In this document: piece by piece, positions 1 to 64,000 of the stretch
How positions within the stretch are numbered: position 1 is the first letter of the stretch
How the letters are laid out: each line of letters begins with the position of its first letter
DNA from: a virus
Length of the DNA: 64,000 bases
Reading direction: 5' to 3' (one strand)
Virus record (IMG/VR): IMGVR_UViG_3300008117_008517
Location: 1-64,000 of that record
The notes under the pieces: generated by a model
What the model was told of the DNA's origin: nothing
The model's input: only the letters and a program-made list of their open reading frames with translations
Database searches by the model: none
Position numbers and translations under genes: made by a program

Positions 1-12
1 TATATAGATAAG

Positions 13-435
13 ATGAAACATCTTAAAAAGTTCAATGAATCTAAATATGATATAGAGTTGTTTGAAGAAATTCTTCAATACGTTAATGATCTATCTTTAG
101 ATTTTGTAGATTTAGGTTTAGAATGTCAAGTCAAGAAATCTTCACTTCCAGGCTCTGTTTCACCAGAATTAAATCTAAATAGAAGAGCTATTTTACCTTA
201 TACAATCTTGGTGGAAATCATTGATACTAGTTATGGATTTTCAATAAATCGAGATGAATTTAATTCTATAGTAAAAGCTATCAAAGACTACGTTGAATCT
301 CAAGGATGTAACTTTTTTGTCTCAAGATACGATGAGCATGAAAACTACTACCTAAATGATATAGGTTATACTACCTTTGATGATTATTTGAAAGAACAAG
401 GAAACTTCTATGGTTTTGAAATTAGAATATTCTAA
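13..435 (+). CDS. Small protein with capsid-targeting-like N-terminus
   Basis: Unrecognised protein of 140 residues. Residues 1-10 (MKHLKKFNES) are one copy of the short N-terminal peptide shared by many proteins in this window and similar to the T4 internal-protein capsid-targeting peptide. An acidic amphipathic helix follows (about 13-35), then a hydrophobic strand (about 60-70), a helix (about 85-97) and a strand-rich end. The same order is seen in the proteins at 683-1105 and 61589-61969, so these may be paralogues. The ATG at 13 lies 6 bases after a TATATA at 1-6. It is tail-to-tail with the next gene and their stop codons overlap by 4 bases. Function is unknown; packaging in the head is an inference. 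Confidence 0.75.
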   Translation: MKHLKKFNESKYDIELFEEILQYVNDLSLDFVDLGLECQVKKSSLPGSVSPELNLNRRAILPYTILVEIIDTSYGFSINRDEFNSIVKAIKDYVESQGCNFFVSRYDEHENYYLNDIGYTTFDDYLKEQGNFYGFEIRIF

Positions 436-686
436 TTACAAGTATCACACTCTTCAGAGTCATTTTCCTGTTCTGTATCAAAATCAAATCCTAGATTCAC
501 AAGTTCGGCCATTACTCCATCTATCATTGACAAGTCAGCTCCATTTTCTTTCATAAACATTTCGAAGTTAGAGGGTGATATCATTTCACCTGCAGCTCTT
601 TTAGCTTGAAGTTTTGGTAGTAGATCATTTGCAATATCCACTGCTAGATCAAAATCAACCATTTCATTAAATCTTTTTATTCTCAT
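432..686 (-). CDS. Small acidic protein with shared N-terminal peptide
   Basis: 84 residues if started at the ATG at 686. I prefer this start because it gives MRIKRFNEMVDFD, the recurring N-terminal peptide, and because this ATG overlaps the TGA of the upstream gene (ATGA coupling). A longer reading frame begins at 728 but lies inside that neighbour. The middle is helical and the end is acidic with a CDTC pair (C-x-x-C), which may bind a metal. I recognise no family. Its stop shares bases with the stop of the plus-strand gene ending at 435. Confidence 0.7.
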   Translation of the reverse strand: MRIKRFNEMVDFDLAVDIANDLLPKLQAKRAAGEMISPSNFEMFMKENGADLSMIDGVMAELVNLGFDFDTEQENDSEECDTCN

Positions 687-1105
687 TTTGTTATTTTTAT
701 TTTTATACCAGATGTTATAAAGTTCCACGAATCTAATTTCATGTGTATATCTCCCATTGAAGCTGAAAATCCTAATTTTCTAAATCTTACCATGTAGGGT
801 ATTAATTTGTCTTTAATTTTATTTGTAAGAAAGTGAGCGGCGTCTCTATCGACTAGACTATCAGTCTGACCTATAGTTCTAATGTCTATGTGTGCTTCAA
901 ATATCTTGCCTCTATAAGGATGTAATGTATTTAATCTAGAAGTCAAAGGTCCGGTCATCTCACTTGTAGATTTGACATCCTCTAAATTCAAATCATCAAC
1001 AATATCACGATATAAATCTTTGATATCATTTAACTCATCTTCGGCAAATGCCAAATCATTTTTTTCCTGACTTTCAAATGATTCATATTTTTTTATAAAC
1101 TTCAT
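683..1105 (-). CDS. Small protein with shared N-terminal peptide
   Basis: 140 residues from the ATG at 1105. The start is chosen because MKFIKKYESFES matches the recurring N-terminal peptide; the frame remains open upstream to 1153, but that would run into the uvsE start. After the peptide comes a charged helix (DIKDLYRDIVDDL), a strand (IFEAHIDI) and a C-terminal strand pair ending in IKIKITK. This resembles the proteins at 13-435 and 61589-61969. TATATATAC lies just upstream on the minus strand. The pair with 432-686 is probably co-transcribed. Function unknown. Confidence 0.7.
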   Translation of the reverse strand: MKFIKKYESFESQEKNDLAFAEDELNDIKDLYRDIVDDLNLEDVKSTSEMTGPLTSRLNTLHPYRGKIFEAHIDIRTIGQTDSLVDRDAAHFLTNKIKDKLIPYMVRFRKLGFSASMGDIHMKLDSWNFITSGIKIKITK

Positions 1106-1128
1106 AGTGTATATATAAAATAATTTCA

Positions 1129-1136
1129 TATATTTG
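1129..1136 (+). promoter_or_regulatory. Bacteroidetes-type -7 box TATATTTG
   Basis: TATATTTG matches the Bacteroidetes TAnnTTTG promoter element. It ends 6 bases before the uvsE ATG, so the predicted start of transcription is at or next to the start codon. I see no clear -33 element. Confidence 0.55.
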
Positions 1137-1142
1137 TAATTA

Positions 1143-2066
1143 ATGAATAACATTGGATACTGTTGTATAAATATTTCGATTAATTCTAATCTAAGTAAGA
1201 AGGATCAAATTTCTGTTAATAGAGGAATGGTTAAAAAGACATTTGAATCTAAAGGTCTGAAATATGTTTCAGAATTAACAATTAAAAATATTGATGATCT
1301 CAAAAAGATACTAGAGTGGAATCTTAAAAATAATATTTATGTTTATAGGATGTCAAGTGACATGTTTCCATGTTTAGGATTCTATAAAATCAAAGATTTA
1401 CCAAACTATAATTTAATATGTAGAAAATTAAAAGAGTGTGGTGATTTTGCTAAGAAAAACTCATTCAGACTATCTTTTCACCCTTCACACTTTTGTATAA
1501 TAGCAAGTGAGAATCAAAGAGTCATTGATAATGCTATTGATGAACTTAATAAACATGCTGAAATCATGGACATAATGGGACTTGATCAGACCACATTTTA
1601 TCCAATTAATATACACATTGGTACTACAAAACCATCACTCACTGATGCTACCCGTAAGTTTTGTGAGAGTTTTCAACTACTTTCCGAATCTTGTAAGAAA
1701 AGGTTAACTGTTGAAAATGATGATAGTCCTAATCAATACTCTGTAAAGTTTCTATATGAAAATGTTTATAAAGTAATTGGTATTCCGATTGTATTTGATC
1801 AACACCACTTTAACTACGGACCACAAGATCAAACTATGGAAGAAGCTTTAAAACTAGCACATTCAACTTGGAATACAAGATGTCTAACACATATGAGTTC
1901 TTCGAAACTAATTGAAGATGTTAAAGGTGTTGCAACTGCTCATGCTGATTATATCTACGAAGAAATAAAAACATTCGGATTGGATTTTGACATTGAAATT
2001 GAAGCAAAGGCCAAAGATCTAGCAGTATTGAAATATAGAAAAGAGTTCCAACTTGTAAAATCATAA
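1143..2066 (+). CDS. uvsE: UV damage endonuclease (UvdE/UVDE family)
   Basis: 307 residues, close to the full family length. UVDE enzymes are metal-dependent TIM-barrel endonucleases that nick DNA 5' of UV photoproducts and start alternative excision repair. Expected ligand motifs are present in order: GYCCIN (5-10), HPSH (113-116), NIHIG (H158), ENDD (E191), FDQHH (D219, H222), LTH (H250), AHADY (H267) and an acidic E-I-E-A-K segment at 285-289. The gene is divergent from the small genes to its left. Its host-like promoter box is only 6 bases from the ATG, which could mean early, leaderless expression. It would repair phage DNA, or host DNA during infection. Family assignment is secure; the role in infection is inferred. 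Confidence 0.93.
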   Translation: MNNIGYCCINISINSNLSKKDQISVNRGMVKKTFESKGLKYVSELTIKNIDDLKKILEWNLKNNIYVYRMSSDMFPCLGFYKIKDLPNYNLICRKLKECGDFAKKNSFRLSFHPSHFCIIASENQRVIDNAIDELNKHAEIMDIMGLDQTTFYPINIHIGTTKPSLTDATRKFCESFQLLSESCKKRLTVENDDSPNQYSVKFLYENVYKVIGIPIVFDQHHFNYGPQDQTMEEALKLAHSTWNTRCLTHMSSSKLIEDVKGVATAHADYIYEEIKTFGLDFDIEIEAKAKDLAVLKYRKEFQLVKS

Positions 2067-2076
2067 ATACGATACA

Positions 2077-2295
2077 ATGAGTTCAGTATTAAACAATTGC
2101 ATTAATAATGCAAAATCAGATGGCAGTGAAAGAATCTTAAATACAGATGTCTGTATTAGAGTAGTTCATAATCTTTATAATAAGAGTATCGATTTACATC
2201 TAAACTATGATACTAATCTTCAACAGATTATTACACTTAATGAAGAACAGACAATTTTTTTGATAGATGAGTTATTAAAAGAAAAAGAGAGTTAA
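2077..2295 (+). CDS. Hypothetical protein, 72 aa
   Basis: Small protein starting 10 bases after uvsE on the same strand, so probably its operon partner. It has four to five short strands and helices (VCIRVVHNLY, LQQIITL, TIFLIDELL) and no recognisable motif. Its TAA shares bases with the stop of the opposing gene, and a bidirectional terminator covers both ends. Confidence 0.6.
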   Translation: MSSVLNNCINNAKSDGSERILNTDVCIRVVHNLYNKSIDLHLNYDTNLQQIITLNEEQTIFLIDELLKEKES

Positions 2296-2309
2296 AAACT
2301 CTCTTTTTT
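2282..2309. terminator. Bidirectional intrinsic terminator
   Basis: AAAAAGAGAGT and ACTCTCTTTTTT form a hairpin with a 5-base loop (TAAAA), giving a T-run on both strands. It lies exactly at the meeting point of the convergent genes ending at 2295 and 2292. Confidence 0.8.
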
Positions 2310-2495
2310 AATTTCTTCTAGAATCCCCTTGTATTCAGATAAAATTTTATCATACAAAGGTTCGTCAAAAGTTTTCATAAGATTAATCATTTTTCCAATT
2401 CCAGAGTCCTTCGGTAATAGTTGACGACTTTGGATTTGTTTCATCTTTGAATAGATTTCACGTTCTAGTTTAATGAGGTCTTTTTCACTGGCCAT
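2292..2495 (-). CDS. Hypothetical helical protein, 67 aa
   Basis: Almost entirely helical and charged (KLEREIYSKMKQIQSRQLL, then ILSEYKGILEEIKKE), suggesting a small coiled coil. No family recognised. A TATATTTG box on the minus strand (2511-2518) lies 15 bases before the ATG, so this is probably a host-RNA-polymerase-driven single gene ending at the shared terminator. Confidence 0.6.
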   Translation of the reverse strand: MASEKDLIKLEREIYSKMKQIQSRQLLPKDSGIGKMINLMKTFDEPLYDKILSEYKGILEEIKKESF

Positions 2496-2510
2496 GTTTT
2501 GTATTTTTTA

Positions 2511-2518
2511 CAAATATA
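2511..2518 (-). promoter_or_regulatory. Bacteroidetes-type -7 box TATATTTG
   Basis: On the minus strand this reads TATATTTG, 15 bases upstream of the ATG at 2495, leaving a short leader. Confidence 0.5.
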
Positions 2519-2548
2519 GTGAAAATAAACTTTGTTTCGAATTTTTGA

Positions 2549-2556
2549 TATAAATA
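2549..2556 (+). promoter_or_regulatory. TATAAATA element
   Basis: Exact match to the T4 late-promoter core TATAAATA, 19 bases before the ATG of the DoxX-like gene. Most genes here carry a TAATATATAA variant instead, so its use is uncertain. Confidence 0.35.
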
Positions 2557-2575
2557 ACTAAAAATAAATTATATT

Positions 2576-2929
2576 ATGATCAAAAATCTTTTTACTTTAA
2601 AAAACTTAGGTTGGCTTTTAACTGCAGTTGTTGTTTATATGCTTGGAATGGCCGGTGTATCTAAAGTTACTGGCTCAGAAGAAATGATACAGGTGTTTAC
2701 ACTTTTCAATCTTCAAGATTATATGATGTGGGTAGGTGTTGCTGAAATCGTATCAGTGCTCTTACTTATCTATCCAAAAACATCTATGTTCGGCGCACTC
2801 GCAATTACTTCAATTATGTCTGCTGCGATTGGTCAACACCTTTCTTGTCTTGCTGGAGCAGGAGTTATAGCACCTACTGTGATTTCGGTCCTTGCTTGGT
2901 CAGCACATTGTTTGAGAAGATATTGTTAA
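2576..2929 (+). CDS. DoxX-like four-helix membrane protein
   Basis: 117 residues with four hydrophobic segments (about 12-31, 46-65, 69-86, 92-110). The arrangement, with a Gly-rich first helix (LGMAGVSKVTG) and a small third helix, is typical of DoxX/DoxX-like proteins, membrane proteins linked to quinone redox or sulfur metabolism. The fit is by layout, not by a catalytic motif, so another four-helix family is possible. The next gene, for a lipoprotein, starts 17 bases later on the same strand. Confidence 0.6.
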   Translation: MIKNLFTLKNLGWLLTAVVVYMLGMAGVSKVTGSEEMIQVFTLFNLQDYMMWVGVAEIVSVLLLIYPKTSMFGALAITSIMSAAIGQHLSCLAGAGVIAPTVISVLAWSAHCLRRYC

Positions 2930-2946
2930 TTAAAAAAGTTAAAAAC

Positions 2947-3519
2947 ATGAAATTAAAATTCTTAATTTTTATTGCTATCGTTTTAACGACTGTTTCTTGT
3001 AGTAAGAAAAAGAAGACTACCGAAACACAACCTAAACCGGTTGGTGAAGTTGTTATTAATGAGTATTGCTCAGGAGATCAATACTACAGTACAAAAGATG
3101 CATTTCGCTCAACTGCAACTGGTGAGAGCCTAGATAGAGAAACTGCTAAGAAGAAAGCTCGTTCAAATGCTTCATCGGAACTTGCAAAAACAATAAGTGC
3201 TACTCTTAAAATTGTCGGAGATAATTATGTCAATTCTACTGAATTCAACAACAAAGAAGAAGTGACAGAAACATTTCAAGAAATGGCTAGAACAGTTGTT
3301 GATCAAGAGATCAGAGGATGTGTTGAGATTTGTGAGAAACTTACACAGCGTCCTGATGGTGTTTATGTGAGTTATGTTGCACTTGAACTTTCTGGTTCTA
3401 AAATTGCAGACTCCTATAGTAATTCACTTTCTCAAAATGAGAAGTTAAAGGCAGATTACAATTATGAAAAGTTCAAACAAACATTTGAACAGGAAATGGA
3501 AAAGACAACTAAACGTTAA
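2947..3519 (+). CDS. Lipoprotein, LPP20-like
   Basis: 190 residues from the ATG at 2947. This start gives a clean lipoprotein signal peptide (MKLKFLIFIAIVLTTVSC; lipid attachment predicted on Cys18) and avoids overlap with the preceding gene; the frame is open further upstream. The mature part is Lys-rich at first, then has a repeated-strand/helix domain with an alanine-rich segment (SNASSELAKTISATLKI) like LPP20-type lipoproteins that sit on the outer membrane. A strong terminator follows. A phage lipoprotein would be made in the host envelope, perhaps to alter the surface or block superinfection; that is inference. Confidence 0.7.
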   Translation: MKLKFLIFIAIVLTTVSCSKKKKTTETQPKPVGEVVINEYCSGDQYYSTKDAFRSTATGESLDRETAKKKARSNASSELAKTISATLKIVGDNYVNSTEFNNKEEVTETFQEMARTVVDQEIRGCVEICEKLTQRPDGVYVSYVALELSGSKIADSYSNSLSQNEKLKADYNYEKFKQTFEQEMEKTTKR

Positions 3520-3523
3520 TTTT

Positions 3524-3551
3524 AAAAACCTCTCAATTGAGAGGTTTTTTT
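3524..3551 (+). terminator. Intrinsic terminator
   Basis: AAAAACCTCTC-AATT-GAGAGGTTTTTTT, an 11-bp stem with a 4-base loop and T-run, directly after the lipoprotein stop codon. Confidence 0.88.
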
Positions 3552-3560
3552 ATTTATTTT

Positions 3561-3570
3561 TTAATATATA
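3561..3570 (+). promoter_or_regulatory. Phage promoter-like TTAATATATA
   Basis: TTAATATATA, 5 bases before the ATG at 3576. One copy of the recurrent AT-rich start-proximal signal of this genome. Confidence 0.5.
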
Positions 3571-3575
3571 GATTT

Positions 3576-4115
3576 ATGGGTAAAATAAAGAAATTCTTAG
3601 ATTATATAACTGGATATACTAGTTATCAAAGTAAACTTAATAGAATGGTAAACAGAACTCGCGAGTACCAAGCTGGTCCTCAAGTAACTGGTAATGGTCA
3701 AATGACCGCTGATGAGATTTTGGAAACTTTTTCAATGATTAAGGACTATCTTACTCTCCTAAGTGATACAGCTGGTGTTCAAGTAATCTGGCCAAGATAT
3801 AAAAAAAATCCGACAGCTCTTTTGCAAGGCTTAGGGTTGTTTCAATTCGAAACCAATTACTTATCACATACAATCACTAGTTTAAACAATTTTATCATTC
3901 ATGCTCAACTCAAAATATCAAAAGATGTTGATATGAAACAATTTCAGTTAGATTTTGAATCTTGTAAATCACAATTAAAGGCTGAGGATTTTATTCTCGA
4001 ATGGCACAAACCAGAAAATCCGTATCACGTTCAGGAATTAATTGTTAGACATATTTCATGTCCAACATTTGATCAACTGTCAAAGACGGCTAAATTTACT
4101 CGTCGTTTTGCCTAA
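3576..4115 (+). CDS. Hypothetical protein, 179 aa
   Basis: The start is the ATG at 3576, just after TTAATATATA; the frame is open back to 3537, but that would include the terminator hairpin. The basic N-terminus (MGKIKKFLDYITGYTSYQ) is followed by a mostly helical protein of mixed charge. I recognise no domain. It is transcribed alone between the lipoprotein terminator and the opposing gene at 4156. Confidence 0.65.
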   Translation: MGKIKKFLDYITGYTSYQSKLNRMVNRTREYQAGPQVTGNGQMTADEILETFSMIKDYLTLLSDTAGVQVIWPRYKKNPTALLQGLGLFQFETNYLSHTITSLNNFIIHAQLKISKDVDMKQFQLDFESCKSQLKAEDFILEWHKPENPYHVQELIVRHISCPTFDQLSKTAKFTRRFA

Positions 4116-4155
4116 TTATTTAACTTAAATCTACGATTATCGATAGTAAATTATT

Positions 4156-4509
4156 TTACTTAATTCTTTTCTTAATCTCAGACTTTATTTCAGAACATTT
4201 TTCATATTCTTCTAAAGACTCGTATTCTTTAATCATGTCTTTCAACTGATCTGAGTCGCTAAGTTTTAGTCTTAATTTGAATCTTACTTGATTTAAATCA
4301 TTTAAGTCATCACAATAAGAATCTATTATTTTTCCTATAACAAACTTATCGAACTTAGACGTTTCTATAAACTCAGTCCAAGTTTCAATCTCATTATCTT
4401 TTAAAAATGTTACGATTACATTTACGCAATCATCAACTCTATTTTGAGTATTTTCATTTTTTTGAAAGCTAAATAGTTCGTTAAAGTTTGCGAATTTTTT
4501 TAAAGACAT
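4156..4509 (-). CDS. Small protein with UVR-like C-terminal motif
   Basis: 117 residues. The start MSLKKFANFNELFSF is a relaxed form of the recurring N-terminal peptide. The C-terminus (about 86-116, DQLKDMIKEYESLEEYEKCSEIKSEIKKRI) has the spacing of a UVR motif, the helical hairpin found at the UvrB C-terminus and in UvrC and McsA. TTAATATATATTA lies just upstream of the ATG on the minus strand. The UVR resemblance is suggestive only, as any charged helical hairpin can look similar. Confidence 0.6.
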   Translation of the reverse strand: MSLKKFANFNELFSFQKNENTQNRVDDCVNVIVTFLKDNEIETWTEFIETSKFDKFVIGKIIDSYCDDLNDLNQVRFKLRLKLSDSDQLKDMIKEYESLEEYEKCSEIKSEIKKRIK

Positions 4510-4532
4510 GTAATATATATTAATTTTTTTCC

Positions 4533-4540
4533 TATATTTG
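4533..4540 (+). promoter_or_regulatory. Bacteroidetes-type -7 box for structured RNA
   Basis: TATATTTG, matching TAnnTTTG. Predicted transcription start about 4545, immediately before the first conserved-looking stem of the RNA element. Confidence 0.55.
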
Positions 4541-4845
4541 TAGTGTCAAATGGGAGCTGCCAAAAGCCGACTAGCCAAATGACCTTGAAATCTTTTTTAA
4601 AATCTCAGATAAAACACTGTCCCTAACAGTCTGATTATAAACTGGGATTACCTTTTAGGGAAGGTTGGGCCAATTCAAAATATCTGTGGCACCGCAGAAA
4701 CTACAAAGTGACTGACACATAAACTGGTAGTTATAAACAAAGATGTGTTAAAAAGAGAGGTAAAGTAGTGTGAAACTTTTAATCTCAAAATCCGACGAAA
4801 GACTTACTCACAATAAGTTTCATCGTCGGATTATTTTTTTCACTG
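4541..4845 (+). ncRNA. Candidate structured non-coding RNA, about 300 nt
   Basis: The 405-base gap between genes holds no credible reading frame but dense RNA structure. Hairpin A: TCAG 4605-4608 with CTGA 4631-4634 and ACTGT 4616-4620 with ACAGT 4626-4630, loop CCCTA. Hairpin B: ACCTT 4650-4654 with AAGGT 4661-4665, loop TTAGGG. The two loops are complementary (CCCTA with TAGGG), a possible kissing interaction. Hairpin C: TCTGTG 4683-4688 with CGCAGA 4693-4698. Pseudoknot: AACTAC 4699-4704 with GTAGTT 4727-4732, interlaced with TGACACAT 4713-4720 and ATGTGTTA 4743-4750. It ends in a strong terminator and has a host-like promoter box at its start. I see no tmRNA, RNase P or 6S signature. Role unknown. 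Confidence 0.7.
4789..4842 (+). terminator. Strong intrinsic terminator of the structured RNA
   Basis: AATCCGACGA 4789-4798 pairs with TCGTCGGATT 4823-4832; inside it AGACTTA pairs with TAAGTTT. The stem is followed by ATTATTTTTTTC. It is one of the most stable hairpins in the window. Confidence 0.88.
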
Positions 4846-4898
4846 ATGTCAAAAATTATTAAAATTTACCAAAGTCAATAGGAATAAGGTTTTCCGAG

Positions 4899-4914
4899 TG
4901 TTATATATAACACT
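4899..4914. promoter_or_regulatory. Perfect palindrome GTGTTATATATAACAC before ATG
   Basis: A 16-base perfect inverted repeat directly abuts the ATG at 4915 and contains the TATATAA promoter-like core. It could be a dimeric repressor operator overlapping a promoter, or simply an extended promoter core. Confidence 0.45.
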
Positions 4915-5388
4915 ATGAAAAATTTAATCACATCAATCCTAATACTGGTAAGTGTTTTGGGATTTTCTCAAGAGAAATACGATTTATTTCTTGATAAAGA
5001 TAGAGCAGCTACATTTAATCAACCAAATTCATTAGAAAGAGCTTGTCAAATTTATAACTATGAACAAGTTGACTCAGTTTCTTTTTTGATCTATAACGAT
5101 TATTTAAGATTTGAATTCAAAATAGACTCGATCTCACTCACTGAAACTGAAAATATTAAGGGCAATTGTAAGGTCTCATTCTGTGGTTCTGATGATGGTA
5201 CATATAAAACCACACTTAATAAAATGGACCGCTATTGGTATATTATAAAATTTATTCAATCAGAAGAGATTTACCATTACTATTACTTTTATAGAAGATG
5301 GGATTTTTTAGAACCTTATTGGCCTGAGCATGAGAGAGTGATTATTGACGCCTCAGTTGTACCAACCACTGTAAGCGATTCTAACTGA
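4915..5388 (+). CDS. Secreted protein, unknown function
   Basis: 157 residues. Residues 1-19 (MKNLITSILILVSVLGFSQ) form a Bacteroidetes-style signal peptide ending in SQ. The mature part is rich in aromatic residues and predicted strands (YYYFYRRWDFLEPYW near the end), so a small beta protein in the periplasm or outside is likely. I recognise no family. Size and signal resemble the secreted protein at 23228-23611. It overlaps the oppositely oriented oxygenase gene by 36 bases. Confidence 0.65.
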   Translation: MKNLITSILILVSVLGFSQEKYDLFLDKDRAATFNQPNSLERACQIYNYEQVDSVSFLIYNDYLRFEFKIDSISLTETENIKGNCKVSFCGSDDGTYKTTLNKMDRYWYIIKFIQSEEIYHYYYFYRRWDFLEPYWPEHERVIIDASVVPTTVSDSN

Positions 5389-6066
5389 TGTAACTCCTCT
5401 ATTTACATGTGATACATAGTGGAACTTTCCTTTTCCATCTGGAATGTGGAAAAGAGTAAGTGTGTTAAATGTTGGACTTTCACTATATTCAATTTCAGTA
5501 ACTTGATCATTAGTGAAGTGTAAAACACCACCCCAATGAGGCATCCATCTTTTGGTCAATTGTAAAACAAAACCCATCTTACCTAAAGATTCATCGTGAT
5601 GAGGAGATAGAAAACAACCTTCTGAATATTTTGATGCAAAAAGAGTGTTATAATTTGATATCTCCTGTCCTGATACTCTACTTAGAAAGTTTAGTACTTC
5701 CTCAGATCTTAACCAAGTTCTAAAGTCACACTCTTTACACCAACATCCTTGTACGTGGTCTCCTGCTGTTCTATAAAAATGATATGAAAAACCTCCAGTA
5801 TTAAAAATACTATCAGAGTGGTTTCTTTCCATTAATATTCTTTCTTGATTTTCTGGAAAATCTCTGATAAAATCTACGGATCCGTTTGTTCCTGGTGAAC
5901 TTACCGAGTACCACCAATTTTGTGCCATCTCGTCTGTAAAAAAGCTAGACAACTGATTTGCATAGTCATAATTTAGAAAGTTTCTAATTACAACAGATCC
6001 TTGATTTACGAATTGATCATGCAATTCTTCAGGGTTTATATCGGGATTGATACTAGGACTAAACAT
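5353..6066 (-). CDS. 2-oxoglutarate/Fe(II)-dependent oxygenase, prolyl-hydroxylase-like
   Basis: 237 residues with the double-stranded beta-helix motif set: H156-x-D158 (in SPHHDES), distal H216 (KFHYVSHV) and R229 (VRIAYSGW), which would bind iron and the 2-oxoglutarate carboxylate. The spacing and the final xFHxVxxV...R...SGW pattern fit prolyl 4-hydroxylase-like members. The substrate cannot be read from sequence. Because the phage encodes two very large collagen-like fibres, hydroxylation of fibre Pro or Lys is an attractive guess; DNA or tRNA modification is possible in other members of the superfamily. CTATAAATTAT lies just before the ATG. Confidence 0.82.
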   Translation of the reverse strand: MFSPSINPDINPEELHDQFVNQGSVVIRNFLNYDYANQLSSFFTDEMAQNWWYSVSSPGTNGSVDFIRDFPENQERILMERNHSDSIFNTGGFSYHFYRTAGDHVQGCWCKECDFRTWLRSEEVLNFLSRVSGQEISNYNTLFASKYSEGCFLSPHHDESLGKMGFVLQLTKRWMPHWGGVLHFTNDQVTEIEYSESPTFNTLTLFHIPDGKGKFHYVSHVNRGVTSVRIAYSGWYN

Positions 6067-6096
6067 ATAATTTATAGTTTCTTTTTAATTTGAAGT

Positions 6097-6468
6097 TCAA
6101 AATAATATTTGTGGATATTTATCAAGTAATTTATAACCCAATTTTATTTTACTATTTAATAGTGGTGTTGAATACTCTACTATTTCAAATACTATTTTAA
6201 TCTCATCATTTTTACTTATCTCTTTTCTAACAATTTTCATGTGAATTAAATCAACAGACTCAATTTCCTTTTTGAGATTAGTTTCTAAGAATTTGGTTTT
6301 TGTTGTAAATTCTTGAAGTTCTTTAACGAGTTTTTCGGTCCATAGTAAATAAGGACTTAATATATGATTTGAATAACTATCATCTACTGATTTTAAATAT
6401 TGAAGAAGTAGATAATTCTTGTGTTCGAAATCTAACGGTGTTTGACAGTACCAATCTAAATTCAACAT
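6097..6468 (-). CDS. Hypothetical protein, 123 aa
   Basis: A central charged helix (LLWTEKLVKELQEFTTKTKF) is followed by a strand-rich end (IKIVFEIVEYSTPLLNSKIKLGYKL). No recognised motif. It lies 20 bases downstream of the 6488-7153 gene on the same strand and 30 bases before the oxygenase gene, so it is probably part of one minus-strand operon. Confidence 0.6.
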   Translation of the reverse strand: MLNLDWYCQTPLDFEHKNYLLLQYLKSVDDSYSNHILSPYLLWTEKLVKELQEFTTKTKFLETNLKKEIESVDLIHMKIVRKEISKNDEIKIVFEIVEYSTPLLNSKIKLGYKLLDKYPQILF

Positions 6469-6487
6469 ACTGTGAAAATAATTTTTA

Positions 6488-7153
6488 TTACCACAAATTC
6501 ATCTTTTGATATACATCTTTCCACTCATTCTCAATCTGTGGTCTATCTTGCTCATTTTGTAGATGATTGATTATACCAACAAGATTACTGTTAAAATCAA
6601 AAAACTTAATATTGTCTCCCATATCATCAACTTTGTAAATCTCACAATTAAGGCGATTTGACATATTCACCAAAAGTCCATCTATATTGATTTTATCATC
6701 CACTCTTTTCATAATTGCCTTTGGTTCCATTTTTCTGAACTCAATAAATACACTATCATCTGAGTCGTAGTAAAAATATTTTTGAATTGCCTTTTCAACT
6801 AATTCACTAGACCACTCTTTGTGAGTAGTATTATTTACTATCTCATAGTATTTATTCTCTGATGTTATGTTAACAAAAAGTTTTGCTCCTAACTTATTAC
6901 AGAAATTCAAGAGCATATTTTTCTGAAAGTGATCTCTATCGGTTAAGATGTTACCCATTTTCGACTCGGGCTTGAATTTCTTTTCAATAATTACTTTAAC
7001 GGAATCATTATCATATATTATGACATCTAAATCTACTAAGTAGTGCCAATTTTCTAAAAAACCACCAACTTTTTTACTTCTGTGACCATTTGAGAAAGGT
7101 GTCCCACCACCATATAGTCTCGACTGTGCTTCTAGAATTGAAAATCTCTTCAT
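6488..7153 (-). CDS. Hypothetical protein, possible PD-(D/E)XK-like fold
   Basis: 221 residues, start MKRFSILEAQSRLYGGG. The segment about 38-60 (LVDLDVIIYDNDSVKVIIEKK) has the D...(strand)...E-x-K layout of PD-(D/E)XK nucleases, preceded by a basic stretch (GHRSKKVGG). The surroundings give no support for or against nuclease function, and the pattern is short, so this is only a pointer. CTATATATTATT is upstream of the ATG, inside the end of the preceding gene. Confidence 0.6.
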   Translation of the reverse strand: MKRFSILEAQSRLYGGGTPFSNGHRSKKVGGFLENWHYLVDLDVIIYDNDSVKVIIEKKFKPESKMGNILTDRDHFQKNMLLNFCNKLGAKLFVNITSENKYYEIVNNTTHKEWSSELVEKAIQKYFYYDSDDSVFIEFRKMEPKAIMKRVDDKINIDGLLVNMSNRLNCEIYKVDDMGDNIKFFDFNSNLVGIINHLQNEQDRPQIENEWKDVYQKMNLW

Positions 7154-7156
7154 ATC

Positions 7157-7402
7157 CTATATATTATTTAAATTTTGTGGTGGTTCATTACCATATTCTT
7201 TAATTCCTTCAATTAGTTCCGAATTTTTACAAGTTATCCGTTCTTCAACGCACTTACCATCTGCGAATTTGAACCCATCGATGAAAGATGTTATCGAAAT
7301 TGATTTATTATAATCTTTAAATCTAAAGAGATTACCATCTATGTAAAGTGCCTCACATTCATCACCACCGTCTGAGAAATCAACAATAGTAAATCTTTTC
7401 AT
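7157..7402 (-). CDS. Small protein, 81 aa
   Basis: Begins MKRFTIVDFSDGGDE, a shortened form of the recurring N-terminal peptide. A mixed strand protein (ALYIDGNLFRFKDYNKSISITSFIDGFKFADG) with no recognised domain. It is followed after 3 bases by the 6488-7153 gene, which also starts MKRF, so the two may be related at their N-termini. Confidence 0.6.
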   Translation of the reverse strand: MKRFTIVDFSDGGDECEALYIDGNLFRFKDYNKSISITSFIDGFKFADGKCVEERITCKNSELIEGIKEYGNEPPQNLNNI

Positions 7403-7405
7403 AGA

Positions 7406-7416
7406 TTATATATAAA
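7406..7416 (-). promoter_or_regulatory. Phage promoter-like TTATATATAA
   Basis: On the minus strand TTATATATAA lies 4 bases before the ATG at 7402. Confidence 0.5.
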
Positions 7417-7419
7417 ACA

Positions 7420-7445
7420 AAAAGAAGTCTTTTAAGACTTCTTTT
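7420..7445 (-). terminator. Palindromic intrinsic terminator
   Basis: AAAAGAAGTCTT-TT-AAGACTTCTTTT, a near-perfect palindrome between the lipoprotein gene (ending 7471) and the promoter of the next minus-strand gene. Confidence 0.75.
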
Positions 7446-7470
7446 AAATGGTTGATGATTCACCTAAAAA

Positions 7471-7800
7471 TTATTTACCGTAAGCAAATTTTTGTTTTTT
7501 TCTAAAAACTCTAACTTTTCCACCAGAACCTCTTTCACTTCTTGTTCTAGTATATCTGATGAATTCGTGCTCTCTTCTAGGAATAAACACCCATCCATTT
7601 TTTCCTTTGAAAAAGTAGGTGTGTCTTGTTCTCATTTTTCGGTTCTTAGAAAAAAGACCATCAGATACGGTTAGATTTCTGTGCTCAAAACTTTCTTTTT
7701 TAGTTTTTTTAGGTTTGTAAATTTCAACTTCTTTTTGAATTGAACATGATTCAAAAAACATGGGCATTGCCAAAAGTAATATGTAAATAAATTTTCTCAT
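7471..7800 (-). CDS. Small basic lipoprotein
   Basis: 109 residues. Signal peptide MRKFIYILLLAMPMFFESC with a lipobox ending at Cys19. The mature protein is very basic (many K/R, for example RKMRTRHTYFFKGK and the last 20 residues), which is unusual for a lipoprotein and could mean binding to LPS, peptidoglycan or nucleic acid. No family recognised. TTATATATAA lies 3 bases before the ATG; terminators lie on both sides, so it is a single-gene unit. Confidence 0.65.
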   Translation of the reverse strand: MRKFIYILLLAMPMFFESCSIQKEVEIYKPKKTKKESFEHRNLTVSDGLFSKNRKMRTRHTYFFKGKNGWVFIPRREHEFIRYTRTRSERGSGGKVRVFRKKQKFAYGK

Positions 7801-7803
7801 AGA

Positions 7804-7813
7804 TTATATATAA
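7804..7813 (-). promoter_or_regulatory. Phage promoter-like TTATATATAA
   Basis: Same motif and spacing as at 7406: the minus-strand core lies 3 bases before the ATG at 7800. Confidence 0.5.
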
Positions 7814-7820
7814 TCGTCTG

Positions 7821-7864
7821 AAATCCTTATTGGATAAGGATTTGGGGAAATTCAATAATTTCCC
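7821..7864 (-). terminator. Two back-to-back hairpins
   Basis: AAATCCTTA-TTGGA-TAAGGATTT (7821-7843) and GGGAAATT-CAAT-AATTTCCC (7845-7864) lie between the stop of the 7885-8805 gene and the promoter of the lipoprotein gene. U-tracts are weak, so they may be a terminator, an mRNA 3'-end stabiliser or a processing site. Confidence 0.5.
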
Positions 7865-7884
7865 TGCTATGAAGAAAATAATTT

Positions 7885-8805
7885 TTAAATTTTTTTTATG
7901 AGACCTTTAGACTCGGCTTCTAGAAATTTGAGAACGTAGTTTTTATCGTAAAAATTGATAATTTTAGACCAATTGTCAGTTGCAAATTCTCTGAACCAAC
8001 CAGAACAAAGTGTGGTACAAATTCTCATAAGAGACCAATTAAATGCATCTTTTGATGATATTGGCTCAGAGATCCCATTAAGCATTGGTATTATCTTTCT
8101 TTCAAGAGCAATGACATATGATTCTTCTAAAACACATTTCACTTTCTTTTCAAATGAAAAATTATCCCATAGTGATTTCTCACACCAAGCATTTGATTCA
8201 TTATTTTGCATATCCTCATAAATTGGCCTTGAATAGTGAGCCATTACTTTATGAAGATCATCGTGAACATAGAAGTATTTAACTAACCCCTCTGATTGAC
8301 CAAAGAAATTATCGGTAGATTTCTTTAGTGATGGTGTTTTCAATTTGCCGATTCTAACTTCAGTTTCAATAAAATTTGATTTTGTAATTTCTTTTAATTT
8401 ATCTTCTTTGAGTAAATCTAAAAGTAGATTGTAGTCTTTGATATGTTTTTCAAACTTTATGGGAAAATTAATGTGACTCTTCTTTAAAGAAAGTAAAACT
8501 TCTAAAGATGCAAATCTAAGACCATGTTCAATCTCTGAATTTTGGGAATCATATTCTAGGTATTTTTTTAAAGAATTAGATTCACTGGAATTTAAAATTT
8601 CAACATTATTCGTTGTGAAGAATTTATCTCTATTTTGAATATCAATTAAGGTAGTAATATTTTTCTGTGATTTTACTTTAGTCGGATTTAGAAAAGTAAT
8701 AAGTCTTTCGATATCAGTATTTTCAGCAATGATATCGATATCTTTAACTTTCCTTTCTAGTTTAGGAAAGTGATATGTTAAAGCTTTTGAACCTACAACT
8801 AACAT
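7885..8805 (-). CDS. Nucleotidyltransferase-like protein
   Basis: 306 residues. The start MLVVGSKALTYHFPKLERKVKDIDII has the G-S...D-x-D layout of the minimal nucleotidyltransferase fold (G5-S6, D22, D24), followed by helical regions including a His-rich segment (FYVHDDLHKVMAHYSRP). Related folds transfer AMP or similar groups to proteins or small molecules and include toxin-type enzymes. The third acidic residue is not obvious. The gene starts 1 base after the stop of the upstream small gene. Confidence 0.62.
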   Translation of the reverse strand: MLVVGSKALTYHFPKLERKVKDIDIIAENTDIERLITFLNPTKVKSQKNITTLIDIQNRDKFFTTNNVEILNSSESNSLKKYLEYDSQNSEIEHGLRFASLEVLLSLKKSHINFPIKFEKHIKDYNLLLDLLKEDKLKEITKSNFIETEVRIGKLKTPSLKKSTDNFFGQSEGLVKYFYVHDDLHKVMAHYSRPIYEDMQNNESNAWCEKSLWDNFSFEKKVKCVLEESYVIALERKIIPMLNGISEPISSKDAFNWSLMRICTTLCSGWFREFATDNWSKIINFYDKNYVLKFLEAESKGLIKKI

Positions 8806-8806
8806 T

Positions 8807-9043
8807 TTAGTAACTTGAGTCTAAATATGAACTATCATCGGTGTCGGTGTATGAGACTGCACCATCTTCGTTAAAATCTACTCGGTTATCTTTGATTAAA
8901 TTTTTATCAATCTTTACTCCGAATTCATTTTTATTTAGTTCATCAATGATTTCTTCAAACTGCTCACGACCTATCTCTTCATTTGTGAATCTACTTATTG
9001 CATCATCTAAAGATTGATAAAATTCAAGTAGTTTTTTATTCAT
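8807..9043 (-). CDS. Small acidic protein, 78 aa
   Basis: Helical N-terminal half (LLEFYQSLDDAISRF...EEIIDELN) and an acidic end with repeated DS/DT (SYTDTDDSSYLDSSY). No family recognised. It lies between the upstream small gene, with which it overlaps by 8 bases, and the nucleotidyltransferase-like gene; the tight spacing suggests co-translation and perhaps a shared role. Confidence 0.6.
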   Translation of the reverse strand: MNKKLLEFYQSLDDAISRFTNEEIGREQFEEIIDELNKNEFGVKIDKNLIKDNRVDFNEDGAVSYTDTDDSSYLDSSY

Positions 9044-9281
9044 TGTCTATAATTTTATTAATTTGAAAATCTCTAACTTCAGAAACTGATACAAACCTAC
9101 CTACATTATAAACGCGGAAAGACCACTCTTCAAGAATGACTGATGCGAAGTTATTAGTTTCAACTTTTCCTTGAAATTTTTTAACTGTATATGTTTTACC
9201 GAATTCCAATTCAGAGTTACTTGGTAGTATACAAATAACTTTATCACCAGTTTCAAATATTTTATCAGTTGTGATTTTCAC
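9036..9281 (-). CDS. Small SH3-like protein, 81 aa (GTG start)
   Basis: Starts with GTG at 9281, only 4 bases after a TATATTTG box (9286-9293, minus strand), so the mRNA would be leaderless. The sequence TGDKVICILPS...GKTYTVKKF...SVILEEW is typical of a small SH3-like beta barrel often seen in phage accessory proteins. Partner and function unknown. Confidence 0.6.
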   Translation of the reverse strand: MKITTDKIFETGDKVICILPSNSELEFGKTYTVKKFQGKVETNNFASVILEEWSFRVYNVGRFVSVSEVRDFQINKIIDNE

Positions 9282-9285
9282 TTTT

Positions 9286-9293
9286 CAAATATA
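9286..9293 (-). promoter_or_regulatory. Bacteroidetes-type -7 box TATATTTG
   Basis: Minus-strand TATATTTG, 4 bases before a GTG start codon; predicted leaderless transcript. Confidence 0.5.
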
Positions 9294-9299
9294 AATAAA

Positions 9300-9506
9300 T
9301 TATTCTAAAATAGAATTTATTTTATTATCTAATTTTAAAATTTCGTAAATTTTATCAGAAATGGAAAACACGAAATCATTGGAATTGTCTTTACAAGTTA
9401 TAAAATAAGTATCACCTATTTTATCTTCTTTTATTATCTCGAGACTACACATGAATCGATCATCAACTTGATAGTCAATACCTGCGATACAAATTGGATA
9501 TTCCAT
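9300..9506 (-). CDS. Hypothetical small protein, 68 aa
   Basis: Strand-rich (CIAGIDYQVDDRFMCSLEII, GDTYFITCKD, DFVFSISDKIYEIL), probably a small beta barrel like its neighbour at 9036-9281. No family recognised. First gene of a minus-strand group; divergent from the large gene at 9597. Confidence 0.55.
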   Translation of the reverse strand: MEYPICIAGIDYQVDDRFMCSLEIIKEDKIGDTYFITCKDNSNDFVFSISDKIYEILKLDNKINSILE

Positions 9507-9564
9507 ACATTTTTTACCAATTTTTACAAAAAAGTTTCAAGGCTTGAAAATGGTCTGTATAAAA

Positions 9565-9574
9565 TAATATATAA
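9565..9574 (+). promoter_or_regulatory. Phage promoter-like TAATATATAA
   Basis: TAATATATAA, followed by TTATAAATA (9577-9585), 22 bases before the ATG at 9597. Both late-type cores are present. Confidence 0.5.
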
Positions 9575-9596
9575 CGTTATAAATATTTTTTAAAGT

Positions 9597-11279
9597 ATGA
9601 AATGGATTAAACCTAGAAATAGATTTGTAAATGAAGAGGCAAAACTTAGAGATGTAATTCTCCCAAAACAAGCTGAAGTAGTTGGTAAAACTTGGGGAGA
9701 GTCTTTTCTTGATTTAGAAGAAATCGAAGCAACTGAAAACATTAAACAAGGTAAATGGAAACTATCTGAAGAAGATAAAATCGAAGTTTTAGGTAAATTC
9801 TTTCAGGTAGATTTAAAATCTATTTATAATTCATTTGAATCACTTCCTGATAAATTTGCTGAAGTTTTTAATGAGTCAATAGACACTTCTTTAATAAAAG
9901 AAGATAAAGATAAATTCGAGAAAATATTAGATAACTTTAATATTAAAAAGCCATCAATTAATCAAATCGGTGTTTTGACAGATCCAGTATTTAGAAAGAT
10001 ATCAGTTAGTGAAACACTTGCTTCTGAAATAATTGTAAGAGATGAAACTGGAAGACCTATAATGGGTGAAGATGGAAGACCACAAAAAGTTGGTAAAGAA
10101 CCTGGTGAAATCGTTTATTCAAAAAACTTAGTCAATATCAACGGGTTTGTAGAAGATTTTAATAGATGTTTTTCAGAATTTAAAATTGACAGCTCACTTT
10201 TTTCAAGAGGTGAAATTCAACGATTAATCAGTAGTTCAAAAGAAGATTTTGGAGGTGATAGATATGCAGTTGAAGTAGACCTTTACTCGAGAGATATGTT
10301 TTTGTCTATTCAACACAAAGCAAAAGATATATTGAATATCTCAATATCAAGATTTTATTCTTCTTGTCAACATTTGTATGGTGGTGGCTATAGAAGTCAA
10401 TTATTAGGAAATGTATTTGATCCAAACACAGTTCCAGCTTTTATAATTTTTGATACTCCTATTCATAATAACAGTGGCGTTTTGATTTCTGAACAATTGC
10501 CTCTTTGTAGAATGATGGTCAGAAACATCGAAAGATTTGATGATTCTAAATCTAAGAGTCCTAAAATATTTTTTGACAGAGCTTATCCAGATAGAATGGA
10601 AGAAATAATGGGTAAAATTATAGAAAAATATAGTGAGAATAAAGAAAATTTTGATTCTGGTGATGGTAACTACCTATTCACTCCTGATCTACCAACAGAT
10701 CTAAAATTAAGAGAGCCTTATATGGATAGACTCGGTGTTCAAAGAGGCTACTATATTGGAGTAAATGCTAAGACGTTAAATTTCGGTGGCGATATTGATT
10801 GGTCTCAAACTAAAATTTCACCAAAAGCAAATATTGAAGAAGTAGTAATTGAGACTACTAATTTACCAGATAATTTCTTTAAAATACCACTTAAACCAAA
10901 TTGGATTAAATTCAAGTTTATAAAAATTAATAGTCTTGAACCGTTCAAAAAGATAGTCTCTGATTCTTTTGCGTTTGAGAAATGCTTGATCAGTGAAAAG
11001 TCTATTAAAGATTTACAGAAAATAAATAAGAATATAAAGAAACTACAATTTACCGCTTGTGAACTTCACAAAGTTGAACTAAAGAAGTTTGCGAATCTAG
11101 AGGAATTACAGCTTATTTATTCTATTGATCCAGAAGAATTAGAGAAGTTTATTGAAGGTGTTAATTTCAATAAGCTGATTATATCTGGTGATTTAGTTTC
11201 AGATTCTAAGAACAAGGAACTAATTCAAAATCTAAAAAAACAAAATAAAATCGTAGAGGTAAGAGGACCAGTTATATGA
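9597..11279 (+). CDS. Large shared-peptide protein with SC...FxDRxY region and LRR-like end
   Basis: 560 residues, family not recognised. Residues 1-14 (MKWIKPRNRFVNEE) carry the recurring N-terminal peptide with a possible T4-type cleavage point after VNE. The middle (about 255-340) reads SSCQHLYGG...VPAFIIFDT...KIFFDRAYPD; a similar order, SC, hydrophobic strand, then FxDRxY, is found in the 581-residue protein at 19690. The last 150 residues have Leu/Ile-spaced short repeats (ITKLQFTACELHKVEL-like) resembling an irregular leucine-rich repeat. The TGA overlaps the ATG of the next gene. Injection with DNA from the head is an inference from the N-terminus. Confidence 0.75.
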   Translation: MKWIKPRNRFVNEEAKLRDVILPKQAEVVGKTWGESFLDLEEIEATENIKQGKWKLSEEDKIEVLGKFFQVDLKSIYNSFESLPDKFAEVFNESIDTSLIKEDKDKFEKILDNFNIKKPSINQIGVLTDPVFRKISVSETLASEIIVRDETGRPIMGEDGRPQKVGKEPGEIVYSKNLVNINGFVEDFNRCFSEFKIDSSLFSRGEIQRLISSSKEDFGGDRYAVEVDLYSRDMFLSIQHKAKDILNISISRFYSSCQHLYGGGYRSQLLGNVFDPNTVPAFIIFDTPIHNNSGVLISEQLPLCRMMVRNIERFDDSKSKSPKIFFDRAYPDRMEEIMGKIIEKYSENKENFDSGDGNYLFTPDLPTDLKLREPYMDRLGVQRGYYIGVNAKTLNFGGDIDWSQTKISPKANIEEVVIETTNLPDNFFKIPLKPNWIKFKFIKINSLEPFKKIVSDSFAFEKCLISEKSIKDLQKINKNIKKLQFTACELHKVELKKFANLEELQLIYSIDPEELEKFIEGVNFNKLIISGDLVSDSKNKELIQNLKKQNKIVEVRGPVI

Positions 11280-12910
11280 AAAATTTAAAATATATTAAAC
11301 TTTTTGAGGCATTTGAGTCCTCTAAGATTAGCAAGACTTTAGCTTTTATTAACAAGAGTTCAAGACAGACATTTATTGAAAAGTTGAATAATCTTGCAAA
11401 GTCGATAGATTTTCCAGTTTCTGAACTATCTGATAAGTTTTTACAGTATTTGCCTTTTAACAAGGCACTTGAATTAAATGCTAATATAGAAGACATTCCT
11501 TGTACTGCAACAAGTAAAGGTGAGTTTTCAGATTCAGGTATAGATGGTGAAAAGTGTGAATCTGGCATGATAAAAAGAAAGTGGGGAAGAAGCATAAGAA
11601 CAGTTGGTTGTCCGAATTGTCACGGTACTGGTATTGAGCCTAAAACTAATTTTCCTATTAAGTGGGTTAAGTTTTGGTTTGATAAAGACGGTGACTATGT
11701 TCAGACAAGTGTTACTGATGGGAAAGTCAGACCTCAATCGGATACTGTTTCAGATAAACTTTCTCAAAATCTAAGTGACTATGAGGTAGTGAAAGAATTA
11801 ACACTAGACGAACTTAAAAATCTAACAACTGGTGATTATGTTAAAATCACACTTACAGATGGTAGTGGAAGATCAGTAATAGGACGAGTATTCAAATATG
11901 ATAGAAACCTTAGATCAATTTATATCATACAAAATTTTTGTTCTGGTAGTGAGCCAGATTATAGTAGTGCTTGGAAAAAATTCGGTAGACTTAGCTGGGT
12001 TATAGAATCTGGTAGTGAGTATACGGGTACCCCACTTTTACTTAAGCCCAGAGAGATAGAAAAAGATGAACGACCTAATCCATATACATGGAACGCACTA
12101 CTTGGTAGAAATAATGCAGTTGAATCAAATTTAGATATGAAGAGTAAACTATCTAAGGCTCATTTTGCAATAGTTCTTGATTATTTAGAACTGTCTCAGT
12201 CAGAATTTATAAAAAGAACTGATATACAAACAAAAAGAAAAGAGCAGACTACTGGTGCACTAGCACTTCAAAGTGATGAAGAAATTAGAAAGCAAAATAT
12301 AAATAGGTATATTGAAGAAATAAACAAACGTGTTCAATTCTCTTCTGATTTTTCAAATGTTAAAAATTTAATATCTAGATTATTTGGACTAGGTAAATTC
12401 GGATATTATGTTCTAAGAGGTAGACACTTTAGTGAATTCGATAGTATAATTACATATATGTTCAGATTTCTGAAATCTGGAGATGATCAGCAAGAATTCT
12501 ACTATGAGAGAATCGTTGATAGCTTAAAACCACGTATAAAGTCTAATATTGAATTTAATAAAGAATCTGATGACGTTATGAAGTCAGTTTTTGCAAGTCA
12601 ACCAGATTATATTAAACCACTTCAGTCAAAATTTGAAGAATTAAACGCTGCAATTTACAATAGATTTAAAAGTTTTAATCTTGAAAGTATTGAAGATATC
12701 GAAATATTTTTTCAGAAAATGAAATCTCTTAGAAGTCTTTGGGGAAATTCTGAAAGATTTGATAATTTAAAAAATACAGTCTACTATCCAATTGAGAGCA
12801 TGTCAGATAAATGGAGATTTGAGAGATATCTTTCACAAATTGGAGATTCACAAGTGGATTCAATCATTGAAGATATTGATAGGTTTATTTCAGTTGTTAA
12901 TAAAATTTAA
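11276..12910 (+). CDS. Large shared-peptide protein with DnaJ-type zinc knuckle
   Basis: 544 residues, translationally coupled to the previous gene (ATGA). The N-terminus MKNLKYIKLFEAFESS is the recurring peptide. At about residues 76-118 there is a zinc-ribbon-like region: C-T-A-T, then EKCESG, then CPNCHGTG, the last being identical in style to a DnaJ CxxCxGxG half-repeat. The rest is helical and unrecognised. The pair with 9597-11279 is probably made together and may enter the capsid together. A true chaperone role is unsupported as no J-domain is present. Confidence 0.75.
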   Translation: MKNLKYIKLFEAFESSKISKTLAFINKSSRQTFIEKLNNLAKSIDFPVSELSDKFLQYLPFNKALELNANIEDIPCTATSKGEFSDSGIDGEKCESGMIKRKWGRSIRTVGCPNCHGTGIEPKTNFPIKWVKFWFDKDGDYVQTSVTDGKVRPQSDTVSDKLSQNLSDYEVVKELTLDELKNLTTGDYVKITLTDGSGRSVIGRVFKYDRNLRSIYIIQNFCSGSEPDYSSAWKKFGRLSWVIESGSEYTGTPLLLKPREIEKDERPNPYTWNALLGRNNAVESNLDMKSKLSKAHFAIVLDYLELSQSEFIKRTDIQTKRKEQTTGALALQSDEEIRKQNINRYIEEINKRVQFSSDFSNVKNLISRLFGLGKFGYYVLRGRHFSEFDSIITYMFRFLKSGDDQQEFYYERIVDSLKPRIKSNIEFNKESDDVMKSVFASQPDYIKPLQSKFEELNAAIYNRFKSFNLESIEDIEIFFQKMKSLRSLWGNSERFDNLKNTVYYPIESMSDKWRFERYLSQIGDSQVDSIIEDIDRFISVVNKI

Positions 12911-12956
12911 ACTTTTAGATAGTTTATAACTATTATTTAAGTTAAATTTTTGACGA

Positions 12957-13478
12957 ATGACAGACCCAAAACAATACGGTAATTCTGAAAAAGATCCAGT
13001 CTATGGATATTTGGAAAATCCAAAAGAACTTATATTTATTGATATGGATGGAGTTCTTGCAGACGCTGAATCAAGAATGAAAATCTGGAGTGATAAACTT
13101 GATATTTCAACTACCGAACTTTTTAAGAAAAAGTTATATCACATGCCTGGGTTCTATGCAAATCTTGATCCAATACCTGGGGCTATAGAGGCATTTCAAT
13201 TACTATGTGATCATTATGAAGTTTATATTTTAACAGCTCCATCTTGGGAAAATCCATCTTGTTACACCGATAAAAGACTTTGGGTAGAGAAGTATTTAGG
13301 TGAAAAGGCATTTAAACGACTTATCATAAGTAATGATAAATCACTTTTTAAAGGCAGAGCTATAATCGATGATAGAACAAAATATGGTGTAACAAAGTTT
13401 CAAGGTGAACATATTCACTTTGGAACCGATAAGTTCCCGAACTGGAATTCTGTATTAAAATACCTTAATGTAATATGA
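12957..13478 (+). CDS. 5'(3')-deoxyribonucleotidase-like HAD phosphatase
   Basis: 173 residues. HAD motif I IDMDGVLAD (about 28-36; nucleophile D30, second D32), motif II T in LTAPSW (about 95-100), a Lys in the K-R-LWVEKYL helix and motif III IIDDRTKYG (about 140-148). This is the pattern of 5'-nucleotidase, deoxy (Pyr), C-type proteins, which remove phosphate from (d)NMPs. In a phage it could adjust nucleotide pools during host DNA breakdown. Its TGA overlaps the ATG of a 34-codon gene. Confidence 0.85.
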   Translation: MTDPKQYGNSEKDPVYGYLENPKELIFIDMDGVLADAESRMKIWSDKLDISTTELFKKKLYHMPGFYANLDPIPGAIEAFQLLCDHYEVYILTAPSWENPSCYTDKRLWVEKYLGEKAFKRLIISNDKSLFKGRAIIDDRTKYGVTKFQGEHIHFGTDKFPNWNSVLKYLNVI

Positions 13479-13579
13479 AAAGAATTATAAAATTTTTTGA
13501 AATCCACTTTGGTTGGTTTCTCACAAATGGAAATAAACAAGAAAAGTTTTCAAATTATTTGAAAAAAAAATATAAATAA
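13475..13579 (+). CDS. Micro-ORF, 34 aa
   Basis: ATG at 13475 overlaps the TGA of the nucleotidase gene (ATGA), giving translational coupling. Encodes a short basic aromatic peptide beginning MKRIIKFFEIHFGWFLTNGN and ending in KKKYK. The F-E-x-H-F-G-W-F-L-T-N-G core looks constrained rather than random, and short proteins of this style occur elsewhere, but I cannot check conservation here. Possibly membrane-associated by its amphipathic N-terminal half. Confidence 0.45.
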   Translation: MKRIIKFFEIHFGWFLTNGNKQEKFSNYLKKKYK

Positions 13580-13604
13580 TTATTTCTTTTTTGATAATTT
13601 TTCT

Positions 13605-13612
13605 TATCTTTG
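13605..13612 (+). promoter_or_regulatory. Bacteroidetes-type -7 box TATCTTTG
   Basis: TATCTTTG fits TAnnTTTG and ends 4 bases before the ATG at 13617, so the lipoprotein mRNA would be leaderless. Confidence 0.55.
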
Positions 13613-13616
13613 TTGT

Positions 13617-14132
13617 ATGAAAAATACAATAATTCTTTTCACTGCAACTATTTTTTTGACATCTTGTATGTCTCGTGAGATTCTTTCAAAAGGTCTTATC
13701 TCATCTTACCAACTTGATCAAAATTCACTAGTTGGAACAGAAGTTTATGTTACAGACCCTATTCGAATGAAGTTTGATACACTTGAACAATCGACCCACA
13801 ATAAAAAAGGATTTATTCAAGTTCAACAAATTCAAACTATTGATAAAGTAACTGTTAAAGTTCAATCAAGGGGTATCATTGAAACAGTCAATGATGTTTC
13901 TAGTTCTAGTTCTAGATCGGTAGTTGGTGTTATGTTTGAAGACCGATCTGAACCTCTATATTTTCTTATGACAAAACGTGGGGTATTTGAACTTTTCTTG
14001 GATGAAAACGGAAAAGTACCTTATGGTAAACATAACTATACACTTGTGTCTACACAAATACCACAACTTGAAGTAGTTATCAAGAAGAATAAAAATGTTT
14101 CTTCTAGTAAGATTGTTATGGACGGTTATTGA
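13617..14132 (+). CDS. Lipoprotein, unknown function
   Basis: 171 residues. Signal peptide MKNTIILFTATIFLTSC with lipobox at Cys17. The mature part is strand-rich with a Ser-rich turn (VSSSSSRSVVG at about 95-105). No family recognised. The promoter box is host-like, so expression may be early. Its end overlaps the end of the opposing reductase gene by 17 bases. Confidence 0.68.
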   Translation: MKNTIILFTATIFLTSCMSREILSKGLISSYQLDQNSLVGTEVYVTDPIRMKFDTLEQSTHNKKGFIQVQQIQTIDKVTVKVQSRGIIETVNDVSSSSSRSVVGVMFEDRSEPLYFLMTKRGVFELFLDENGKVPYGKHNYTLVSTQIPQLEVVIKKNKNVSSSKIVMDGY

Positions 14133-14937
14133 TATAATCAATCATCTTTTCTAATAATACATCAGCTCTATTTAGAAATTCATTTGTATTATCAAAGTCT
14201 AAATTTGCTTCATAATAGTCTTTACCTTTATTAATATAAAAAGATTCTATTAGATCTTCTGGTACAATTATACCTGAATATCTGCATTGATAAACTAGAG
14301 GCAAAACTGCATTTTTAACATCCCAAGATTTATCTCCCGTATCTGGTTGATTTCCGTCATAGTCATTTGCACCATCATCACCGTGAGCATAAAATCCGGC
14401 AAATTTTCCTTCTAAGTGATTTTTTAACAAAGATTTATACTCTCCACTGAGTTCGGCGTCCCCTGTAATTTCAGAATTTTTAATGTTACCTTCACCGAAT
14501 ATTTCTAAAGCTTGTTCTTTTGTAATTGTTTGATTTGCACAAACTAACCTATCAAACATCGCCTTTACTTGAGTTGAAACAGAGTACCAGTGAATCGGAG
14601 TAATTACTATGAATCCATCACAGTTTTCTAACTTAGTATAGATATCAGCTTGATACATTAAGTCTGGCGTCTTTGACTCTTTTGAATAACACGAACATGT
14701 CCAGTGACAGTGCATTCCATTTGATGTTGAAATACAACCTTTGCAAGGTTGAATAGTTACTTTACCAACACTAAGATCAATTATTTCCAAGTTTGCAAAA
14801 GGTGACCATTTATCAATTAGATATTCAGCAACCTTTTGTGTTTTAGGGATCTGATTAGCACACCCTTTTTCACGTCTTGGAGATCCTTGAAAAACTAGGA
14901 TCTTTGGTTTATTGTCTGATATCTTTCTAATAATCAT
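14116..14937 (-). CDS. Flavodoxin-fold NAD(P)H:FMN reductase-like protein
   Basis: 273 residues. GSPRREKG (about 18-25) is the FMN phosphate loop; ITPIHWYSVSTQVKAMFDRL (about 116-135) is the second flavin loop and helix seen in NADPH-dependent FMN reductases and iron-sulfur flavoproteins. CKGC (about 64-67) and a C-H-W-T-C-S-C cluster (about 77-83) are extra Cys sites that could hold a metal centre. It would reduce flavin or a quinone-type substrate in the cytoplasm. TAATATATAA on the minus strand lies 3 bases before the ATG. Auxiliary metabolic role inferred. Confidence 0.82.
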   Translation of the reverse strand: MIIRKISDNKPKILVFQGSPRREKGCANQIPKTQKVAEYLIDKWSPFANLEIIDLSVGKVTIQPCKGCISTSNGMHCHWTCSCYSKESKTPDLMYQADIYTKLENCDGFIVITPIHWYSVSTQVKAMFDRLVCANQTITKEQALEIFGEGNIKNSEITGDAELSGEYKSLLKNHLEGKFAGFYAHGDDGANDYDGNQPDTGDKSWDVKNAVLPLVYQCRYSGIIVPEDLIESFYINKGKDYYEANLDFDNTNEFLNRADVLLEKMIDYINNRP

Positions 14938-14940
14938 TAA

Positions 14941-14950
14941 TTATATATTA
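14941..14950 (-). promoter_or_regulatory. Phage promoter-like TAATATATAA
   Basis: Minus-strand TAATATATAA, 3 bases before the ATG at 14937. The remaining ~170 bases up to the subtilisin gene hold only AT-rich sequence and a second TCAATATATAAAA near 15040. Confidence 0.5.
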
Positions 14951-15120
14951 AGAAATTACTATTTAAATAATTTAAATATTTTAGCGACTAGTCTATCAAG
15001 GGATTGACTAAATCTACAAAAAATTCGAGTTTTTTTAATCAATATATAAAATACAATCAAAATTTAAATAATTCAAACACATCAACAGAATTATTAAATA
15101 AAAAAAAATCAATTTCAAAA

Positions 15121-17391
15121 ATGAAAAAGTATATTCTATTTCTACTAACATTTTTATCATCACTTGGTGTTTATTCACAGGAAAGATTTGATCAAAATGT
15201 CTCTCAAAGAGTAATTGTTGTTCCTCAACCGGGTCAACAAAGAAACGCTGAAAAATTGTTCAAAGACAATAAAGCAAAAGTTATAAAAAAATGGGATGAA
15301 CTTGGTTGGTACCTTACTGAGCTACCTCCAGGACTTGCAAAAAAACAATTTGAAGATAAATGTCGGTCTGAAAATTCAATCATTAGTAGAATATATCAAG
15401 ACGAAGTTATGGAATATAATAGAGAATATATTCCTAACGACTCACTATTCAATGCATCTTGGCATCTAAGACAACTAAACGATAAAGATATAGATGCTGA
15501 TGAAGCTTGGGATTTAATTAATAATATAAACGGGTATGTTACAGTCGCGGTGTTTGATGGTGGATTTGAAACTACACACGAAGACTTAATAGGTTGTTTT
15601 AATAATCCCTGGAATGCTGTTACAAATACTCCTGGAAATGCATTTGTAAATGATTTTGATAGGCACGGTGTTGCTTGTTGCGGTACAATAGCCGCTAAGG
15701 TAAATAATCAAAAGGGTGTTGCGGGTGTTGGTGGTAATAAAGTACAGGCACAACCAATTAATATAATGAGTAGTGTTTCAAGCACTGGTAGTTTTTCAAC
15801 AACATCCTCAATTCAGATTAATGCGATAAATGCTGCTATCGCAAATCCAACTTGTGTGGCAATATCCATGTCTTATGGTGGTACTAGTTTTAGCCAGGCA
15901 CTAAGTGACGCTTTTACTGCTGCTAGAACTACTGCAAGAGGTGGTAAGGGTATAATGATATTTGCGTCAACTGGAAATAATGGTTCTAATACGGCAGCTC
16001 AATATCCCGCTCAATATCCAGCTGTATGGGGTGTTGGTTCAACAACCTCATCTGATTTACGATCATCCTTCTCAAACTATGGACCTATTGTTGATATATC
16101 AGCACCTGGGTCAGGTATTCAGTCTACTGATAGAAGTGGCGCGGTTGGGTACAATGCAACAAACTATGCATCAGTAAGTGGAACATCTTTTAGTTGTCCT
16201 ATCACTGCTGGTGTGGCTGCGATGCTTGCTTTTAAAAATCCAAATTTAACAGCTGTGGAATTATTCACAATTCTTTCTTCGACTTCTGAAAAAGTAGGTG
16301 GGTATGTTTACTCAAATGATCCAGCTTACCCTTATTCAACAAGATGTGTTGAGATTGGTTATGGTAGAATTAATGCTAAACTTGCTTTACAGGCAACTCC
16401 TAGTCCAGGTGGTGGAGGAACAACACAGCAACACAATTTAACAATTACGAATTTGTCTGTATCGCCAACATCAATAAATGTTGGCCAATCATTAAATATT
16501 AGTTGTGCTCAAAACACAAGTACATCAACTCTTACTCAAGTTAACAGTATTCTTCAATATAGATTTTCTACTGATAATGTTTGGGGAAATACTGACGATG
16601 TGATTATTGGTAGTGATACAACTACACTTGGTGGGGGTATTGCAACGGGTGGAGAGAATACAACTTATATTATTCCAAACTCAGTCGGTACAAGATATAT
16701 ACTTGCTAAAGCTAACTTTAATGAAACTATTAGTGAGTCGAGTCTTACTGATAACGTTTCTAGTGTCTCTATTCAAGTATCTAATCCAATATCAACCAAT
16801 ACAGACTTATCAATTCAGCTTGTGAGTCCAAATTCACCTTTTATGACTTCTTCAACGGCAACTGCCGTGTCGATGCAGTGGAAAGTAACGAATACCGGAC
16901 AAACAACTATTACGAGCTTCAGATGGGGAAGAGGATGGGTTAATTGTCCAACTACACTAAGCTGTGAAAGTACAGTAAATTGGACTGGAACTTTATCACC
17001 TGGTCAAAGTGTATTTTTACCGAATGGTGCTAATAGTTATCTTTCAACATCTCTTTGTTTTAGTTCAACGAACTGTGCAGTTCCTGCAGGTGGTACTAAC
17101 ACATATAGAGCTAGAATTATAAATGTGAATAATGTAACAGGTGATTCAAATTTATCAAATAATACCGCACTTTGTGTTATTAATAGACCATCAGTAGCAA
17201 CTTCAGTTGCAGAAATTGATGAATCGAACGTAGATCATTTAGATGTTTTTAACCTTCAAAATTTGTCGGAAAAACCAAAAAAGTTTAAAAAAGAGTCTCA
17301 GTTAAATTTACAACCTGGGTTTTATGCGATACATACATATCTAAAAGATGGTGGTGTGGAAATTAAAAAAATACTTGTAGTATCTGAATAA
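15121..17391 (+). CDS. Secreted subtilisin-family (S8) protease with sorting-like C-terminus
   Basis: 756 residues from the ATG at 15121, which gives signal peptide MKKYILFLLTFLSSLGVYSQ; the frame is open upstream to 15004. A propeptide-like region (about 28-100) precedes the S8 domain: Asp146 (AVFDGG), His182 (DRHGVACCGT), oxyanion Asn at 286/287 (STGNNG), Ser356 (SGTSFSCP). Two CARDB/Ig-like domains follow (about 435-500 and 560-660). The last ~60 residues (LDVFNLQN ... LQPGFYAIHTYLKDGG ... KKILVV) resemble the type A C-terminal sorting domain of the Bacteroidetes type IX secretion system. It could be exported by the host to the surface, or be a virion protease picked up from a host gene. 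Catalytic assignment firm; sorting domain likely. Confidence 0.9.
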   Translation: MKKYILFLLTFLSSLGVYSQERFDQNVSQRVIVVPQPGQQRNAEKLFKDNKAKVIKKWDELGWYLTELPPGLAKKQFEDKCRSENSIISRIYQDEVMEYNREYIPNDSLFNASWHLRQLNDKDIDADEAWDLINNINGYVTVAVFDGGFETTHEDLIGCFNNPWNAVTNTPGNAFVNDFDRHGVACCGTIAAKVNNQKGVAGVGGNKVQAQPINIMSSVSSTGSFSTTSSIQINAINAAIANPTCVAISMSYGGTSFSQALSDAFTAARTTARGGKGIMIFASTGNNGSNTAAQYPAQYPAVWGVGSTTSSDLRSSFSNYGPIVDISAPGSGIQSTDRSGAVGYNATNYASVSGTSFSCPITAGVAAMLAFKNPNLTAVELFTILSSTSEKVGGYVYSNDPAYPYSTRCVEIGYGRINAKLALQATPSPGGGGTTQQHNLTITNLSVSPTSINVGQSLNISCAQNTSTSTLTQVNSILQYRFSTDNVWGNTDDVIIGSDTTTLGGGIATGGENTTYIIPNSVGTRYILAKANFNETISESSLTDNVSSVSIQVSNPISTNTDLSIQLVSPNSPFMTSSTATAVSMQWKVTNTGQTTITSFRWGRGWVNCPTTLSCESTVNWTGTLSPGQSVFLPNGANSYLSTSLCFSSTNCAVPAGGTNTYRARIINVNNVTGDSNLSNNTALCVINRPSVATSVAEIDESNVDHLDVFNLQNLSEKPKKFKKESQLNLQPGFYAIHTYLKDGGVEIKKILVVSE

Positions 17392-17420
17392 GATACTAAG
17401 ATAAAACAAAAATAAATAAA

Positions 17421-18488
17421 ATGGCAAACACACAAAAAGCAATTGAACTCTTAGGAATCCCACAAGAGTGTGCGATCTATGAAGGTCAAATACAAACAAA
17501 AACAAGCAGATCACTACGAGTTTACGAAGTTTCTGATTTTACCTCTGGTAAAAAGAAGGTATATTATGAGTATGAATTCGTGGAGAAAAATGAACTATTT
17601 GGGGCTTACCCATTCAACTTGATAAGTAATTATCTATATTCTTTCGGTCACACTCCTGAGAATTTTGAGGGTTCTACTTTTACGACAATTAGACCGGCTT
17701 CATCTTTCACCGTCAACCTTGGTCCGATGATAGGAAAGACTTATCATAGTGGTTGGCAAAAGACGAAAATATCTCCAAATGATAAAGGTGGTTATTCGTT
17801 TGATATTTATACAGAACCATGGATGAATACAAACACCGATGGTACACCTGCTGATATGACAAATCCTTTTCCTCTACCTGGAACTTGTGCTAAGTATGCA
17901 AGATCAAAAACTAAAAGTTCAACAACAGGTGAGATAAAAATTTGGACATCTAGATATCCTGTAACTCAAACTTTGAGAAAAAGTGATATCTTAGGACTTA
18001 TCAATTTGTCAGAAGAAGAATACGCCTCTAAAGTTGGTTGGACATTTAACATTGTAACAGTATCAAACAAAACACACATCACCTCTATTGCTATGGATGT
18101 AGTTGATGTTGACTTAAATAAGAAAAAAGGGATCTTCTATATTAATGGTGAAGATACTCAATCTGTTTCGGCGTCTGGTTTGATAACCAGCTTTAATAAA
18201 ACTAATCCTGGTTACATCTTCCAGTGGAGACTTTATAATGGTGATGAACAAGGTGCCTATGGTTGTACTTTAGTTGCACCATTCACTCAAACTCAAGATA
18301 ATACAATTAATATTGCGGTTGGTAGTACAAACTCTTGGAATGCTACAACTAAGACAATTACTTATAACTTTGCAAGACCGGAAGTTGCTAAGATCTTGGC
18401 CTATGCTGAGTTTCTACCTGCTCAAGGTAAAAATGAGTGTATTGGTAGAATGTATAATCTTGAAACTGGTGAAGAATATAATTGGTAA
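17421..18488 (+). CDS. Unrecognised beta-rich protein, possibly structural
   Basis: 355 residues, no signal peptide and no recognised domain. Strand-rich with many aromatic residues (KKKVYYEYEFV, FTVNLGPMIG, YIFQWRLYNGD) and ending in LETGEEYNW. It starts 29 bases after the protease and ends at a terminator, so the two may form one transcript. Size, composition and A-rich leader are like phage virion proteins, but I have no direct evidence. Expression should be strong given the isolated terminator. Confidence 0.65.
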   Translation: MANTQKAIELLGIPQECAIYEGQIQTKTSRSLRVYEVSDFTSGKKKVYYEYEFVEKNELFGAYPFNLISNYLYSFGHTPENFEGSTFTTIRPASSFTVNLGPMIGKTYHSGWQKTKISPNDKGGYSFDIYTEPWMNTNTDGTPADMTNPFPLPGTCAKYARSKTKSSTTGEIKIWTSRYPVTQTLRKSDILGLINLSEEEYASKVGWTFNIVTVSNKTHITSIAMDVVDVDLNKKKGIFYINGEDTQSVSASGLITSFNKTNPGYIFQWRLYNGDEQGAYGCTLVAPFTQTQDNTINIAVGSTNSWNATTKTITYNFARPEVAKILAYAEFLPAQGKNECIGRMYNLETGEEYNW

Positions 18489-18506
18489 TATTAAATTAGA
18501 TTATTT

Positions 18507-18535
18507 AAAAATCCCACCAAATGTGGGATTTTTTC
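18507..18535 (+). terminator. Intrinsic terminator
   Basis: AAATCCCAC-CAAAT-GTGGGATTTTTT: 9-bp stem, 5-base loop, T-run, 20 bases after the stop at 18488. Confidence 0.88.
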
Positions 18536-18586
18536 ATTTTAAACTAATCAGTGAATTCAAGTATAAATAAAAAATAAAATATAATC

Positions 18587-19285
18587 ATGCCTAAAGCAAT
18601 TGTGGTTAATAAAGAAAATGAATTAAACCGTGAAACACACTACTTGTTGATTGTAGACGCCTCATCATCTATGAGTCCACTGACTAAATCAACTATAAGT
18701 GGTGTTAACGAGCAAATAGATTCAATAAAACAACTTGAGAAAGAACATCCAAATCAATCATATTATATGTCTTTTATTCACTTTAATAATGTTGTTACGG
18801 TTGAATATACTGACAGACCTGCAGGTGCTCTAGAAAACATCTCAGAAAAGAATTATAATTGTAATGGAATGACTGCACTACTTGATGCCATCGGTGTTGG
18901 AGTCAGAGATTTGAATCAAAAGATATCTGATAAGGTTTCTTCTGGACTCGCTACTGCAGTAGTTGTAATAATTACCGATGGTGAAGAAAATAGCTCAATT
19001 GAGTTCGATGGTAAAAAGGTTAAGTCAATGATTGAAGAGTTGCAAGAAACTAAAAACTGGACATTTACTTTTGTCGGTGCTAACATCGATTCTATATCAA
19101 CTGCTAAAAATTATGGAATCAATGTTAATAACGTAATGCAGTTTAGTGCTGATGAAATTTCAAATCAAAAAGTATATAGATCGATGTCTAAGTCATTCAA
19201 AACACGTGCGATGTCGATGGATGATGGTTCATATAAATCTGATGTATTTTTGTCAGACGATGATAAAGATGTTACATCTAAATAG
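18587..19285 (+). CDS. VWA-domain protein (TerY-like)
   Basis: 232 residues forming one von Willebrand A domain. MIDAS motif D24-A-S26-S-S28 (LLIVDASSSMS), a conserved Thr in GMTALLDAIGVGV (about 100) and the second Asp in ITDGEENS (about 132-139). The arrangement is like TerY/YegL-type cytoplasmic VWA proteins, which bind metal and protein partners. No signal peptide. A preceding GTATAAATAAAAA near 18564 could be the promoter; a strong terminator follows. Partner unknown. Confidence 0.85.
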   Translation: MPKAIVVNKENELNRETHYLLIVDASSSMSPLTKSTISGVNEQIDSIKQLEKEHPNQSYYMSFIHFNNVVTVEYTDRPAGALENISEKNYNCNGMTALLDAIGVGVRDLNQKISDKVSSGLATAVVVIITDGEENSSIEFDGKKVKSMIEELQETKNWTFTFVGANIDSISTAKNYGINVNNVMQFSADEISNQKVYRSMSKSFKTRAMSMDDGSYKSDVFLSDDDKDVTSK

Positions 19286-19296
19286 TATCTTTTTAA

Positions 19297-19335
19297 AACA
19301 AAAAGTGAGTTACCTAAAGTGACTCACTTTTTGTT
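19297..19335 (+). terminator. Long-stem intrinsic terminator
   Basis: AACAAAAAGTGAGT pairs with ACTCACTTTTTGTT (14 bp) around an 11-base loop. Works in either direction by sequence; placed after the VWA gene. Confidence 0.88.
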
Positions 19336-19352
19336 TAAATATATAACAGACT

Positions 19353-19658
19353 GTGATTAAATTAAAACAAGAAATACAAAAATTCAATCTTTTTATAGTT
19401 GATTTTCTTAAAAGAATTAAAGCTGAAGGTGTAGAAACTTCAGAAGCTGCTCAAATTTTAGCAAGATATGCAAAAGGTGGTGAAGTTTCTAAAGAAGAAA
19501 TGGAAAAATTTAGAAGCCAAATGATTGATGTTATCAAAGTTATTGGAATTGGAATACCATTTACAATTATACCGGGTTCTAGTCTTTTACTTCCTCTAGT
19601 AGTTGCTATTGCTAAAAAGTATAAAATTGATATTCTGCCATCATCATTTAAAGATTAG
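19353..19658 (+). CDS. LETM1-like membrane protein (GTG start)
   Basis: 101 residues starting with GTG, 8 bases after TTTAAATATATAA. The second half (MIDVIKVIGIGIPFTIIPGSSLLLPLVVAIAKKY then LPSSF) matches the LETM1-like core, in which a membrane helix is followed by PGSSLLLP and LPSxF. Cellular and mitochondrial LETM1 proteins are longer; here only this core and a helical N-terminus are present. Function in bacteria and phages is not established. Confidence 0.68.
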   Translation: MIKLKQEIQKFNLFIVDFLKRIKAEGVETSEAAQILARYAKGGEVSKEEMEKFRSQMIDVIKVIGIGIPFTIIPGSSLLLPLVVAIAKKYKIDILPSSFKD

Positions 19659-19662
19659 AAAA

Positions 19663-19672
19663 TAATATATAA
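19663..19672 (+). promoter_or_regulatory. Phage promoter-like TAATATATAA
   Basis: TAATATATAA followed by TTAAACCAATTAGTTTAA, an inverted repeat (TTAAAC/GTTTAA at 19673-19690), before the ATG at 19690. The repeat could be an operator. Confidence 0.45.
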
Positions 19673-19689
19673 TTAAACCAATTAGTTTA

Positions 19690-21435
19690 ATGTTATTAAA
19701 ATTCAATGATTTTTCGGACTACAAATTATTTGAGAATTTAGTTTCTGAATCTATTGTTTACTTCTCTCCTAATTTTAGAAATAAACTAAAGTCAATTACT
19801 GATGATATTTCTAAAGACCTTCTTAGTATTGAAATGAAAGATGTTAAGCCAGACATCACATTTATTGATTTGGATAAGAATGATTTTTTAACATTCACAA
19901 CTATGCAGAATGTTGAAAAGGAGTTCAAAGAAAAACATCCACACTTAGATATCTTCACACGTCCGTATGGAGGTATTGCTGATATACTTTACAATTTACA
20001 AAATGATAGAGAAATTGCTCAGGTTTATTCAAAGTCAAGAAATCAAATTAAAATTGGTAGACTTATAAATAAATTTTTTCCGAATAAATATTCATCTAAA
20101 GAAGTTGAGCAGTTTGTAAATAAGTTTAAATCTACCGAAGTAAAGGCAGGTGAAAACTTTAAATTAGTAGAAGGTGATGAAATTGATTTTTGGTATGATT
20201 CAAATAATTACGCAGAACTCTCAGGATCTTTAGGAAACTCTTGTATGAGAAATATTAAAGGTGTATTTGAGATGTATACTAAAAATCCAGATGTTTGTAA
20301 AATGCTTATTCTCGTAGAAAACCATAAATTACTAGGCAGAGCTCTTGTGTGGAAAATTGTAGAGTCAGATGGCATTAATTTTACTTGGTTTATGGATCGA
20401 CAATATACAATAAAAGACTCTGATGTTTTAAAATTTAGAAAGTATGCAATTGAAAACAACTGGGCATTTAAAACTAAAAACACTCACACATTATTGAAGG
20501 GTGTAACATACAAAGACGAGGAACTTCAACTTGACATGAAAGTTCAATTAGATAAAAATATAGAATATGACAAATATCCATATTTAGATACTTTTAGAAG
20601 ATTTGATCCAGAAAATAAAGTACTTTATAATAATACAGATAGTAAAGCTATTGGTGATTATATTTTAGATCAAACTGATGGGGATTTCATAGTTATAGAA
20701 GATGGTGAATGGTCAGAGTATTACCAAGAAAGAATACCATCAAACCTTGCTATATGGTCTGAACCTTTACAGGATTGGCTTAATATTAATTCAAGTATAA
20801 CTGTTAGTAGTGGTCAAAGAAGAAATCAAGGAGTTTACCCTGAAGATTTTGATGATATAGTTTGGTGTGATAATGTGAGTGAATATTACTACGTAGATGA
20901 CGTAGTTTATTCTGAAGAGTATCAAACTTATATACCTGAAAATGAAAGTATAAGTGTCATAAATGAGATTGAATCTGATTGCACAGTCAACGCAGATGCT
21001 TACTATGTTGATAAAGACGATGATATTTGGATCGGACTCTCAAAATTCTCTAAAGATCTCTGGTATGTTGAATGTTGTGAACATGATGAAGATTGGAAAA
21101 CTGGTTGGACACACTTAGGCATTCTTAAAGAATTAATGGTCAGAAACTATCAAAATAAACTTATTCCAAAAAAGTTTTCAACTGTAGCTTACCAAAACCT
21201 ATCAGGACCAGAAGGTGTAGAGTTTCTTACTGAATTAGATGCTTTTATTTTAGATAAACAAATTGATAAGTCTAAAGAATTTAAAGTTGATAAGTTTGAA
21301 TATAATAAACTACTACTTAATATTGAAGATGAGTTGAGAAAAAAGAGTTCTGAAAAGATTCAGCAAGGAATTGATTCAGAAAAAATATCAAACAGAATGA
21401 CTGATTCAAAAATTTGGAACTATTTCAAAGATTAA
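19690..21435 (+). CDS. Large shared-peptide protein with SC...FxDRxY region
   Basis: 581 residues, unrecognised family. Residues 1-18 (MLLKFNDFSDYKLFENLV) are a relaxed copy of the recurring N-terminal peptide. The region about 178-260 reads SGSLGNSCMR, CKMLILVENHKLLGRALVW, FTWFMDRQYT and then a helix (FRKYAIENNWAFK); the 560-residue protein at 9597 has the same order. The C-terminal part is acidic and rich in Tyr/Asp (SEYYYVDDVVYSEEYQTY). Packaging in the virion head is inferred from the N-terminus only. It overlaps the lysozyme gene tail-to-tail by 11 bases. Confidence 0.72.
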   Translation: MLLKFNDFSDYKLFENLVSESIVYFSPNFRNKLKSITDDISKDLLSIEMKDVKPDITFIDLDKNDFLTFTTMQNVEKEFKEKHPHLDIFTRPYGGIADILYNLQNDREIAQVYSKSRNQIKIGRLINKFFPNKYSSKEVEQFVNKFKSTEVKAGENFKLVEGDEIDFWYDSNNYAELSGSLGNSCMRNIKGVFEMYTKNPDVCKMLILVENHKLLGRALVWKIVESDGINFTWFMDRQYTIKDSDVLKFRKYAIENNWAFKTKNTHTLLKGVTYKDEELQLDMKVQLDKNIEYDKYPYLDTFRRFDPENKVLYNNTDSKAIGDYILDQTDGDFIVIEDGEWSEYYQERIPSNLAIWSEPLQDWLNINSSITVSSGQRRNQGVYPEDFDDIVWCDNVSEYYYVDDVVYSEEYQTYIPENESISVINEIESDCTVNADAYYVDKDDDIWIGLSKFSKDLWYVECCEHDEDWKTGWTHLGILKELMVRNYQNKLIPKKFSTVAYQNLSGPEGVEFLTELDAFILDKQIDKSKEFKVDKFEYNKLLLNIEDELRKKSSEKIQQGIDSEKISNRMTDSKIWNYFKD

Positions 21436-22213
21436 TTGATCCTAGTGAGGCCAGAAACATCTCACTTTCTTTTTCTCTTCTTTTTACTAATCCTGGAAAC
21501 TTCTTACTTATTCTAAATTCTTTTATACTGTCTCCAGCAGCTCTATATTCTGACTTTTTCAGATTATCAGCAACTTTTGAATTTCTTAGTCCACTAACAC
21601 CTGAGTTGAACGCGAGTGATACGAGTGAATCAAACATACTTTGTGTAACTGGAACGACAACCCCTTGTGACTCCCAGTCTCTAAACATTCTTCTCACACC
21701 ATCTGCTGCAACTTTTAAGTCTTGTTTTAGCAAACTTTCAGCTTCTTCTTTAGAAATTTCTTGGCCTAACTTATATTTTGAATCACCTACTCTTTCAGCA
21801 TGTCCGTATCCAACAGTTATCATACCATCACCAATTTGATATGCTTTAAGTTTTAATTTCTCTTCATTTTTAATGTGATTCCATCCTTCATCTGATAAAG
21901 TTAACTCTTTTGCATTTTTGAATTGACTTTCTTGAACTACCTCAACTGCAACCTGTTTTGTCTCATCATCAGTTTTTGAGTTATTAATAATTTGAACAAC
22001 ATTAGTAATTGTATTAAAAGCTAATAGTGAACCTATAGCATATTTAATTATCCTTCTTTTAGATGACTTAGAGAGTCCTTTTATTTTCTCAAGTACATTG
22101 TTCCAAATAGATTTTATATCTACTGATTCATTTATAGAGTAGTCGATATACTCTATTATTTGTTTTACTTTTAGTTCTTCGTTATATCTTTCGAAGCTTG
22201 ATAAATGATGCAT
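21425..22213 (-). CDS. GH24 (T4-type) lysozyme with N-terminal extension
   Basis: 262 residues. C-terminal GH24 domain (about 108-260): E117/E118 in KNEEKLKLKAY, D129 in GDG, T133 in ITVGYGH. By alignment with T4 lysozyme (E11, D20, T26) the Asp is shifted by two positions, with Ile where D20 would be. It hydrolyses the glycan strand of peptidoglycan. The first ~100 residues are unusual: a copy of the recurring N-terminal peptide (MHHLSSFERYNEE), a basic stretch and a hydrophobic helix (about 55-77). This suggests a virion-internal or membrane-anchored lysozyme rather than a free cytoplasmic endolysin. TTATATATAA precedes the ATG. Confidence 0.85.
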   Translation of the reverse strand: MHHLSSFERYNEELKVKQIIEYIDYSINESVDIKSIWNNVLEKIKGLSKSSKRRIIKYAIGSLLAFNTITNVVQIINNSKTDDETKQVAVEVVQESQFKNAKELTLSDEGWNHIKNEEKLKLKAYQIGDGMITVGYGHAERVGDSKYKLGQEISKEEAESLLKQDLKVAADGVRRMFRDWESQGVVVPVTQSMFDSLVSLAFNSGVSGLRNSKVADNLKKSEYRAAGDSIKEFRISKKFPGLVKRREKESEMFLASLGSINL

Positions 22214-22217
22214 ATAG

Positions 22218-22254
22218 TTATATATAAAAAGATAAATTTTATTTTAATATATAA
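22218..22254. promoter_or_regulatory. Divergent pair of phage promoter-like elements
   Basis: TTATATATAA (22218-22227) serves the lysozyme gene on the minus strand; TTTAATATATAA (22243-22254) lies 3 bases before the ATG at 22258 on the plus strand. The latter is the clearest example of the consensus. Confidence 0.55.
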
Positions 22255-22257
22255 CTT

Positions 22258-22446
22258 ATGAAGAAAATTAAAACATACAAAGAGTTTAAAGAACCAACAG
22301 TCTCTTGGGAAGAATTAGCAAAAGATTTTCGTGAAGATAAAAGACACGATAAAAATTCTGTAGCTGCTGATACTTTTAATGCAAGTCAAATTGAAGAAGT
22401 TCAACCTGCTAATATGGTTATTAAAGACGAAAAGAAGAAAGACTAA
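22258..22446 (+). CDS. Small internal-protein-like peptide, 62 aa
   Basis: MKKIKTYKEFKEPTVSWEEL is the closest match in the window to the T4 internal protein start MKTYQEFIAE. The rest is short, highly charged and low in hydrophobic residues, ending KDEKKKD, like a small head-packaged protein. No other domain. Its TAA shares bases with the stop of the opposing gene. Confidence 0.65.
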   Translation: MKKIKTYKEFKEPTVSWEELAKDFREDKRHDKNSVAADTFNASQIEEVQPANMVIKDEKKKD

Positions 22447-22637
22447 TTTTCTTTTCTTAAAGATCCAATACACACAGTATTTTCTTTTGGTTCGTTCCAA
22501 ACGTTTCCGATCATATGACAAGTGTGTGTTCTATTTTTTATAGAACCAGAATTGAACATTTTGTCGACATAATTTGGAAAATTATTATTATGTTGAGACT
22601 TTACTTTATATGGGCACTCTTTACAAGACTTTCTCAT
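22443..22637 (-). CDS. Small Cys/His protein, 64 aa
   Basis: CKECPY (5-10), then HTCHMIG (about 38-44) and CIGS (about 56-59) give a C-x-x-C...C-H...C set suited to zinc binding. The order CxxCP...H-x-C-H-x-I-G...W...CxGS looks like a small phage protein type I have seen but cannot name with certainty. Its ATG overlaps the TGA of the upstream gene (ATGA). Confidence 0.65.
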   Translation of the reverse strand: MRKSCKECPYKVKSQHNNNFPNYVDKMFNSGSIKNRTHTCHMIGNVWNEPKENTVCIGSLRKEN

Positions 22638-22909
22638 TCTAATACTATTTTAATTCGTTCATCTCGCTCATCTTCCGCGGTCACAATTTTGTAAATTGAA
22701 TTTAAAGTTCTAAATTCTCTATCGCTAATTATTTCTGTAACTTGTGTTGTTCTTAGTTCGGTAGTCCAATCATTCCAAAGTTGAAATGATTTACCAATTT
22801 CTGGCCAAGTATTAAAGCTTCCGTGAAATATATCTCCTGACTTTATATACATATTTTTTTCTTCTTTATCAGGAAGAGTCTGTATTTTAATAACTTTAGC
22901 TTTTATCAT
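22634..22909 (-). CDS. Hypothetical protein, 91 aa
   Basis: Start taken as the ATG at 22909; the open frame extends to 22957, but that would cover the divergent promoter and the neighbour's start. Strand-rich (KAKVIKIQTLPD, YIKSGDIFHG, TTQVTEIISD, IYKIVTAED), a likely small beta barrel. Translationally coupled to the Cys/His protein that follows. Confidence 0.6.
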   Translation of the reverse strand: MIKAKVIKIQTLPDKEEKNMYIKSGDIFHGSFNTWPEIGKSFQLWNDWTTELRTTQVTEIISDREFRTLNSIYKIVTAEDERDERIKIVLE

Positions 22910-22919
22910 TTTGAAAGTT

Positions 22920-22929
22920 GTATATATAC
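22920..22929. promoter_or_regulatory. Palindromic shared promoter core GTATATATAC
   Basis: A perfect 10-base palindrome lies 4 bases before the plus-strand ATG at 22934 and 10 bases before the minus-strand ATG at 22909, so one AT-rich core could fire in both directions. Confidence 0.5.
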
Positions 22930-22933
22930 TTAT

Positions 22934-23227
22934 ATGAAAAGTAGTGAACCGAAACAAAAAAAAGAGCCTGGTTTCTTTGATGAAGTCATTATGACTTTTT
23001 CAAATAATAAATCAATGCTTAGTTCTAAAAAGATTGAAAGATTCATTGTTTTCAACTGTTTTTTAGTTTTGACATTTTATTATGTCTTTATAAATATAGA
23101 CGAAATAGACGCTAGATCATTTATCGAGATTATTGGAGTTTGGTTATTTTATGGTGGTTACAATTCATTTATGAGTTTGAGAGATAAAAAACTTTCAAAT
23201 CAAAATGGTGACGAGCCAACTCAATAA
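22934..23227 (+). CDS. Small two-helix membrane protein, 97 aa
   Basis: A charged N-terminus (MKSSEPKQKKEP) precedes two hydrophobic segments (about 40-57 and 67-82) and a charged tail. It is close to the lysozyme gene and of holin-like size, but two helices and charged ends are not specific. No motif recognised. The next gene on the other strand ends 1 base away. Confidence 0.6.
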   Translation: MKSSEPKQKKEPGFFDEVIMTFSNNKSMLSSKKIERFIVFNCFLVLTFYYVFINIDEIDARSFIEIIGVWLFYGGYNSFMSLRDKKLSNQNGDEPTQ

Positions 23228-23611
23228 TTATTTGTCAGGTATTACTCGATATAAAAAAGCGTAGTCACTATATTCAATCATGTGGAAAACTGAGGCTTCG
23301 TCATAACCGATATAGTAGAAACATTGCTTACCATTTTGATCAACTGCAAACCATTTAGAAGCAGTTTCGATTTCTGTTGCCAGTGAGATAATTCTAAATT
23401 CTTGAATTTCACTTGAATAAATAGTAACTCTTTCTGGTTTGGTGATGATTAAAATGTCAACATCAGTAGCTTGACTTGACCAAGTAATTGGTGAGTTGTT
23501 ATCACTTTTAAATCCAAGAAAAAGGTTGTATGCTTTTGCAAAAGTTGCTTCTTGAGAGAAAGAGACAAGTGAGATAATTGAAAAGAATAGTGTGATTATT
23601 AGTTTTTTCAT
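23228..23611 (-). CDS. Secreted protein, unknown function
   Basis: 127 residues with signal peptide MKKLIITLFFSIISLVSFSQ. The mature part is strand-rich (VDILIITKPERVTIYS, EFRIISLATEIE, CFYYIGYDE). Similar in size and design to the secreted protein at 4915-5388, though I cannot show homology. A TATATTTG box on the minus strand (23626-23633) lies 14 bases before the ATG. Confidence 0.62.
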   Translation of the reverse strand: MKKLIITLFFSIISLVSFSQEATFAKAYNLFLGFKSDNNSPITWSSQATDVDILIITKPERVTIYSSEIQEFRIISLATEIETASKWFAVDQNGKQCFYYIGYDEASVFHMIEYSDYAFLYRVIPDK

Positions 23612-23625
23612 ATTGTATATTTTGT

Positions 23626-23633
23626 CAAATATA
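23626..23633 (-). promoter_or_regulatory. Bacteroidetes-type -7 box TATATTTG
   Basis: Minus-strand TATATTTG upstream of the secreted-protein gene starting at 23611. Confidence 0.5.
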
Positions 23634-23657
23634 AAGAAGATGATTCAAATAAAAAAA

Positions 23658-23668
23658 TTAATATATAA
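23658..23668 (+). promoter_or_regulatory. Phage promoter-like TTAATATATAA
   Basis: TTAATATATAA, 4 bases before the ATG at 23673. Confidence 0.5.
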
Positions 23669-23672
23669 TTTT

Positions 23673-24482
23673 ATGAAACATTTACAAACATTTAATTCTT
23701 ATGAACCAATTAATGAGGGTTGGAAAGAAAACTTACTTGCTGGATTACTAGCCTTGGTTGGGACTTATGCGCAAGGACAAAAAGAACCTGAGAGAATTGT
23801 AAGAAAGGTTAAAACTGAAAAGCAAGTTCAAAGTCTAATCGAGATGGGATATACTCTTGACTCAACTCAGGTTGATACAGTTTGGAAAGAATTAATTACA
23901 AGTGCTCCTGAAAGTGAAGTTGTATCAATTAGATATACACTTGATAAAGGTCAATATTTTGAATCCGGTAAATTTGAATTAACTGAAGATATGAAATCAG
24001 GAATAGACAGTGTACTTTCCGAAATATTAGAAGATGGTGGAATACTTACAAATATAGATATAGAATCATCTACAGATAAACAACCACTTAGTTCATCACT
24101 TAAAGCAAAGTTAAAGTCTTTAGGATATAGTGAAGATAATTCTGGATTATCTGAAGCTAGATGTGGATCAATTAAAAACTACTTAGTTCAGAAAAGAGTT
24201 GATACAACTTTGATTTCTACAGAAACAAAATCTGAATTAGGAGAGACAGAAGTTGATCCTAGTTCGAGGTATGTAAATGTTGATTTTTATTATGTTATAC
24301 CAGTTGCTGTATTGCCATTTGAAGCTGAGAAAGAAGTACAAAGAGTTAAAACAACTTATTACTTATCAAAGCAAAAAGAACCAGTTAAGATTGTTAAAAT
24401 AAAACACAAAGGTATTAAAGTGAAGAAGATGGGTACTGTCAGAAAAACTGGTAGCACACCACCTTTGAAGTGTTGGAACTAA
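23673..24482 (+). CDS. Shared-peptide protein with OmpA-like domain
   Basis: 269 residues from the ATG at 23673, chosen because it follows TTAATATATAA and gives MKHLQTFNSYEPINEGWKEN, a clear copy of the recurring peptide with a possible cleavage point after INE. The frame is open back to 23592. Residues about 80-205 resemble the OmpA C-terminal peptidoglycan-binding fold: a long helix, IDIESSTD, then GLSEARCGSIKNYLVQKRV and a final R-x-V-x-V-x-F strand, though the usual Asp/Arg ligand pair is not exact. The tail is very basic (KIVKIKHKGIKVKKMG). It could be a head- or tail-carried protein that meets the cell wall at infection. Confidence 0.68.
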   Translation: MKHLQTFNSYEPINEGWKENLLAGLLALVGTYAQGQKEPERIVRKVKTEKQVQSLIEMGYTLDSTQVDTVWKELITSAPESEVVSIRYTLDKGQYFESGKFELTEDMKSGIDSVLSEILEDGGILTNIDIESSTDKQPLSSSLKAKLKSLGYSEDNSGLSEARCGSIKNYLVQKRVDTTLISTETKSELGETEVDPSSRYVNVDFYYVIPVAVLPFEAEKEVQRVKTTYYLSKQKEPVKIVKIKHKGIKVKKMGTVRKTGSTPPLKCWN

Positions 24483-24988
24483 GGATTGTAAATAACAAGA
24501 GTTGCCCAGATTAAATAGTTTGTGAAACCTTCTATTCCGGTAGGTTGTTTTTGAATTACTGTAGAGACACCACCGAGTCTACATTCATTTAACATTGTTT
24601 TATTATGGCCTGGTGAGTTTTTCCAAGACTCAAAAACACCAGTAGAAATTTCCGAATTAATATTCTCTTTTGATTCAGAGTCTTCGAAGTTCATACTTAA
24701 AAGAAGAACATTCTCAGAGATTCTTGAACAGTTTGATCCATATTTCCAGAGTCTATCTTGTGGATTTACTAAAATAGATTCATGGTGTGATATTGTCATA
24801 TCGCAACTATCTTTTAAGTAATTCGAGTGATGATTTGAGGCTTTGAAGGCGATATCATTCCAAATAAATTCATTTTTTGAAAATGATTTTCTATACTTGT
24901 TGATTTTTTCGAAACACAATTTATCTAAATTGGTCTGTGACAAAGAGACTTGTGTAAATAGGAGGAATAGAATAGTTAGAAATTTCAT
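24479..24988 (-). CDS. Secreted CAP (SCP/PR-1-like) domain protein
   Basis: 169 residues with signal peptide MKFLTILFLLFTQVSLSQ. CAP signature elements in order: INKYR (about 30), LKASNHHSNYL region (about 50-58), ISHHES (about 66-71), ISENVL (about 90) and TGVFESWKNSPGHNKTMLN (about 116-134), where the His residues would bind metal. CAP proteins are extracellular and bind lipids or act on the envelope; bacterial roles are varied. A TATATTTG box lies 4 bases before the ATG, so the transcript may be leaderless and host-driven. Its stop shares bases with the stop of the OmpA-like gene. Confidence 0.83.
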   Translation of the reverse strand: MKFLTILFLLFTQVSLSQTNLDKLCFEKINKYRKSFSKNEFIWNDIAFKASNHHSNYLKDSCDMTISHHESILVNPQDRLWKYGSNCSRISENVLLLSMNFEDSESKENINSEISTGVFESWKNSPGHNKTMLNECRLGGVSTVIQKQPTGIEGFTNYLIWATLVIYNP

Positions 24989-24992
24989 GAAT

Positions 24993-25000
24993 CAAATATA
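24993..25000 (-). promoter_or_regulatory. Bacteroidetes-type -7 box TATATTTG
   Basis: Minus-strand TATATTTG, 4 bases before the CAP gene ATG; predicted leaderless mRNA. Confidence 0.55.
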
Positions 25001-25062
25001 GTAAAATATTAATATTTTCCAAAATTTTTAGAATATATTTTCTTGAGATCTAAATCACTTGG

Positions 25063-25076
25063 TTTAATATATAAAA
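25063..25076 (+). promoter_or_regulatory. Phage promoter-like TTTAATATATAAAA
   Basis: Consensus element 17 bases before the GTG start of the giant fibre gene; probably drives the whole fibre operon to 38.9 kb. Confidence 0.5.
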
Positions 25077-25093
25077 TAAACTTGAGACTTTAA

Positions 25094-28000
25094 GTGGCTT
25101 TAATTCTTTTCGAAGAACCGGTTCCAGTAGAGAATGGTGATGTAAACTTTAGAGTAGACTCCAATAATTGGGCAGTTCCTGGTCAATCAGTACTTGTAAG
25201 CTATCCAGATGGTAGCTACTTGGGATATTTCATCGTGACTGATGTTTATATACTTGTAGAGCCTGATGGAACTGAGTATTTATATATTACTTGTCGGAAT
25301 GTCACACTTTATTTTCCAGCAAATCCTGCTCCTTTATCTCAGATACCTCAGTTTTCAATAATTGGCCCAGGCATGCCTCCAAGTGGACCTCAAGGTGAAT
25401 CAGGACCTCAAGGTTTACAAGGTCCAACAGGTCCACAAGGTCTACAAGGTCCGACCGGTCCACAAGGTCTTCAAGGTCCGACTGGTCCACAAGGTTTACA
25501 AGGTCCAACAGGTCCACAAGGTTTGCAAGGTCCGACCGGTCCACAGGGTCTACAAGGCCCAACAGGTCCACAAGGTTTTCAAGGACCAACTGGTCCACAA
25601 GGTCCTCAGGGTCCTACCGGACCACAAGGTCCTCAAGGTTTACAAGGTCCAACAGGCCCTCAGGGTTTTCAGGGACCAAGTGGTCCACAAGGTCTTCAAG
25701 GACCAACCGGTCCAACTGGAGTTCAAGGTTTTCAAGGACCCTGTTGTGCTGGTCCAACCGGTGCGACTGGTCTTACTTTGACATCCGATTCTTGTTACAT
25801 TTTTGACTATGATGATTCGACTACTCAGTCTTATCCAGGTAACGGTAGATTTAGACTTAATAACTCAGATATGGGTTCTGCAAATCAGATGTTTGTTTCT
25901 TACCAAGACACAACATCGAATGATTTGTCTAATTATTTTGAGGCATTAAATAATTATGGCACAACTCTTAGAAGAGGATTTTTGAAAATTCAACTTTCAA
26001 CAGATCAGTCTTGGTTTCATGTATTTGAAATAACTGGTACGATTACATCTAGTGGTTCTGGTGTGACTAAATACTATTTAATACCAATTTCAAATATAGT
26101 TTCAGATAATGATTTTACTAATAATTCCAACAGCTATTTGTGTTTTACTCCTGCTGGTAATTCAACTACTGGTCCCCAAGGAGCTACTGGTCCTTCATTA
26201 GGACCTGCGGGTGCTCAAGGTCCAACTGGTCCACTAGCTAATACAGTAACTGGTCCTCAAGGACCAACAGGCCTGTCAGGAGATGCTGGACCACAAGGTC
26301 CAACTGGACCTGCTGGATCCGGTGATGGAAATACTGGACCACAAGGACCAACAGGCCTGTCAGGAGATGCTGGACCACAAGGTCCAACTGGACCTGCTGG
26401 ATCCGGTGATGGGAATACTGGACCTCAGGGTCCAACCGGTCTATCAGGAGATGTTGGTGCACAAGGTCCAACTGGACCTGCTGGATTAGGTGATGGTAAT
26501 ACTGGGTCTCAAGGACCAACTGGACCGTTAGGTATGACTGGTTCACAAGGTTCAACTGGTAGCTCTATAACTGGTCCACAAGGATCAACAGGTATAATAG
26601 GTCCCCAAGGTCATACAGGACCTCCCGGTAATCCAGGTGGTGATCAGGGACCAACGGGTTTTCAAGGTAATACAGGAGTTCAAGGTATAACTGGACCATC
26701 AGCTACAGGACCGCAGGGTAATACAGGTATTATTGGTCCTCAAGGTCACACTGGTCCTCCCGGTAATCCTGGTGGAGATCAAGGTCCAACTGGTTTTCAA
26801 GGAAACACTGGTGTTCAGGGTCTTACTGGACCTCAAGGTTTTACAGGAATCGGTACGACAGGATCTCAAGGATCTACTGGTTCTCAAGGCGCAACTGGTA
26901 GTCAAGGTTTAACAGGAACTCAAGGAGTGACTGGTACTCAAGGTTCTACCGGTATTCAAGGATTGACTGGACCACAAGGTTCTACCGGTTCTCAAGGTCA
27001 GACAGGAGCTTCTATAACTGGCCCGCAAGGAAACACAGGTGTAGGTATACAAGGCCCAACTGGACCTCCCGGTAATCCTGGTGGAGATCAAGGTCCAACA
27101 GGTTTTCAAGGTAATACAGGAGTTCAAGGTATAACGGGACCATCAATAACTGGTAATCAAGGACCTACTGGAATACCTGGTCCTCAAGGTGATACCGGTC
27201 CTGCCGGTCCTGCAGGTGGTCCTTCTGGTCCACAAGGAAACACCGGAATACAAGGTTTGACGGGATTACAAGGTCCAACTGGTTTTCAAGGATTTACTGG
27301 TTTACAGGGTCTTACTGGTCCACAAGGTTTGACTGGACTACAGGGATTAACTGGTCCACAGGGTGTAACTGGAACTCAAGGGTTTACAGGCACACAAGGA
27401 ATTACTGGATCACAGGGTCCAACTGGTATTCAGGGTATGACTGGCACAAAGGGAGAAACTGGACCTTCAATAACAGGACCACAAGGTCCAACTGGTGTAG
27501 ATGGTCTACAAGGTCCAACAGGACCACCAAATGGTTTTCAAGGACCAACCGGACTTCAAGGTATGACCGGTCCAAAAGGTGACCCGGGTGGCTTTCAAGG
27601 ACCAACAGGTCCAGAGGGTTCTACTGGTGTTCAAGGAACTACAGGTATATCTATAACTGGACCTCAGGGATTTACCGGTAATCAAGGAACAACGGGCTCT
27701 CAAGGATTAACTGGTACTCAAGGTATAACAGGTTCTCAAGGTTTCACTGGTTCGCAGGGGGTGACAGGGTCTCAAGGATTTACTGGATTTCAAGGAAATA
27801 CAGGATCTCAGGGAAATACAGGGTCTCAAGGTGTTACTGGATTTCAAGGTAATACTGGTATTCAAGGACCCACAGGTAATTCTATTACAGGACCACAGGG
27901 TGTCACTGGTATAGATGGTAATCAAGGTCCAACAGGACCTGCTGGTACACCTGGTGGACCTCAAGGATTCACTGGATTTCAAGGACCAACTGGGCCAAAA

Positions 28001-31000
28001 GGTGATCCGGGAGGTCTTCAGGGACCAACTGGAACAACAGGAGTTGATGGTCCAACTGGTACTCAAGGACCAACTGGTAATCAGGGTAATACAGGTCCAC
28101 AAGGCACAACTGGGAGTCAGGGTATTACTGGGCATCAAGGAACTACAGGAAATCAAGGTTCAACTGGTGTTCAAGGTTCTACAGGAATACAAGGACTCAC
28201 TGGACCGAAAGGTGAAACTGGAACTTCTGTAACAGGTGCTCAAGGTCCAACTGGTGTTGGTCTTCAGGGTCCAACTGGACCACCGAATGGTTTTCAAGGA
28301 CCAACTGGCTTCCAAGGTGCAACTGGTCCTAAGGGTGATCCTGGTGGATTTCAAGGTCCGACTGGACCAACCGGTCCTTCCGCAAATTACTATGTTCAAG
28401 AACCACCAGCACCACCGTCACCGGTACAAGGTGATAGATGGTATGACTTATCAACGGGTCAAGAATTTGTTTATATAAACGATAATACCAGCTCTCAGTG
28501 GGTTACTCCAATTAATTTTTACAATGGTTCATCTACCGGTGGTAATACAGGTCCGCAAGGAACCACTGGTCCTCAAGGAATCACTGGAAGTCAAGGTCCA
28601 ACTGGTCCTAGCAGTATCACAATAACTGACCCTGCTGGTAGAATATTCTTTAGTAGTGGTAGTTCACTTACAAGCTCAAGTTGTTTAAGTATAAACGTAT
28701 CAGATCTAAATTTAATTATTGGTTCAACTGGTAGTTCTATTCTGGGCTACCTTGGTAACCCAGCCTCTGTCTATTGTAGTCGTAGAAATTCTATAATAAG
28801 CAGTTTTGATTCTGAGATTTCTGCTATTAGCCGTGGTAACACTATAATTTCTGGTGAGTGTAATAGACAATGTGTTTCATGTAATTCAACAATAATTTCA
28901 AGTAAATGTAGTTGCATGGACCCCGCTGGTGGTATTTTTGGCAATGTACATTTTCACAGTTCGATAATAGCAGGATTCAATAGTTGTATAATAAGTTCTG
29001 GAGCAGTTACTGTCAAATATTCGTCAATAGTGGGTGATTGTCAGTCTAGAATCCAATCTGGATGCACATCTTTGATAGGTGGGGGTTTTAAAAATGTAAT
29101 TTGTACTAGTTTACAATCATCAATTCTTGGTGGATCGTGTAATGTTATTACAAATTCAACTTGTAATAGTTCTATTATAGGCAGTTACAGATCATGTATC
29201 AGTTGCTCAAAACAAACTGCAATAATTGCAGGTGGAACTGGTAGTTTTATCAATTGTGCAAGTTGTAATTCATCACTTATTGGCGGATATAGAAATACAT
29301 TAACGGCATCTTGTTTTAGTTCAATTATTAGTGGTCAAAGAAACTGTATTAGTAACGGTGCAAACTCTATAATAATTGGTGGTTCTGGAAGTTTTATAAG
29401 CTCTACTGCTTCTAATAGTGTTATAGTAGGTGGTAATTCACTCACTTTAACAGCCTCTAATACCGTACTTGTGCCAAATTTAAGAGTTGCTGGTAATTTA
29501 ATTCCTAACGCTGATCAGACTTATGACCTTGGTGCAACTCCATCTGGAAGATGGAGAGATCTATGGCTTAGTGGTAACACAATATATCTTGGTGATTTAA
29601 CTATCTCGGCATCTGGTTCATCAGTTGCAGTTCCAAATCTATTAGTTACCGGTGGCTCGACGTTTAGAGGTAGTCTATCTACAGGAACAGCTTCAGTATT
29701 GGGTAATATATCTGCAACTGGTTCATTATCAGTAACGAATACAATCACAGCTGGTACTATTTCCGCAACTAACCAGGTAGATTCCAGTTCGTTCAATGCT
29801 GCTACTTATAAAATAGCTACTTTTAAAGCACTTGATGGACCAGCTTTTTCAGCTTATGGAAGTGTAGCTACGACGCTAAATAACGGTGTAGTAACTAAAA
29901 TAACTTTGGATACTGAGGAATTTGATACTGACAATGTATTCAACACTTCAACATATCGATTCACACCAAATTTAGCTGGATATTATCTGTTCCATGGTCA
30001 CATAAGTGTTGTCACATACGCATCAAACACTAGCTCACAAATTATGTCATTATATAAAAATGGATATGAATATAAAAGAGGAGTTAGAGTTCCTTGCAAT
30101 ACTGCTGGTGTTGGGACCATGATTAGTGCAATGATTTTCATGGATGGAATCACTGACTATATCGAAATGTATGGTCTACAGAGTTCTGGTGGTAATGTTA
30201 CAACTGAGACTGGTCAACAATTTGGTTCATATTTACAAGGTAATTTTGTGAAACCACCAATTTACTTATACGTTTCGGTTCAATATCTAGTCATCGGAGG
30301 GGGTGGCGGAGGCGGATGTAACTGGGGTGGAGGTGGAGGTGGAGGTGCCTTTGTTGAAGGAACTTCTGGATTTGCTAGAGGATTTGTTTATGATATTATT
30401 GTTGGAACTGGTGGGGATGGTGCAACCACTGCGGGCTCCGGTGGTAATGGTGGTTCATCAACCATAACAGGTGTTAAATATACTCCTAGTACTTTTACTA
30501 TTGATGCTTCTGGCGGTGGCGGTGGTGGATATAACATAAGTGGATCAAGTGCAGCTGCAGGAAATTCAAATGGCAACGGGTCTGGTGGTGGTGCTGGGTA
30601 TCCAGGTTCTGGTGGAACAGTTGCTGGTGGGTCTGGTGTCAATAACGTAACTATAGAATTTCAAACTGTTAATTCATTCAACAGTGGGGGACAATCACAA
30701 GGTTTAAATTCTAGAGCATCTGGTGGTGGAGGTGGTGCTGGTGCTGTTGGACAAGAAGGTCAAACATCAACCACTGGTGGTAATGGTGGTGCTGGTAAAA
30801 CAAGTTCAATAACTGGTGCTTCTGTATACTATTCAGCTGGAGGTGGAGGCGGTGGTAATGCCGGAACAGTACAATCTTCAGGTGGGACTGGTAATACAGG
30901 TGGCAAAGGTGGAAATACAAATGGAGGCGCTGGTACAAGTGGCGCGGGTGGATATGGTATGGGCGGTGGTGGAGGTGCTACTAATGGTGGCCAAGGTGGT

Positions 31001-31135
31001 AATGGTAGTAAAGGTGTTGTTATTTTACGTGTTTTAACTTCTCAAAATAGTTCGGGAACTGGCACCTATACAACAACAACTGATGGTCTATACACAATTT
31101 TCACATTTACTGGCGATGGCCAGTTTATACCCTGA
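25094..31135 (+). CDS. Giant collagen-like tail fibre/adhesin with C1q-like and Gly-rich ends
   Basis: 2013 residues, GTG start. Order: N-terminal beta domain (1-95), collagen-like Gly-x-y repeats (about 98-212), a beta domain (about 225-355), a very long collagen-like stretch (about 360-1100, mainly GPQGPTG-type triplets), a short spacer and a second short collagen run. A Cys-rich region of Ile-Ile-Gly/Ser repeats follows (about 1185-1460), then [18 protein letters not shown], a C1q/TNF-like jelly roll (about 1570-1720) and a poly-Gly domain (about 1735-2010). Collagen stretches should trimerise into a long shaft; C1q-like and Gly-rich domains are typical receptor-binding tips in phage fibres. 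Five Lys residues stand in the Gly-x-Lys-Gly position. No signal peptide, so it is virion-assembled. Confidence 0.93.
25382..25756 (+). repeat. Collagen-coding repeat block 1
   Basis: Tandem 9- and 18-base units (GGT CCA CAA GGT CTA CAA type) encoding Gly-x-y. Third codon positions vary strongly between units, so the repeat is clearer in protein than in DNA. Confidence 0.9.
26170..28385 (+). repeat. Collagen-coding repeat block 2
   Basis: About 2.2 kb of Gly-x-y coding repeats, the main shaft of the first fibre, with breaks at [15 protein letters not shown] and PPNGFQG inserts that repeat at the protein level. Confidence 0.9.
26253..26420 (+). repeat. 84-bp tandem duplication
   Basis: Two nearly identical 84-base copies (26253-26336 and 26337-26420; for example AGGCCTGTCAGGAGATGCTG occurs twice, 84 bases apart), then a more diverged third copy. 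This is a recent in-frame duplication of 28 residues. Confidence 0.85.
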
Positions 31136-31162
31136 TAAAATAGATAAATAAATAAATAGAAT

Positions 31163-34100
31163 ATGCCAGTAAATTTTCCATCATTTCCCTCAACAAACGA
31201 GACCTACACTTTTAGTTCAACAGTGTGGACATATAATGGATATGCATGGGTTGTATCTTCATCGGCTCAATCAACTGGTGCTACAGGTCCTCAAGGTCCT
31301 ACTGGACAGGCAGGATCAGGTTCCGGGGTAACAGGTCCTCAAGGTCCGACTGGTATAGATGGTGTTCAGGGTCCGACTGGACCAGCAGGTGGTGGATCTG
31401 GCACAACCGGTCCTCAAGGCCCAACTGGCCTACAGGGTATAACAGGTCCTCAAGGTTCAACAGGACCGGGTATTTCGGTTGATAGACCATTCACTGAAGT
31501 ATTCTTTAGTGATGGTAATTTAGGCATAACGAGTTCAGAAAACTTCACATTCAATCCAACTTACTCGAACTTAGTTTCCGGACTTTCTAATAGTATAATC
31601 GCTGGAGTCTATGGACCTACTGATAGTATTTCATCAGCTATAATTGGTGGTAAAGAAAATACTATATCTAATAGATCAAGTTATTCTACAATTTTAGGCG
31701 GATCTTGTAATTTAATTACTGGTACATCCGCTTCATCAGCCGCTTCATCAGCTATAATTGGTGGTAAAGAAAATACTATATCTGATAGATCAAGTTATTC
31801 TACAATTTTAGCTGGATCTTGCAATTTAATTACTGGTACATCCGCGTACGGATTTGTAAGTGGTGTTTGTAATAAAATTATAAACAGTTCAAAATCTCAT
31901 ATAATAGGAGGTGAGAAGAATTCTATTTGTAATTACGACGGTCTCTACCAAAATGCTAATCTATTGAATCTTGATAGCTCTTTAATAATTGGAGGATGTC
32001 AGAATACAATTATGAACAACAGTTATGTTTCAAATTTCTCATCAATTATAGGTGGATTTACAAACTCGATATGTGATTCTCAACGTTCCTCTATCTTATT
32101 TTCATCTTGTTCAGTAAATCGTATATCCTGTTGTGGTATTATATTAAATTCATATAAATCTATACAATGTTGGGACTGTAACAGTTTAATATTAGGTGGT
32201 TCATATAATTGGATTATTGGAAATTATCTGGGACAACCAGAATACAACGTAATAGTTGGTGGTAAACATAATTGCATGTTCCAATTTAACTCATATACTG
32301 GTTACACCGGAGTCTCTTCCTATAGTGCTATACTATCATCTACTGGTTCAAGTATCAATTGGTCTATTTCAGGAGTGATTGTAGGTGGATCCGGAAATAT
32401 TCTTGCAGGTCGACCGTATGACATCAAAAATCTAACTTCTACAATAATAGGAGGTAGATGTAACATTATTTTGATAGATGCTTTTGCTGCTGGTACATCG
32501 TCAGACAATTCAATTATGGGTGGATTCTGTAACAGAATTGTAAATTCTGATAGAAGTGCAATAATTGGTGGCAGTCAGCTCACCCTCACTCAATCGGATA
32601 CAGTACTTGTACCTCAATTAAAATTAAACGAGCCTACAAATTCTGTAATATTATCTGCAACAAATGGGACTTTAAATATTGGAATAGGAACTTACTCTTA
32701 CAGATTACCAAAGACTGATGGGTTACCAGGTCAGTTATTATCAACTGATGGATTGGCATCTTCTGGTGGTACCCTTTCTTGGGTTACTGCTTCTGGTGTT
32801 GGTAGTCAGGGAGTGACTGGACCACAGGGTTTGACAGGTGTTCAAGGTCTAACAGGTCCTCAAGGTTTTACAGGAGATCAAGGTACAACTGGTTCTCAAG
32901 GATTTACAGGTAATCAAGGTCTGACTGGATCACAAGGAACCACTGGTAATCAAGGATTTACAGGTAATCAGGGTGTGACCGGACTACAAGGTTCGACTGG
33001 TGTTCAAGGATTTACCGGACCACAAGGATTTACAGGTAATCAGGGTGTGACCGGACTACAAGGTTCGACTGGTGTTCAAGGATTTACCGGACCACAAGGG
33101 TTTACAGGTGATCAAGGATCAACAGGACCACAAGGTTTTACTGGTTTACAAGGATTTACTGGTCCACAAGGTCAACCCGGTCAAGCAGCTTCATACTATA
33201 ATTACAAAGCTAAAACGGCAAGTCAGAGTGGTGATCCAGGATCAACATATATCCTCTGGAATAATGCTACACAAATAAGTTCAACACAAATAAACATAAG
33301 TCACATCAATAGAGATTCAGTGGATATAGATTTCTTACTTGCTACAATTATCCCAGGCAACACAATAATAATACAAGCTGATGATAATTCAAATAACTAT
33401 CAAAAATGGGTAGTTAGTGCCACGATTTCAATAATCCCGAACTCTTATGTGCAAATACCAGTTACATTCGTAGAATATGGTGGTACTGGTAATTCATTTA
33501 ATAATGATGATAATATTATAGTTATAGTTCAAACAGCTGGTTCTACTGGTCCACAAGGAAGTGTTGGTGTAACTGGACCACAAGGTCAAACTGGTATACA
33601 AGGATTTACTGGACCACAAGGTGCTACTGGTTCAGGAATTTCAATCACTAGTCCAACTGGTGAAATATTCTTCAGCAGTGGTAGTTCACTAACTAGTTCT
33701 AGTTGTTTTAATATAGATTCATCAAGACTGAATTTGATTATAGGTTCTACCGGTTCTAGTTTTGACAACACACCAAAAAATAATCGTAGAAACTCAATAA
33801 TTAGTAGTGGGAATTCAAAAATATGCTATGGTAGTTGTGAGAGCGGAATCGCTTTTGGTCAGAATAATTTAATATACTCATCTATAAATTCATCAATAAT
33901 ATCAAGTCAAAATAGTTGTATTTGTAATCCCTTGTCTAAATTTGTTTATAATAGTTCAATAATTGGAGGAGTAGATCATAAAATTATAGGAGCATCTTTT
34001 TTATCTTCTTATTCTTTGATTTTGGGTGGTACATCCTCAACAATTTGTTCTGCATATAGAACAGTAATAATTGGTGGTGGTGGCAACATAGCTTATGGTA

Positions 34101-35530
34101 CAAATAGATCAGTAATTTCCGGGGGTATTCAAAACACGCAATGTAATGCTTATAACTCGAACATTCTTGGTGGTGGTAGTAATTATATTGGTGTAAAATC
34201 CGGTTCCGTTGTATCAAGTTTGATAGCTGGTGGTTATAAAAATAGAATTTGTGGTGATGATTCCGATAGTGATATAATAATTGGTGGTAGAAGTAACTGT
34301 ATTTGTAAATCTACTAATTCTGTAATAATCGGAGCAAGTGGTAGTGCTATTTGCCAGGGAGCTGTAAATTCAGTGATAATTGGTGGTAATGGTCTTACAC
34401 TTACAGCTTCAAATACTGTTTTAGTACCTAACTTACAAATAGATGGTGTTTTAAATGGTAAGTTTATTAACCAGCAAACAAACACTGGTCCATATTATTT
34501 AGCCGAATTTAGAGGTAATGGTGGTGCGAGATTTAAAATAGGCGTGAGTGATGACTTAAATTTTGGAATAGCGAATGATGTTCTAAATAGCACCGATAAT
34601 GGTTATGCTGATTACAACCTAAATGCTAAAGAAATTACCTTTGGAATAAACGACGATCCAGTAGTTGGACCGGGTCTACCAAACGCATTTGTGATTCACA
34701 ATCAAGGAGCATGGGTTGAAATTACATACGGATTAACTGTTAGTCAAGTTTTTAGTGTTAATGGTACAATCGGAAGTAATTTAATTCCTGATATAGATGC
34801 CTACTATGATTTAGGAGCAAGTCCTTCATCTAGATGGAAAGACTTATGGTTAAGTGGAAATACTATCTATTTGGGAGATGCTAAATTAAGCTCAACTGGT
34901 TCATCAGTTCAAATAGAAACTCTTTATATAGGCACAACTAATCCAGTTCAGATCTCTGCAACTGGTAACTCACTGGTTTTTGGATCAACACAGTCTTATG
35001 CACTTCCAAACTACGATGGTGGTCCTGGTCAAGTTCTTTACACAGACGGACTAGGCCAACTTGGTTGGACTAATTCTGGAGGCGGTGCAGGTACACAAGG
35101 CCCAACTGGACCAGCTGGTAATGCCGGTTCACAGGGTCCAACCGGTCCGCAGGGTCCTACTGGACCAGCGCCAACAACTACCAATTCTTTTGGTATTACA
35201 ATCGATGGCCAAGGTGGTACAATAACAACTGGAGTTAAGGGTTATGTAAGTATACCTTATGATTGTACTATCACAGGATGGACTATAATAGCAAACGCAA
35301 CAGGATCAGTTGTAATAGACGTATGGAAGGCGGCAAGTTCAATACCGACTGTTTCGAATAGTATCGCTGGATCTGAGAAACCGACACTATCATCAGCTCA
35401 ATATAATCAAGATCTTACACTCTCAACTTGGACTGTTTCTGTGGATGCTAATGATGTAATTGCGTTCAACGTCGATTCAGCAACTACAGTTTCAAGTGTG
35501 TCATTAACTATTGCAGTCAGTAAGACATAA
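31163..35530 (+). CDS. Second collagen-like fibre protein
   Basis: 1455 residues, ATG 27 bases after the first fibre gene, so co-transcribed. Order: short N-terminal domain (1-40), collagen run (about 40-105), Ile-Ile-Gly/Cys repeats (about 125-480), LPKTDGLPGQLLSTDG linker typical of tail fibres, collagen run (about 550-675), beta domain (about 680-790), short collagen run and second Ile-Ile-Gly/Cys repeat block (about 830-1090). Then a beta domain, the same YDLGASPSSRWKDLWLSG element as the first fibre, another collagen run and a C-terminal beta domain (about 1335-1455). Modules are clearly shared with the 2013-residue protein. Likely a second fibre or the distal half of the same fibre. Confidence 0.9.
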   Translation: MPVNFPSFPSTNETYTFSSTVWTYNGYAWVVSSSAQSTGATGPQGPTGQAGSGSGVTGPQGPTGIDGVQGPTGPAGGGSGTTGPQGPTGLQGITGPQGSTGPGISVDRPFTEVFFSDGNLGITSSENFTFNPTYSNLVSGLSNSIIAGVYGPTDSISSAIIGGKENTISNRSSYSTILGGSCNLITGTSASSAASSAIIGGKENTISDRSSYSTILAGSCNLITGTSAYGFVSGVCNKIINSSKSHIIGGEKNSICNYDGLYQNANLLNLDSSLIIGGCQNTIMNNSYVSNFSSIIGGFTNSICDSQRSSILFSSCSVNRISCCGIILNSYKSIQCWDCNSLILGGSYNWIIGNYLGQPEYNVIVGGKHNCMFQFNSYTGYTGVSSYSAILSSTGSSINWSISGVIVGGSGNILAGRPYDIKNLTSTIIGGRCNIILIDAFAAGTSSDNSIMGGFCNRIVNSDRSAIIGGSQLTLTQSDTVLVPQLKLNEPTNSVILSATNGTLNIGIGTYSYRLPKTDGLPGQLLSTDGLASSGGTLSWVTASGVGSQGVTGPQGLTGVQGLTGPQGFTGDQGTTGSQGFTGNQGLTGSQGTTGNQGFTGNQGVTGLQGSTGVQGFTGPQGFTGNQGVTGLQGSTGVQGFTGPQGFTGDQGSTGPQGFTGLQGFTGPQGQPGQAASYYNYKAKTASQSGDPGSTYILWNNATQISSTQINISHINRDSVDIDFLLATIIPGNTIIIQADDNSNNYQKWVVSATISIIPNSYVQIPVTFVEYGGTGNSFNNDDNIIVIVQTAGSTGPQGSVGVTGPQGQTGIQGFTGPQGATGSGISITSPTGEIFFSSGSSLTSSSCFNIDSSRLNLIIGSTGSSFDNTPKNNRRNSIISSGNSKICYGSCESGIAFGQNNLIYSSINSSIISSQNSCICNPLSKFVYNSSIIGGVDHKIIGASFLSSYSLILGGTSSTICSAYRTVIIGGGGNIAYGTNRSVISGGIQNTQCNAYNSNILGGGSNYIGVKSGSVVSSLIAGGYKNRICGDDSDSDIIIGGRSNCICKSTNSVIIGASGSAICQGAVNSVIIGGNGLTLTASNTVLVPNLQIDGVLNGKFINQQTNTGPYYLAEFRGNGGARFKIGVSDDLNFGIANDVLNSTDNGYADYNLNAKEITFGINDDPVVGPGLPNAFVIHNQGAWVEITYGLTVSQVFSVNGTIGSNLIPDIDAYYDLGASPSSRWKDLWLSGNTIYLGDAKLSSTGSSVQIETLYIGTTNPVQISATGNSLVFGSTQSYALPNYDGGPGQVLYTDGLGQLGWTNSGGGAGTQGPTGPAGNAGSQGPTGPQGPTGPAPTTTNSFGITIDGQGGTITTGVKGYVSIPYDCTITGWTIIANATGSVVIDVWKAASSIPTVSNSIAGSEKPTLSSAQYNQDLTLSTWTVSVDANDVIAFNVDSATTVSSVSLTIAVSKT
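31631..31842 (+). repeat. 114-bp tandem duplication in fibre 2
   Basis: The segment starting TCATCAGCTATAATTGGTGG at 31631 recurs at 31745 with only a few changes over about 98 bases. One copy equals two Ile-Ile-Gly repeats, so the beta-repeat array grows by duplication in frame. Confidence 0.88.
32952..33130 (+). repeat. 72-bp tandem duplication in collagen run
   Basis: AAGGATTTACAGGTAATCAG occurs at 32952 and 33024 with identical flanks (period 72 bases, 24 residues); a third, partial copy starts near 33096 with GGTTTACAGGTGATCAAGG. Confidence 0.85.
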
Positions 35531-35546
35531 AAAATAAATATTAATT

Positions 35547-35786
35547 ATGACTTATAGTATTTTAGAAAGAAGAGAAGAAACTTATCAATCTGAGGCTCAG
35601 ATTAGCGAGACTGAGACTATTATTATGGATCAAACAACTGTTTTCACAACCGTTCAGTATGACTTTGATGGTACAATAGTGACAGTCGAAATTCCACACT
35701 TTATGCCAGCAGATGAGGCATATATAACTTTAGGTATAGAAAATAGAGCAATAACAGAACAAAGAAAACTCGGGCTTATTCCATAA
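35547..35786 (+). CDS. Small protein in fibre operon, 79 aa
   Basis: MTYSILERREETYQSEAQIS is followed by a strand pair (VFTTVQYDFDGTIVTVEIPHFMP) and a helix. Its TAA and the next ATG share a base (TAATG). Position between fibres and beta-solenoid proteins suggests a small fibre-associated or connector protein. Family not recognised. Confidence 0.65.
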   Translation: MTYSILERREETYQSEAQISETETIIMDQTTVFTTVQYDFDGTIVTVEIPHFMPADEAYITLGIENRAITEQRKLGLIP

Positions 35787-37357
35787 TGGCAACTATAACT
35801 ATAAGTAATACAGGTGGAAACTGGAATTCTACTTCTACTTGGGTAGGAGGAGTCGTTCCTACAGTAGCGGATGATGTGGTAGCTACTGCAACTTCCGGAA
35901 ATCTTACTGTGACTGCGACTGCTGCGGCTTTGAGTATCAACTTCACCAATTACGTTGGGACTTTCGTAGTCAATTCTGGAGTTACTCTTACTATTGGCAA
36001 CGGCACAACAAATACTGGAGGCACTTTTACTATGGTAGCTGGAATGAATGTTGGTGCGACTAGTACTGGAACTCTCTCTTTTGCAGCGACAGCAACTTTA
36101 AACTCAGGAGGAAAAACCTGGCCAGGTAATATAACATTAATTGTCAGTCCTAATGTAGGTGGTCAAACTAGAACATTCACTTTAGGTAGTCCCTGGTCAG
36201 TCGATGGAAACCTATCAATAACTTTTGCTGCAACTTCTCAGTTTGTGACCCTAAATTCAAATTCGATGACTGTTCGTGGTAATTTCACCATGGGAACAGC
36301 TGCTGCTGTTCATAATTCTGGTTTTACTGGTACTACTAATTTGATATTAGGAACCACGACAACCCAGACTGTAACAACTAATATATCCGCGGGAATAGCA
36401 TTCGTCGATATTTTAGTTCCTGTTACTTTCAATTCGAGTGGTACTATAATCATCACTACTCCTTCCTCCAAGTTGCGTTTTGGCGCATTGACATGGACAG
36501 CTGGTATTGTAACAACTACTGGAGCCACGCTTTACAATGTAGGAAATATTACACTCACTACCGGAGGAATGACCTGGGATTGTGATTGGATTCTTCAAGG
36601 TCAAGGTAGAACTTTTACACTAGTAAGTGATTTTAATGTATCAAGTCTAGGATCTTTAACAACTCGTCAAACACAAAATATGACATTTAATGGAAGTAAT
36701 ATCAATCTAAATTGTAATTATACACAAGTAGTAGTTACTATAGTTGGTAATTTGATTGGTACTACAGTGATGAATTTACTCGGAAATTCTACAATATCAC
36801 AATCTGCTGGCCTTTCATTTCGACTTCCAACTATTATAAACTCAACAGGCACAGTCACATTTACATCAAATTTTAGTCACGGTGCATCACTAACATATAC
36901 TGCCGGCACATTTTCAATGTCAAACTCGTTGACTTGGACTAATGTAGCCACTGCCACATATACTTTAAATGCTCCAAATTTTAATTTTCCAAATTTTATA
37001 TCTACCACCAACGTAACATTCGCAGGATCAGAAGGTTGTAATTTCTATTCATATACAGTGACAACTGCGGGAGTAACTAACACACTTCAAATAAATGAGA
37101 CTTATACAATCCTCTCTGCAATTACTGTGACCGGGACACTCGCATCAAGAGTATCTTTTGTATCTTCTTCTGCTAATACTAATGCCATATTAACTGTCTT
37201 ACAAGGTGCTTCTATGGATGTAGGATATGCAAACGCAACAGATATTGACTCGTCTCTTGGTCAGACTATTTGGAGTTACAGAGGAACTTTACTTAGAAGT
37301 ACTAACTGGCAACAACTTCCAGTTCAGCCAAAAACAGTCGCTAACTTCAATATATAA
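35786..37357 (+). CDS. Beta-solenoid surface/fibre protein A
   Basis: 523 residues, nearly all short strands rich in Thr, Ser, Asn, Gly. The N-terminus (GGNWNSTSTWVGGVVPTVADDVV, about 9-31) has the G-W-x-s-T-W-x-G-G-x-x-P-x-x-x-D-x-V pattern that begins many bacterial and phage right-handed beta-helix proteins. Charged residues are rare along the body. No signal peptide. Ends with QTIWSYRG...NWQQLPVQPKTVANFNI, closely like the end of the following gene, so the two are paralogues. Role: fibre tip, decoration or host polysaccharide binding (inferred). Confidence 0.8.
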   Translation: MATITISNTGGNWNSTSTWVGGVVPTVADDVVATATSGNLTVTATAAALSINFTNYVGTFVVNSGVTLTIGNGTTNTGGTFTMVAGMNVGATSTGTLSFAATATLNSGGKTWPGNITLIVSPNVGGQTRTFTLGSPWSVDGNLSITFAATSQFVTLNSNSMTVRGNFTMGTAAAVHNSGFTGTTNLILGTTTTQTVTTNISAGIAFVDILVPVTFNSSGTIIITTPSSKLRFGALTWTAGIVTTTGATLYNVGNITLTTGGMTWDCDWILQGQGRTFTLVSDFNVSSLGSLTTRQTQNMTFNGSNINLNCNYTQVVVTIVGNLIGTTVMNLLGNSTISQSAGLSFRLPTIINSTGTVTFTSNFSHGASLTYTAGTFSMSNSLTWTNVATATYTLNAPNFNFPNFISTTNVTFAGSEGCNFYSYTVTTAGVTNTLQINETYTILSAITVTGTLASRVSFVSSSANTNAILTVLQGASMDVGYANATDIDSSLGQTIWSYRGTLLRSTNWQQLPVQPKTVANFNI

Positions 37358-37360
37358 ATT

Positions 37361-38887
37361 ATGGCTACCTATTATTTTAGAAGTACTGGAACAAACTGGG
37401 GAACTGCTGGTGACTGGAGTGCTACACCGTCTCCAACTTATTCAGCTGGAGCTGTACCAACCACGGCTGATAATGCAGTTTTTGAAGCAGCTAGTGCTAA
37501 CTGTATAATCAATACTGGTGCTACACGCAACTGTGTGAATCTCACTTGTACAAGCTATGTCGGAACTCTTACCTTCAACACCAACTTAGCGGTCACTGGT
37601 AACGTAGCACTTGGTTCGTCAGCTATGAGTATGACCGGATCTTCTACTCTTGCTCTTACGGTACCGGGTTCAACTTTGTCTCTATCGTCTGCAGGATGTA
37701 CTTGTTCGGTTCCGATGCAGATTTTAAAAGCCTCTGGTGCTTTAACCGTAACTTGGGGAAGCAATTGGACTCAATCAGGATCGTTTACAATGACTGGAAC
37801 ATCATGGATTTGGAATGGTAACACAGTTACTTTTAAAAATTCTGTTGCTTGGAATGTCTCAAATCTTTCTGGTACTACTGCTATTATTCTCGCTCCTGAC
37901 ATTTCAACGACTATGAACATAACAAGTACTGGAAGTCCTGTATGGGGATTATCCTCAGTAACAATAAACGGTGCGGGTACAGTAAATTTAACAGTATCTT
38001 TCTTTTTTTCCGGCACATTTACTTGGACCGCTGGATCTGTTACTCACACCGGTACTATTACTTTTAACCCTGGAACTAGTACTATGAATACTTCAGGAAT
38101 GTCATTTCAAAACGGACAAAATAGTACCTCTGCTACAAGCGCTGTAGTTCTTACATCAGACCTTACATTCACAGGAGATTACGCATATAACAGATCTGCA
38201 ACTAGCTTCAACCCGGCTGGTCGAACCGTGTTTGTTGGTGGTAATTTGACGATTGGTGTTGGTGTAATTAATATCAACACAGTTCTCGGAGCAGCTACTA
38301 TAGTTATGAACGGAACTGGTACTATCAGCGGATCTGCTCCGAATGCAATGACCGTGCCTTTAACTATAAGCACATCTGGGACTATCACTTTTTCAGGAAA
38401 CATTAACTGGTTGAGAACACTCACTTTTACTTCAGGTACTATAGTCTCGAATGCTACAATAACTTGTAACAGTGCTAGTACATTTACTCTGAATGCTCCT
38501 GGTTTCTCTTTTGCAACTTTCAGCACGAGTGCTAACTCAACTTTCACTGGATCTGAAGGATGCACTTTTGTGACTTTCACATCACAGACTGCTGGAACAA
38601 CACACACATTCCAGTCTACTGACACATACACAATTACTTCTGCTTTAAACTTGCTTGGTACAGCTGCCTCTGCACTTACTTTTAGATCAAGTTCTGCTGG
38701 AAGTTTGGCAACTGTCACGATACCATATGGGGCTAGTTTAGATGTGGGTCACGTTACTGCAACTGATATCAACTCTTCAAATGGAAGAACAATTTGGGTT
38801 TATAAAGGAACTATAGGAGCTGGAACTCTTAACTGGCAACAATTACCAACAGTTCCGAAAACAGTTGGTGTAGCTTGGGTTAGATAA
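37361..38887 (+). CDS. Beta-solenoid surface/fibre protein B
   Basis: 508 residues, paralogue of the previous gene and 3 bases behind it. N-terminus YYFRSTGTNWGTAGDWSAT...GAVPTTADNAVF has the same W...P-T-x-x-D-x-x-x pattern; the end is RTIWVYKG...LNWQQLPTVPKTVGVAWV. The body is Ser/Thr/Gly-rich strands. G+C is visibly higher than in neighbouring small genes, as in the fibres. Last gene of the plus-strand fibre operon. Confidence 0.8.
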   Translation: MATYYFRSTGTNWGTAGDWSATPSPTYSAGAVPTTADNAVFEAASANCIINTGATRNCVNLTCTSYVGTLTFNTNLAVTGNVALGSSAMSMTGSSTLALTVPGSTLSLSSAGCTCSVPMQILKASGALTVTWGSNWTQSGSFTMTGTSWIWNGNTVTFKNSVAWNVSNLSGTTAIILAPDISTTMNITSTGSPVWGLSSVTINGAGTVNLTVSFFFSGTFTWTAGSVTHTGTITFNPGTSTMNTSGMSFQNGQNSTSATSAVVLTSDLTFTGDYAYNRSATSFNPAGRTVFVGGNLTIGVGVININTVLGAATIVMNGTGTISGSAPNAMTVPLTISTSGTITFSGNINWLRTLTFTSGTIVSNATITCNSASTFTLNAPGFSFATFSTSANSTFTGSEGCTFVTFTSQTAGTTHTFQSTDTYTITSALNLLGTAASALTFRSSSAGSLATVTIPYGASLDVGHVTATDINSSNGRTIWVYKGTIGAGTLNWQQLPTVPKTVGVAWVR

Positions 38888-38892
38888 CTATC

Positions 38893-39393
38893 CTATTTTC
38901 TAGGACCAAAAAGATAAGAAACACTAAAAGTATATTGTGGGATTTTCCACTCCTTATCTTGAGTCGTAATTCTGTAATCAAAGCATAGTCTATCTAAATC
39001 TAGACCTACTCCTACTACTGGTGTTCCAAAAGTTGATTCAGATGTGTATGTTAGTGAGTTCAATCCCATATTATTTTGACCTTGAAAAATTAACCTTGAA
39101 CGAAGTTCACCACCGATATTCACTCTAACAGTTCTGAAAAAACGAGCACCAAAAACAAAAGGAATACGCATCTCAGTTAGTTTTCTGTTTCTAACATCCC
39201 AGAGTAAATTAACTTCTGGTTGAGCATAAATGAATTTATTTATTCTACGAACTGAGAATCCAATCTGAAATTCAGTAGAACTAAATCTTTCAGAATTACT
39301 AATCCAACCAACATTAGGTCCATAATTAGAACGTGGTTGTGCAAATCCCACAGATGAAAAAACAATTAAAATTAAAATTAAAACTTTATTCAT
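38893..39393 (-). CDS. Outer-membrane beta-barrel-like secreted protein
   Basis: 166 residues. Signal peptide MNKVLILILIVFSSVGFAQ, then alternating amphipathic strands (FQIGFSVRRI, FIYAQPEVNLLW, RVNIGGELRSRLIF, VVGVGLDLDRLCFDYRI) and a final strand YTFSVSYLF ending close to the C-terminus, the layout of PorT/OmpW-like small barrels. In a phage it might change the host outer membrane, for example block a receptor; that is inference. Upstream TATATTTA resembles the host-like box. Confidence 0.68.
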   Translation of the reverse strand: MNKVLILILIVFSSVGFAQPRSNYGPNVGWISNSERFSSTEFQIGFSVRRINKFIYAQPEVNLLWDVRNRKLTEMRIPFVFGARFFRTVRVNIGGELRSRLIFQGQNNMGLNSLTYTSESTFGTPVVGVGLDLDRLCFDYRITTQDKEWKIPQYTFSVSYLFGPRK

Positions 39394-39452
39394 ATTGTAA
39401 ATATAAAAAATATTTTTTAAGAAATCAACTTTTATAAGACAAAAAAGAATAT

Positions 39453-39464
39453 TTTATATATAAT
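39453..39464 (+). promoter_or_regulatory. Phage promoter-like TTTATATATAAT
   Basis: 4 bases before the ATG at 39469. Confidence 0.5.
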
Positions 39465-39468
39465 CCAT

Positions 39469-39816
39469 ATGATTTTTGAAATTTTTTGGGTAGTTTTTAT
39501 ACTCTTTATCTGGTTTGAAACAGATGCATTTATACAATATTCAAAGTTATTTAGACTCACTAAAATAACTAAAATTGAATCATGGGAAAACTATAAGTTG
39601 ACAAATTCTCAAATAAGTTACCTAGACTATATACTTATTAAACATAAAGGATTTTTCTCTAAACTTATTTGTTGCCAACCTTGTTTAACTTTTTGGTTAA
39701 CTTTCATCGTTAAATTATTCTTTATCTCAGAGTTTGAATTTTTCGTTGCTACTTTTCCAATTACATACATCTTATCCTATGTAATATACAAATTAATTAA
39801 GAAATATGTCAACTAA
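39469..39816 (+). CDS. Membrane protein with CCQPC motif
   Basis: 115 residues with hydrophobic segments at about 2-19, 68-86 and 90-108. Between the first two is a soluble stretch ending in KLICCQPCLTFW; a Cys-x-x-Cys just before a membrane helix is typical of small phage and bacterial membrane proteins of unknown role. Overlaps the next gene by 11 bases. Confidence 0.62.
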   Translation: MIFEIFWVVFILFIWFETDAFIQYSKLFRLTKITKIESWENYKLTNSQISYLDYILIKHKGFFSKLICCQPCLTFWLTFIVKLFFISEFEFFVATFPITYILSYVIYKLIKKYVN

Positions 39817-40099
39817 TGGTTATGGACTCGAGATTACTCGCAGTATTTTAATAAATACTCCTCAAGAATTTTATAGACTTCTAACTGATATTCAATATAG
39901 AACACCACAATTTATCCCATTTATGGATAGAGTTGATATTTATACAAATGGTTGTACTTGTCAAGCCGAGAATAATTTTAAGCAAGTGGTTGCAGAATAT
40001 AGAAAATTTATTAACTTCGATATGACTGAATTAAAAGAAAAGGCAAGATGCGCAACAATACAGTTTTATCTAGATGGTGAATTACTTTTCAGTCTGTAA
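39806..40099 (+). CDS. Hypothetical protein, 97 aa
   Basis: No membrane segment. Contains an N-terminal helix (TPQEFYRLLTDIQY), a CTC pair (YTNGCTCQAENN), a helix (FKQVVAEYRKFI) and a final strand (TIQFYLDGELLFSL). Unrecognised. Co-transcribed with the membrane protein; overlaps the opposing glycosyltransferase gene by 18 bases. Confidence 0.6.
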   Translation: MSTNGYGLEITRSILINTPQEFYRLLTDIQYRTPQFIPFMDRVDIYTNGCTCQAENNFKQVVAEYRKFINFDMTELKEKARCATIQFYLDGELLFSL

Positions 40100-41038
40100 T
40101 ATTTGTTCTAATTCTTTTAGAGTTTTTGCTTGAATTTTTTCTATTTGATAAATTAAATCCTCGCAGGAATTTCTCCAGTCTTCAATAAAAGTATCCAAAG
40201 ATGATATTACTGTTGATATAACCATATTTCTTATTTCAGGTTCTTTATATGACTTTTTCAAACCCCATACGTGTTTAATGTTCCAAGTAAGATACTGATT
40301 TTCAAGATTGAATCCGATTTTGGGTTCCCACTCACTACCAAGATGATCAGATGTTATATGAGGTAAATAAATATTCGGGATTAATTTACCAACCTTCATT
40401 TTTAAAGTATAAGCGATCGCTGATAATAATCTTTGTTCTATGAATATAGTATCAGCGGATAAATTAAATATTGGTTCATTTTTATTTAACTCAATTGTTC
40501 TTAGAACCCATTTATACCATTCATCAACTAAATGACTAGAATTTAAATATAAAAACGCACAATTAATTGGATTCATAGACCAGTCAATTAGTGAACTCTC
40601 AGTCGATTTAAGAAACGTTTCTGGATGTAAATAAGGATTTTTAAGATCATCGATTACATCTTCTTCATGATATCCAATAAATTGAAATTTATTATCAATG
40701 TTAATTGGTTCTTGAATCCAAAGATCTGTGTCTAATACTACAAATTCTTTATAACTTTCAGATATTTTTTTAATCGCGTGTATTTTACAAAAACTCCAAT
40801 ATTTTTCTAAATGTTCAGAATAAGGTATATCTTGCAGACAATTTAGATTTATACTATCATATAATTTATCTATACCCCACAGTTTTAGTGATTCGAGATG
40901 GTTTTCGTTACAATATAAATGTATTGGTCCTTGATTTTTTTTCCAGAATTTTATAGACGCCACTTGGACCAATAAGTTTATTAGGTCAAACTTTGGAATA
41001 TCTCGCTCTTTTTGGTAATAAATATGAAAAGCGTTCAT
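40082..41038 (-). CDS. GT-A-fold glycosyltransferase-like protein
   Basis: 318 residues. FVVLDTDLWI (about 99-108) carries the D103-T-D105 motif that binds the metal-sugar nucleotide in GT-A enzymes; the preceding KYWSFCKIHAIKKI helix and the later NCAFLYLN and HVWGLKK segments fit the family of glycosyltransferase-like proteins of about 300 residues (DUF6734 type) common in Bacteroidetes and their phages. Donor and acceptor unknown. It is divergent from the GT25 gene, from which it is separated by only 36 bases, so the two may act together. Confidence 0.72.
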   Translation of the reverse strand: MNAFHIYYQKERDIPKFDLINLLVQVASIKFWKKNQGPIHLYCNENHLESLKLWGIDKLYDSINLNCLQDIPYSEHLEKYWSFCKIHAIKKISESYKEFVVLDTDLWIQEPINIDNKFQFIGYHEEDVIDDLKNPYLHPETFLKSTESSLIDWSMNPINCAFLYLNSSHLVDEWYKWVLRTIELNKNEPIFNLSADTIFIEQRLLSAIAYTLKMKVGKLIPNIYLPHITSDHLGSEWEPKIGFNLENQYLTWNIKHVWGLKKSYKEPEIRNMVISTVISSLDTFIEDWRNSCEDLIYQIEKIQAKTLKELEQILQTEK

Positions 41039-41074
41039 ATAAAACTTATATAAAAAAAATTAATATCAGTTTAT

Positions 41075-41785
41075 ATGGATATTAATAAGTATTTTGATAA
41101 AATATATTTACTCAATCTTCACAGAAGAAAAGATAGACTAAATAAATCGTTAGAGAAATTACAACAATTTGATATTGAAGTTGAAGTTTTTGGAGCAGCC
41201 GATGGGTCTGTATTAAATCATCTTTTTAAGAAATTAGATAACCCACGTTTTTTAAACACTGGATACTTAGGGTCAACAATTTCTCACCTCTCAATTTATA
41301 GAGATGCTCTTTCAAATGGATATGAAAGGATTTTAATATTAGAAGATGATAATTTAATTAATAAAAACATTCATCAGATATTCGAATCACAAGAAATACC
41401 TGAGTGGGAAGATTTATTCTATCTTGGATACATCCCATTAAGTGATGACCTTGTAATGTGGACTTATGGTATTACCATGTTAAAAGACCAAATGTTAACT
41501 GATAAAATTTTCAAGTGTCATAATCTCTGGGGTCTATATGCCTATGGAATAACATCAAAAGTTATGAGAGAAATGATAGATGTTTATAACAGTGAATTTC
41601 CGATGGAGATCGATAGATATTTTGTAAACTCTATTCAAAAAAGAAATGGTTCTATTGCGATAGGTCCTCAACTTTTTTGTTGCGATTATGATAATTTTAG
41701 TGACAATCAAGGATTTGCACCAGACAATCACATTACAATCAAGTCAATCGATAGTAGATTTGCAAGCATTCAAGATTATATTTAA
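41075..41785 (+). CDS. Glycosyltransferase family 25
   Basis: 236 residues. GT25 signatures: IYLLNLHRRKDRL (about 10-22), GAADGS (about 40-45), GYLGSTISHLSIYRDAL (about 63-79) and ILEDD (88-92), the acidic site of the enzyme. GT25 includes bacterial LPS galactosyltransferases and the galactosyltransferases that glycosylate hydroxylysine in collagen, including mimivirus L230. Acceptor here could be host LPS (receptor change) or the phage collagen-like fibres encoded 5.5 kb away. Family assignment is firm, acceptor open. Confidence 0.9.
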   Translation: MDINKYFDKIYLLNLHRRKDRLNKSLEKLQQFDIEVEVFGAADGSVLNHLFKKLDNPRFLNTGYLGSTISHLSIYRDALSNGYERILILEDDNLINKNIHQIFESQEIPEWEDLFYLGYIPLSDDLVMWTYGITMLKDQMLTDKIFKCHNLWGLYAYGITSKVMREMIDVYNSEFPMEIDRYFVNSIQKRNGSIAIGPQLFCCDYDNFSDNQGFAPDNHITIKSIDSRFASIQDYI

Positions 41786-42186
41786 TCAAGTAGATTTTTA
41801 AGATTCGCACTTCTGTTCACTTGAGAATTACCTCCAAGATATTTCAAAATATTTGAAGGCGGGAATTTAAATTGACGACCATCAACTTTTCTTCTGCCTA
41901 TAATTGGATACTTACGATTCTTAGTCATGAAACTTTCAACCACAAAAACACCATTAGAACAGGTAAATTCCATTCCAATAATGTTTTGTGTAAAACCATA
42001 TCGTTTAGAAAGTGCTAAATTAGCCTTATCATCAACTACCGTGTCTTTTGTAGATATTGACATTTTCATTTGTGATGTTGAAAATGATATATTTGAGACT
42101 TGAAATTCGATACCTTCTTCCTCTTGTATTTTAAGAAGTGCTGACTTAATCTTTTCTGACAAGTAAATTGCTTTTTCTCTGTTCAT
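41782..42186 (-). CDS. Hypothetical protein, 134 aa
   Basis: N-terminal helix (KAIYLSEKIKSALLKIQEEE), central strands and a block RYGFTQNIIGMEF...FVVESFMTKNRKYPIIGRRKVDGRQFKF that reads like a small nucleic-acid-binding beta fold with basic loops. Family not recognised. Starts 1 base after the stop of the upstream receiver-domain gene; tail-to-tail with GT25 with a 4-base stop overlap. Confidence 0.6.
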   Translation of the reverse strand: MNREKAIYLSEKIKSALLKIQEEEGIEFQVSNISFSTSQMKMSISTKDTVVDDKANLALSKRYGFTQNIIGMEFTCSNGVFVVESFMTKNRKYPIIGRRKVDGRQFKFPPSNILKYLGGNSQVNRSANLKNLLD

Positions 42187-42187
42187 A

Positions 42188-42610
42188 TTATTTTGTGTAG
42201 ATTAATTGACCGTTAAAAAACCCATAAGCATCATCCATTTTTGAAATTCTCTTTTCAATTCTAAACATATAGTTAATAAAAAGCTGCCGGATGTTTTTAT
42301 TACCACTTGTGTTGTCTGAGTGTACGAACCAATCAGGTAAGATCTTATTATTATCAATACAATAATTTACTAACCAATCTGCTGCATCTTTACCAGTCAG
42401 TTCATTTCCAGAAACATCCCAAGAGTCAATATCGTGATCAAAAGAAATAAATTGTATTTTATCAAAATTATTTTTAACGACACTAATAAAATCTTGATAG
42501 TTTCTAACTATTGTCCAGTTTTTAGAATTTCCAAATTCTTTTCCTAAACCACGATCAGAGTTGTGAACAACTCGTGGTGAAATTCTAATATCATCTAAGA
42601 ATATTAACAT
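42188..42610 (-). CDS. Cyclic-phosphate-processing receiver-domain-like protein
   Basis: 140 residues: LDDIR (5-9), NWTIVRNYQDFISVV (about 31-45), ISFDHDID (about 56-63), GKDAADWLVNYC (about 73-84) and WFVHSDNTSGNKNI (about 94-107). This order matches the receiver-like cyclic-phosphate processing domain, which is found with RNA end-healing and ligation enzymes in phages and bacteria. It probably handles 2',3'-cyclic phosphate ends or related nucleotides. A TATATTTG box lies 5 bases before the ATG, giving a leaderless transcript. Confidence 0.82.
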   Translation of the reverse strand: MLIFLDDIRISPRVVHNSDRGLGKEFGNSKNWTIVRNYQDFISVVKNNFDKIQFISFDHDIDSWDVSGNELTGKDAADWLVNYCIDNNKILPDWFVHSDNTSGNKNIRQLFINYMFRIEKRISKMDDAYGFFNGQLIYTK

Positions 42611-42615
42611 AATTA

Positions 42616-42623
42616 CAAATATA
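42616..42623 (-). promoter_or_regulatory. Bacteroidetes-type -7 box TATATTTG
   Basis: Minus-strand TATATTTG, 5 bases before the ATG at 42610. Confidence 0.55.
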
Positions 42624-42665
42624 AGGTATGAATCTAAACTATAGAAATTATTTTTAATATAATTT

Positions 42666-43028
42666 TTGATGATTTTTATATCCCCTAAAATTAAAGTAGA
42701 AAAATCTCCTATTCATGGATATGGAGTTTTCGCAAAAGAGTTTATCCCATCTGGTGAAATTCTCGAAACTTGTCATTTCTGGATACTTGAAGAAAAAGAT
42801 TTTCAGAAACTAGACAAAACTATTCAACAAATATCATTTGCCTATCCAATTTTCACAAGTGACTCACACGCTATTGTACTTGGATGGGGTAGTATTTATA
42901 ACCACAGCACAGAAAACAATGCAGCTTGGGCAACTGATACAGAAAACCAATTGTTTAAATTTTTCACTGTAAAAGATATTAATCCAGGTGAAGAAATTCT
43001 CACTAATTATCTTAAAACCACAATTTAA
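42666..43028 (+). CDS. SET-domain protein
   Basis: 120 residues, close to a minimal SET domain. SPIHGYGVFAKEFIPSGEILE (about 14-34) is the SAM-binding N-terminal part; GSIYNHSTENNA (about 75-86) is the N-H-S active-site motif; INPGEEILTNY (about 106-116) is the C-terminal part with the catalytic Tyr. SET proteins are lysine methyltransferases; phage and algal-virus members can methylate chromatin-like proteins. Two genes downstream is HU, a Lys-rich DNA-binding protein and a possible target (inference). Preceded by TTTTTAATATAATTTTTG. Confidence 0.88.
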   Translation: MMIFISPKIKVEKSPIHGYGVFAKEFIPSGEILETCHFWILEEKDFQKLDKTIQQISFAYPIFTSDSHAIVLGWGSIYNHSTENNAAWATDTENQLFKFFTVKDINPGEEILTNYLKTTI

Positions 43029-43031
43029 AAA

Positions 43032-43274
43032 ATGAGTAATCAAACAACAAATACTGGAATAAGTGTTTATACTACAATATTTTTAATATTTTTAGTATTG
43101 AAACTAACTGGAAATATAAGCTGGTCTTGGTGGTGGGTTACTTCTCCACTTTGGATTCCACTACTTCTAGTACTTTCTATAATGGCATTGATTTTTATTT
43201 TTGGACTAGTATACATTGCCACAACAGGCAAAAATATCGATCAGTTAATCAAAAAAATTCAAAAAAAAGATTAA
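43032..43274 (+). CDS. Small Trp-rich membrane protein, 80 aa
   Basis: Two hydrophobic segments (about 12-27 and 36-62) flank a Trp cluster (WSWWWVTSPLWIPLL). This pattern, IFLVLKLTG...SWWWV-SPLWI, is typical of a short phage/bacterial membrane protein family resembling the Fragile-X-F type. Function unknown. Only 3 bases after the SET gene. Confidence 0.7.
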   Translation: MSNQTTNTGISVYTTIFLIFLVLKLTGNISWSWWWVTSPLWIPLLLVLSIMALIFIFGLVYIATTGKNIDQLIKKIQKKD

Positions 43275-43348
43275 ACTTTTTAAAACCTAAGCTGATTCAC
43301 GAATATAACTATTAATGAAGAAATTCATAGAAAAAACAAGTTAAATAA

Positions 43349-43624
43349 ATGAACAAAGCAGATTTAGTAAATGAAATCTCTTCTAAGACAGGTTTAACAA
43401 AGACCAAATCAAATGAAGTTATTGATTCAATTGTTTCATCAATCCAATCAGCTCTTGCTGGTGGTGACAAAGTTACTCTTGTTGGATTTGGTACTTTTGA
43501 CACTATAACTCGTCAGAGCCGTAGAGGTCGTAATCCTAAAACAGGAGCTGAATTAACAATTCCTGAGAAGAAGGTTGCTCGTTTCAAGGCTGGTAGTGGT
43601 CTATCTAATGTTGTAAATTCATAA
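43349..43624 (+). CDS. hup: HU/IHF-family DNA-binding protein
   Basis: 91 residues, full-length HU. MNKADLVNEISSKTGLTKTK, then VTLVGFGTFDTITR, the GRNPKTG tip (about 61-67) whose Pro intercalates DNA, and the C-terminal helix VARFKAGSGLSNVV. Bends and compacts DNA in the cytoplasm; may help phage genome organisation or replication. A strong terminator follows. Confidence 0.95.
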   Translation: MNKADLVNEISSKTGLTKTKSNEVIDSIVSSIQSALAGGDKVTLVGFGTFDTITRQSRRGRNPKTGAELTIPEKKVARFKAGSGLSNVVNS

Positions 43625-43647
43625 TTTAGAATTAGATAATATACCTT

Positions 43648-43688
43648 TAACCCTCGACAATTAATTTTGATCGAGGGTTATTTTTTTA
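43648..43688 (+). terminator. Intrinsic terminator after HU
   Basis: TAACCCTCGA 43648-43657 pairs with TCGAGGGTTA 43671-43680, then TTTTTTTA. Strong 10-bp GC-containing stem. Confidence 0.9.
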
Positions 43689-43710
43689 TATATTTACAAA
43701 AAATAAAATT

Positions 43711-43914
43711 ATGAAAAAAGTACTTTTCTTAACTTCACTGATAATTTCAATTACATCTTGTGATTACAATGAAGGTGTACCTGTAATTGTTAATAAGCAA
43801 CAATCATTTATTCCAGGTAAATGTCTCTATACTTATGAAGGATTTGGTCGAGAAGAAACCTTTGATGACGATTGTAATAAATATCAAGTTGGAGATACTC
43901 TTAGAGGTCAGTAA
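43711..43914 (+). CDS. Small lipoprotein, 67 aa
   Basis: Signal peptide MKKVLFLTSLIISITSC with lipobox at Cys17. The mature ~50 residues contain two Cys (CLYTYEG and DDDCNKY) that could form a disulfide. No family. Preceded by TATATTTAC, a near match to the host-like box. Overlaps the opposing gene end by 14 bases. Confidence 0.65.
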   Translation: MKKVLFLTSLIISITSCDYNEGVPVIVNKQQSFIPGKCLYTYEGFGREETFDDDCNKYQVGDTLRGQ

Positions 43915-44446
43915 AATTGTCCTTTGAGTCTAAAAATTTTAAATCACTAGGTGTGACTTTTATTCCGTCAAAGTGATTAAAAAACCGACAAAGATCCTCA
44001 AGACTTTCTCTTGTGAGAGCAAATACTGTATTACTTGGATCCATTTTTGAATGATACGAAGTATATTGATAAGGCTCTACAATATTAGGTGATTTTATAT
44101 TAAACCCTGAAGCTATAAAATTACCAAGTGTGATCTCGACATTTAAGTGAAAGTCTTTTTCTTCAGCATTATGAATCGGTCCTAAATCAATTTCAAGTGT
44201 ATCTGGAATACCGTCTATATCAAAATCGCGGTCATATGTAATTTGATAAACAGCATCTGACATAATATTTCCAAGTTTGTATCTACAAGAAATATTTGTT
44301 GACATGCCAGTTTTTGGATCTATCAACATTCCGTTAATATCTGTGATATCACCACTTATAATTGTAAGATATTTAGGAGTGATATTTCTTATATCATATT
44401 CGAAAATATCAGTTAGTGCTTCATTGAATCTTCTTATTTTGACCAT
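43901..44446 (-). CDS. Shared-peptide protein, 181 aa
   Basis: MVKIRRFNEALTDIFEYD is a good copy of the recurring N-terminal peptide. The rest is strand-rich (YLTIISGDITDINGM, YQITYDRDF, FHLNVEITLGN) with a C-terminal helix (LEDLCRFFNHFDGIKV). Unrecognised family. ATAATATATACC lies just before the ATG. Confidence 0.68.
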   Translation of the reverse strand: MVKIRRFNEALTDIFEYDIRNITPKYLTIISGDITDINGMLIDPKTGMSTNISCRYKLGNIMSDAVYQITYDRDFDIDGIPDTLEIDLGPIHNAEEKDFHLNVEITLGNFIASGFNIKSPNIVEPYQYTSYHSKMDPSNTVFALTRESLEDLCRFFNHFDGIKVTPSDLKFLDSKDNFTDL

Positions 44447-44456
44447 AAGGTATATA

Positions 44457-44603
44457 TTATAGTCTAGTTCTTAAATCTCTAACAACTCTCAGGCAAAAGT
44501 CACAGATTATCACTGGTCCGTCTTTAGTCATTATAGATTTTCTGTCACAATTTGCTTGGCAATCTTTTTTACCAAATTCTGCGTATTTATTTAAATTTTC
44601 CAT
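44457..44603 (-). CDS. Micro-ORF with zinc-ribbon-like cysteines, 48 aa
   Basis: ATG at 44603, TAA at 44457. Encodes MENLNKYAEFGKKDCQANCD, then about ten residues and IICDFCLRVVRDLRTRL. The C-x-x-x-C and C-x-x-C pairs separated by about 14 residues look like a small zinc ribbon with a basic C-terminus. It ends 10 bases before the start of the 43901-44446 gene. A TTATTTG box is 11 bases upstream. Confidence 0.6.
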   Translation of the reverse strand: MENLNKYAEFGKKDCQANCDRKSIMTKDGPVIICDFCLRVVRDLRTRL

Positions 44604-44626
44604 ATATTTACAAATAATTAAAAGAG

Positions 44627-44794
44627 GTGAAAAAACTTATATCATTTATAGAAATACTTGTAATTTTAGCATTTGTCGTTTATACCTTCTACACAAATGA
44701 TAAACCAACTGATAAAGTATTTTTCTTTTTACTTGAATTAAGTGCTGTTTCAATTTGGCACCTTTATGACAAGTACAAACATCCTGAGAATTAG
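44627..44794 (+). CDS. Small membrane protein, 55 aa (GTG start)
   Basis: GTG at 44627 preceded directly by AAAAGAG; an in-frame stop at 44615-44617 rules out an earlier start. Encodes KKLISFIEILVILAFVVYTF (one clear membrane helix), a short polar turn, then FFFLLELSAVSIWHLYDKY (second helix). Divergent from the zinc-ribbon micro-ORF and ends 1 base before the stop of the opposing gene, so the gene fills the available gap exactly. Confidence 0.58.
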   Translation: MKKLISFIEILVILAFVVYTFYTNDKPTDKVFFFLLELSAVSIWHLYDKYKHPEN

Positions 44795-44795
44795 A

Positions 44796-45161
44796 TCACT
44801 CACACACCTTTCTAAAAGGTTCGTCATCTTGTAGATCAGGATTCATAGTATCAATCGGAATTTTATTTTTAGGTTGCTCAGACGATCTTTGGAGAAAAGT
44901 TGCTACAAATACTTCATCGACTTTTTTAGTCACAAAATTCGGACTTTGTTTTTTGATAAGCTTTTGAAAATCTTTGCTCAAAAGTGTGGTTGTGATCATG
45001 TTTGTTGTAATCCAGTAGTCTACACTTTTGTCAAATACTTTATAATCCTCAATTAGATAGTCGTGAATAAGATATTCTAATTTTGATTTTGTATTACTAT
45101 TATCATTAAGTAATACTTTAATAATAGCATTAAGCTTTTCTATGTTCGGAAAATAATTCAT
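44796..45161 (-). CDS. Hypothetical protein, 121 aa
   Basis: Helical N-terminal two thirds (IEKLNAIIKVLLNDNS..SKLEYLIHDYLIEDYKVF) and a polar end with NPDLQDDEPFRKVCE. No family recognised. It begins 6 bases after the adenylosuccinate synthetase gene on the same strand. Confidence 0.6.
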   Translation of the reverse strand: MNYFPNIEKLNAIIKVLLNDNSNTKSKLEYLIHDYLIEDYKVFDKSVDYWITTNMITTTLLSKDFQKLIKKQSPNFVTKKVDEVFVATFLQRSSEQPKNKIPIDTMNPDLQDDEPFRKVCE

Positions 45162-45167
45162 CTTTTT

Positions 45168-46412
<1,245 letters not shown>

Positions 46413-46464
46413 TTAACTTATATTTTAGATTAATTTTAGGTAAAAGTTTGTAGAAAATGGTTGT

Positions 46465-46791
46465 TTAAATAGAGAAACTTTCACCACAACCACAAACTTT
46501 TGAGGCCTGTGGATTCTTCCATTCAAATCCTTTACCATTTAGACCATCTGAGTAGTCTAATTCTGTTCCTATTAGGTACAGAAGAGATTTTTTATTTGTG
46601 ATTATTTTGATATCGAATTGTTCAAAGACTTGCTCGTCTTCGAAATGTTCATTTGAGAAATCCATATTGTATTTTAAGCCTGAGCAGCCACCTCCGACTA
46701 TTTCAACTTTAAGAAAATAATCATCAGAATGACCAGCATCATTCATTAGTTCTTTTACTTTCTGATACGCTTTTTCAGATAGTGTTATCAT
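46465..46791 (-). CDS. A-type iron-sulfur carrier (IscA/ErpA/SufA family)
   Basis: 108 residues from the ATG at 46791; a TTG nine bases earlier would add three residues. VEIVGGGCSGLKYNM (Cys36) and VCGCGESF (Cys100, Cys102) are the three cysteines that hold the Fe-S cluster. The protein receives clusters and passes them to target enzymes. It lies 12 bases after a baseplate-side gene and 67 bases before purA. In Bacteroidetes phages it might support an Fe-S enzyme of the phage or sustain host metabolism. Confidence 0.93.
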   Translation of the reverse strand: MITLSEKAYQKVKELMNDAGHSDDYFLKVEIVGGGCSGLKYNMDFSNEHFEDEQVFEQFDIKIITNKKSLLYLIGTELDYSDGLNGKGFEWKNPQASKVCGCGESFSI

Positions 46792-46803
46792 ACAATTCAA
46801 AAA

Positions 46804-47427
46804 TTACTTACTTAGAAGTTTAATTAGATCTTCGGTGATTTTGGTAATTAATTTTTTACCAGGTTCTATCTCAACATTTGGAATGTTTTTAATACTAGAG
46901 AACTCTTCAGCCCCACCTACTTCAATTGATTCAATAAGATTTGACATTTCAGCACTATCTTTATATTGGTTCAAATAAAAGGTCTTCAATTCTAAGACAA
47001 ACTTTGCCATATCAAAACCTTTCTTATTATTATACTTAACCATTTGAAGCTCATTATCTTGTTTTTCAACAAGTATATACCAAATAGAATTTTTTGAAAT
47101 TTTTACATTTTCTAAGAAATTATAGGCCTTTGAAGCTTTAACTTTTTTTGGAAATTTTGCAACTTTACCGAAAAAATTTACATTAGATTCATTAGCCTCA
47201 GGATCATTTTCAGAGTCTGATGGTAATTCAATATTTTGGTCTTGTGGTATCAAATTTTTTCTTGATGGCATTTTTTGAATCTTAGAAGATTTATATGGCA
47301 AATTTGGATTAGCAGGTCTATCTGAATCTGTCATTGGTTGAGCACTTGGTGAAACTTCTTTAAGTTCCTTTTCGCCTTTCATTTCCGTGAATTTCTTAAA
47401 TCCGGATATCTTTTTATTATCTGCCAT
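46804..47427 (-). CDS. Hypothetical protein in baseplate cluster, 207 aa
   Basis: A polar, disordered N-terminal half (Pro, Ser, Lys, Asp-rich, residues 1-90) with KKISGFKKFTEM near the start, which recalls the recurring peptide but sits a few residues in. The ordered C-terminal half (NSIWYILVEKQDNELQMVKYNN, then helices) has no recognised family. TAATATATAATAG lies about 20 bases before the ATG. May be a tail or head accessory protein. Confidence 0.62.
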   Translation of the reverse strand: MADNKKISGFKKFTEMKGEKELKEVSPSAQPMTDSDRPANPNLPYKSSKIQKMPSRKNLIPQDQNIELPSDSENDPEANESNVNFFGKVAKFPKKVKASKAYNFLENVKISKNSIWYILVEKQDNELQMVKYNNKKGFDMAKFVLELKTFYLNQYKDSAEMSNLIESIEVGGAEEFSSIKNIPNVEIEPGKKLITKITEDLIKLLSK

Positions 47428-47476
47428 ATCTTTTAATTTCTTTGTCTATTATATATTATAATTAAATATTGTTTTT

Positions 47477-47731
47477 TTACCTACTGTGTTTATAATGGTA
47501 CTTGTCTACAATATAGTTTTTAAAGTTTTTCATCACATTCATTTGGTCGAATAAAAGAGAAACTAATGGTTGCATTTTATTTAACCAACTATTCATCATA
47601 TCATTTTCATACATATATGGTGACAGTGATGAGTTGAGTATCTGTTTCTCATAATCAACATAATCTTTAAAGTCATCATGACGATGCTTTAAGAAGTATA
47701 ACTCAGGTATTTCTTTTCTTTCAATTAGCAT
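47477..47731 (-). CDS. Small protein next to baseplate wedge gene, 84 aa
   Basis: Mostly helical, rich in Tyr, His and Met (PELYFLKHRHDDFKDYV, SPYMYENDMMNSWLNKM). Starts 1 base after the wedge protein stop codon, so it is co-translated with it and could be a small baseplate component or chaperone. No family recognised. Confidence 0.62.
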   Translation of the reverse strand: MLIERKEIPELYFLKHRHDDFKDYVDYEKQILNSSLSPYMYENDMMNSWLNKMQPLVSLLFDQMNVMKNFKNYIVDKYHYKHSR

Positions 47732-47732
47732 T

Positions 47733-49496
47733 TTAAACTACATTATTTCTTAGTTTTGAATCTACAACACCTTTTTTGATAATGTTAATAGACTTCAAAG
47801 TTGTAGAGGCCATGTCATCTGAAAAGTAAATACCATTTCTATCATACCAACCACCTCTGATAATTGGAATTTCTTTTGGTTCAAAAATAATATCTCCAAG
47901 AACCGGATCAAGACCTAGTGTTGTATTTGGTTTATAATCAGGATTCCGTTTTACTGGATCGAATTCCGATTCAACCATTATGTCTTTATTTTTATTAGCA
48001 CTAATATTAGTCTCGAATTTGGTTTTATTTTTTCTTAGATTTTCTTTTCTACTAATTTCTTCTCTGTGATATTCTTCATTTTTCTTACATATAAATTGAA
48101 CATCAACTGAATGAATATCATTTATCCCAGAAAGTACTTTAACTAAATCTGATTTAGGAATTCTATCAATTCTACTGAAGTTCAAAAAATACTCAGAGAC
48201 AGCATCTTGCACTTGAGACTGAACTGAATCATCATTCGAATCTGAATATCTTATCACAAATACATTCATTATATAATATGAAAGTACCGGTGAGTCTATT
48301 CTATATTTTTTTGTTATTTGTATATTACCAGTTGTTCTAAGATACTTATCTATTTTAGATTTTTCGTATCTATCGAGTTCAAATGCTCTTGTACTAACTG
48401 CAAAATAATCAGCATTTTGGTTTTTAAATAGTCTTATATTAGGAGTAGCAACTATGTAAACTATTCCTAAATCCTCATACGCATTGACGTGTGAGAAGAC
48501 ACCTAATTTTTTTATTTCATAGGCATATTGCTGTGGTAAACCTAGAACAAAATTATTAGAAACAATAGGTAATATATTTTTTGTAAAAACAACATTCTCT
48601 TTATTTGCTCCAAAGTTTATATCATTAAATATTTGAACTGTGAATATCTTTGCAGCATCAACACCATTACCTTCGCCGTCAATCGCCTCGTCTACAAATT
48701 TCCAGTCATTTACAGTTCTTCTAAATATATTTCCATTTGCACCATCTGAAACTAAATATGTAATTGCAATACTCGATCCGATTTCTGGTATTGCACCAAA
48801 ACCACCATTTCCGAATATTATATCAATACCACCATTGAATCCGGTTTTAACAACACACGCATTCTCATTTGGTAAAAGATCATATAAATGTCTTTTTATT
48901 GACCAGTAGTTACCATTTACTGTGACTTCAACATTGAAATTTTCTATATCTTGTTGACCACTTAATGTCACTTGGTAAGTCTGATTTGAATTACCGGTAC
49001 CTGTATATGTAGTTGTTGTGAATTTACCTTGTATAAGTGGTAAAAATATTTGAGTTGAGTTTATCACTTTAAATACTAACTTATCTTGACCAAGATAAAT
49101 TGAGTAATCAAGACCATTCGTCTTATTTTTTAAAACTTGTCTATTAAGGAAAGTTATTTTACCACCTTTTAATTCTTTATCTAGTTCAGTTCCTGGTTTC
49201 ACAGTTAATCTTAAATTACCAGTTGCTGAGATGTTTCTACCTGGATTATGACCCGCAAATATTGCAGCATTTCTAACAATTATGGGATTTACTGAATTTG
49301 GTTCACTTAAATCGAATTGATTGATAGAGTTTTTTAAGTATAGAAATGATAATTGATGTAGATTTTGAAGAACATTTAAAATTTGACCATAAGGTGAAGC
49401 AGGAGAGTATAATATCTGAGCCTTGTTATGTTCAAGTCTAAGAAATCTTTCGATCTCACCTTTGATTAGATTAAATGAAATTTCAACAAACTTCAT
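47733..49496 (-). CDS. Baseplate wedge protein, gp6/J-like
   Basis: 587 residues. N-terminal helices (1-75), a strand region with GHNPGRNISATGNLRLTV, a central segment FNGGIDIIFGNGGFGAIPE...GSSIAITYLVSDGANGNI that matches the signature of baseplate J / T4 gp6 proteins (IxFGxGxxGxxPxxGxxIxxxYxxxxGxxGNI), then helical and strand domains. The last ~120 residues are basic and extended, ending in IPIIRGGWYDRNGIYFS. In contractile tails this protein forms the ring joining wedges. Good agreement in length with gp6 (660 aa). Confidence 0.83.
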   Translation of the reverse strand: MKFVEISFNLIKGEIERFLRLEHNKAQILYSPASPYGQILNVLQNLHQLSFLYLKNSINQFDLSEPNSVNPIIVRNAAIFAGHNPGRNISATGNLRLTVKPGTELDKELKGGKITFLNRQVLKNKTNGLDYSIYLGQDKLVFKVINSTQIFLPLIQGKFTTTTYTGTGNSNQTYQVTLSGQQDIENFNVEVTVNGNYWSIKRHLYDLLPNENACVVKTGFNGGIDIIFGNGGFGAIPEIGSSIAITYLVSDGANGNIFRRTVNDWKFVDEAIDGEGNGVDAAKIFTVQIFNDINFGANKENVVFTKNILPIVSNNFVLGLPQQYAYEIKKLGVFSHVNAYEDLGIVYIVATPNIRLFKNQNADYFAVSTRAFELDRYEKSKIDKYLRTTGNIQITKKYRIDSPVLSYYIMNVFVIRYSDSNDDSVQSQVQDAVSEYFLNFSRIDRIPKSDLVKVLSGINDIHSVDVQFICKKNEEYHREEISRKENLRKNKTKFETNISANKNKDIMVESEFDPVKRNPDYKPNTTLGLDPVLGDIIFEPKEIPIIRGGWYDRNGIYFSDDMASTTLKSINIIKKGVVDSKLRNNVV

Positions 49497-49503
49497 ACTT
49501 TAT

Positions 49504-49821
49504 TTAGATTTTTATATAGTCTTCTGAGAATCTATTGTTCTGGAATATATCTTCAGTTAAAAACACTATATTCTCACTATTTGTATCTCTTGATATTAGC
49601 TCTGAATTTTCAACTAGTGGATTACTAAAATACTTGACTTCAAAATTAGATTTACCATCTATGTTACTAAAAGGAACAATCATTTTTAAAATCTTTGACT
49701 CATTTATAGTGATTTCAAAATATTTTCCGAATTCTTTAGAAGCCTTTTCTGTTATTTGAACATCATTATATTTGTCCGATAAGTTTACATGAATTCTATT
49801 AATATTATAACGAATATCCAT
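49504..49821 (-). CDS. Hypothetical protein, 105 aa, baseplate cluster
   Basis: Strand-rich (YNINRIHVNLSDKYNDVQI, YFEITINESKILKMIVPF) and followed after 7 bases by the gp6/J-like gene. Position and size fit a small gp25-type or wedge accessory protein, but I see no gp25 motif, so this is only positional. TTATATATTAA lies about 20 bases before the ATG. Confidence 0.6.
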   Translation of the reverse strand: MDIRYNINRIHVNLSDKYNDVQITEKASKEFGKYFEITINESKILKMIVPFSNIDGKSNFEVKYFSNPLVENSELISRDTNSENIVFLTEDIFQNNRFSEDYIKI

Positions 49822-49880
49822 TGAATAGGTAATTTTTAATTATATATTAATTTAGTGTCTGACCTAATTAATATATAAAA

Positions 49881-49888
49881 TATATTTT
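49881..49888 (+). promoter_or_regulatory. Possible promoter box TATATTTT
   Basis: Near match to TAnnTTTG. Predicted transcription start falls at about 49892, precisely at the first hairpin of the small RNA candidate. Confidence 0.35.
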
Positions 49889-49890
49889 TT

Positions 49891-49966
49891 TAGACGGCTT
49901 AGGACCGTCATGTTGTTACGACACATGTTTAAATCCAGGAAACTCGCTCCTTCCTGGATTTTTCTT
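49891..49966 (+). ncRNA. Candidate small three-hairpin RNA, about 75 nt
   Basis: Three successive hairpins with no gap: GACGG 49893-49897 with CCGTC 49905-49909; CATGT 49909-49913 with ACATG 49923-49927; and a terminator AAATCCAGGAA 49931-49941 with TTCCTGGATTT 49951-49961 followed by TTCTTTTT. No reading frame of useful length. It sits between divergent transcription units and ends before the separate promoter of the next gene, so it looks like an independent small RNA rather than a leader. Confidence 0.5.
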
Positions 49967-49969
49967 TTT
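49931..49969 (+). terminator. Intrinsic terminator
   Basis: 11-bp stem AAATCCAGGAA/TTCCTGGATTT with a 9-base loop and T-rich tail; 3' end of the small RNA candidate. Confidence 0.85.
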
Positions 49970-49977
49970 AATATATA
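49966..49977 (+). promoter_or_regulatory. Phage promoter-like TTTTAATATATA
   Basis: Lies 5 bases before the ATG at 49983. Confidence 0.5.
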
Positions 49978-49982
49978 CCACT

Positions 49983-50705
49983 ATGGGCGTTGAAGAACTA
50001 ATAATGATGTTGCAGAAGTACGGGTTGAAAGGTCTCTTCCTAGGAATAGTTTATATTGTAATACGTAGTATGATCAAAAGTGAATGGTTTGGTAAATGGT
50101 GGTCACAATTCACTGATAAGTTCATAGAGTTTTTTATGAAAAAAAAGGTAAAAGAAATACCACACGAAGTTACAGAATCCGATATTTCAAACCATGATAT
50201 TTTTAACTATATAGACTTTTGGACCTATTCTAAAGTTCCAACTTTTCAATTTTCTACGGAGTACAGAACTGTTGTTTTTAAAAAATATTTATCTGTATTT
50301 CTGAAATCATACAAAAGAGGTCTACAGGAATTTGTACAATCTAAAGATTATCAGAAAATGGATCAATCTGAATTATGGAAAAGTTTATTATCACTTTTAA
50401 ATAAAATAATTATGGAATATGAAAGAGAATGTGAAGAGTTAGGCATACCTAAAATTGTTGTGTTGAAAATGAAATCTAAAAATAACGATACAATTACACT
50501 AACAATAGATATTATAGAGAGTATTACTAATTCTCAATTTTATGAGAGTGAACAAAATTTCTTGAAGATGTATTCAATATTAAACATACTTCTTTCAATC
50601 TTAGAAAACACCATATCAAACTCGATTTCAGTTTGTAATTCAATAAATGGTCAATTGAAAGGTTTGTCTATAATTGATAATGGTAAGACCTATACAGAAC
50701 CTTAG
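49983..50705 (+). CDS. Membrane-anchored helical protein, 240 aa
   Basis: One hydrophobic helix near the N-terminus (about 13-28, LKGLFLGIVYIVIRSMI) preceded by a short helix, then basic residues (MKKKVKE) and a long helical soluble part. Such single-anchor proteins with a ~200-residue cytoplasmic domain are seen among phage lysis-control and internal-membrane proteins, but there is no diagnostic motif. It is an isolated plus-strand gene inside the minus-strand baseplate cluster. Its stop shares bases with the guanylate-kinase-like gene. Confidence 0.62.
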   Translation: MGVEELIMMLQKYGLKGLFLGIVYIVIRSMIKSEWFGKWWSQFTDKFIEFFMKKKVKEIPHEVTESDISNHDIFNYIDFWTYSKVPTFQFSTEYRTVVFKKYLSVFLKSYKRGLQEFVQSKDYQKMDQSELWKSLLSLLNKIIMEYERECEELGIPKIVVLKMKSKNNDTITLTIDIIESITNSQFYESEQNFLKMYSILNILLSILENTISNSISVCNSINGQLKGLSIIDNGKTYTEP

Positions 50706-51244
50706 TCCATAAGTTCATAAACCTCATTTGCCGTAAATTCAGGATCAGTTATTTTGAGGTCATAATCCTTAAAGTTTAAGAAATCAAGCTCATCAGCATC
50801 TAATCTTCTTTTAATAGAATCATTTTGATCTTTTCTAAAAGAAAGTCTTTGCTCTCTTACTTTTCTATCTATATCAAGATAAACAACAAAACACTTTTTT
50901 CTATCTGACTCTTCTATTTGTGATAATTCACCAGGTGTCATAATGAAAACCTGAGCACTAGTAAATTCTTCTTTTGTTATTCCGTAATACCACTTCTGAG
51001 GTTCTTTATTTTGCGGAGTGACCATAAATGTTTGGTGACATAAAAACTTACTGTCGGTTAGTAGACTTTCAAATTTAGAATCGTCTACAAAATTATAGGT
51101 GACATTCTGAGTCTCATTAATTCTCATTGGTCTTGTGGTTGTCTTAATGCAAGGTTTTAGACCCTTTTCTACCAATTTTCGAAGTAGGTGATCTTTTCCT
51201 GCTCCAGAAGATCCGAGTATTATTACTTTCTCTTGTTTATTCAA
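50702..51244 (-). CDS. Guanylate-kinase-like (d)NMP kinase (TTG start)
   Basis: 180 residues, apparently starting at TTG 51244, as no in-frame ATG lies near. P-loop GSSGAGKD (11-18), TTTRPMR (36-42) and the Y-F-region YNFVDDSKFESLL match guanylate kinase; the lid is KDQNDSIKRRLDADELDF with arginines for ATP. It would convert (d)GMP to (d)GDP. Asp in place of Ser/Thr after the P-loop Lys is unusual and should be checked. Located between baseplate genes; supplies nucleotides for phage DNA (inferred). Confidence 0.83.
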   Translation of the reverse strand: MNKQEKVIILGSSGAGKDHLLRKLVEKGLKPCIKTTTRPMRINETQNVTYNFVDDSKFESLLTDSKFLCHQTFMVTPQNKEPQKWYYGITKEEFTSAQVFIMTPGELSQIEESDRKKCFVVYLDIDRKVREQRLSFRKDQNDSIKRRLDADELDFLNFKDYDLKITDPEFTANEVYELMD

Positions 51245-51288
51245 AATAAATATAGTTTACATGGTATATTTATTTTGTGAAAAAATGT

Positions 51289-52122
51289 TTATTTTTGAGA
51301 TTTTATTATATCGGTTATTTCAGATTTAATCTTACCGAGTTCAGTATATTCAAACTCTTTTGGAAATTTATTTTCCTCTTTTTTTACTCCAATATAATCT
51401 TCTCTAAACATAACTTGAGCGATATGTTTTTTATTTAAATGAATTTCAAAATCTGAACCAACTTGCTTTATAGTGCAGTCCAGTGATTTTATATGTGATT
51501 TGATAGTATCTTGAAATTTTGAAATATCTACCGCTTCTTTTTTACTTTTCTTAGAAACATCAAAAGTCTTTCCCTCTTTGACCTTTGTTACTTTAGTAGT
51601 GACATCTTTTTTCTCAAAGTCACTAAAATTCATTACTTTACCAGAAGGCTTTTTATCTTTTAAAAGTTCTTTTAAGGTTTTAATATTAAGTGGTTTGACT
51701 CTTGATTTTTTAGTAATCACGTTAGGGTCACTTTCTTTTCTTGTTTTATTTTGACCAGGTGCTGCGATTTTTTGAAACACTCTGTTTGCACCACTTGGGT
51801 TGTATGGAACTGCAATATCTCCACTGCCTTCTCTTCCTCCACCTGTTATCCATGCTGTACCAGTTAAAGCACCTGGAAAATGTGACGGTGTTGAAGATGC
51901 TACTCCACCCATACCAGCGGTTGTTGCATTTGCAAGAGCTACTCCAGCACTACCAACACCTACACTCGAAGCACCGGCCGAACCTGCTGGTCCTCCTGTA
52001 GCTGAAGTATTTTCTAATAGACTTTCCTTCTCTTGAATAAGATTTTTAATTTGGTTAATTTCTATTTCAGAATTTGTCTTTTTCAAAAGATTATAAAGTT
52101 CGTATAGTGAAAGTTCTTCCAT
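51289..52122 (-). CDS. Gly/Ala-rich virion-type protein, 277 aa
   Basis: N-terminal helix (SLYELYNLLKKTNSEIEINQIKNLIQEKESLL), then about 70 residues of Gly, Ala, Ser, Val (residues 38-115) with low complexity, a basic middle (TRKESDPN...KKSRVKPLN) and a C-terminal beta/alpha domain. Low-complexity linkers of this kind are common in phage tail and head accessory proteins. The family is not recognised. TTATATATTAAAA is upstream of the ATG. Confidence 0.62.
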   Translation of the reverse strand: MEELSLYELYNLLKKTNSEIEINQIKNLIQEKESLLENTSATGGPAGSAGASSVGVGSAGVALANATTAGMGGVASSTPSHFPGALTGTAWITGGGREGSGDIAVPYNPSGANRVFQKIAAPGQNKTRKESDPNVITKKSRVKPLNIKTLKELLKDKKPSGKVMNFSDFEKKDVTTKVTKVKEGKTFDVSKKSKKEAVDISKFQDTIKSHIKSLDCTIKQVGSDFEIHLNKKHIAQVMFREDYIGVKKEENKFPKEFEYTELGKIKSEITDIIKSQK

Positions 52123-52182
52123 ACCAGTCTTAATTTTTATTATATATTAAAACATCACTACAATAATTTAATATTAATAAAG

Positions 52183-52752
52183 ATGAATAGCCTAAAGAGT
52201 CTGGAGTTACAAAGACTTATTAAAGAATTACAATTTGTTGAATCAGACTATATCTATCAATCTGAAGTAGTTAGACAATCTAATCAGTACTTTCTTGAGT
52301 CTGTAGATTCACTTTTAAATGACTATCCAGACTTGAAGAGAATCTGGACCGAAAAAAATACCAAGCAGTCTGAGGTAAATATTCAAGATTTACCGACTGA
52401 AATTGAAAAGACAAAATTGAATGTTGATACAAAGGTAAAAAAGATATACCGAGAGATTGTAAAATCAACTCATCCTGATAAAATTAAAAACTCAAAGCTT
52501 AATGAACTTTATCTTGAAGCAACGTTCGCATATGAAACTAATGATATTGTTACTCTTTACAAAGTTTGCTCTGAACTAATGATAGATTTTAAATTTGATG
52601 ATTCAGAAATTGAAACTATTAAAAGTAGAATAAATGAAATAAAAAGTCAGATAAATTTCTTAGAATCAACTTATACGTTTAAATGGTTGAAGTCATCTGA
52701 GGTTGAGAAAACTAAAGTGGTACTTAGATTTATTGAAGAGAGACTTAAATAA
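52183..52752 (+). CDS. J-domain (DnaJ-like) protein
   Basis: 189 residues. Central J-domain about 85-150: helix II VKKIYREIVKSTHPDK with the HPD motif, followed by a helix LNELYLEATFAYETNDIVTLYKV. No Gly/Phe region and no zinc finger. The N- and C-terminal parts are coiled helices. It would recruit host DnaK (Hsp70), for example to assemble or remodel virion proteins. T4 and other large phages use host or own chaperones for tail and head folding. Single plus-strand gene in the baseplate region. Confidence 0.82.
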   Translation: MNSLKSLELQRLIKELQFVESDYIYQSEVVRQSNQYFLESVDSLLNDYPDLKRIWTEKNTKQSEVNIQDLPTEIEKTKLNVDTKVKKIYREIVKSTHPDKIKNSKLNELYLEATFAYETNDIVTLYKVCSELMIDFKFDDSEIETIKSRINEIKSQINFLESTYTFKWLKSSEVEKTKVVLRFIEERLK

Positions 52753-53374
52753 TATTTACTTTAACCTTTCTTTCGTCTATTATCTTTTGTAAATCCTCTT
52801 TAGTAACATCTCTTTTATAAATATCACTTTGACTTTCTATATTTTGTAAAATCCAATCGTTACCGTTTGAAGTTGTATAGATATAATTTGTATCACCTTC
52901 TATAATCTCAATTGTCTTGCTTGCTAGTTTATCATAGAATTTTTTTATATCATCATTTACTTTATATAAACTAGCATCTTCCCATTTTTGTATAGTTGAA
53001 TTATAGGTTTGAAAAATAATATATTCTGGATTTTCTAATTCATTTGAGTTGAAGTCATAGAGAAACATAAACCTACAAGGCTTATTTAAAAAGGTTTGAA
53101 AGTCGTCAGTATTTTGGAGAGCAGATTTCTTTAAACCAATTGATGAGAGTGAATTTACAAATTCTATATTATTAGATAACTCATCTAGATTCATTTTTTC
53201 TTTAAATTCATCAGACAAGTTAAGTGTTTTAAATATATCTACATTTTGTGCAGAGATAGAAGATAAAAGAACGTCTCCCCATATGTTTAAGGATTCCATC
53301 AAGTCAATAGTATTAAAAGTCAAGTCTACAACTATAGACTCTTTAAATTGACTAAACTTTTTTATCCATTTCAT
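52745..53374 (-). CDS. Shared-peptide protein, 209 aa
   Basis: MKWIKKFSQFKESIVVD is a clear copy of the recurring N-terminal peptide. The remaining sequence has alternating helices and strands (FMFLYDFNSNELENPEYIIFQTY, then a helix YDKLASKTIEII and YIYTTSNGNDWILQ). No family recognised. It lies directly after the hub-lysin gene (13 bases upstream), so a head-directed protein seems to be co-expressed with tail genes. GGTAATAATATATAC precedes the ATG. Confidence 0.68.
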   Translation of the reverse strand: MKWIKKFSQFKESIVVDLTFNTIDLMESLNIWGDVLLSSISAQNVDIFKTLNLSDEFKEKMNLDELSNNIEFVNSLSSIGLKKSALQNTDDFQTFLNKPCRFMFLYDFNSNELENPEYIIFQTYNSTIQKWEDASLYKVNDDIKKFYDKLASKTIEIIEGDTNYIYTTSNGNDWILQNIESQSDIYKRDVTKEDLQKIIDERKVKVNII

Positions 53375-53387
53375 AAAGTATATATTA

Positions 53388-56300
53388 TTACCATCTGTTG
53401 GTTTTTAAGAACTGTACGAATCTAGGTGTTGGTGCGGCATCTACTTTACCTGATGTTATCGAACCATGTGTGAAATATCCTGGTAAATCTTTTTTCCACT
53501 GTTTACCATCACCAAACATCGTGTAGAAATTACTTTCATTTAGTCCGTTCCAAGCTGGCAGAGTTGGAATTCTTTGTCTTAGATACTTTAATAGTTTTAA
53601 TAGTGATACTAATTGTGCCTCACTAACTTCTTGACCTCTTTTTATACCACGCCATTTTTGTGAATTAAGATTGATATCACAATAGTCAACATAATTTTCA
53701 ATAAGTCTATAATCTCCGGTTCTATTTTTGTAAGTTGAACTATTTTCAATACCACTTGTAGACCCTAAGCATGCCATTGATATACCAATTGAGGTATCAT
53801 TTGCTTGTTTAGCATGGTATGCTTTATACTCTGGTGGTACTAAATTCTCTATGTGTCCAGTTACGTCAATTATATAGTGATAGCTGAGTCCTCTATCAAA
53901 GAGTGTTTTAATAGTCGCCTCGTTTTTATCTGTTTTTTGCCACCCGGCACTGTAGTGGAAAATAACTTGAGTCTTTTTCGATGAATTTTTCGAGTAGGCT
54001 CCGCCTTTAATAGGGAATCCAGATGGTGTGGACTTTGTTGGTGACTCAGGTGCCTCTGGTATTTCTGATGCCATATCACCATACTCACCAGTAGGATAAG
54101 CTTCTTGAGACGATGGATTTGGAGTTGTGCCAGTCGTATTTGTATTATTTGGAGTTGGTTCAGGAGAGGCTTGATCATTTGGTGATAGTTCATTACTTTG
54201 TGACTTCTGATTATCTTCACCACTATTTGCTTTTGATTTCGATTCAGATTCCTCACCTTTAATCAAAGAAAGTTCTCTAAGTATTGCAGTAACTATTTGA
54301 TACTGTTTTCCCGAAATAAAAGACATTTCAATACCTGTGATTAACCAATCACCAGTCAATCTTTTTAATACTCCTTCTGGAGCTGATGGTGTTGGCTTTG
54401 TAAGTGTAAAAAATACAGGCACCTTCTGGTAAAGATATAAATTATGGTTTGGATTTGGTAAATAAAATTTAGCAGAGAACTTAGCTATATCATCTAAGTT
54501 TTGTCGATTTTGTGAAATCGAGTAATTATAGTTTTTATGTACGTTTCCTTGACCATCTTCAAAAGAGTCTATTTTACCTGAATAATAGAAGTTTGTATTA
54601 TTCTCAAAAAAACTATTATCGTCAGGATCACCTTTTAAAATAATTGATTTTGAACCATCTGAAGTCTGTGATTCTACGTCGAATATTAAAAGTTCTTTTT
54701 TCACAGTATCATAATACTTAGTTTTTGTTCTATAAGATTTTTTTATTGAAACCTTAGTTGACTTATTCATCAACTCGAATTTTTCTATGTATGATGTACT
54801 TGCTTTTATTGCCTTATCAGTAGATAAAAGTAAGTCAACGACCTTTTCATCAATTTCTTGATCATCCTCACCATTTTTGTATTTCCAACCATATGCGCTA
54901 ATCATCTTATCTTGACTAACGTCTCTTAAAAGTTCTTTACTAACATCCACATAACAAAGATTGTAATAAAAATCTATATAGCACAGTTGAAATGATTGAT
55001 CAGAAACATATGAGTTTAACATAATATTATCTACAAACTCCATATTTCTAAAACCTGTATTTATCCAAGTCATTTTATCATCACTATTCTGTATATTAGA
55101 ACAAAATCCGATACCACATTGTCTCGCTACTTCCTGTAAAGCCTCGTGTGATGTTTTTGATCCAAAACTTGCAAATCTTCTAATATACATTTCTGGTATG
55201 TTACATATACCAACTATTGTATATGACCCCTGACCATTGTCTCGGAAATTAAATATCTTAAAGTCCATGTGAATTGATCTAAGATTCTTAGACCTTGAGT
55301 TTATATAGATTGTTATTTTGCCGTCATCTTTAGGTATACCATCATTTTTTAAAAGTCCCAATGAGTCTATAAATGTTGTCTCTATTACCGGTAATATGCC
55401 TTTATGATATAATTTAAATTTTTCTAAATCTGTGACTTTAATTTCATAATTATTGATGTAAACAAGTGGCATATAACCAAGCTCAGATGAAACCTTTTTC
55501 TTTGATGATTCACTCATATCAGCGAGATTTATCGTAATATCAGTTGGAACTATTGTCGGTTTGAAAAACTGTGTCAGGTTTGTTACTGGCGCACCTGACG
55601 AGTTATTACTAGTATTATTCGATGAGCCATCACCGCCTGTTTGATCCTGATCTTGTATTTCATTTTGTTGTTGTGTTTGTGCGTCTCCAGTAGCTCCAGC
55701 TGATGATGGATTTTCTGGAGGAGATGTCGTACCTTCTGGATTTTTTTCTAGATAGTCAATTAAAAAAGAGTGACATAGTTTAGCTTTGTCGTAATTTTTC
55801 CTAACACTATCATTAGTTGTAGATTTACCAAACCCAGCTGTCATGTTTATTATACACAAGAGAGCTTGATCCCAGTTATTAAAGTCATTCACTGACTCTA
55901 CGTTAAATTTTGACTTTATTTTTTTCTTACTATTAAAATCCCCATCCACATAAAATGCAACACATGCTATTGCTGCATTTTTTGGATCGTTTAATAGATC
56001 TGGATTATTCACAAGACCCGGGATGTATGCCTCCTTTTTTTTGTATCCAGACTTAAATGTTATCTGATTGAATCCCCTACCTCTATACCTCCAGCCATCC
56101 CCTTGATCAGTATTTCCGTATCTTCCAATTTTATATTTACCATTTTCCCAAACACCACCATAAATGTAATTTGCGATTTTCTCAGGTTTTTTGGCATAAT
56201 CAGCTGGATTAGCTCGACCGCTTTGAAAATAGCTACCAAAAGTATTTCTTAAACCTGATTCACTATAATTTAAATTTTCATTTTGAGGTACGAATCCTGA

Positions 56301-56465
56301 CTCTTTTGAAACGGTTGCTAATATTCCGGCAATAATGTACTTATTGGTCACTCCTCTTCTTTTACATTCACCAATTATCGCGTCTATCGCTGTTTTTGAA
56401 AATTTTCTAGTTGTTCCTTTAGTATCTTTTGCAACTAAATTTCCATTTTTAATTTCATAAGCCAT
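53388..56465 (-). CDS. Baseplate hub fused to GH19-like and amidase_2 lysins
   Basis: 1025 residues with three parts. 1-230: GH19-type muramidase/chitinase-like domain with E55 (TVSKESGF), NENLNYSE and GDGWRYRGRGFNQIT (122-136). 245-295: Gln/Gly/Ser linker. 296-740: hub region with several strand-rich domains in the manner of gp27/gpD-type hubs (for example GTYTIVGICNIPEMYIRRFAS-like). 750-845: Pro/Thr/Asn linker. 850-1025: amidase_2 (N-acetylmuramoyl-L-alanine amidase) with VIFHYSAGW, YHYIID and a C-terminal THGSITSGKVDAAPTPRF, giving His, His and Asp-type zinc site. It would pierce peptidoglycan at two bond types. T4 uses one lysozyme (gp5) plus separate gp27. Confidence 0.83.
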   Translation of the reverse strand: MAYEIKNGNLVAKDTKGTTRKFSKTAIDAIIGECKRRGVTNKYIIAGILATVSKESGFVPQNENLNYSESGLRNTFGSYFQSGRANPADYAKKPEKIANYIYGGVWENGKYKIGRYGNTDQGDGWRYRGRGFNQITFKSGYKKKEAYIPGLVNNPDLLNDPKNAAIACVAFYVDGDFNSKKKIKSKFNVESVNDFNNWDQALLCIINMTAGFGKSTTNDSVRKNYDKAKLCHSFLIDYLEKNPEGTTSPPENPSSAGATGDAQTQQQNEIQDQDQTGGDGSSNNTSNNSSGAPVTNLTQFFKPTIVPTDITINLADMSESSKKKVSSELGYMPLVYINNYEIKVTDLEKFKLYHKGILPVIETTFIDSLGLLKNDGIPKDDGKITIYINSRSKNLRSIHMDFKIFNFRDNGQGSYTIVGICNIPEMYIRRFASFGSKTSHEALQEVARQCGIGFCSNIQNSDDKMTWINTGFRNMEFVDNIMLNSYVSDQSFQLCYIDFYYNLCYVDVSKELLRDVSQDKMISAYGWKYKNGEDDQEIDEKVVDLLLSTDKAIKASTSYIEKFELMNKSTKVSIKKSYRTKTKYYDTVKKELLIFDVESQTSDGSKSIILKGDPDDNSFFENNTNFYYSGKIDSFEDGQGNVHKNYNYSISQNRQNLDDIAKFSAKFYLPNPNHNLYLYQKVPVFFTLTKPTPSAPEGVLKRLTGDWLITGIEMSFISGKQYQIVTAILRELSLIKGEESESKSKANSGEDNQKSQSNELSPNDQASPEPTPNNTNTTGTTPNPSSQEAYPTGEYGDMASEIPEAPESPTKSTPSGFPIKGGAYSKNSSKKTQVIFHYSAGWQKTDKNEATIKTLFDRGLSYHYIIDVTGHIENLVPPEYKAYHAKQANDTSIGISMACLGSTSGIENSSTYKNRTGDYRLIENYVDYCDINLNSQKWRGIKRGQEVSEAQLVSLLKLLKYLRQRIPTLPAWNGLNESNFYTMFGDGKQWKKDLPGYFTHGSITSGKVDAAPTPRFVQFLKTNRW

Positions 56466-56476
56466 AATAAATATAT

Positions 56477-56956
56477 TTATTTATTAAATAGCCCTGTTCC
56501 AACTCTAATATTATTACCAGCAACTTTTATCTGTTGAGTTGGTGTGTCCATTACTGTCGGTGGTAGATTAAAGTTTTGTTCAACGTAAGCTTGTCTTGAT
56601 GGATCAACTTTAGTTGACTTATCTTTATTAGCAAGTAACTTTTGAGTGTTTTCTACTGCGACTTCTTGTGGTCTTAGTTTTTCTATTTGTTCTATATTCG
56701 GATATATTATAGTTGTACCTTCTTTTATATTCAGTGGATTGCTAATATTATTAACACTTAAAATTATATCAATGTGTTCTAAATTACCATAAATTGAGTT
56801 ACAAACTAAATCTATTCTCATCTCTTCTCCCTTTTTTACTCTGTATGAATTGTAATTCACACCTTGCCAGGTAGCCTGGAAAGTAACTGTTGTTAGATTA
56901 AACAAATTTTCATTTTCTTCGTTTCTTTTAAGTTTATCAATATCAGCTATTTTCAT
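56477..56956 (-). CDS. Baseplate wedge gp53-like protein with LysM-like fold
   Basis: 159 residues. Segment YRVKKGEEMRIDLVCNSIYGNLEHIDIILSVNNISNPLNIKEGTTIIYP (about 38-87) has the LysM layout of T4 gp53 (one strand, helix, helix, strand with N-x-I-x-x-P-x-x-I). The N-terminal strand TTVTFQATWQGVNYNSYR precedes it and a disordered tail follows. gp53 closes the baseplate wedge. Sits between the hub and the large LysM baseplate gene, which supports the call. Confidence 0.72.
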   Translation of the reverse strand: MKIADIDKLKRNEENENLFNLTTVTFQATWQGVNYNSYRVKKGEEMRIDLVCNSIYGNLEHIDIILSVNNISNPLNIKEGTTIIYPNIEQIEKLRPQEVAVENTQKLLANKDKSTKVDPSRQAYVEQNFNLPPTVMDTPTQQIKVAGNNIRVGTGLFNK

Positions 56957-56958
56957 AA

Positions 56959-59610
56959 TTAAATAAATAATTTATCTCCCGGTTTTATAAAGTCTGGGTC
57001 TGATTGTGAATTTGTATTAACTATACCATCAACTTCAAGTGGATTCTTGTTCTTATTAAGTGAAATAATTCTCTTTGTCTCTGCAAGTATTTCAGAATTT
57101 GAAGCGTTTGGTCCAAGTTTATTTCTTGCTATTTTGGAAATACTATCACCAGCTTTAACTGTATATTCATCACCTGGTAGGTTTTCAACTTTTCCAAGAA
57201 GAGCCTCTACACTATTAGGATCTGGATTTATAGATTGACCGTTTGCTGCAATATCATTTCCTATTTTTGTTTGAGTTGCGAGTTCTAATGCTCCTTCTTG
57301 TGACAGTACACCTTGGCCGTCTTGCGTCTCCATATTATCTAGAACCTCTGGCGCATAAGGACCAATTAAACCCTCTGTCTCATTAGGTTCGGGAGTTGCG
57401 GATGTAGTAGTCGATGCTGTAGTACCAGGTGTATCTTTACTTGTACTCTCTGGATTTGGCTTTGGTGGGTCTTCAAGGAAATTCCAAAATGATGGTACTT
57501 CTTCATGAACTCTGATACTACCGCAGTTTAATTTTTCCATAATTTCATCAATACCCAGATTTCTTGCACTCTTTAAAGTAAACTCGCATTCTATGTATGA
57601 TGGTAAATCATTGAAGCTTAGCTGAGGACCAAGATTTACTTGAACTTCACTACATTCCATATCACCACTTGATAAAATTGGACGAAGAGGATTTCCTATA
57701 GTTACGTGCCAAGGTGTAGAAGGAGCACCTGTAAGAGCGGATACAATCCCTAATACTCTAACTCTATATTTTTTTACTAATGAGTCTACAAGTCCTTGTA
57801 CTATTTTATCAACCACTGCAGTTGCTGCATTTAGTTGGTCTTGTCTTTCTTTTTCGGCTTTTTGATTAGCTTCATCTGCCTTCTTCTTTGCATCATCAAC
57901 AGCTTGTTGATTTTCAGGATCAACTTCTTCATCTTTTGCTGGGTTTTCACCATTGAACAGTTTCGTAATTTCTGATTTAATTTGACCCACTACTTTATCT
58001 AACTCCTCCTTAAAAGCTTGAACCAATTGTTTTATTTTAGCAATAGCACCACCTGGTCTTGAAAACTCATCTAAAAATTTCCCTAAACCGGTAAGATTAG
58101 ATTTTTTACCTAAATAAAAAACAGCTTGAGAACCACCAAATGAAAGTATTGTTTGTAAAATCTCATAATAGATAATAGTTGGATCTACTCCAGATATAAA
58201 CTTTTGCTCCCATGCGCACTTTACTTTAATATTAAATTTACCTATTAATCCAGATCCAGGAGTATCATCTTTCATCAACTTTCTTTGTCTTGCTTCTTTG
58301 ATTAAGTTTGGCGTACCAGATGGTAGAATTTCTGCTGTTGCTGGATCACCTATAACACCAAGTTTTGCCAGAATTTTTCTTTGAAACAGTTCAGTCGCAC
58401 CTGGTGCTGGTATAAAATCAAGTCCTCTAGCTAAAATATCACCTAATTTTGCAAACTTCATACCCATATCATCACCAAGTTCATTTAATAAATCTACAAA
58501 ACTTACACCGGCATCTACCCACTCTTCTCCAAAATTGAATTCTAAAATATTTGATGCATCATCTATCCAAGTAACTAAAGTGGAAACGGCAGAACCCTTT
58601 ACTTTATCTGAGTCAGATTCGTAACTTACAAACGTCAAGTCATCAATTTGTGGTCTATCAAATCTTCTACATACTACTAGTCTATTATTTGGATAAACAC
58701 CAAAATCTCTACAGTATGCGAAATCTGCCCATCTTAATTTTAGCGCTGGGTATGATTCTAACTTTTCAATTATGTTATTTGTGCTTATATCATATACTGT
58801 GTCATTATGTAGATCAGCAGCTGATTTATTAAAATCTAATGGATTGTCTGATAGTCTGTTTCCAGACTGTCCATCACCATTTCCTGACTTTTTCCCTTGA
58901 TCTATTAAGAAATTTCTTGTCGAAAAAAGTGGATTGTTATCTCTACCATTTTTATAGTCATATCCTTTAGAGTTTATTAGACCTAGAGGTGATGATGTAT
59001 AGTAGGCATTTAGTTCTATTGCTTTTTCTTCAGGTCTTTGAACATTTGGATTCTCTAAAGCTCCAGTCTGAGTCGGATCAACTGCGCTATTTAATCCAAC
59101 ACCTTGTTGTAAAGGAGCAAGAGTTGGTTGAGTTGTTGGCAATAGTCCTGCATCTCTTGAGGCAATTCCAGCAATTGGTTCAGTTGGTGGAATAGCCTCA
59201 ACAGGTTCTATTATACCACCTTCTTCATCTTCTGTAGGTGCGTTCGATGGAGTTGGATCTTCACCTTCTTGGTTTGGGTCTGAATCTCTCGGGTATAGAT
59301 CTCCTTCTCTATACGTTTGACCATCTATTTTATAACCTATTGTCTGACCCTGTTCTCTTGCTTTTGAAATTGCTGCTTGAGTAAGTTCTCCACCACTCAC
59401 AGGGAATCCAGTTGATATTTCCCTAGTGGTTCCATCTGGGTCAACTTTAAATCCCATACTACTTAATAAGAATGCCGCACTGTCTACTTTTGCACCCTCA
59501 TTTAGAACCTCTACATTTAAAAAATCATCACCTGACCCGTTCGCTGCAATGTTGATAGTTATTCCTATAACACGGCTATCAACTTGATAATCAAATTTAA
59601 CTTGAGCCAT
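56959..59610 (-). CDS. Large baseplate/tail-tube-junction protein with C-terminal LysM
   Basis: 883 residues. C-terminal LysM (about 818-883, YTVKAGDSISKIARNKLG ... IKPGDKLFI) resembles the ends of phage baseplate proteins. Residues 285-330 (RWADFAYCRDFGVYPNNRLVVCRRFDRP) and a later repeat-like ECEFTLKSARNLGIDEIMEK are similar in style to T4-like baseplate tube-cap proteins (gp48/gp54 type). Between about 115 and 260 there is an acidic Pro/Gly linker. The rest is beta-sandwich and helical. First gene of the baseplate operon, preceded by TTATATATTAA about 22 bases from the ATG. Exact T4 counterpart uncertain. Confidence 0.72.
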   Translation of the reverse strand: MAQVKFDYQVDSRVIGITINIAANGSGDDFLNVEVLNEGAKVDSAAFLLSSMGFKVDPDGTTREISTGFPVSGGELTQAAISKAREQGQTIGYKIDGQTYREGDLYPRDSDPNQEGEDPTPSNAPTEDEEGGIIEPVEAIPPTEPIAGIASRDAGLLPTTQPTLAPLQQGVGLNSAVDPTQTGALENPNVQRPEEKAIELNAYYTSSPLGLINSKGYDYKNGRDNNPLFSTRNFLIDQGKKSGNGDGQSGNRLSDNPLDFNKSAADLHNDTVYDISTNNIIEKLESYPALKLRWADFAYCRDFGVYPNNRLVVCRRFDRPQIDDLTFVSYESDSDKVKGSAVSTLVTWIDDASNILEFNFGEEWVDAGVSFVDLLNELGDDMGMKFAKLGDILARGLDFIPAPGATELFQRKILAKLGVIGDPATAEILPSGTPNLIKEARQRKLMKDDTPGSGLIGKFNIKVKCAWEQKFISGVDPTIIYYEILQTILSFGGSQAVFYLGKKSNLTGLGKFLDEFSRPGGAIAKIKQLVQAFKEELDKVVGQIKSEITKLFNGENPAKDEEVDPENQQAVDDAKKKADEANQKAEKERQDQLNAATAVVDKIVQGLVDSLVKKYRVRVLGIVSALTGAPSTPWHVTIGNPLRPILSSGDMECSEVQVNLGPQLSFNDLPSYIECEFTLKSARNLGIDEIMEKLNCGSIRVHEEVPSFWNFLEDPPKPNPESTSKDTPGTTASTTTSATPEPNETEGLIGPYAPEVLDNMETQDGQGVLSQEGALELATQTKIGNDIAANGQSINPDPNSVEALLGKVENLPGDEYTVKAGDSISKIARNKLGPNASNSEILAETKRIISLNKNKNPLEVDGIVNTNSQSDPDFIKPGDKLFI

Positions 59611-59632
59611 TCTTTAACAAAATATAATTTTT

Positions 59633-59643
59633 TTATATATTAA
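59633..59643 (-). promoter_or_regulatory. Phage promoter-like TTAATATATAA
   Basis: Minus-strand TTAATATATAA upstream of the baseplate operon. Confidence 0.5.
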
Positions 59644-59666
59644 CAAGAGTAAAATCTCTTACCTCA

Positions 59667-60083
59667 TCAATAATCTCTAATAATTTGGCTATTTGAAAAT
59701 TTAGATAAATTTGAAAGAACGTCTTCTATAACATCTTGATTTTTTCTAAATTCGTTATAAAAGATTAAAACATTAAAGTCATTGGTACCAAGTATCTTCT
59801 TTAAGTTTAAGAGCTTCTCGATAGAAAACTCGTTGTCAAAGTCTGGTATGTAATAGATATCTTTTTTACGATCAATTGCCTGTTGAATTTTATTGAAAAT
59901 TAAAATTTTTAAATAAGTTCTATCATCTTTGAAGTTGACCTCTTCTTCTTCCATTATTTTTTTAATATCAATAATGTACTTATTCTTAATTTTATTAACC
60001 TTTATAAACTTGTCGAATTTTTTTCGCACCTTACAGTAGACACAAAAAAAACTCATTTTATCTTGATTTTCTGAACTTGTCAT
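59667..60083 (-). CDS. Hypothetical protein with N-terminal CxxC, 138 aa
   Basis: CVYCKVRKKFDKF (about 14-26) is a short C-x-x-C with basic residues, perhaps a rubredoxin-like zinc knuckle, followed by a helical domain with alternating hydrophobics (FNVLIFYNEFRKNQDVIEDVL). No family recognised. The 130 bases upstream to the plus-strand gene at 60213 hold the start-proximal AT-rich promoter of that gene and no other reading frame. Confidence 0.58.
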   Translation of the reverse strand: MTSSENQDKMSFFCVYCKVRKKFDKFIKVNKIKNKYIIDIKKIMEEEEVNFKDDRTYLKILIFNKIQQAIDRKKDIYYIPDFDNEFSIEKLLNLKKILGTNDFNVLIFYNEFRKNQDVIEDVLSNLSKFSNSQIIRDY

Positions 60084-60195
60084 TACATATTGACCTTACT
60101 TTTTAGTGGGTTAATAACACTTAAATTTTCAATATTTTTGTCTTGATATATATTCCCTCAACTTACCTCTCTACATTATGTTTATTGAGATAGAA

Positions 60196-60209
60196 TTTTT
60201 AATATATAA
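60196..60209 (+). promoter_or_regulatory. Phage promoter-like TTTTTAATATATAA
   Basis: 3 bases before the ATG at 60213; one of the best consensus copies. Confidence 0.55.
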
Positions 60210-60212
60210 TTT

Positions 60213-61592
60213 ATGAGGAAATATTCAGAAAAATTCCTAGACAAATACAGCTTTTTGAAAAATGCTATCATAGGACTTGAATTTGAGTTTTATATGAAAG
60301 ACCTCTCTTTCTATAAGACAATGGAAATGTTAAATAAAGAATTAGACCCTGTGAAGGTTCATGGATTTAGACAGTACCACTCTAATTTTACACCAGATAA
60401 AAACAATTTTAAATTTGAACCAGACCTTTCAGGTGGTTCTAACATGGTTGAATTAGTTACTGGTCCACTTGAATATACTGACGCTAAATATTATCTAATA
60501 AAAATATTAAATTTTATTCAAAATTATGGATATACTAATGATAGATCTTCAATACATTTTAATTTATCTTTCTCTGACTCTGATAAGAATCTAAATGATT
60601 TGAACATCTTAAAACTTATTTTGAATGTAGATGAAGAAGAAATCTATAGGTTTTTTCCATCTAGAAAGAATAATATTTACGCAAAATCTATCAAGAATAT
60701 TATACCATATAAAGAGTATGACTTTTTTAATATTCCTATTGATGCTGTAAAAAACAATCTGATTCTTCCTGATAACAAATATTTCGGTATTAACTTTCTA
60801 CATATAAATAATGACAAAGAATCTCAAAGGTTAGAGTATAGATATTTAGGTGGTAAAGATTATCACTTAAATACTGGAAATATCCTATACTTTCTTGATA
60901 GATTTATACTTGATACCTATAACTCTATTGATGTCGGTTTTGATCACAGTGATTCTGAAAAACTTGAATCATATCTTGAGAGTAATATCTCTAAATTTAA
61001 AAGCTTTTCGAAATACGATAACTTCCTTGTTGAATATCCTTCTATACAAATTCAAATTGATCAAAATCATATGTATGAACTTGTGAGTTCATATTTTTCA
61101 AAAATATTTGATAGACTGTATGACCTAATAGAATGTACAGATGATTTAAAAGATTGTATTATAAACTATATAACATCAACTCAAAAGATAGAAGTTGTTG
61201 ATGCTAAAGTGAAGTCACTTCTAAGTATAAGTAATTTTGAGTTCGTTAACTGCACAATTATGGATGGCATTTATGAAAACTGTAATTTCTATGGATGTGA
61301 AATAAATGAGTCACAGATTTCTACTTCGAGAATTGACTCAAGTGATGTGAATAGATCAAAGGTTTTAAGCTGTAGAGTTGATAACACAAATCTCACTGAC
61401 TGTTTCTTTATGAACGGGTTCTTAAATGGAGATATGAAAGGTGGTATTTATCGTAGTGGTGAACTTGGCCCATACGCTTCTATTTCACCAGAAACTAAGT
61501 TAGTCGGAACTGAAGATAATTTCTTTAATACTAAATTTGATTCTGAAAAGACTGGTGACCATAAAGGTGACATAAAAGCATTTAAGAAATGA
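60213..61592 (+). CDS. Amidoligase-like (glutamine-synthetase-fold) protein with pentapeptide repeats
   Basis: 459 residues. Residues 1-330: carboxylate-amine ligase-like fold with GLEFEFY (21-27), FEPDLSGGSNMVELVTGPL (about 68-86), SSIHFNLSFS (112-121) and RLEYRYLGGKDYH (about 209-221), the acidic residues that bind Mg-ATP in this superfamily. Residues about 345-415: pentapeptide repeats (FVNCTIMDGIYENCNFYGC..., A/C-x-F/x), forming a square beta-solenoid. Amidoligases join amino acids or peptides to carboxylates; in phages they are often next to genes modifying surface or nucleic acids. The fusion to a pentapeptide solenoid is notable. Its TGA overlaps the next ATG. Confidence 0.72.
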   Translation: MRKYSEKFLDKYSFLKNAIIGLEFEFYMKDLSFYKTMEMLNKELDPVKVHGFRQYHSNFTPDKNNFKFEPDLSGGSNMVELVTGPLEYTDAKYYLIKILNFIQNYGYTNDRSSIHFNLSFSDSDKNLNDLNILKLILNVDEEEIYRFFPSRKNNIYAKSIKNIIPYKEYDFFNIPIDAVKNNLILPDNKYFGINFLHINNDKESQRLEYRYLGGKDYHLNTGNILYFLDRFILDTYNSIDVGFDHSDSEKLESYLESNISKFKSFSKYDNFLVEYPSIQIQIDQNHMYELVSSYFSKIFDRLYDLIECTDDLKDCIINYITSTQKIEVVDAKVKSLLSISNFEFVNCTIMDGIYENCNFYGCEINESQISTSRIDSSDVNRSKVLSCRVDNTNLTDCFFMNGFLNGDMKGGIYRSGELGPYASISPETKLVGTEDNFFNTKFDSEKTGDHKGDIKAFKK

Positions 61593-61969
61593 AATATCTA
61601 AAATATTTTGAAAATAATCCTGGAATATTCAATATTGAAATAGAGGATATTCAAGAGATATTCAGTGACTTCATAGACGATTTTCAAGTTACAGTGGTCT
61701 TTGGAAAAAAACTACATCAGTTCAATATTGTTGATACTAAAATTACTGACCAAGATATAAAGTTGGGATTCAAGTATTACTCACAAGTTAGACTAATACC
61801 TCTCGTTAAAAAAACTCCATATGAACTATCTGGATACATTAACTCTGATGAATTTCTAGAAAGACAGTCTGAAGTTGTATCTAAATTAGACTATTATGAT
61901 TTAGAATTACATAAGGTTTTCATAGAGAGCACTCCTAGTTCAATATTATTTTTAATATATAGTAAATAA
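61589..61969 (+). CDS. Shared-peptide small protein, 126 aa
   Basis: MKYLKYFENNPGIFN is a copy of the recurring peptide, then an acidic helix (IEDIQEIFSDFIDDF), strands (VTVVFGKKLHQFNIV, VRLIPLVKK) and a C-terminal helix and strand (SILFLIYSK). The order matches the proteins at 13-435 and 683-1105. Translationally coupled to the amidoligase-like gene by ATGA. Confidence 0.68.
   Translation: MKYLKYFENNPGIFNIEIEDIQEIFSDFIDDFQVTVVFGKKLHQFNIVDTKITDQDIKLGFKYYSQVRLIPLVKKTPYELSGYINSDEFLERQSEVVSKLDYYDLELHKVFIESTPSSILFLIYSK
61951..61965 (+). promoter_or_regulatory. Phage promoter-like TTTAATATATAGTAA
   Basis: Inside the 3' end of the preceding gene, about 20 bases before the ATG at 61986, so the DHH gene may have its own transcript in addition to read-through. 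Confidence 0.45.
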
Positions 61970-61985
61970 AACAAAAACTAAAGAT

Positions 61986-63845
61986 ATGAAGAAATTTCAA
62001 TCATTTGTAAATGAAGAAGTCGGTATAAGAAATATTAAGAAGATAATAGGACCTATGAAAACCGCTGAAATTTATTTCCACAAAGACCTAGATGGTGTGA
62101 CGTCAGCACTTGCTATGAAATATTTCTTAGAAACTTACTATCAGGTTAAAATAGTAGATGCCCACCAAATTCAATATGGTGGAATGGAGTTCGCTATTAA
62201 AAATCACAAAGAAGGTAATCTTTGCGTGTTAGTTGATTTTGCTCACGGAAAACCAATGTTTCATATACAATCTGACCATCATGATAGTCAAATTGGAGCT
62301 GAAGATACAAAGGGAACTTATTTTAAACCAGCTAGGTCAAATGTAGAGATTATATCCTCAGAAATTTCTTACTCAGATGCTTTTACTCCTGGAGATATTG
62401 AACTTATTAAAACAGTAGATTCTGCTGATTTTTTCAGACAAGGAATAACTACACAAGATGTTAGAAATTCTATTTTCCAAATAAAAACCGAAGATTCTGG
62501 ACAGAAAAATAGATTTATGATGGGATTTGTAGTTAATAGACTTCTTTTAGCCTACAAAAATAAAAGAATCTCTGTTAGAAGTATGGATGGAAAAAGAGAC
62601 CACATTAATAAAAACATATTAGAATGCATGGTCTTAGATTGTAATCCTTCACTTATTTCGATGTTCACTAATTTAAAACATTATATAAACACCGCTCGTG
62701 TTTCTGATAAGTCTGGTGTGTTAGCAAAACCAGAAGAGTTGACTAAGAATATTGACAACTATATTCAAAAGATGAGAGATTATAGATTTATAGAAGATCC
62801 AGATACCGGTGAAGTCACTGAATATGATCCTCAAAGTAGAAAACATCAGTTTTTAATGAGCCAAAAAGGAGCTAAAGTTGGAAAAGGTGTACACTACGAT
62901 GATAAAGATAAAATTATAATTCAATATGGTGGTGGGTCGATGATCAAGCCAGGGTCTTATGATAGGTATGTTCCTTTTAATAATTTCCCAGAAGCTAATT
63001 TTATCTGTATGGTTTGGCCACTAGGTCTGATACAAGTTAGTTGTAATCCGTTCAAAGAGAAAAAATTAAAAGATATAGATCTTGGTAAAATTGCAAAAGA
63101 GGTTTTATCTACACACGAACCTGTATTGAGTAAAATTCTTATTTCTCTAGATTGTTTAAAGAAAGAATTTGAAACTTCACAAGATTGGAAGAAAATGCAA
63201 AAAGAAGAAGGTCCGGATTATCAAGGTGTAGGATTTAGATATACAGACCTTTTAGCATTTTATGGTGATAACTCAAAGGGTGGTAATTGTATAGTAGAAA
63301 AGGTAGATAGTTCTTATGAAAAAGTATCAGATGAAAGACTAGTAGATGTTAAAGATTCTATGAATTCAGTTTATGATAAATTATCTCAAGATGATTTTTC
63401 AAATCTGCAAAGCTTTTATATTTCTGTTTTTGACTTGATCAAAAGAAATTCAGGTGGTCACCCATCAATTACTAATCTTCAAGGATGGGGATTTTTAAAA
63501 TACAACAGTGAGGCTATGAAAATAGCTTACGGTGCCGAAAAGTATACTGACGTAATGAAAAAGGTGGCTCGTGAGTTTGTTGATAATTTAAAAGATAAAA
63601 TAGACCTATATGAACAAGGTAAGTCTATTGAATATTCGACAAAGGACATTGAGTTTACAGGTCAAGACATAAATGAAAATTATGAATTTGAGATATTACA
63701 CAGTGATGGTAAAACATCTAAAGTGAGTAAAGATGAATTTGTAAATGCTGGATTTGGCAAAGCAATGAGACCTGAGAGGTTATCTATAGATGATAAAAAT
63801 AAAAAAATTATTGCTAAATTTGAAAGTTTTAAAAATAAAAAGTAA
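61986..63845 (+). CDS. DHH-family phosphoesterase-like protein with shared peptide
   Basis: 619 residues. MKKFQSFVNEEVG is the recurring N-terminal peptide with a possible cut after VNE. Then FHKDLDGVTSALAMKYF (31-47; H32, D34, D36), VDFAHGK (D84) and SDHHD (D97, H98, H99), the metal-binding motifs of DHH phosphoesterases (RecJ, nanoRNase, PPase relatives). The later GGHPSITNLQGWGFL (about 495-509) is a possible substrate-binding GGG-type motif. It would cleave phosphodiester or pyrophosphate bonds in nucleic acids or nucleotides. Packaging in the head would deliver a nuclease with the DNA; this is inferred from the N-terminus. Confidence 0.8.
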   Translation: MKKFQSFVNEEVGIRNIKKIIGPMKTAEIYFHKDLDGVTSALAMKYFLETYYQVKIVDAHQIQYGGMEFAIKNHKEGNLCVLVDFAHGKPMFHIQSDHHDSQIGAEDTKGTYFKPARSNVEIISSEISYSDAFTPGDIELIKTVDSADFFRQGITTQDVRNSIFQIKTEDSGQKNRFMMGFVVNRLLLAYKNKRISVRSMDGKRDHINKNILECMVLDCNPSLISMFTNLKHYINTARVSDKSGVLAKPEELTKNIDNYIQKMRDYRFIEDPDTGEVTEYDPQSRKHQFLMSQKGAKVGKGVHYDDKDKIIIQYGGGSMIKPGSYDRYVPFNNFPEANFICMVWPLGLIQVSCNPFKEKKLKDIDLGKIAKEVLSTHEPVLSKILISLDCLKKEFETSQDWKKMQKEEGPDYQGVGFRYTDLLAFYGDNSKGGNCIVEKVDSSYEKVSDERLVDVKDSMNSVYDKLSQDDFSNLQSFYISVFDLIKRNSGGHPSITNLQGWGFLKYNSEAMKIAYGAEKYTDVMKKVAREFVDNLKDKIDLYEQGKSIEYSTKDIEFTGQDINENYEFEILHSDGKTSKVSKDEFVNAGFGKAMRPERLSIDDKNKKIIAKFESFKNKK

Positions 63846-63855
63846 ATATTTTTCA

Positions 63856-63863
63856 TATATTTG
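63856..63863 (+). promoter_or_regulatory. Bacteroidetes-type -7 box TATATTTG
   Basis: TATATTTG, 5 bases before the ATG at 63869; predicted leaderless. Confidence 0.55.
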
Positions 63864-63868
63864 CAATT

Positions 63869-64000
63869 ATGATTATAACTCTCGAAACAATAAAGCATAA
63901 TTTACAAGTTTTAGAAGAAGTAAAAAAGGAATTTCCACTTCTACAAGATTATATAGATGGGAAAGTTTTTCCAGAAACGGTAAACAATATAGGTCTTGAC
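63869..64000 (+). CDS. Partial gene running off the window
   Basis: Open for 44 codons to the end of the window, starting MIITLETIKHNLQVLEEVKK and continuing with a hydrophobic/charged helical pattern, FPLLQDYIDGKVFPE. Incomplete, so no family call. The TATATTTG box directly before the ATG supports a real gene start. Confidence 0.55.
   Translation, partial: MIITLETIKHNLQVLEEVKKEFPLLQDYIDGKVFPETVNNIGLD

Follow-up and report, generated by a model that had tools for sequence, protein, structure and literature searches.

A putative standalone structured RNA gene in huge phages, with complementary loops maintained by compensatory change

The viral record that contains this DNA is 172,576 bases (172.6 kb) long and 95% coding; the window analyzed here, a stretch of 64,000 nt, is part of that record. 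A noncoding gap had been noticed near the start of the window in the first-pass annotation, and we verified that it spans 405 bases (4510-4914) and is the second largest gap in the record. An ORF scan of the gap detected no plus-strand ORF longer than 30 aa. A 10-codon frame at 4550-4582 (MGAAKSRLAK) was considered as a product and dropped because the homologues described below have no counterpart at that place. The elements that we assign to the gap are as follows:

4533-4540 (+): promoter box TATATTTG of the Bacteroidota type (TAnnTTTG), shared with promoters of window genes and with both homologues
4541-4840 (+): predicted ncRNA transcript of about 290-300 nt, based on the promoter, the lack of a real ORF, the terminator and the homologues
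4545-4583 (+): variable 5' domain, a hairpin closed by GUCA/UGAC, from fold and alignment
4601-4649 (+): P3, a long hairpin with an internal loop, from fold and homologue comparison
4650-4665 (+): P4, a short hairpin with stem ACCU(U)/(A)AGGU, whose loop UUAGGG(A) (4655-4661) is complementary to the P3 loop
4667-4693 (+): P5, stem 4667-4672/4687-4693 with a bulged A, shared by the homologues
4699-4750 (+): H-type pseudoknot, S1 4699-4704/4727-4732 and S2 4713-4720/4743-4750, from the stems and the homologues
4755-4786 (+): P7, hairpin GAGA/UCUC plus AAAGU/ACUUU with loop AGUGUGAA (GNRA-type GUGA, closed by U-A), from the homologues
4789-4840 (+): intrinsic terminator, stem AAUCCGACGA/UCGUCGGAUU plus an inner stem, then a T-run

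Both ends of the predicted transcript agree with what had first been proposed. The TATATTTG box is present at 4533, where a TAnnTTTG box had been reported at the start of the RNA, and the long stem with a T-run is a terminator (4789-4832 plus the T-run) that is exceptionally stable relative to shuffles (z -6.6). Transcription would begin at 4541-4547. The same TATATTTG box lies 12-23 nt upstream of the ATG of genes 1143, 2495(-), 9281(-), 13617, 23611(-), 24988(-), and 42610(-), and a further one occurs in the window after 63856. Two promoter classes can be distinguished in the window: TATATTTG, the host type, mostly precedes non-structural genes, and a AATATATA or TTATATATAA type box precedes others, baseplate genes included, with the structural genes carrying mostly AATATATA-type boxes. 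Boxes of both classes sit very near the ATG, suggesting near-leaderless mRNAs, and they fit a Bacteroidota-type host. Gene 4915, directly downstream of the gap, has its own TTATATATAA box immediately upstream of its ATG. A palindrome, GTGTTATATATAACAC, at 4898-4913 lies directly 5' of this ATG and overlaps the box; it is a possible operator. Elsewhere in the window, the intergenic stretch 49822-49982 has a first hairpin, GACGGCTTAGGACCGTC, a second one, ATGTTGTTACGACACAT, and then a terminator, AATCCAGGAA..TTCCTGGATT, close to a AATATATA box, and is possibly a second small RNA. Two collagen-like repeat proteins of 2013 and 1455 aa with GPTGPQG-type repeats, probably tail fibres, are encoded at 25094-35530.

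The P3 inner stem ACUG/CAGU (4616-4619/4627-4630) closes a 7-nt apical loop, UCCCUAA (4620-4626). The complementarity between this loop and that of P4 was borne out and is longer than originally described: UCCCUAA can form 7 bp with UUAGGGA (4655-4661), a kissing pair seen in 21 of 20,000 shuffles (~0.1%). Both stems of the interlaced pseudoknot were likewise located where they had been drawn. A third hairpin, previously placed at 4684-4697, finds no support in the homologues; the stem common to all members is P5, followed by a conserved CCGCAG (4692-4697). P7 was missing from the earlier list but is conserved, with the GNRA-type loop UGUGAA. The assertion that such an arrangement is unlikely by chance survived in part. 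It holds for the kissing pair, but shuffling the whole RNA gave an equally good pseudoknot in 37 of 400 cases (9%), and the RNA body without its terminator has an average folding energy (z -0.02 against shuffles). When shuffling was confined to the 61-nt region where the homologues place the pseudoknot, the count was 2 of 400. The fold-energy z-score was discarded as evidence for structure because it was due to the terminator. Taken from the window alone, the structure would be unproven, and it is the comparison with homologous sequences that settles the matter.

Direct sequence searches recovered little. With the RNA as BLAST query, phages and related records yielded only an identical copy, shared promoter stretches, and AT-rich noise; the identical copy lies in one second record and was also found by exact patterns. 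Five-motif exact pattern scans of viral contigs gave this copy plus chance or coding matches only, and the pattern scan of genome contigs gave one match, in a Paenibacillus contig. An apparent double BLAST match in a 735 kb phage was rejected, as it falls within a protein ORF. A single-sequence covariance model (R1), based on the window RNA, retrieved nothing beyond the identical copy: the remaining weak matches fit poorly, and the best of them lacked P3 and P4. We then went through the large gaps of related genomes, looking for a box near the start combined with a strong terminator, and identified a counterpart with the same layout at 76302-76590 of LR756502. Its loops, CGGCAAA and UUUGCCG, have other letters and are again complementary. 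BLAST with the LR756502 sequence identified a third member at 94127-93931 of LR745206, 81% identical to the LR756502 counterpart. The indels between these two copies are 1-4 nt long, several of them of a length not divisible by three, and this speaks against a coding role. Both counterparts, which come from complete phage genomes of 634-642 kb, have a TATATTTG box at the RNA start, and LR756502 has a strong terminator at an equal distance.

As an independent check on homology, we built a second covariance model (R2) only from LR756502 and LR745206 and ran it over the whole window record. R2 recovered window positions 4600-4753 at 27.8 bits (E 2.8e-5, a rough value because calibration was short), and the next match in the record scored 9.5 bits. 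The window match was listed by the dedicated R2 search and not by a faster whole-record search, whose more stringent initial step may drop weak ones. Among about 50 related records, the best non-member reached 20.7 bits and lacked the kissing pair; matches at or below this score in other records also lacked it and mostly overlapped ORFs. Model searches of huge phages that are more distant, and of shorter contigs from related phages, did not recover the RNA. When 3.55 Mb of fetched sequence was scanned with a descriptor that requires the box, the kissing loops, CCGCAG, and the terminator together, the window and LR756502 alone satisfied it; LR745206 is missed because of a mismatch in its P3 inner stem. 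MAFFT aligned the core of the three members with many invariant columns (GGAUWACCUUU, CCGCAG), and conserved unpaired stretches include AAAGAYGUGU and CCGCAG. The order of elements common to the members is promoter box, 5' hairpin, P3, P4, P5, pseudoknot, GNRA-type hairpin, and terminator, with the 5' domain of both homologues forming a GGUAU/AUACC-type hairpin instead of the GUCA/UGAC-closed one of the window.

Covariation was assessed on three distinct members, two of which are 81% identical to each other, few for formal statistics. Because the MAFFT alignment puts the P4 stem and the kissing pairs of the window one base out of register, pairs were counted helix by helix. In the kissing pair, complementarity is 6/6 over the compared positions in each of the three members, with two-sided changes at three of them: C-G to G-C twice and U-A to C-G once, the U-A/C-G change also separating the two close relatives. 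Among random loops of matching composition, six pairs arise in 0.2-0.3% of trials for each member. Pseudoknot stem S2 retains 7/7 pairs in all three members with two two-sided changes, while S1 is conserved in position only and is ambiguous in LR756502. The outer stem of P7 keeps 4/4 pairs with two-sided changes at two positions, and direct reading shows a U-A-closed, GNRA-type loop in each member (AGUGUGAA in the window, AAUGCGAA and AUUGUGAA in the homologues). Both the loop-loop pairs and the pseudoknot, for which the first-pass annotation had proposed an R-scape test, thus show compensatory changes among the three members, a result close to that test, and its proposal of a structured standalone RNA outside the known classes is supported by these homologues together with the lack of Rfam and ARAGORN matches. 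The features expected of a standalone structured phage ncRNA in general are all found here: an own promoter and terminator, no ORF, and a structure kept with compensatory changes. Judged from sequence comparison, the locus is very probably a genuine conserved structured RNA gene, and it appears to represent a new, previously unlisted family of standalone structured phage ncRNA with members so far in three lineages. A gap with no functional RNA, in which the promoter, terminator, and stems persist as remnants and the structure arose by chance, is scarcely credible: body fold energy equals that of shuffles and the pseudoknot alone is not rare over a whole-RNA scan, but homology was recovered by a model blind to the window (R2) and compensatory changes occur in three separate elements.

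The baseplate wedge protein of the window phage is 63-65% identical to those of LR745206 and LR756502 and at most 41% identical to those of other huge or Bacteroidota phages. All genomes above 634 kb described in PMC7162821 are Mahaphages, which are predicted to replicate in Bacteroidetes. The best explanation as a whole, which we consider on balance probable, is that huge Bacteroidota phages of Mahaphage type, in at least three lineages, carry a gene for a standalone structured ncRNA of about 290-300 nt that works in trans as a compact scaffold.

How might such an RNA act? The promoter type suggests early or host-driven transcription, and the TATATTTG promoter would be read early by host RNA polymerase. 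P3 directly adjoins P4 in every member and retains its internal loop, an arrangement that suits docking within one molecule: P3 would bend at the internal loop and its apical loop would dock on the adjacent P4 loop. The docked loops and the pseudoknot would form a compact scaffold working in trans, which would most likely bind, then hold or sequester, a host or phage protein (or ribonucleoprotein). The neighbouring genes differ in all three phages and gene 4915 has its own box, which makes a cis role unlikely; action in trans is accordingly very likely, though slightly less certain than the existence of the gene. Protein binding as the main mode of action is proposed more tentatively, as a serious possibility that falls short of an even chance. 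A packaging or ejection RNA, as first suggested, is disfavoured by the host-type promoter, which in the window is used before non-structural genes, whereas structural genes mostly carry AATATATA-type boxes.

An antisense-type regulatory sRNA, in which exposed stretches pair with host or phage mRNAs and the folds give stability, is an unlikely but reasonable alternative. In promoter, size, and terminator the gene looks like a typical sRNA gene and some unpaired stretches are conserved (AAAGAYGUGU, CCGCAG), but most conserved features are tertiary contacts (kissing pair, pseudoknot, GNRA-type loop). Because conservation falls more on tertiary contacts than on long single strands, we favour a protein scaffold or decoy over antisense pairing with modest confidence.

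The kissing loops could also pair between molecules, producing dimers or rings like GOLLD/ROOL cages or phi29 pRNA in an RNA-only assembly. Full loop complementarity of 6-7 bp, kept by compensatory change in three phages, speaks for this reading, and kissing loops between chains hold together GOLLD and ROOL, both in phages (PMC12286853). The adjacency of P3 and P4 in all members and the flexible P3 internal loop favour one-molecule docking instead, the RNA is far smaller than GOLLD and ROOL and matched neither Rfam model, and a late promoter would be expected for a packaging ring. We regard assembly between molecules as doubtful. Equally speculative is a broader idea, that a new early huge-phage RNA family forms an intermolecular kissing-loop RNA-only complex or acts as a mimic that captures part of the host translation machinery. 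A weak lead toward the latter is the conserved GGAUWACCU stretch, which resembles GGAUCACCU, presumably located near the 16S rRNA 3' end.

A 5' leader (attenuator or riboswitch) for gene 4915 is very improbable. The RNA is on the same strand as the gene, the terminator lies between the structured part and the gene, and a short competing pairing (4771-4778/4815-4822) is available, but this alternative pairing must break a 10-bp terminator stem. Furthermore, the TTATATATAA box directly before the ATG makes it unlikely that the RNA is the leader of this gene, and the downstream genes differ among the three members, so that a test for a conserved gene association failed.

Returning to the trans-acting scaffold, we found no structured ncRNA family described for this huge-phage clade in the literature searched. 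Being conserved, having a kissing loop and a pseudoknot that covary, and standing under a host-type promoter, the RNA offers a direct handle on RNA action of these phages upon their hosts, and its small size brings it within reach of cryo-EM, chemical probing, and pull-down. Moreover, phage RNAs that escape BLAST can come to light when gaps are examined for a promoter, a terminator, and complementary loops.

The earlier view that known RNA classes do not fit agrees with our Rfam searches: the window has no match at the gathering threshold, no family matches any of the three members, and GOLLD, ROOL, and phage pRNA are not among the hits up to E 10 for any of them. ARAGORN found neither a tRNA nor a tmRNA in the window. 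A divergent tmRNA is encoded separately in this phage, outside the window at 171384-171760 (+) of the record; it matches RF00023 at 28 bits (E 1.4e-9, below the gathering score), was missed by ARAGORN, and has a TATATTTG box just upstream. The RNA described here shares with this tmRNA the phage, the promoter-box type, and a structure with a pseudoknot, but has neither a tRNA-like acceptor end nor an Rfam tmRNA match. tmRNA matches were also observed in related huge phages, and tmRNA, tRNAs, and translation proteins have already been reported for huge phages (PMC7162821). A T-box-like string, UGGCACCGC, was considered and dropped because it had no Rfam support. With respect to TnpB/Cas12-type guide RNAs, no PF07282 protein is encoded in the record, itself possibly a fragment. 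A different ncRNA-like gap was seen in a related phage contig at 45262-45527 (-), with a TATATTTG box, a length of about 205 nt, 35% G+C, 5' and 3' ends able to pair (AACAACAG/CTGTTGTT), and no Rfam match below E 0.02.

Type III toxin-antitoxin RNAs of the ToxI type consist of tandem-repeat pseudoknot units before a toxin gene. Like them, the RNA combines a pseudoknot, a terminator, and then a small same-strand gene; unlike them, it has no tandem repeats in a repeat check, and the downstream protein has a signal-peptide-like start and is not conserved beside the homologues. The phi29 pRNA is a phage packaging RNA with two mutually complementary loops. Such loops occur in both RNAs, but here they are accompanied by a pseudoknot, a GNRA-type hairpin, a terminator, and a host-type rather than structural-gene-type promoter, and there is no Rfam match. 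GOLLD and ROOL are large phage ncRNAs that form RNA-only cages through kissing loops between chains (PMC12286853). They differ from the present RNA in size (~300 nt here, compared with 659 nt for ROOL env-120 and more than 800 nt for many GOLLD RNAs; PMC12286853), the window has no tRNA gene, and the RNA has no Rfam match to either; what they have in common is a standalone structured phage ncRNA with kissing loops and pseudoknots. By analogy, although not a member of either family by model match, this RNA may work like GOLLD and ROOL as a compact standalone phage RNA.
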